Position numbers and translations under genes: made by a program
In this document: piece by piece, positions 1-16,563 of the stretch
Layout: every line of letters begins with the position of its first letter
Position numbering within the stretch: position 1 is the stretch's first letter
NCBI GenBank assembly: GCA_028875335.1
Contig: JAPPEF010000012.1
Coordinates: 1 to 16,563, forward strand
Source of the DNA: Gemmatimonadota bacterium
GTDB taxonomy: Bacteria; Latescibacterota; UBA2968; UBA8231
Direction: 5' to 3'
Length of the DNA: 16,563 nucleotides
Notes under the pieces: model-generated
What the model saw: only the letters and a program-made list of their open reading frames with translations
Databases searched by the model: none
Told to the model about the DNA's origin: nothing

Positions 1-1059
1 CACGCGTTGACGAGGGCCAATTTTCTCGCCTCGCCGCCGTTAGTCGTGGCCTACGCGCTCGCAGGCCGGGCGACGATCGACTTCGAGCGCGAGCCGCTGG
101 GCCGAGACCAAGCGGGCCGCGAGGTATTCCTGCGCGACATCTGGCCCTCGCAGGATCAGATCCGCGACGCAATTGGCCGCTCGCTGACGCCGAAGATGTT
201 CGAGGAAGAATACGGCAATGCGTTCCGCCAGAACGAGACTTGGAACGCCATTCCCGTGCCCGAGGGCAAGCGCTACGCCTGGGCCGAGGAGAGCACGTAC
301 ATTCGCAAGCCGAATTTCTTCGACGGCCTGACCAAGGAGGTCCAGCCGATCCAACCGATCCAAGGCGCGCGCGTCTTGGCCAAGTTAGGCGACAGCGTGA
401 CGACCGACCACATCTCGCCGGCTGGCTCTATCGCCGCAGGCAGTCCGGGAGGCGAGTATCTCGCCGACCGCGGCGTCGAGCGCAAAGACTGGAACAGCTA
501 TGGCTCTAGGCGCGGCAACCACGAGGTGATGATGCGGGGCACGTTTGCCAATATCCGCATCCGCAACGAGTTGGTGCCCGGCGTCGAGGGGGGTTTGACG
601 CGCCACCTGCCTTCGGGCGAGCAGATGACTATCTACGAGGCGGCGATGCGCTACATCGAAGAAGGCGTACCGTCGATAATTATCGCGGGCAAGGAGTACG
701 GATCGGGTTCGAGCCGCGACTGGGCAGCCAAAGGTCCCTTCCTACAAGGCGTCAAGGCCGCAATCGCCGAGAGCTACGAGCGCATCCACCGCTCAAACCT
801 GATCGGGATGGGCATCCTGCCGCTGCAATTTTCCTCCGGTGAAGACCGCCATTCGCTGGGGCTGACCGGCGAGGAGACATACGATATCAAGGGCCTTGAC
901 GACGACCTGCAGCCGGGGCAAGTGTTGGAGGTGATGGCCAAGAGTGCCGAGGGTGAGAAGCGCTTTGCAGTGATATGCCGGATAGATACCCCCGTGGAGA
1001 TCAATTACTACCGCAATGGGGGGATCTTACACGCAGTACTTAGACGGATGGCCGAGTAG
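1..1059 (+). CDS. acnA: Aconitate hydratase A (C-terminal part, 5' end outside window)
   Basis: This is the C-terminal 352 residues of aconitase, which interconverts citrate and isocitrate through cis-aconitate in the cytoplasmic TCA cycle. The frame is open from the first base and begins inside the conserved LTRANFLASPPLVVAYALAG stretch, so the TTG at base 7 is not the true start. The swivel domain shows GDSVTTDHISPAGSI near residue 131 of the fragment and NSYGSRRGNHEVMMRGTFAN near residue 165. The block GKEYGSGSSRDWAAKG near residue 230 carries the active-site Ser and Arg of the family. These motifs fit the AcnA/IRP1 branch rather than AcnB. The three cluster-binding cysteines would lie upstream and cannot be checked. 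The gene ends in TAG, 18 bases before the next gene on the same strand, so co-transcription is likely. Identity is secure; assignment to AcnA over other AcnA-like forms is an inference. Confidence 0.93.
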   Translation, partial: HALTRANFLASPPLVVAYALAGRATIDFEREPLGRDQAGREVFLRDIWPSQDQIRDAIGRSLTPKMFEEEYGNAFRQNETWNAIPVPEGKRYAWAEESTYIRKPNFFDGLTKEVQPIQPIQGARVLAKLGDSVTTDHISPAGSIAAGSPGGEYLADRGVERKDWNSYGSRRGNHEVMMRGTFANIRIRNELVPGVEGGLTRHLPSGEQMTIYEAAMRYIEEGVPSIIIAGKEYGSGSSRDWAAKGPFLQGVKAAIAESYERIHRSNLIGMGILPLQFSSGEDRHSLGLTGEETYDIKGLDDDLQPGQVLEVMAKSAEGEKRFAVICRIDTPVEINYYRNGGILHAVLRRMAE

Positions 1060-1077
1060 GGCCTGCGAGAGGATGCG

Positions 1078-2319
1078 ATGAGTTCTTGTGTTGTTAAAGA
1101 CGTCGTGCGCACCGTGCTACACGTGCCGTTCCACGAGCGCTGTGCCGATACCATGGAAGTCTATGGGCCGGGTTGGTCCATCGTCGAGTTGATCGAAGTG
1201 GAGACCGAGGGGGGCGTTGTCGGCATCGGCGAGACGATTCAGGGATATACGTGGGGCCACTCGCGCGAAACGGAGTTTGCCCGCGTGCGCGGCCGCAATG
1301 TTTTCGAGGTGCTGTGGGACGACTCGCTGGGGGCTGGCTTGCAGATGGCGCTTTTCGACGCGGCCGGCAAGCACTTAGGCGTACCCTGCCACCGGCTGAT
1401 GGGGCCGCAGCACCGCGACGCTTGCCCGGTTTCTTGGTGGGCGCAAAGTATGCCACCTGCAGCGTGGGCGGCTGAGGCGCGCGCGGCCGAGGCGCATGGT
1501 TTTACCACCATGAAGGTCAAGGCGCGGCCTTGGTACGATATTGCGGCGCAGTTACAGGCTGTGGATGAAGTCACTTCTCGGCACTTCAAGCTGGACGCCG
1601 ACTTCAACACCATGTTGCTGGGGGTTGACCAAGCCGCCCCGCTCATTGCGCGCTTAGAGCGGGACAACGCCTGTCTCGCCATCGTCGAGTCGCCGATTCC
1701 GCAGGACGACGTGGAGGGCAACAAGCTCCTGCGGCACAAGATCCAATGTCCAATCGCCATGCACATGGGCCAGCCGCCGCCTATGACGGCGATTCGCGAG
1801 GGCGTGTGCGACGGGTTTGTGATCGGCGGTGGGGTGAGCCGCGTCTTGAGCGACGGCAACTTGGCGGCGCGGGCGCAAATGCCGTTCTGGTTGCAGATGG
1901 TGGGTACCGGCCTGACGGCGACCTTTGCGGCGCACTTGGGGGCGGTGCTAAAGCAAGCGCGCTGGCCGGCGATTCCCTGCGTCAACATCTATTCGCACGT
2001 TTTGGTGCAGGAGTTTGCCGTGGAGGGGGGGCATCTGCGGGTGCCGGAGGCTCCGGGCTTGGGGGTCGAGTTGGACCGGGATGCTGTGGAGCGCCTGCGC
2101 GTCGAGCCGGATTTTGCCAAAGCGCCGGTGCGCCAAATACACGTCGTGCGCTGGCCCGATGGCCGAGAGTTGTGGGCACCGGACGGAGGGTATCGGGGTG
2201 ATTTTACTGCTGGCAAAATTACCGGTTTTTGTCCGGGAATGGACCTCCAAGTGCGGCTCGACGATGGGAGCGAAGAATTTGATCGGGAGTATCGGGAGCG
2301 TTTTCCGGAGCGAGCTTAG
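1078..2319 (+). CDS. Enolase-superfamily (mandelate racemase/muconate lactonizing type) enzyme, substrate unknown
   Basis: This 413-residue protein has the MR/MLE layout: an N-terminal capping domain (about 1-120) followed by a TIM barrel. The KxK strand is KVK (K146, K148), the first metal-ligand strand is DADFN (D173/D175) and the second ligand is E204 in VESPIP. Where relatives place the third Glu or Asp ligand, this protein reads IAMHMGQ (226-232), with no carboxylate. VPEAPGLGVELD near 322-333 is the usual end-of-barrel signature. About 60 further residues follow, longer than typical members. Enzymes of this family abstract a proton alpha to a carboxylate on sugar acids or similar substrates, but the substrate cannot be named. 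The ATG at 1078 has AGAGGA four bases upstream and follows the aconitase stop by 18 bases. The last 51 bases fall within a 77-bp repeat found again at 2639. It could be an inactive or altered-metal member; family assignment is solid, activity is not. Confidence 0.82.
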   Translation: MSSCVVKDVVRTVLHVPFHERCADTMEVYGPGWSIVELIEVETEGGVVGIGETIQGYTWGHSRETEFARVRGRNVFEVLWDDSLGAGLQMALFDAAGKHLGVPCHRLMGPQHRDACPVSWWAQSMPPAAWAAEARAAEAHGFTTMKVKARPWYDIAAQLQAVDEVTSRHFKLDADFNTMLLGVDQAAPLIARLERDNACLAIVESPIPQDDVEGNKLLRHKIQCPIAMHMGQPPPMTAIREGVCDGFVIGGGVSRVLSDGNLAARAQMPFWLQMVGTGLTATFAAHLGAVLKQARWPAIPCVNIYSHVLVQEFAVEGGHLRVPEAPGLGVELDRDAVERLRVEPDFAKAPVRQIHVVRWPDGRELWAPDGGYRGDFTAGKITGFCPGMDLQVRLDDGSEEFDREYRERFPERA

Positions 2320-2345
2320 GGCGTTACTTGAGCACGGCGACGGCT
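2269..2345 (+). repeat. 77-bp direct repeat, copy 1
   Basis: This stretch recurs at 2639-2715 with four mismatches. It covers the last 51 bases of the upstream enolase-superfamily gene. Read on the minus strand, it also covers the last codons (AVAVLK, stop) of a second copy of the coiled-coil gene at 2694. The differences are silent or conservative in the coding frames: CGG/CGA, GTG/GTA, TAA/TGA, and one Ala/Val. Both copies were probably under coding constraint at some time. Confidence 0.85.
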
Positions 2346-2638
2346 AAGGGCGAGAAAGATAATAAGGTAGTGGTTGCGTTTGAAATATAAGACTTGTTTT
2401 TGGGGCACCCACTAACGTTCCTTTCCGTACCACTTGAGACGCCATTGCCGAGTATCATCGATGTTTCCGAAAAGGTTTTCCTCTACTTGGAAAAGTACAT
2501 ATCCATGCGTCTTCACATCATCTGCCAATGACGCAGCTTCTTTTATCGCCTCGCTCAGGTTTTCGGCTTCCACGATAACTTCAAACGATGATCGCTCTTG
2601 AGAAGATATAATTTTAGCCATCTTTGGCTCCTATAGGC
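2346..2638. other. AT-richer islet between the two 77-bp repeats
   Basis: This 293-bp segment separates the two repeat copies and is visibly richer in A and T than its surroundings. It holds one likely gene, on the minus strand at 2412-2621. I see no transposase, no clear terminal inverted repeat and no obvious terminator. It looks like inserted DNA, but the mechanism is not evident. Confidence 0.55.
2412..2621 (-). CDS. Small soluble hypothetical protein (69 aa)
   Basis: I do not recognise this protein. It is 69 residues long, beginning MAKIISSQERSSFEVIVEAE and ending RLKWYGKER, with no membrane segment, cysteine or obvious catalytic motif. Its pattern alternates beta-like stretches (FEVIVEAE, YVLFQVEE) with a helix (LSEAIKEAASLADDV), suggesting a small alpha/beta fold. 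It is acidic in the middle with a basic tail. The ATG has a good ribosome-binding site (TAGGAG, about 6 bases upstream), which together with the lower GC content supports a real gene rather than a chance frame. It stands alone between the two 77-bp repeats, pointing the same way as the coiled-coil gene behind it. A small antitoxin-like or accessory protein is possible, but nothing in the sequence shows it. Confidence 0.6.
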   Translation of the reverse strand: MAKIISSQERSSFEVIVEAENLSEAIKEAASLADDVKTHGYVLFQVEENLFGNIDDTRQWRLKWYGKER

Positions 2639-2715
2639 AGCGAAGAATTTGATCGAGAGTATCGGGAGCGTTTTCCGGAGCGAGTTTAGGGCGTCACTTG
2701 AGTACGGCGACGGCT
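2639..2715 (+). repeat. 77-bp direct repeat, copy 2
   Basis: This is the second copy of the segment at 2269-2345, 370 bp downstream in the same orientation, with 73 of 77 positions identical. On the plus strand it still encodes a readable tail of the enolase-superfamily protein (EEFDREYRERFPERV, stop) that is no longer attached to a gene. On the minus strand it supplies the true C terminus and TGA stop of the coiled-coil gene 2694-3032. Confidence 0.85.
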
Positions 2716-3032
2716 GCGCCCATGGTGGTGACGAGGATGCTGGTGCAGGCGATGAGCATGGCCATCAGCCGCGCATAGCGCGAATCGAGCTGTTTGGCTA
2801 AGCCGTCGATGCGTTCATTGGTCTCGGTGCGCAGGTCGTCGATGCGCCCGTTGGTTTGGTCGATGCGCCCGCTTATCTCGGTGCGCAGGTCGTCGATGCG
2901 CCCGTTGGTCTGATCGATGCGCCCGTGTATTTGGCGCACGTCTTGACGCAGGTCTTGAATATCCTCGCGCAGGAAACTGAGAGCGAGGGTGGATTCAGTG
3001 GGTTGGGCGGGCTTGGACGATTGCTCGGCCAT
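2694..3032 (-). CDS. Small tail-anchored coiled-coil protein with 18-residue repeats
   Basis: This 112-residue protein has no name I recognise. Residues 1-20 are a polar N terminus. Residues 21-86 form a heptad-rich coiled coil that contains two near-identical 18-residue units (GRIDQTNGRIDDLRTE plus two residues) and a third, decayed unit beginning ERIDGLAKQ. Residues 88-110 (LMAMLIACTSILVTTMGAAVAV) make one hydrophobic membrane helix right at the C terminus, so the protein should be tail-anchored with the coiled coil in the cytoplasm. The ATG is preceded by AGAGGA with suitable spacing. Proteins of this build often act as oligomeric scaffolds, but no function can be assigned. Its last codons lie in the 77-bp repeat. 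The gene points toward the 69-aa gene; a shared transcript is possible. Confidence 0.72.
   Translation of the reverse strand: MAEQSSKPAQPTESTLALSFLREDIQDLRQDVRQIHGRIDQTNGRIDDLRTEISGRIDQTNGRIDDLRTETNERIDGLAKQLDSRYARLMAMLIACTSILVTTMGAAVAVLK
2822..2925 (-). repeat. 54-bp tandem repeat inside the coiled-coil gene
   Basis: Bases 2822-2871 and 2876-2925 are the same 50-base sequence with two mismatches, at a period of 54 bp. The period is exactly 18 codons, so unit number can change by slippage without breaking the frame. At protein level it gives the repeated GRIDQTNGRIDDLRTE coiled-coil unit. Confidence 0.85.
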
Positions 3033-3162
3033 GAGAAGATCCTCTTTGGGTAAATGTAAGCACTCCCCCCTATAAGCAAAAGGTAGGCCATGCTTGGCAG
3101 ATGCCCGTTCCCTCTGGTAGCGTTATGTGCTGTATGCGCCGTGCCGTTGTCTTGTAGAAACG

Positions 3163-3188
3163 ATACTGTTCCTCTCAGGTAACAATAC
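3163..3188 (-). terminator. Possible weak hairpin terminator after the isochorismatase-family gene
   Basis: On the minus strand, GTATTGTT and AACAGTAT can pair (with wobble pairs) around a CC/GG-extended loop, starting three bases after the stop codon at 3192. The following bases CGTTTC are only weakly T-rich, so this is a tentative call. The rest of the gap 3033-3191 shows nothing I can name. Confidence 0.28.
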
Positions 3189-3191
3189 TCC

Positions 3192-3731
3192 TCACTTGAC
3201 CAAGGCGGCAATTTGCTTGAACTCCGTCGTCCCCGCCTCCTGCAGCAATTCAAATAGACACATTTCTACCGCCGTGATCTGCGTGCCAGCGGACGCCATT
3301 TTTTGCAGCCCCAATGCCTTGTTCTCGGCTGTGCGAGAGGAGACCGCGTCGGCCACGACTTCGACATGGTAGCCCGAGTCCAGCAAGTCGCGGGCAGTCT
3401 GATAGACGCAGATGTGGCTTTCGATTCCGGCTAGGAGAATCTGGCGGCGGCCGCTCTGGCGCAGTTGGGATTGGAAAGTGCTGAGGCCGCAGGCGCTGAA
3501 GCAGGTCTTGGCCAGTGGCTCTTGGTCGGAGAGCAGGTCGGCGACCTCGGGAATGGTGGGGCCAAGCCCTTTGGGGTACTGCTCTAGCCATAGGATGGGC
3601 AACCTTAGGACCTGCGCGCCCTCGACGAGAATCTGTAGCTGGCGGTAGAGCGCCTCGCGCTCGTGCATCAGCGAGGCCAGCTTGCCCTGAATGTCGATGA
3701 GGACGAGCGCGGTGTGGTCGCGGCTGAGCAT
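3192..3731 (-). CDS. Isochorismatase-family cysteine hydrolase
   Basis: This 179-residue protein has the alpha/beta fold and catalytic triad positions of the isochorismatase superfamily: D13 in LIDIQGKL, K75 in EPLAKTCFSAC, and nucleophile C108 in AGIESHICVYQTARDL. The length fits the small YcaC-like cytoplasmic hydrolases. Members split C-N or C-O bonds in varied amides and enol ethers, so the substrate is unknown. I start it at the ATG at 3731, not the in-frame start at 3782. The 3731 ATG overlaps the TAA stop of the upstream gene (TAATG), a typical coupling arrangement, and LVLIDIQ is then at the usual distance from the N terminus. No strong ribosome-binding site is seen, which fits coupling. 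It is the third gene of the minus-strand operon with the GH88-like hydrolase and the dehydratase-like enzyme. Its part in a sugar-acid pathway is not evident. Confidence 0.85.
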   Translation of the reverse strand: MLSRDHTALVLIDIQGKLASLMHEREALYRQLQILVEGAQVLRLPILWLEQYPKGLGPTIPEVADLLSDQEPLAKTCFSACGLSTFQSQLRQSGRRQILLAGIESHICVYQTARDLLDSGYHVEVVADAVSSRTAENKALGLQKMASAGTQITAVEMCLFELLQEAGTTEFKQIAALVK

Positions 3732-4876
3732 TAGATGTACCCGGTCGAGCCGTCGGGACGCGTCGGGCTGGAGCGTTCCCAATGGATGTATTCGTTGTCA
3801 GTGATGGCTTCTTCGTTGACTTCGACGCCTAGCCCCGGCCGGTCCGGCCGCAATTCGAGATAACCGTCTTTGGGCAGATAGGGTTCGTCAAGCCAGTCGT
3901 TCCACTCGGATTCGGTCGGCAGGAGGTATTCGAGAATTTTGAAGTTGGGTGCCGAGGCGCAGAAGTGCAGGTTGACCGCAGTCGCCAACGGCCCCATGGG
4001 GTTGTGCGGGGCGATGCTGATGTAGTGGGCTTCAGCAATGGTGTTGATCTTGCGCATTTCGAGCAGGCCGCCGCAGACGCAGATGTCGGGCTGGATGATG
4101 TCGGCACCTTGGTTGGCGATTAGATCGAGGAACTCAAAGCGGGCATAGAGGCTCTCGCCGGTGGCCAGTGGCACCTGCATCTGCGACTTGAGGCTGGTCC
4201 ACGCTGGAATGTGCTCGGGGCGCATAGGCTCTTCGTAGAAAAAGGGGTCGTACGGCGCGAGGGCATTGGCTAGCTGCAAGGCGCGAATCGGCTCGAAGAT
4301 TTTGGCGTGCGGGTCGAAGGCAAATTCCCAGTCGTCGGGGCAGCTAACGCGCAATTCTTCAAAATACTTGGTCGCCTCGGAGCAGACGCGGCCCCAGCGA
4401 TGGGCGTCTGGGTCGAGCCGATAGGGGCTGGTTTTGAAGGCTGTGAAGCCATACTCCTCATTTAGACGCTGGGCTTGGTCGGCGGCCTCCTTGCCGTCGC
4501 GGCCGCCGATGGAGCGATAGACGCGCACCCGGTCGCGGGCGTGGCCACCCAAAAGCTGATAGACCGGGACGCCCGCGGCTTTGCCGGAGATGTCCCACAG
4601 CGCGTGATCGATGCCGGAGATGGCCGACAGGCCGATCCCGCCCGGAGGAAAGCGAAATTGCTGGTGCAGCTTCATCATGATGAACTCGATCCGCCGAGGG
4701 TCGATGCCTTTGATTAGCTCAAAGCAATAATCGACGATAGGGCCGACGGCTAGGTCGGGGCCGATGGAATAGGTCTCGCCCCAGCCAGTAATGCCCTCGT
4801 CGGTCTCGACTTTGACCAAGACGCGCGGGCGGTTGCCGAAGCGGGCGATGATGGGGGTGATGGCGGTGATTTTCAC
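3731..4876 (-). CDS. Enolase-superfamily sugar-acid dehydratase, galactonate dehydratase-like
   Basis: This 381-residue protein resembles D-galactonate dehydratase (DgoD) and related acid-sugar dehydratases, which remove water from an aldonic or uronic acid to give a 2-keto-3-deoxy acid. Visible residues: K148 (FTAFKTS), first metal ligand D188 with H190 (FAFDPHAK), second E215 (FYEEP), third E241 (LATGES), catalytic H291 (SIAPHNPMGP) and E316 (ILEY). All key positions are present, so it should be active. I start at GTG 4876, giving MKITAITPI as in relatives. The longer in-frame version from 4972 would overlap the upstream gene by 85 bases and add an arginine-rich tail that relatives lack. 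The GTG lies 11 bases after the GH88-like gene's TAG, and the stop overlaps the next gene's ATG. Given its neighbours, the likely substrate is a uronic or aldonic acid released from a polysaccharide; the exact sugar cannot be read from sequence. Confidence 0.85.
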   Translation of the reverse strand: MKITAITPIIARFGNRPRVLVKVETDEGITGWGETYSIGPDLAVGPIVDYCFELIKGIDPRRIEFIMMKLHQQFRFPPGGIGLSAISGIDHALWDISGKAAGVPVYQLLGGHARDRVRVYRSIGGRDGKEAADQAQRLNEEYGFTAFKTSPYRLDPDAHRWGRVCSEATKYFEELRVSCPDDWEFAFDPHAKIFEPIRALQLANALAPYDPFFYEEPMRPEHIPAWTSLKSQMQVPLATGESLYARFEFLDLIANQGADIIQPDICVCGGLLEMRKINTIAEAHYISIAPHNPMGPLATAVNLHFCASAPNFKILEYLLPTESEWNDWLDEPYLPKDGYLELRPDRPGLGVEVNEEAITDNEYIHWERSSPTRPDGSTGYI

Positions 4877-4887
4877 GGTAGGTCTCG

Positions 4888-6261
4888 CTATTGGAAGAAG
4901 AGTGGATAAGGGGCGTCTTCTGCTTCGCGTTTGATCAGGCTCATTAGTTCCATTGTGTGGTAGTCGCCCCACATGGCGGCCTCGCCGCAGGGGATTTTGC
5001 GGCCTTGGGGCACGTAGTCCCAGCCGTTGGGGCGATGGTAGATCGCGTGGAGGGTGATGCCTTGGTGCTGGGGGTCGACGGCGAGATAAGGCTCCTCTAA
5101 GAGGGCGCGGGCGATGGTGAAGGCGGCGGCGCGATAGCGCGTTCCTTTCGCTTCGTCTCCCTTGGACAAATAGTAGTTGCCCAAGCGCAAGTACCCTTGG
5201 CCGCAGATGGCCGCGGCCGAGCTATCGAGCGGCTCGACGTCGTTGTACGGGTCGGAGGGCTGGTCGGTTATCGCGCCAAAGGAGGCGACCCCGGGTGCGC
5301 CGGTATCCCAGAACGGCACGCCGTCGGCAAAGCTGTTGGCGATGTGGAATTCAGCAGTGGCCAGGGCAGCTCTCTCCATGGTTTGCACGAGGTCGGCCTT
5401 GGTGCCGAAAGGCTCGACGTCAGCCTCGCCGAGTGTGGCGAAATACTCTAGCTGCTCAGCGTAGCCTGTAAGCACCCATGACAGACCGCGAGTCCAAGTA
5501 GAAAACGGAGTGTAGCCCTGCTGGGTGCTGGGGCAGCGGTACTGGCCGTCGCGGGTGTTGAAGATGGATTCGTGGACTACGCGACCGGGTGTGTCAAACG
5601 CGTCGCGCCCCTCGCCGTAGTACACGTTGAAACGGGCGTTGGTTTGGGCGTGTTCGATTAAGCGGCCGAGCAGGCTGATGCGCTCGTCGCCTTCGCCCAT
5701 CAGCGCGTGGCCTAGCTGGTGCGCAGTCCCCAAGATGCGCAGCGAGCGCATGGTGTCGGAAAAGAGCGAATGCGGGCCATTGAAGGAGTGGATAAAACCC
5801 GTGCCGTACGCAGTCTCGGTCCAGCGCGCGGCTTGCACGGCACCCGACAGCTTGATGGCCAATTCGTAGAAATCCAGCTCGCGCTGATCGTGCGGAATGC
5901 GGCCTTCGAGCATCAGGCGGCGCAAGTTGCCATAGGTGGAGAGATTGTTGAAGCCGTGGTCGTGGACGCCGACGTGCGAGACGTGCGGTGCCATGTGCGC
6001 GATGGTGTGGTCGCGGCCGAGCGCGAGGAAGCGTGCGTCGGCGGTCATGTCGTACTGGAGGATGGCGCAGCCGTATTGGAAGCCTTGGGTCCACTCGGTC
6101 CAGCCTCGGGTGGTGTAGCGTCCCTGCTGGGTGAAGACCGGGGTGCCGCGATCCGGGTCCCAAGTGCTATCGAGATCGAGGATTTTGGTGCCGGTAAGGG
6201 CTAAAAAGCGCTGGATTGCCGGAAGGAGCTGTTGGGCGTTTAGGTTTTGGTCTGGTTTCAC
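4888..6261 (-). CDS. GH88-like unsaturated uronyl hydrolase
   Basis: This 457-residue protein looks like an (alpha/alpha)6-barrel unsaturated glucuronyl hydrolase. Such enzymes take the 4,5-unsaturated uronic acid left at the end of a chain by a polysaccharide lyase and hydrate it off. Family-like landmarks are VHDHGFNNLSTYGNL (98-112, D101 as candidate catalytic acid), SDTMRSLRILGTA (168-180, D169 as second Asp), TWTRGLSWVLTGYAE (255-269), DSSAAAICGQGYLRL (346-360) and WGDYHTMELM near the end. It is longer than the classic enzymes of about 380 residues. There is no signal peptide, so it should be cytoplasmic. The start is GTG 6261, with AAAGGAA about 9 bases upstream and a convincing promoter behind it. 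It heads the minus-strand operon and is divergent from the PL26-like/sulfatase pair. GH105 is an alternative family; uronyl hydrolase activity is an inference from motifs and context. Confidence 0.78.
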   Translation of the reverse strand: MKPDQNLNAQQLLPAIQRFLALTGTKILDLDSTWDPDRGTPVFTQQGRYTTRGWTEWTQGFQYGCAILQYDMTADARFLALGRDHTIAHMAPHVSHVGVHDHGFNNLSTYGNLRRLMLEGRIPHDQRELDFYELAIKLSGAVQAARWTETAYGTGFIHSFNGPHSLFSDTMRSLRILGTAHQLGHALMGEGDERISLLGRLIEHAQTNARFNVYYGEGRDAFDTPGRVVHESIFNTRDGQYRCPSTQQGYTPFSTWTRGLSWVLTGYAEQLEYFATLGEADVEPFGTKADLVQTMERAALATAEFHIANSFADGVPFWDTGAPGVASFGAITDQPSDPYNDVEPLDSSAAAICGQGYLRLGNYYLSKGDEAKGTRYRAAAFTIARALLEEPYLAVDPQHQGITLHAIYHRPNGWDYVPQGRKIPCGEAAMWGDYHTMELMSLIKREAEDAPYPLFFQ

Positions 6262-6290
6262 GGGATGGTTCCTTTGGCTTGGGCAGCGAG

Positions 6291-6319
6291 AAGATAGGAG
6301 GGGTATGAAGGCAGGTCAA
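6291..6319 (-). promoter_or_regulatory. Sigma-70-type promoter of the uronyl hydrolase operon
   Basis: On the minus strand TTGACC (6319-6314) and TATCTT (6296-6291) are separated by exactly 17 bases. They match the consensus at 5 of 6 and 4 of 6 positions. Transcription would begin near 6284, giving a leader of about 23 bases before the GTG at 6261 that includes its AAAGGAA site. The boxes occupy the divergent gap, which argues against placing the plus-strand gene's start at 6319. Confidence 0.5.
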
Positions 6320-6390
6320 TGCGGGTTGGTGGGGCGTTGGTCGCTTGCTTATTTTCCCTCGCCGCACAAACAAGGCCAAGGAGAAGTCAC

Positions 6391-8925
6391 GTGAGCATAC
6401 CCGATGAAGGCATTGCCTTAAAAGTAAAAGAGACCGAGGGCATTACCCGCCAAAGGTTCCCCCTGACTAGGGGCGTCCCCCTGCCCCAGGGCACCGTATC
6501 AGGTGTGGAAAACCTGTCTTTGCAGGACGCACAGGGCCAAGATGTTCCAGTGCAGCTACGGATCTTGGGCCGCTGGCCGGACGGCAGCGCAAAGTGGGTC
6601 TTGGTGGATTTTCAGGCCGATGTGGAAGCGGGGCAAGAGGCCGTGTACACCTTGCGATACACAGACCAAAAAGCCGCGGCGAGCGTCCAAGGCGTGGAAA
6701 TCGCCGAGCGGGAAGATCGCTTTGAGGTGTGTACTGGACCCCTGCGATTTGGCATTGGCAAAAAGGCATTCGCGCTTTTTGACGGGGTAGAGCTAGGGGA
6801 GCGAACCGAAGGGTCGTTTGTCTCCGAGGTGGATGTTGCACCTCGGGGCGGCGGCGACGCTTGGGCCAAGATTTCCGAGTCCGAGTTCGCCGGAGGAACG
6901 CAGCGGCGGATCTACGGGATGGGGGGTACGTGTCTGGCGTCAGAGGGCGTGGAGGAATACGCCGTCGAAATCGAAGAGGCCGGTCCCTTGCGGGCGGTGA
7001 TTTGCTGCCGAGGAGCCTACGAATCAACCGCGCCCATGCACCACTACGCTGGCTATCGCCCGCTGCGCTTTGCGACGCGGATCTACGCCTATGCTGGCAA
7101 GGCGCAGGTGCGGGTGGTGCACACGGTGATCGTCACCTGTAATCCGCGCGAGACCGAGGTCGAGGAACTGGGCTTGCGCGTCCCGCTCTTGCCCGAAGGC
7201 AGCGGCACTTGGCGCGTCGGGGCTGGGCGGGTCATGGAGGGGCCTTGGGTTCCCGAGCGCTACGCCTTGCTATCGCAGCGGTCGGACAATCACTTCTATT
7301 GGGAGGAGTACGAGGGCGTTGAGCGCGCCGCGCGGGCCGAGGGCGAACGCGCCGCTGGTTGGATTTGCGCTGAGAACGGTCGCGTCGGCGTTGGCGTCGC
7401 GCTGCGCTACATGGCCGAGGAGTACCCCAAGGCCCTCGGCGTGGGTGCGCAAGGCATCGACGTGTTCTTTTGGCGCGACCCAGAGGGCCGGCGGCTTAGC
7501 TGCAAACGCTACGCCGAGGAGGTGGCTTGGCACGAGGGCGAAGGGGTCTATGCCGACGGCACGGGCACGGCGAAGAGCAGCGAGTTTTTTGTCGATTTTT
7601 TTCGCGCTGGATCCGCCAGCGGCGAGCAGTTGCAGGGCCTTTTGCACCCGCCACAGGTGAGCGTCGCGCCGGATTGGGTGGTGCAGAGCGGGGCGGTCGG
7701 CGGCTTGGCAACCGGCGCGGAATTCCCTCGTTCCGACCGCATGTTGACGGGCTTTGTCGCTTGGATGGAAGGGCACATCAAACGCTATCGCTGGAAGGGG
7801 TTTTTCGATTGGGGCGACGTGATGGCCACGTGGGAAGAGCGCGCGGGGGGCTGGCGCTTCAAGGGCCGCTGGGGTTGGTGCAACAGCGAATGGGATCCGC
7901 GCCACGCTGTGTGGTTGCAGTACTTGCGCACGGGCGAAGGGCGCTACTATGCGCTCGGTGAGGCCATGACCCGGCACTCGCTGGACGTAGATACCTGCCA
8001 CTATCACCCGTTGCGGCCCTACATGGTCGGCGGCTGTTTTCGCCACAGCATGGACCACTTTGGCGACGAGCCGTGCGCTTCTCACACCTTCATCGACAAT
8101 TGGGTGGATTACTATTACTTGAGCGGTGACGAGCGGGCGCGGGAGGTTTTGCGCGAAGCCGGGGAATTTTTTCTGCGCTACCGCTGGAGCGAAGACCCGC
8201 GTTACAGCTTCAGCTTGCGCTCCATCGGCAACGCGCTGCGGGGCTTGCTCTACCTGTACGAGCTGACCGGAGAGGACCGCTTTATGCGCCGCGCCGAAGA
8301 GGTGTACGACGCGGTGGCTCGCGGCCAAAACGAAGACGGCAGTTGGCACAAGCGCTTTCAGGTATCCACTGAGAGCAAGCTGCCCGACCAAGGGCCGTAC
8401 GGTATGGCCACCGAGGGCACCACTCTGGCGGTGGAAATGGGCGCGGCGGTCCCGTTTAGCGACGAAGAATTCCTCGAGTTACGGGGGAGCTTTAGCGCCT
8501 TAAAGCGGGTGTTGCCCTATGAGGAGCAAAAGGGCTATCAGACGCACTATTTGATGGTCGGGTTGGAGCGGCTACACAGAATGACCGGACGCGCGGATGT
8601 GGCCGAGGTTTTCGTGCGAGCCGTCGATTGGTTTTGCGGCGGCAAAGGCGTTTTCGACGCCGAGTTTGCTTGCGCCCAAAGCTACCACGGCGTGCTCTGC
8701 GGCTCGCTGGCGTACGCTTGGCGGCTGACTGGGGAGCAGGGTTATCTGGAGGTGGGGCGCGCAGTGCTGGCCGAATTGATTGACCAACAGGACTGGAGCG
8801 ACCGCCCGGATTACCGGGGTGCGGTAGCCATGCACCCGACCGCATTGAGTTTGGTGTTCTTTGGCGTGCCGTCGCTACTGGGGGCGCTTGCAGAAGCAGG
8901 ATTGGAGGAGATACCGAATGCCTGA
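6391..8925 (+). CDS. PL26/YetA-like protein, candidate exo-rhamnogalacturonan lyase
   Basis: This 844-residue protein has the build I associate with Bacillus YetA and the PcRGLX exo-rhamnogalacturonan lyase (PL26): an N-terminal RIFT-type beta barrel, a central beta sandwich and a C-terminal alpha/alpha toroid. The barrel shows RFPLTRGVPLPQG (22-34) and WPDGSAKWVLVDF (62-74), typical of that domain. The C-terminal half is rich in W, Y and H and carries helical-toroid stretches such as IDNWVDYYYLSGDERAREVL and IGNALRGLLYLYELTGEDRF. Length matches YetA (about 850). I start at GTG 6391 because AAGGAG lies 8 bases upstream. An in-frame ATG at 6319 would add a hydrophobic 24-residue N terminus, but it overlaps the opposite promoter and its ribosome site is distant. 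With the GTG start there is no signal peptide. It overlaps the sulfatase gene by 8 bases. Lyase activity is inferred; catalytic residues were not identified. Confidence 0.65.
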   Translation: MSIPDEGIALKVKETEGITRQRFPLTRGVPLPQGTVSGVENLSLQDAQGQDVPVQLRILGRWPDGSAKWVLVDFQADVEAGQEAVYTLRYTDQKAAASVQGVEIAEREDRFEVCTGPLRFGIGKKAFALFDGVELGERTEGSFVSEVDVAPRGGGDAWAKISESEFAGGTQRRIYGMGGTCLASEGVEEYAVEIEEAGPLRAVICCRGAYESTAPMHHYAGYRPLRFATRIYAYAGKAQVRVVHTVIVTCNPRETEVEELGLRVPLLPEGSGTWRVGAGRVMEGPWVPERYALLSQRSDNHFYWEEYEGVERAARAEGERAAGWICAENGRVGVGVALRYMAEEYPKALGVGAQGIDVFFWRDPEGRRLSCKRYAEEVAWHEGEGVYADGTGTAKSSEFFVDFFRAGSASGEQLQGLLHPPQVSVAPDWVVQSGAVGGLATGAEFPRSDRMLTGFVAWMEGHIKRYRWKGFFDWGDVMATWEERAGGWRFKGRWGWCNSEWDPRHAVWLQYLRTGEGRYYALGEAMTRHSLDVDTCHYHPLRPYMVGGCFRHSMDHFGDEPCASHTFIDNWVDYYYLSGDERAREVLREAGEFFLRYRWSEDPRYSFSLRSIGNALRGLLYLYELTGEDRFMRRAEEVYDAVARGQNEDGSWHKRFQVSTESKLPDQGPYGMATEGTTLAVEMGAAVPFSDEEFLELRGSFSALKRVLPYEEQKGYQTHYLMVGLERLHRMTGRADVAEVFVRAVDWFCGGKGVFDAEFACAQSYHGVLCGSLAYAWRLTGEQGYLEVGRAVLAELIDQQDWSDRPDYRGAVAMHPTALSLVFFGVPSLLGALAEAGLEEIPNA

Positions 8926-10411
8926 ACGACCCCATATCATTCTCATTATGACCGACCAACAGCGCTTTGACACAATCGGCGCTTGGGGCTACGACTACGC
9001 GATCACGCCGGCGATGGACCGCTTGGCTGCGGAGGGGCTTTCCTTCCGCAATGCCTTTTGCCCGGGCGCGACCTGCATTGCCTCGCGGGCGGCGATTTTC
9101 ACGGGTATGTACCCGCACAATACCGGCGTGTACAGCTTCGACCACTGGGCTAGTCACCGCAATTGGGTGCAAGACCTCAACGACGCGGGTTATCACTGCG
9201 TCAACATCGGCAAGATGCACTTTGCTCCGCGCGATGTCGCCGGGGGCTTTCACGAGCGGGTCGTGGTGGAGAATCCCACTAGCAAGAACCTCGCCATGGG
9301 TGGGGCCGACGACGACTGGGGCCGCTATCTGCGGATTCACGGTTTGGAGCGGCCCAATGATCGCAATAAGACCGATCCCAATTGGCTGCAGAAATACCAA
9401 GGCGTCCCTTGGCACTTGGAGGAGCGCTTTCACTCGGACGTGTTTATCGGCGACTCAGCCCTTACTTGGATCCGCGATTACAAGGGCCGACAACCGTTTT
9501 TCTTACAGGTAGGTTTTACCGGCCCACACGAGCCGTGGGACCCACTGCCGAGGCATCTGGAGCAGTACGCGGGGCGTCCAATGCCGCCGCGCGTGCTGCG
9601 CGAGGGCGAGTTAGACGACAAGCCGCCCCAGCACGCGGCGCAGAGAAAGACGCACGCTGAGACCGAGCACGAATCTGCGATCGACATGTTCTCGCCTAGC
9701 GAAGAGGACATCGCCCACATGCGGCGGCACTACTACGCTAAAATTACCACGGTGGATGAGAAGTTGGGCGAGGTACTCGACGCGCTGCAGACGCGAGGCT
9801 TCTTGGACAATAGCTTGCTCCTCTTCTGCTCGGATCACGGCGAGTTGTTGGGCGATCACGGACTGGCGTATAAGTGGCTGATGTACGATCCGATAGTACA
9901 CGTGCCGCTGATTGTGCGCGACAGCCGGCGGACGCAAAAGGGCGATGCGGTCGGCGACTTGGTCTCGCTGATGGACTTGGGGCCGACGATCCTAGAAGCG
10001 GCTGGCGTGGAGGTGCCCAGCTATCTGGAGGGGCGTTCGCTGCGGCTGTACTTGGAGGGGGCCGCGGATTGCACGCCGCGCGAGTGGGTGTTCTGCGAGG
10101 ACAACTATCAGGTGATGATGCGCGGCCAGCGGCACAAAATGGTCTATTACATCGGCCAAGATCAGGGCGAGCTATACGACTTGGAGCAGGATCCGCACGA
10201 GTTGTGGAACCTCTGGGGCCGACCCGAGCAGCGGGAACTGCAAAACGAGCTTACGGCCCGTTTGCTTCGCTGGCTCGCTGCGAGCACGTACTACAATGCT
10301 GGCTACCGCCGCCAGCGCAGCCGACAGTACGCGATGCGCTGGCCGCGCCCGGACGACGCGTTTTTACACGGGGCACGGGGGAAAACAGTGCCCCGTTCGT
10401 TTGATCTCTAG
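8918..10411 (+). CDS. Formylglycine-dependent sulfatase (family S1)
   Basis: This 497-residue protein is a type I sulfatase that hydrolyses sulfate esters using a formylglycine made from cysteine. The modification motif is TCIASRAAIFTG, with C53, S56 and R57 (CxASR form). Other active-site elements are D13 in IMTDQQRFD, K99/H101 in GKMHF, H204 in GPHEPWDP, D306-H307 in FCSDHGELLGDHG, and K319. QDPHELWNLW near 424-433 is the usual C-terminal feature of the arylsulfatase/choline-sulfatase type. I start at ATG 8918, which has GGAGGAG eight bases upstream and overlaps the previous stop; the upstream in-frame extension to 8861 is not needed. No signal peptide is present, unusual for a polysaccharide sulfatase. 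A formylglycine-generating enzyme is needed and none is in the window. Context suggests a sulfated uronate-containing glycan as substrate. The stop codon interlocks with that of the opposing gene. Confidence 0.9.
   Translation: MPERPHIILIMTDQQRFDTIGAWGYDYAITPAMDRLAAEGLSFRNAFCPGATCIASRAAIFTGMYPHNTGVYSFDHWASHRNWVQDLNDAGYHCVNIGKMHFAPRDVAGGFHERVVVENPTSKNLAMGGADDDWGRYLRIHGLERPNDRNKTDPNWLQKYQGVPWHLEERFHSDVFIGDSALTWIRDYKGRQPFFLQVGFTGPHEPWDPLPRHLEQYAGRPMPPRVLREGELDDKPPQHAAQRKTHAETEHESAIDMFSPSEEDIAHMRRHYYAKITTVDEKLGEVLDALQTRGFLDNSLLLFCSDHGELLGDHGLAYKWLMYDPIVHVPLIVRDSRRTQKGDAVGDLVSLMDLGPTILEAAGVEVPSYLEGRSLRLYLEGAADCTPREWVFCEDNYQVMMRGQRHKMVYYIGQDQGELYDLEQDPHELWNLWGRPEQRELQNELTARLLRWLAASTYYNAGYRRQRSRQYAMRWPRPDDAFLHGARGKTVPRSFDL
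10368..10396. repeat. 9-bp perfect hairpin at the end of the sulfatase gene
   Basis: ACGGGGCAC (10368-10376) and GTGCCCCGT (10388-10396) form a perfect 9-bp GC-rich stem with an 11-base loop. It lies inside the last codons of the sulfatase and just past the stop of the opposing gene. No T-run follows on either strand, so it could weaken read-through between the convergent genes but is not a classical terminator. Confidence 0.5.
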
Positions 10412-11088
10412 GATTCGGTTAAGAACCCGGCGAGCAGATCGACGGCATCCTCTCGATCTATTTTGCCGGTGTTGATCGTCAGGTCGTAGAGCAGGGGGTC
10501 GTTCCAGTCGGCTCGGTGGAAATTGCGCAGGTAGCTCTGCCGCCATTGGTCGTGTTGCTCGATGAGTTTTTGCGCTTGCTCGCGATCCATGTCGCGGGTC
10601 TGCATCAATCGTTCAATCCGAGTTTCAAGCGGCGCGATGATTTTGACGTGACAGGCATTGGGGAAATCGGCGAGGACGACTTGGCTGGCCCGGCCGACGA
10701 CGACGGCCTTGCCACTTTCGCCGAAATCCTGCACCAAGGTCGTGATGAGTAGTTGGTACGTGCCTCGGTCGAGGTACGTCGCTTCGCTGACCTCGTGCTC
10801 GCGCATGTGGGGAAACTCGAGCCCAAACTCGGGCGCGTACGCAGCAGCCGATAGGGGAAAAGTCCCCGGAGCGACTTCGGGCACGAGCAATTTCTTGAGG
10901 AAGAACCGGAGCCGGCCCTCCCCCTTTTCATCGTAGCGCTCAACCTCTTCAACCGAAGTATCGGTGATACTGGCGATCTCTTCGACGAGGCGGCGGTCGA
11001 TAAATTCGTAGTCTAGCTTGGCGGCCAACTGCTCGGCGATCCAGTCGCCAAAGCTGCCGAGCTGACGGGCAACCGTGATGACATTCAT
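10408..11088 (-). CDS. Cytidylate kinase-like protein
   Basis: This 226-residue protein belongs to the cytidylate kinase-like group (the Pfam cytidylate kinase 2 type). It has the N-terminal TVARQLGSFGDWIAEQLAAKL, equivalent to the family's ISRQxGSGGxxIAxxLA loop but with GSFGD instead of GSGG. Further conserved blocks are VVVGRASQVVLADFPN (129-144), VKIIAPLETRIERLM (148-162) and DWNDPLLYDLTINTGKIDRE (194-213). True cytidylate kinase phosphorylates CMP/dCMP; the role of this divergent group is not settled and the altered loop makes activity uncertain. I start at ATG 11088, because a strong promoter lies at 11143-11172 and any start upstream of that would not be transcribed from it. The gene follows modC on the same strand and its TAG stop overlaps the sulfatase stop on the other strand (CTAG). 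No link to molybdate transport is evident. Confidence 0.75.
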   Translation of the reverse strand: MNVITVARQLGSFGDWIAEQLAAKLDYEFIDRRLVEEIASITDTSVEEVERYDEKGEGRLRFFLKKLLVPEVAPGTFPLSAAAYAPEFGLEFPHMREHEVSEATYLDRGTYQLLITTLVQDFGESGKAVVVGRASQVVLADFPNACHVKIIAPLETRIERLMQTRDMDREQAQKLIEQHDQWRQSYLRNFHRADWNDPLLYDLTINTGKIDREDAVDLLAGFLTES

Positions 11089-11142
11089 GGCGAGTCTCTT
11101 AGGTTGGAAGTGATCAGGTCCCAGCTTGTACCATTTGTAAAG

Positions 11143-11172
11143 AGTATAAAAGGCGGATATTTGTCGTGTCAA
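11143..11172 (-). promoter_or_regulatory. Strong sigma-70 promoter of the cytidylate kinase-like gene
   Basis: On the minus strand, TTGACA (11172-11167, perfect) and TATACT (11148-11143, 5 of 6) are separated by 18 bases. The -35 box contains the TGA stop codon of modC. A start near 11136 leaves a leader of about 48 bases before the ATG at 11088. Confidence 0.7.
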
Positions 11173-12263
11173 CGATTTTCCAACCGACCTAACTGCGGTC
11201 CCAAGCGGATGGAATGGGTTTTGACGAGGCAGTAAATCGGGTCGCCGATGCTGAGTTGCATCTCCTCGATGGCTTCTGGGGTCGTCTTGGCGGCCAGCCG
11301 CCGCCCAACATCCACGTAGATTAGCTGTTTCCCCCCCACATCGGCAATTGCGCTGATGGTCCCCTGCAATGCATTACGCACGCTCAGCCCTGTGGGGCGC
11401 TGGCGAGCGAGGACGATGTCGTCGGCGCGGATGCCGATGAAGAGGCGGCTGCCGACAGGTTGATCGCAGTAGGGAATTTTGAGCTGCTGACCGTGGCACA
11501 GGACCTCGCAGACGCCCCGCTCCGCGTCGGTGGCTGCGATTTCCACGTCGAGGACGTTTTCAAAGCCGTGCTCTTCGACCAACGGCAGGACTTGGGGATG
11601 GGCCGCGATGGTGAAGAAGTCGCCGTGGGCGATGACTTGGCCGCGGTCGAGGACTACTACCTGGCTGGTGAGTTCGAGGATTTCGGCGACCGAGTGGCTG
11701 ACGTAGAGAATGGGGATCTGGAGGGCGTCGCGCACGTGGCACAAGTAGGGGATGATGCGGTTTTTAAGTCCCTGATCGAGCGAGGCCAGCGGCTCGTCCA
11801 TCAGCAGCAGGCGCGGGGACGTGAGCAGGGCGCGGCCCAAGGCAACGCGCTGGCGCTCGCCACCGGACAGGTGCCCTGGCCGGCGCTTGAGCAGGGAGCC
11901 GATTTCGAGCAAATCGACGATCTGGTCCAAGGCAAAGCGGCGCGCTGCCGTCGGTAGCAGGTCGCGGCCATAGCACAGGTTTTCCTCAGTGCTCAGGTGC
12001 GGGAAGAGCAAGTCGTCTTGGAACACGTAGCCGATGCGGCGGTGCTCGGGCGGTAGATCGATGTGTTGGGTCGAGGAGAAGAGGGGTTGGCCGTCTAAGG
12101 ATATTTCACCGGAGTCCGGCCGCACTAGTCCGGCGACCACGTTGAGCAGCGAGGTCTTGCCCGCGCCCGACGGTCCGTAGATGGCAGTGACGGCGTGGTG
12201 GCACTCGATATCGATGTCGAGTGTAAAGGGGCCTAGTTGGCGTTGGGCGCGGAGGCAGAGCAT
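11169..12263 (-). CDS. modC: Molybdate ABC transporter ATPase ModC
   Basis: This 364-residue cytoplasmic ATPase powers molybdate (or tungstate/sulfate) import with ModA and ModB. The nucleotide-binding domain has Walker A GPSGAGKT (30-37), Q82 of the Q-loop in YVFQDDLLFP, signature LSGGERQRVALGRAL (132-146), Walker B LLLMDEP (152-158), the D-loop SLDQ and switch H190. A C-terminal TOBE/Mop-type domain (about 295-358, RNALQGTISAIADVGG onward) is the molybdate-sensing fold typical of ModC. I start at ATG 12263, two bases after the modB stop, rather than at the in-frame start at 12296 inside modB. Gene order modA-modB-modC with overlaps supports the assignment. Specificity for molybdate over sulfate rests on the TOBE domain and gene order. 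Its stop codon is embedded in the -35 box of the next gene's promoter. Confidence 0.88.
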   Translation of the reverse strand: MLCLRAQRQLGPFTLDIDIECHHAVTAIYGPSGAGKTSLLNVVAGLVRPDSGEISLDGQPLFSSTQHIDLPPEHRRIGYVFQDDLLFPHLSTEENLCYGRDLLPTAARRFALDQIVDLLEIGSLLKRRPGHLSGGERQRVALGRALLTSPRLLLMDEPLASLDQGLKNRIIPYLCHVRDALQIPILYVSHSVAEILELTSQVVVLDRGQVIAHGDFFTIAAHPQVLPLVEEHGFENVLDVEIAATDAERGVCEVLCHGQQLKIPYCDQPVGSRLFIGIRADDIVLARQRPTGLSVRNALQGTISAIADVGGKQLIYVDVGRRLAAKTTPEAIEEMQLSIGDPIYCLVKTHSIRLGPQLGRLENR

Positions 12264-12265
12264 TG

Positions 12266-12940
12266 CTAGTTCGAGCGCAGGCGACGGGCCGACCACTCGC
12301 TGGCCACGAGGGCCAACAGCGAAAGCGCGACCGAGATCACGATTAGTCCGACGACGCGGCTTTCCCCGTCCGGTTGGTTGAGATACGTGTAAATGGCCGA
12401 AGGAATGGTGCGGGTCTGCCCGGCGATGTTGGCGGCAAAGGTGATGGTCGCGCCGAACTCTCCCAGCGAGCGGGCAAAGCTCAACAGCGAGCCGACCAGC
12501 AGGCCGGGAGCGGCGAGGCGCAAGGTCACGGTCAGAAAGACGCGCACCGGACCAGCCCCGAGGGTGCGGGCGACGCGCTCTAGGCGTGGGTCCACGCTCT
12601 CAATCCCGAGGCGCACGGAGCGCAGCATTAGGGGAAAGCCGACCACGGCCGAGGCCAGCACTGCGCCCTTCCAGTCGAAGGCTAACTGGAGGTCGAGCGC
12701 GGCGAGCACCGGGCCGAACAGACCCCGGCGGCCAAAAAGCAACAGGAGCAAATAGCCGGTGACCACCGGCGGCAGGACCAGCGGCAAGTGGCAGAGGCCG
12801 TCGAGCGCGATCTTGAGCGGGAACTCCCGCCGGGCCAGCAGCCAGCCCAACAACACGGCCGGCAACAGGCTCACCAGCACGCAGCAAAAGGCCACGCGCA
12901 GCGAGAGCAACAGGACCTGCACCTCCTCAGCGCTGAACAC
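12266..12940 (-). CDS. modB: Molybdate ABC transporter permease ModB
   Basis: This 224-residue inner-membrane protein has about five to six hydrophobic helices (for example VAFCCVLVSLLPAVLLGWLL and VGLIVISVALSLLALVA). The permease EAA loop is ARTLGAGPVRVFLTVTLRLA, followed by PGLLVGSLLSFARSLGEFGA, the usual ModB/CysT signature that contacts ModC. The start is GTG 12940, giving MFSAEEVQVLLLSL, as in other ModB N termini. It lies within the end of modA, overlapping it by 14 bases, so translation is probably coupled. A second possible GTG start follows an internal GAGGAG a few codons later but would cut into the first conserved segment. The gene ends two bases before modC. Complete and normal in length. 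Confidence 0.9.
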   Translation of the reverse strand: MFSAEEVQVLLLSLRVAFCCVLVSLLPAVLLGWLLARREFPLKIALDGLCHLPLVLPPVVTGYLLLLLFGRRGLFGPVLAALDLQLAFDWKGAVLASAVVGFPLMLRSVRLGIESVDPRLERVARTLGAGPVRVFLTVTLRLAAPGLLVGSLLSFARSLGEFGATITFAANIAGQTRTIPSAIYTYLNQPDGESRVVGLIVISVALSLLALVASEWSARRLRSN

Positions 12941-13802
12941 GTTGATCGCCCAAAAAGGTAAAGCCGTGTTTGCGGAAGATGTCGGCAGCCGTATTCGAGT
13001 TAAAAAATGCTAACAAATTGCGGGTCTGCGCGTTGGCGTGGCCCTTGACGATGGCCGCTGGATAGACGATGGGGCGGTGCAGTGAGTCCGGCACGGTCGC
13101 CAGGGTTATTACGCGGTCGCTTTGAGTCGCGTCGGTGGCGTACACTAGACCAGCGGCACATTCTCCGCGCTCGACGTAAACTAGGGCGGCGCGGACGTCG
13201 GGCGCGGGCGCGATGCGGTTTTTGAGCGCTGGCGACCAGCCCAACGCCGCTAGGGCTTGGCGGGCGTACTGGCCGGCCGGGACGTGATCGGGGTCGCCGA
13301 GGGCTAAGCGGCCAGTGAAGGCACTAGCAAAGTCGAAGTCCCTTGCCCAGCGGACGGTGAAAGGCTCTTCCCTAGGTGCAATGACTACGAGGGCGTTGCC
13401 GAGGAGATCGACGCGGGTGTCTTGCTCGATGTGCTGGCGCGTTTGGAGATAGTCCATCCACTCGGCATTGGCGGAAAAATAAATGTCGGCTGGCGCACCG
13501 GCGGCAATTTGCTTGGCCAAGGTCGAAGAGCTGGCAACGGACAGGTGCATCCCCTCGTAGTGAGTGGCTAGCTCTGAGAGTGCAGAGTTTAAGCTGGCGG
13601 CGGCGAACACGCTTTGGGCTGCTACTAGCGCAGGGTAGAGCAAGAGCAGTACGATGCTAACGGACGTTACGCACGAGCATCTAGGTATTAGATGCTTCGA
13701 CTCCGCTTCGCTCCGCTCAGCATGACAGCAGTGGTCGCGTTCCTTCCTTGTCATGCTGAGCGAAGCGAAGCATCCCATACCTAATGGCCTTTGCGTAAAC
13801 AT
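12927..13802 (-). CDS. modA: Molybdate-binding protein ModA, 5' end rewritten by a palindromic element
   Basis: The mature part is a normal periplasmic molybdate-binding protein: FAAASLNSALSELA (67-80) and SSSTLAKQIAAGAPADIYFS (91-110) form the first ligand-binding half. GDPDHVPAGQYARQALAALGW (169-189) and VYATDAT (220-226) form the second. It delivers oxyanion to ModB/ModC. The N terminus is abnormal. From the ATG at 13802 the first 48 or so residues, including CCHAERSEAESKHLI, are encoded by the element at 13661-13804, and only then comes the hydrophobic signal core SIVLLLLYPALVAA (49-62). Other in-frame ATGs in the element are at 13778 and 13754. The ancestral start was very probably ATG 13828, now cut off after eight codons. 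The ATG at 13802 overlaps that TGA, so reinitiation is possible. Whether the long n-region still allows export, and so whether the gene works, is unknown; a decaying gene is the alternative. Confidence 0.75.
   Translation of the reverse strand: MFTQRPLGMGCFASLSMTRKERDHCCHAERSEAESKHLIPRCSCVTSVSIVLLLLYPALVAAQSVFAAASLNSALSELATHYEGMHLSVASSSTLAKQIAAGAPADIYFSANAEWMDYLQTRQHIEQDTRVDLLGNALVVIAPREEPFTVRWARDFDFASAFTGRLALGDPDHVPAGQYARQALAALGWSPALKNRIAPAPDVRAALVYVERGECAAGLVYATDATQSDRVITLATVPDSLHRPIVYPAAIVKGHANAQTRNLLAFFNSNTAADIFRKHGFTFLGDQRVQR
13653..13660. repeat. 8-bp target-site duplication, left copy
   Basis: GATGCTAA here is identical to the copy at 13805-13812. The bases next to the two copies differ on both sides, so the match is exactly 8 bp. 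It lies inside the codons for the modA signal peptide (VSI). Confidence 0.78.
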
Positions 13803-13804
13803 CA
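13661..13804. mobile_element. 144-bp palindromic MITE-like element inserted in modA
   Basis: The two halves are imperfect inverted repeats. The inner arms are 13691-13727 and 13749-13774, identical except for an 11-base expansion of CTTCG/CTCCG units in the left arm. Pairing continues outward through TAGGTAT and TTACGCA near both ends. Exact 8-bp copies of GATGCTAA flank it. The core TCATGCTGAGCGAAGCGAAG is a type of intergenic palindrome I recognise from many bacterial genomes, often mistranslated as HAERSEA. It has no transposase gene, so it would have been moved by an enzyme encoded elsewhere. One frame on the minus strand is open through the full element. Confidence 0.78.
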
Positions 13805-13828
13805 GATGCTAAGTATGCGTAGGGTCAT
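13802..13828 (-). pseudogene. modA: Severed original start of modA (8-codon remnant, MTLRILSI)
   Basis: The ATG at 13828 reads MTLRILSI and stops at TGA, whose bases are the first of the inserted element. Joined on paper across the element at the GATGCTAA copies, the same frame continues directly into VLLLLYPALVAA and the rest of ModA, giving a textbook Sec signal peptide. The ATG lies inside the last codons of the nuclease-helicase gene (20-base overlap), so the two genes were translationally coupled. The TGA overlaps the ATG of the present ORF (TGATG). Confidence 0.72.
13805..13812. repeat. 8-bp target-site duplication, right copy
   Basis: This GATGCTAA matches 13653-13660. On the minus strand it contains the TAG stop codon of the nuclease-helicase gene, so the insertion left that gene's C terminus intact. 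Confidence 0.78.
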
Positions 13829-16184
13829 GGTGCCAGAAATCGGCCAGCGACTGGGCAATATGGGCTGGGTTGCGGACGGAATGCACTGGGTGCCAAGAGG
13901 CAGGAAAGAGCTGGCGGTAGCGGCTTTGTGCAAAGCGGCGATCGACGAGGAGGATAGCGCCGCGGTCGCTCGCGGTGCGGATGACGCGGCCGGCGGCCTG
14001 CAACACGCGGTTCATGCCCGGATAAACGTAAGCATACGCAAAGCCGGGAATCTCGCGCTCGTCGAAATAGTGGCGGATCAGGTCGCGCTCCAAGCACAGT
14101 TGCGGCAGCCCAACGCCGACGACTACTGCACCGACCAACCGCTCGCCGACTAAATCGATCGCCTCGCCGAAGACGCCGCCCATCACCGCGAAACCCACTG
14201 TGTACTGTTCGGGCTGCAATGGCTCTGCGTCGAATGCGGAGAGAAACGCCTCGCGCTGACGGTCGGACATGCCGCTTTCTTGGACGAGAAGGTCGATATC
14301 TGGGTGTGCCTCGGCAAAGCGCGTCGCCACTTCCTCCATGTATTTGTACGAAGGGAAAAAGGCGAGGTAGTTGCCCGCGCGCTGGCTGACGAGGGCGGCG
14401 ATGGACTCGGCGATGTCGTCGTAGCTCTCGCCGCGCTTTTTGTACGTGGTCTCAATGTGGTCGGCCAGTAGCAGGCGCAGGTGTTCGGGCGGGAAGGGCG
14501 AACCAAGGCTCAATAAGGTATCCCCCTCCTCGCCGCCGAGCAGGTCGCGGAAGTACGCCAGCGGCGAGAGCGTGGCCGAGAAGAATACGGCTGCGCAGCC
14601 GCGCGCTAGGGCTTGGCGGATATTGTGCGCTGGATCGAGACAGAAAATTCGGAAGCGAATATCCCGCCCCTGTTTTTCGGTGTATGTGGTATAGTGCTCG
14701 TCGAAAAGCTCGCCGATGCGCTCAAAGCCCAGCAACCGGAAGTAGCACTCGATCAATTCGTCCCAAAAGGGCAAGGCCGCGCCCTGCTCTAGGACCTTCT
14801 CGGCGGCGCGGAGGACGTTGTGGACCAGCGCCATTAAATCCGTCGATAGCTGCGGGCTAATCCAGCACTCGCCGTCGCCTTCTTGCTCGACCTTTTTGCT
14901 GAGCTTGGCAAAGTAGCGGTTGAGGGCGTCGAACTGTTTGCTCAAGTCGGGATGCGTCTTGCCGACTAAGCGCTTTAGTCCAGAGATCTCGGACTTGCAC
15001 AGATCGGCCGAGAACATCTCGCGCGCTCGATCGACGAGGTTGTGCGCCTCGTCAATGAGGAAGGCGTATTGCCCGCTGACGTCTTGGAAGAAGCGCTTGA
15101 GGAAGGCGCGCGGGTCAAAGACGTAGTTGTAATCGCAGATGATGACGTCGCACCACGGCGCGAGATCGAGCGAGAACTCAAAAGGGCAGACGCGGTGCTT
15201 TTGCGCGCATTCCTCGATGAGGGTGCGGGTGAAGGCGTCGTGGCTGAAGATGTCTTCAAGGGCGTCGTTGATGCGGTCGTAGTAGCCGCGGGCGAACTCG
15301 CATTGCTCGGGGTCGCAGGTGCTGCCGCCGTTGGGTTTGAAGCAGATCTTGTCGCGGGCCGTCAGCGTCAGGCTCTTGAGGCGTGCGCCTCCTCCGCGCA
15401 GGTCGTCGATGGCCTTTTCGGCGATTCTGCGTCCGCTGGTTTTGGCCGTCAGGTAGAAGATTTTTTCGGCATGGCCCAGGCCGAGGGCCTTGGCCGCCGG
15501 GAACAGAGTCGAGATGGTTTTGCCGATGCCGGTGGGTGCTTGGGCGAAAGCGCGACCACGACCGTCGATGGTGCGATAGGTGGCCGCGGCTAGATCGCGC
15601 TGGCCGGGCCGGTACTCGGCGAAGGGAAATGCGAGCGCCTCAAGCGAAAGGTCGCGTTCGGCGCACCACTGTTGGTAGATGCGCGCCCAATGCAGGTAGC
15701 GCTCGATGAGATCGGCGCAAAACGCCGCCAGTTCGTCGGACGCAAAGGTGCGGCGGTCCTCGCGGCGCTCATAGGTATCTAACTGAAGGTACGTTAGCTG
15801 GATGTCGATGGTGTCGAGGCCACTTTGTTCGGCGACTATGAAGGCGTAGAGCTTGGCCTGTGCCCAATGCGTTGGGTTTTCATAGATCTCATCGAGGTCG
15901 GCTTCGGTGGTCTTGATTTCCTCGATGAGCACGGCGTCGTCTTCGACGAGCAGGCCGTCGATGCGGGCGCTTATTTCGAGGGTAATCTCGTCGGTCTCGA
16001 CCAAGTAGGAGACAGGCACTTCCGCCTGATAGTCGGCGGGGCGGGCGCGCTGGATCTTCTGGTGGCCGCGCGTTCCTTCCACTAGGCGGTCGGGGCGGGA
16101 AAATCCACCGAAAACCAGATCACCAGAGCGCAGCACGAAGCCGACCAGTTCGCGGACCGAGGTTTTGAGCAGGCGCGGGGGCAT
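13809..16184 (-). CDS. RecB-type nuclease fused to an iron-sulfur XPD/DinG-family DNA helicase
   Basis: This 791-residue protein joins two domains. Residues 1-165 are a PD-(D/E)xK nuclease of the RecB type: H41 in EGTRGHQKIQ, D76 in ARIDGLL, E89 and K91 in LIEEIKTT, and the Q109-Y113 QxxxY motif in QAKLYAF. Residues 185-791 are a superfamily 2 helicase of the XPD/DinG type: Walker A APTGIGKT (216-223), four cysteines for an iron-sulfur cluster (C281, C290, C295, C333), DEAH (378-381), FFSATLSP near 533-540 and QAAGRVIR near 728-735. Such enzymes unwind DNA 5' to 3'; the fused nuclease suggests a role in repair of branched or damaged DNA, in the cytoplasm. It starts at ATG 16184, with no ribosome site but a -10-like box just upstream, so a leaderless message is possible. 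It ends next to modA and once overlapped it. Confidence 0.85.
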   Translation of the reverse strand: MPPRLLKTSVRELVGFVLRSGDLVFGGFSRPDRLVEGTRGHQKIQRARPADYQAEVPVSYLVETDEITLEISARIDGLLVEDDAVLIEEIKTTEADLDEIYENPTHWAQAKLYAFIVAEQSGLDTIDIQLTYLQLDTYERREDRRTFASDELAAFCADLIERYLHWARIYQQWCAERDLSLEALAFPFAEYRPGQRDLAAATYRTIDGRGRAFAQAPTGIGKTISTLFPAAKALGLGHAEKIFYLTAKTSGRRIAEKAIDDLRGGGARLKSLTLTARDKICFKPNGGSTCDPEQCEFARGYYDRINDALEDIFSHDAFTRTLIEECAQKHRVCPFEFSLDLAPWCDVIICDYNYVFDPRAFLKRFFQDVSGQYAFLIDEAHNLVDRAREMFSADLCKSEISGLKRLVGKTHPDLSKQFDALNRYFAKLSKKVEQEGDGECWISPQLSTDLMALVHNVLRAAEKVLEQGAALPFWDELIECYFRLLGFERIGELFDEHYTTYTEKQGRDIRFRIFCLDPAHNIRQALARGCAAVFFSATLSPLAYFRDLLGGEEGDTLLSLGSPFPPEHLRLLLADHIETTYKKRGESYDDIAESIAALVSQRAGNYLAFFPSYKYMEEVATRFAEAHPDIDLLVQESGMSDRQREAFLSAFDAEPLQPEQYTVGFAVMGGVFGEAIDLVGERLVGAVVVGVGLPQLCLERDLIRHYFDEREIPGFAYAYVYPGMNRVLQAAGRVIRTASDRGAILLVDRRFAQSRYRQLFPASWHPVHSVRNPAHIAQSLADFWHHDPTHT

Positions 16185-16195
16185 GGTGTTATAAT
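16165..16195 (+). promoter_or_regulatory. Extended -10 promoter of mtnP
   Basis: TGTTATAAT (16187-16195) is a perfect TATAAT with the TGn extension. A weaker TTGAGC (16165-16170) lies 19 bases upstream. Transcription would begin near 16202, about 37 bases before the mtnP ATG. The box overlaps the divergent helicase gene's start region. Confidence 0.6.
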
Positions 16196-16198
16196 ATA
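16193..16198 (-). promoter_or_regulatory. -10-like box directly upstream of the nuclease-helicase start
   Basis: On the minus strand TATATT (16198-16193, 5 of 6 matches) lies 8 bases before the ATG at 16184. A transcript from it would start at or within a base or two of the ATG. No convincing -35 box is seen at 16-18 bases. It shares bases with the TATAAT of the mtnP promoter. Confidence 0.35.
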
Positions 16199-16238
16199 GG
16201 GTCGCTAGCAGGCACTTGCATTTTCACAGGAGACGATG

Positions 16239-16563
16239 ATGAGTCAATCCGCAGTCTTGGGCGTCATTGGCGGGTCGGGGTTGTACCACATAGAAGGGGT
16301 CGAAACAGTCGCCGAGCACCGGTTAGACACGCCTTTTGGCGCGCCTTCGGACGCCATTGTCGAGGCGCGAATCGGCGACCGCACGGTGCATTTCCTGCCG
16401 AGACATGGCCGGGGACACCGACTGCTGCCGAGCGAAGTCCCTTCGCGCGCCAATATCCACGCACTCAAGCAACTAGGTGTGAACCACGTTTTGGCTATAA
16501 GCGCCTGTGGCATCATGCAGGAGGATATCCGGCCTGGGGACATGATTGTGCCCGACCAGATTT
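16239..16563 (+). CDS. mtnP: S-methyl-5'-thioadenosine phosphorylase (N-terminal part, runs off window)
   Basis: The visible 108 residues match MtnP, which splits methylthioadenosine with phosphate into adenine and methylthioribose-1-phosphate in methionine salvage. Landmarks are the phosphate loop VIGGSGLY (9-16), [20 protein letters not shown] (53-72) with the family's RHGxGH motif, and [20 protein letters not shown] (87-106). Most relatives read SAVGSLRE where this one has SACGIMQE, a small local difference. The frame has two adjacent ATGs at 16236 and 16239. AGGAG at 16228-16232 leaves 6 bases before the second, which I choose, against 3 before the first. The gene is divergent from the nuclease-helicase across a short gap that carries its extended -10 promoter. 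A purine nucleoside phosphorylase is the nearest alternative, but the RHGxGH and PSEVPxRAN motifs favour MtnP. Confidence 0.9.

Follow-up and report, generated by a model that had tools for sequence, protein, structure and literature searches.

A MITE-type insertion with a 7-bp target duplication between a helicase gene and modA in a Gemmatimonadota bacterium, and its open fusion with the ModA reading frame

The window, by which we mean the whole 16,563-nt stretch of contig JAPPEF010000012.1 that was analysed, carries a helicase gene on its minus strand, followed by genes for a binding protein, a permease and an ABC/TOBE ATPase. The binding-protein gene had been named modA in a preliminary description made from the sequence alone, and this name agrees with the label of a close homologue (P0013), which its source calls a molybdate ABC transporter substrate-binding protein. 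Here W denotes the window locus, G numbers denote genomes of relatives, L numbers element loci, and P numbers protein clusters. The native modA start at 13828 (MTLRILSI) is present as previously claimed and sits within the final codons of the helicase gene. A palindromic element lies at the boundary of the two genes, and its parts are listed together with the neighbouring features in Table 1.

Table 1. Features at the helicase/modA boundary, in window coordinates.
Feature	Position	Strand	Details	Basis
Helicase gene, upstream	13809..16184	-	DEAD_2 / Helicase_C_2; stop codon 13809-13811 inside the right duplication, kept	
Native modA start	13826..13828	-	ATG, severed from modA by the insertion	
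Right target duplication	13806..13812		7 bp, ATGCTAA; contains the helicase stop codon	sequence
T1-type MITE	13661..13805		145 bp, ends C...G	ends compared with CTGAYGTTACGC-end elements; site empty in G001, G003, G004, G007, G010, G011
Right terminal inverted repeat	13792..13805	-	CTGATGTTTACGCA (read on the minus strand), one extra T relative to CTGATGTTACGCA	
Possible start inside the terminal repeat	13800..13802	-	helicase stop, two codons, ATG: TAG CAT CTG ATG	
Possible start in the element	13776..13778	-	AAAGG upstream; first residue of P0001, P0002, P0004, P0005, P0006	
Possible start in the element (MTRKERD)	13752..13754	-	P0007 starts at the matching place	
HAERSEA core, second arm	13749..13774		TGTCATGCTGAGCGAAGCGAAGCATC	
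HAERSEA core, first arm	13691..13727		GATGCTTCGACTCCGCT...CTCAGCATGACA	
Left terminal inverted repeat	13661..13673	+	CGGACGTTACGCA, one change relative to consensus CTGAYGTTACGCA	
Left target duplication	13654..13660		7 bp, ATGCTAA (GATGCTAA counting the preceding G)	sequence, G001 empty site, 7-bp rule
Fused ORF	12927..13802	-	291 aa: element N-terminus, ModA signal hydrophobic stretch, mature ModA; SBP_bac_11, E 1.5e-45	

Two copies of GATGCTAA, at 13653-13660 and 13805-13812, enclose an imperfect palindrome with inverted arms of 33 nt (76%) and 23 nt (96%). The folding z-score of 13653-13812 is -6.75, and 0 of 200 shuffles were equally good, so both the sequence and the folding agree with the earlier report of two identical copies around an imperfect inverted repeat. 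A search of Rfam gave three matches up to E 5, none of them near its gathering score (e.g. mir-880, 29.4 vs 80 bits). The exact limits of the element come from comparison with related elements that have clean ends, in which the right end reads ...CATCAG. The window element therefore spans 13661-13805 (145 bp) and is flanked by a 7-bp target duplication, ATGCTAA. An eighth base, G, also matches, but it belongs to the element, as its final base, at one copy and to the target at the other. Of the limits proposed before, the left one (13661) stands, while the right one moves from 13804 to 13805, and the duplication that had been read as 8 bp is 7 bp by the family comparison. Terminal inverted repeats, a target duplication and an empty site, as expected of a MITE, are all found at 13661-13805. 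The element has no transposase gene of its own, and its sole open frame is part of the modA fusion described below.

The empty site is found in related genomes. In the nearest genome compared (G001), a query of window positions 13400-14100 matches as two pieces, bases 1-261 and 405-701, which overlap by 9 bases in the G001 genome. This region of G001 (C18:37238-37786) reads ...AGTAAGATGCTAAGTG... with a single copy of GATGCTAA, and its ModA start is uninterrupted and begins MTLRTLSILLLLLWPALAAAQ, an intact signal peptide. The pre-insertion allele with a normal signal peptide, which had been predicted by removing the element on paper, thus occurs naturally. The locus was found in 10 of the 11 genomes of the genus that were searched, and the element is absent in 9 of these 10: G001, G003, G004, G007, G010 and G011 have both flanks and no element, and in G005, G006 and G009 (about 71-75% identical) the flanks leave no space for it. 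The tenth, G008, carries the insertion at the same base as the window, and G002 gave element matches only. The earlier suggestion to look in relatives for an allele lacking the element is therefore answered at base resolution, and the empty site in relatives with the locus indicates that the insertion is derived.

Elements with clean ends share the consensus CTGAYGTTACGC...GCGTAACRTCAG, and we call them T1. T1 loci were taken from matches to the window element and from pairs of ends among the matches listed. Some pairs in an initial collection of 53 had arisen by chance, and de-duplicated best pairs (27; 61 when pooled) were used in its place. The pooled set holds at least 61 de-duplicated elements of 60-300 bp with no more than 3 end mismatches in all; the window element is excluded, and a few same-site copies from two species are included. 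Exact direct repeats at the ends are 7 bp long in 22 of the 61 elements and 8 bp long in 3, compared with 13 exact 7-mers and 0 8-mers in 3660 control comparisons of the left flank of one element with the right flank of another. In the smaller set (n=27), there were no exact 5-, 6- or 9-bp repeats and one 8-bp repeat. Matching ends and flanking duplications in other copies had been named as a check, and for copies in relatives the outcome is divided: 25 of 61 have an exact duplication of 7 or 8 bp, and 36 of 61 have none. The latter may be old or rearranged, or their ends may be mispaired. Still, the empty allele, the further duplicated copies and an insertion sequence with matching ends uphold the claim that a MITE inserted here with duplication of its target.

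Insertion sequences with T1 ends occur in relatives. The autonomous units of this kind are L067, L127 and L147. L067 is a 1107-bp unit in G011 (C29:31971-33077) with T1 ends and a 352-aa transposase that passes the NCBIfam IS701_2 model NF049921 (342 bits, cut-off 250), and its flanks agree at 6 of 7 duplication positions. The same T1 ends lie around related transposases in G033, in a Pseudomonadales MAG and in Crenothrix sp. D3, where the unit (L147) has an exact 7-bp duplication, TACATAA, and a transposase 60% identical. No duplication was found in the flanks of the IS copies L127 and L128. A 2041-bp unit in G004 (L135) has GTGATGTTACGC ends with GTATTAA on both sides, and more distant Chloroflexi relatives have changed ends, e.g. 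CTCACCTTACGCAG. A transposase with similar terminal repeats, which the preliminary description had proposed to look for, is thus found in relatives in the form of L067-type insertion sequences with the same ends. A transposase match at E 1e-20 was found in 9 of 40 relatives. Several observations count against our best explanation: G008 has no transposase match at E 1e-20, G001 has only a transposase fragment with a stop, the ends of the window element match the insertion sequence for only about 13 bp (by eye), and exact duplications are missing in the 36 T1 elements mentioned above and in L127 and L128. We note that L147 (1458-2563) lies in a methanotroph-named record outside the phylum and has identical 12-base ends; its presence in Crenothrix sp. 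D3 would fit horizontal spread.

The family assignment of this partner insertion sequence follows from its model score. According to excerpts of a published account (PMC2266710), the target duplication of IS701 elements is almost always 4 bp exactly and most of these elements have no Y in the YREK motif, and the ISPepr1 subgroup of IS4 has 7-8 bp duplications, AT-rich targets, 5'-CT ends and a complete YREK. The partner resembles the IS701 family in its transposase score, which is above the IS701_2 cut-off, but differs from it in duplicating 7 bp instead of 4 bp and in having a complete YREK motif (YQKRWNVETFHKTLK at residue 272 of the L067 transposase). It resembles the ISPepr1 subgroup, as described in those excerpts, in its 7-8 bp duplication, complete YREK and 5'-CT ends, a likeness by description only, and that description fits the partner better than the IS701 description does. 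Because a 7-bp duplication and a full YREK are at odds with IS701, we call the partner IS701-type by model score only.

The interior of the element and its ends are separable. A second set of ends, T2 (CTAAGTACACGACAGT), bounds a 1165-bp insertion sequence in G007, which is flanked by a 9-bp duplication and encodes an IS4_2-type transposase (216 bits, cut-off 152). Among the T2 MITEs (n=8), the duplication is exact over 8 bp in 4 and agrees at 7 or more of 8 positions in 5. When T1 and T2 MITEs are aligned, the same asymmetric HAERSEA core lies between different ends. Core strings are absent in 16 of 27 T1 MITEs by a simple string test, which overlooked a true core in at least one case (L092), and some T1 MITEs have a PAKAGIQ/DACFRRHD-type interior (L083, L181). 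Since the same core lies between two unrelated end pairs and the same ends enclose other interiors, the HAERSEA core appears to be cargo and not the mobile unit; the earlier view that this core characterises the mobile element is not supported on the same grounds. HAERSEA-type palindromes are usually regarded as static repeats, and an exact-string search of the open-licence literature for HAERSEA, GAGCGAAGCGAAG and related core peptide strings gave, among the papers listed, none that was relevant by title. Within the phylum, the core pattern was found in at least 14 of 64 genomes and at least 2 of 24 genera among the matches listed. In most of the matches listed for the second genus, GATTCT...AGAATG stands in place of GATGCT...AGCATG; this change is paired and preserves the stem.

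Some further core-bearing loci were also observed. The mostly paired variant GATTCT...AGAATG occurs in G030 (at least 69 matches), G031, G028 and others, in genus g9 of another family of the same class. The locus L040 (384-538, in G033) lies between T1 ends. At L071 (281-1626; G004 C1:5685680-5687025), a T2 MITE with a HAERSEA core contains an IS110-family transposase unit, and the orthologous MITEs in G001 (L007) and G008 (L124) are without this unit.

The insertion had been thought to split modA. Stops close five of the element's six frames, and the remaining one joins mature ModA, so that the coding sequence would be given a new front end rather than broken. The same fusion is open in G008. 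A TTG at 13643 lies within the hydrophobic stretch. We searched a collection of 5.8 billion protein sequences, scored 8000 candidates and considered the best 120 of 324 matches. Among the matches listed, the element-encoded N-terminus is fused to ModA in at least seven clusters (P0001-P0007, 68 member sequences). Three of these (P0003, P0004 and P0006) have an extra 8 residues in frame within the fusion; a PFGFAQDK-type 8-residue insertion in the HAERSEA part is seen in these three and in P0052. Also among the matches listed, P0015, P0019 and P0020 have the end signature VTSVSI after other interiors. VTSVSI is the reading, in the fusion frame, of a T1 end followed by TTAGCAT, and judging from their protein sequences these alleles would have T1 ends. 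The T1 MITE L083 contains both VIPAKAGIQ (P0020) and LDACFRRHD (P0019). Protein searches favour open fusions, and broken-frame insertions, predicted as short proteins, could be missed; P0036, which starts at MFAAASL, may be one of these.

Comparison of the two inserted genomes suggests that the gene is retained. Mature ModA of W and G008 differs by 45 synonymous and 24 non-synonymous changes, which gives a dN/dS of 0.15, and part of the divergence behind this value may predate the insertion in one lineage because the modA-side tree rejects W and G008 as one clade (p-AU 0.0096). The other 27 genome pairs give a dN/dS of 0.15-0.38. Across 229 mature ModA codons, neither W nor G008 has a stop or frameshift. 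Mature ModA is under purifying selection, and modA was probably not lost by the insertion.

We favour, with a probability of about 0.8, a reading in which a T1 MITE was mobilised in trans and the resulting fused modA allele was kept by selection and spread over several modA backgrounds. This reading builds on what was observed: the site is empty in relatives, the ends and the duplication rule are defined, an insertion sequence shares these ends, several lineages have the fusion open, and mature ModA is under purifying selection. A non-autonomous T1 MITE would have been moved in trans by a 1.1-kb insertion sequence with the same ends and an IS701-type DDE transposase; for the window element, this was presumably a transposase of the L067 type. 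Transposition would duplicate 7 bp (rarely 8) of a target that is often T/A-rich. Its insertion point would have been the overlap of the helicase stop codon with the modA start, and the target duplication would have preserved the helicase stop. That one frame stayed open through the 145 bp would be an accident of the element's length and sequence. The element would supply start codons, so that 33, 41 or 49 residues, depending on the start, precede the ModA hydrophobic stretch in place of the native 7. The fusion is probably translated from one of these starts, and export of the fused ModA would still work. Selection on ModA would have retained the fused allele, which may have reached several modA backgrounds via recombination, repeated insertion or both.

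It is also conceivable that modA was simply inactivated, in which case the open frame would be a chance property of HAERSEA palindromes and the gene would be decaying. The insertion did sever the native start from the gene, long open stretches are frequent in HAERSEA repeats, and an eighth cluster, P0052, has the fusion followed by an apparent later frameshift. We consider inactivation unlikely, however, given the low dN/dS between the inserted genomes, the 229 mature codons that are intact in both, and the full fusion kept in at least seven clusters. Moreover, apparent frameshifts (by eye) are also present in the empty-site clusters P0037, P0049 and P0063, so a single case among eight inserted clusters does not clearly stand out. 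Another reading takes the HAERSEA palindrome as a REP-like repeat in its own right, mobile or structural, with its own mode of insertion, and the terminal repeats as incidental. The window duplication flanks the T1 ends and not the core, and coreless T1 elements have the same ends and duplications, which makes this reading very improbable, even though the core does occur between two unrelated kinds of ends and its mostly paired variant is abundant in another family (at least 69 matches in G030).

The inserted alleles may go back to a single insertion that spread, or the site may be a hotspot that received T1 elements repeatedly, in independent events of one orientation; we rate the second possibility at somewhat below even odds. 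Between W and G008, the element is 98.6% identical and the flanks are 92.3% identical (binomial P about 0.0005-0.001 at 7.4-8% divergence), and differences resume 1 and 3 bases beyond the GATGCTAA copies; both points favour independent insertions. In the adjoining 250-column bins, the two differ by 11.7% on the modA side and 5.3% on the helicase side. No recombination tract was seen around the element on the modA side, where W and G008 differ directly beside the repeat. G008 groups with G011 on the modA side (support 100/99). On the other hand, helicase-side DNA unites W and G008, weakly (64/92), and different stretches of the region yield different trees, so recombination is likely. Our ModA protein tree has 39 rows, of which 9 are HAERSEA-inserted (including W and G008), 3 are other T1, 26 are empty and 1 is unclassified (P0036); P0037, with its apparent frameshift, and rows beyond P0038 were left out. 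The HAERSEA rows need 6 changes on this tree, and their union in one clade is rejected (p-AU 0.011), as repeated insertion would predict. Supported inserted pairs are P0002 with P0005 (98/90) and P0003 with P0004 (98/83), and W with P0001 is less supported (90/84). Repeated insertion would also account for the VTSVSI signature after other interiors in P0015, P0019 and P0020, with the interior strings of P0020 and P0019 found in L083, and for the P0007 loop, RQESTSRC, which differs from that of the other HAERSEA rows. In contrast, the inserts of P0001-P0006, W and G008 have one loop, RKER[AD]H[CR]C, which argues for one insertion spread by recombination, and the P0007 loop and the other interiors beside the shared end signature point to repeated insertion or to swapping.

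A broader idea is that T1 MITEs, with constant ends around exchangeable palindromic interiors, work as cassettes: they would enter one gene boundary of this genus again and again and provide a portable module of start codon and leader peptide. We regard this as rather doubtful. If true, the modA locus would be a recombining pool of N-termini (native, HAERSEA, HAERSEA with FAQDKL, HSRESGNP-type and PAKAGIQ-type) under selection for ModA export, and a replicated natural remaking of the front end of a protein.

The trans-mobilised MITE that we prefer has counterparts among known systems. As described in part of a published source (PMC10969869), bacterial MITEs derived from insertion sequences are short, lack a transposase gene, share terminal inverted repeats with an insertion sequence, make target duplications and occur in many copies. 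T1 elements are alike in all of these traits and differ in that their interior is interchangeable, with one core in two kinds of ends and several interiors in one. The same part of that source describes Rickettsia palindromic elements as palindromes of about 150 bp that form in-frame parts of proteins. The window element is similar in being a palindrome of about 150 bp with a predicted open in-frame fusion to its host protein. Rickettsia palindromic elements are described there as in-frame insertions within ORFs, whereas the window element replaces a gene start and has visible terminal repeats, a duplication, an empty site and a partner insertion sequence. We liken the two by description only and do not file the window element among the Rickettsia elements. 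A MITE is a known kind of element; what is unusual here is the retained fusion that replaces the gene start and the mixing of ends and cores. We regard the MITE insertion with its natural empty site as real and well bounded, and the partner insertion sequence as plausible. For this HAERSEA-type palindrome the empty site is exact to the base, the ends and the duplication rule are defined and a plausible partner insertion sequence is available, so that its mobility becomes directly testable. The locus is also a replicated natural example of a MITE that landed on a gene start and seems to be tolerated because a new start and leader are supplied, and it bears on the evolution of signal peptides and N-termini.

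A target preference for stop codons was considered and is not established. In a first set, 6 of 15 duplicated T1 elements overlap the stop codon of a neighbouring ORF, against a background of 66/15907 at random and 11/336 for 7-mers ending in TTA/TAA. A recheck with longer flanks covered the five G011 cases and upheld four of them (L077, L079, L081 and L084, but not L082), and the sixth overlap is L106 of G004. In a second set (G007, G004), the count was 0 of 8. We record the insertion at the helicase stop in the window as an observation.

Orthologous MITE copies or fragments are found across species of the genus (L004/L120, L010/L098, L015/L094, L093/L097, L101/L107, L104/L105 and L121/L123), and some pairs have internal deletions in one species. 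Orthologous copies were compared 11 times (L007 used twice); the element is more alike than its flanks in 7 cases, equally alike in 1 and less alike in 3, and for this reason we do not claim slower evolution of the element. There are also T1-end units of 1.05-1.09 kb, namely L068 (250-1341), L069 (331-1404) and L070 (300-1346), in which no transposase-like ORF was found. One ORF in the L068 and L069 units has a weak similarity, below the cut-off of TIGR01784, to Rpn recombination-promoting nucleases. The L070 unit, with 83% identity to L069, is flanked by an exact 7-bp duplication (TATATAA).
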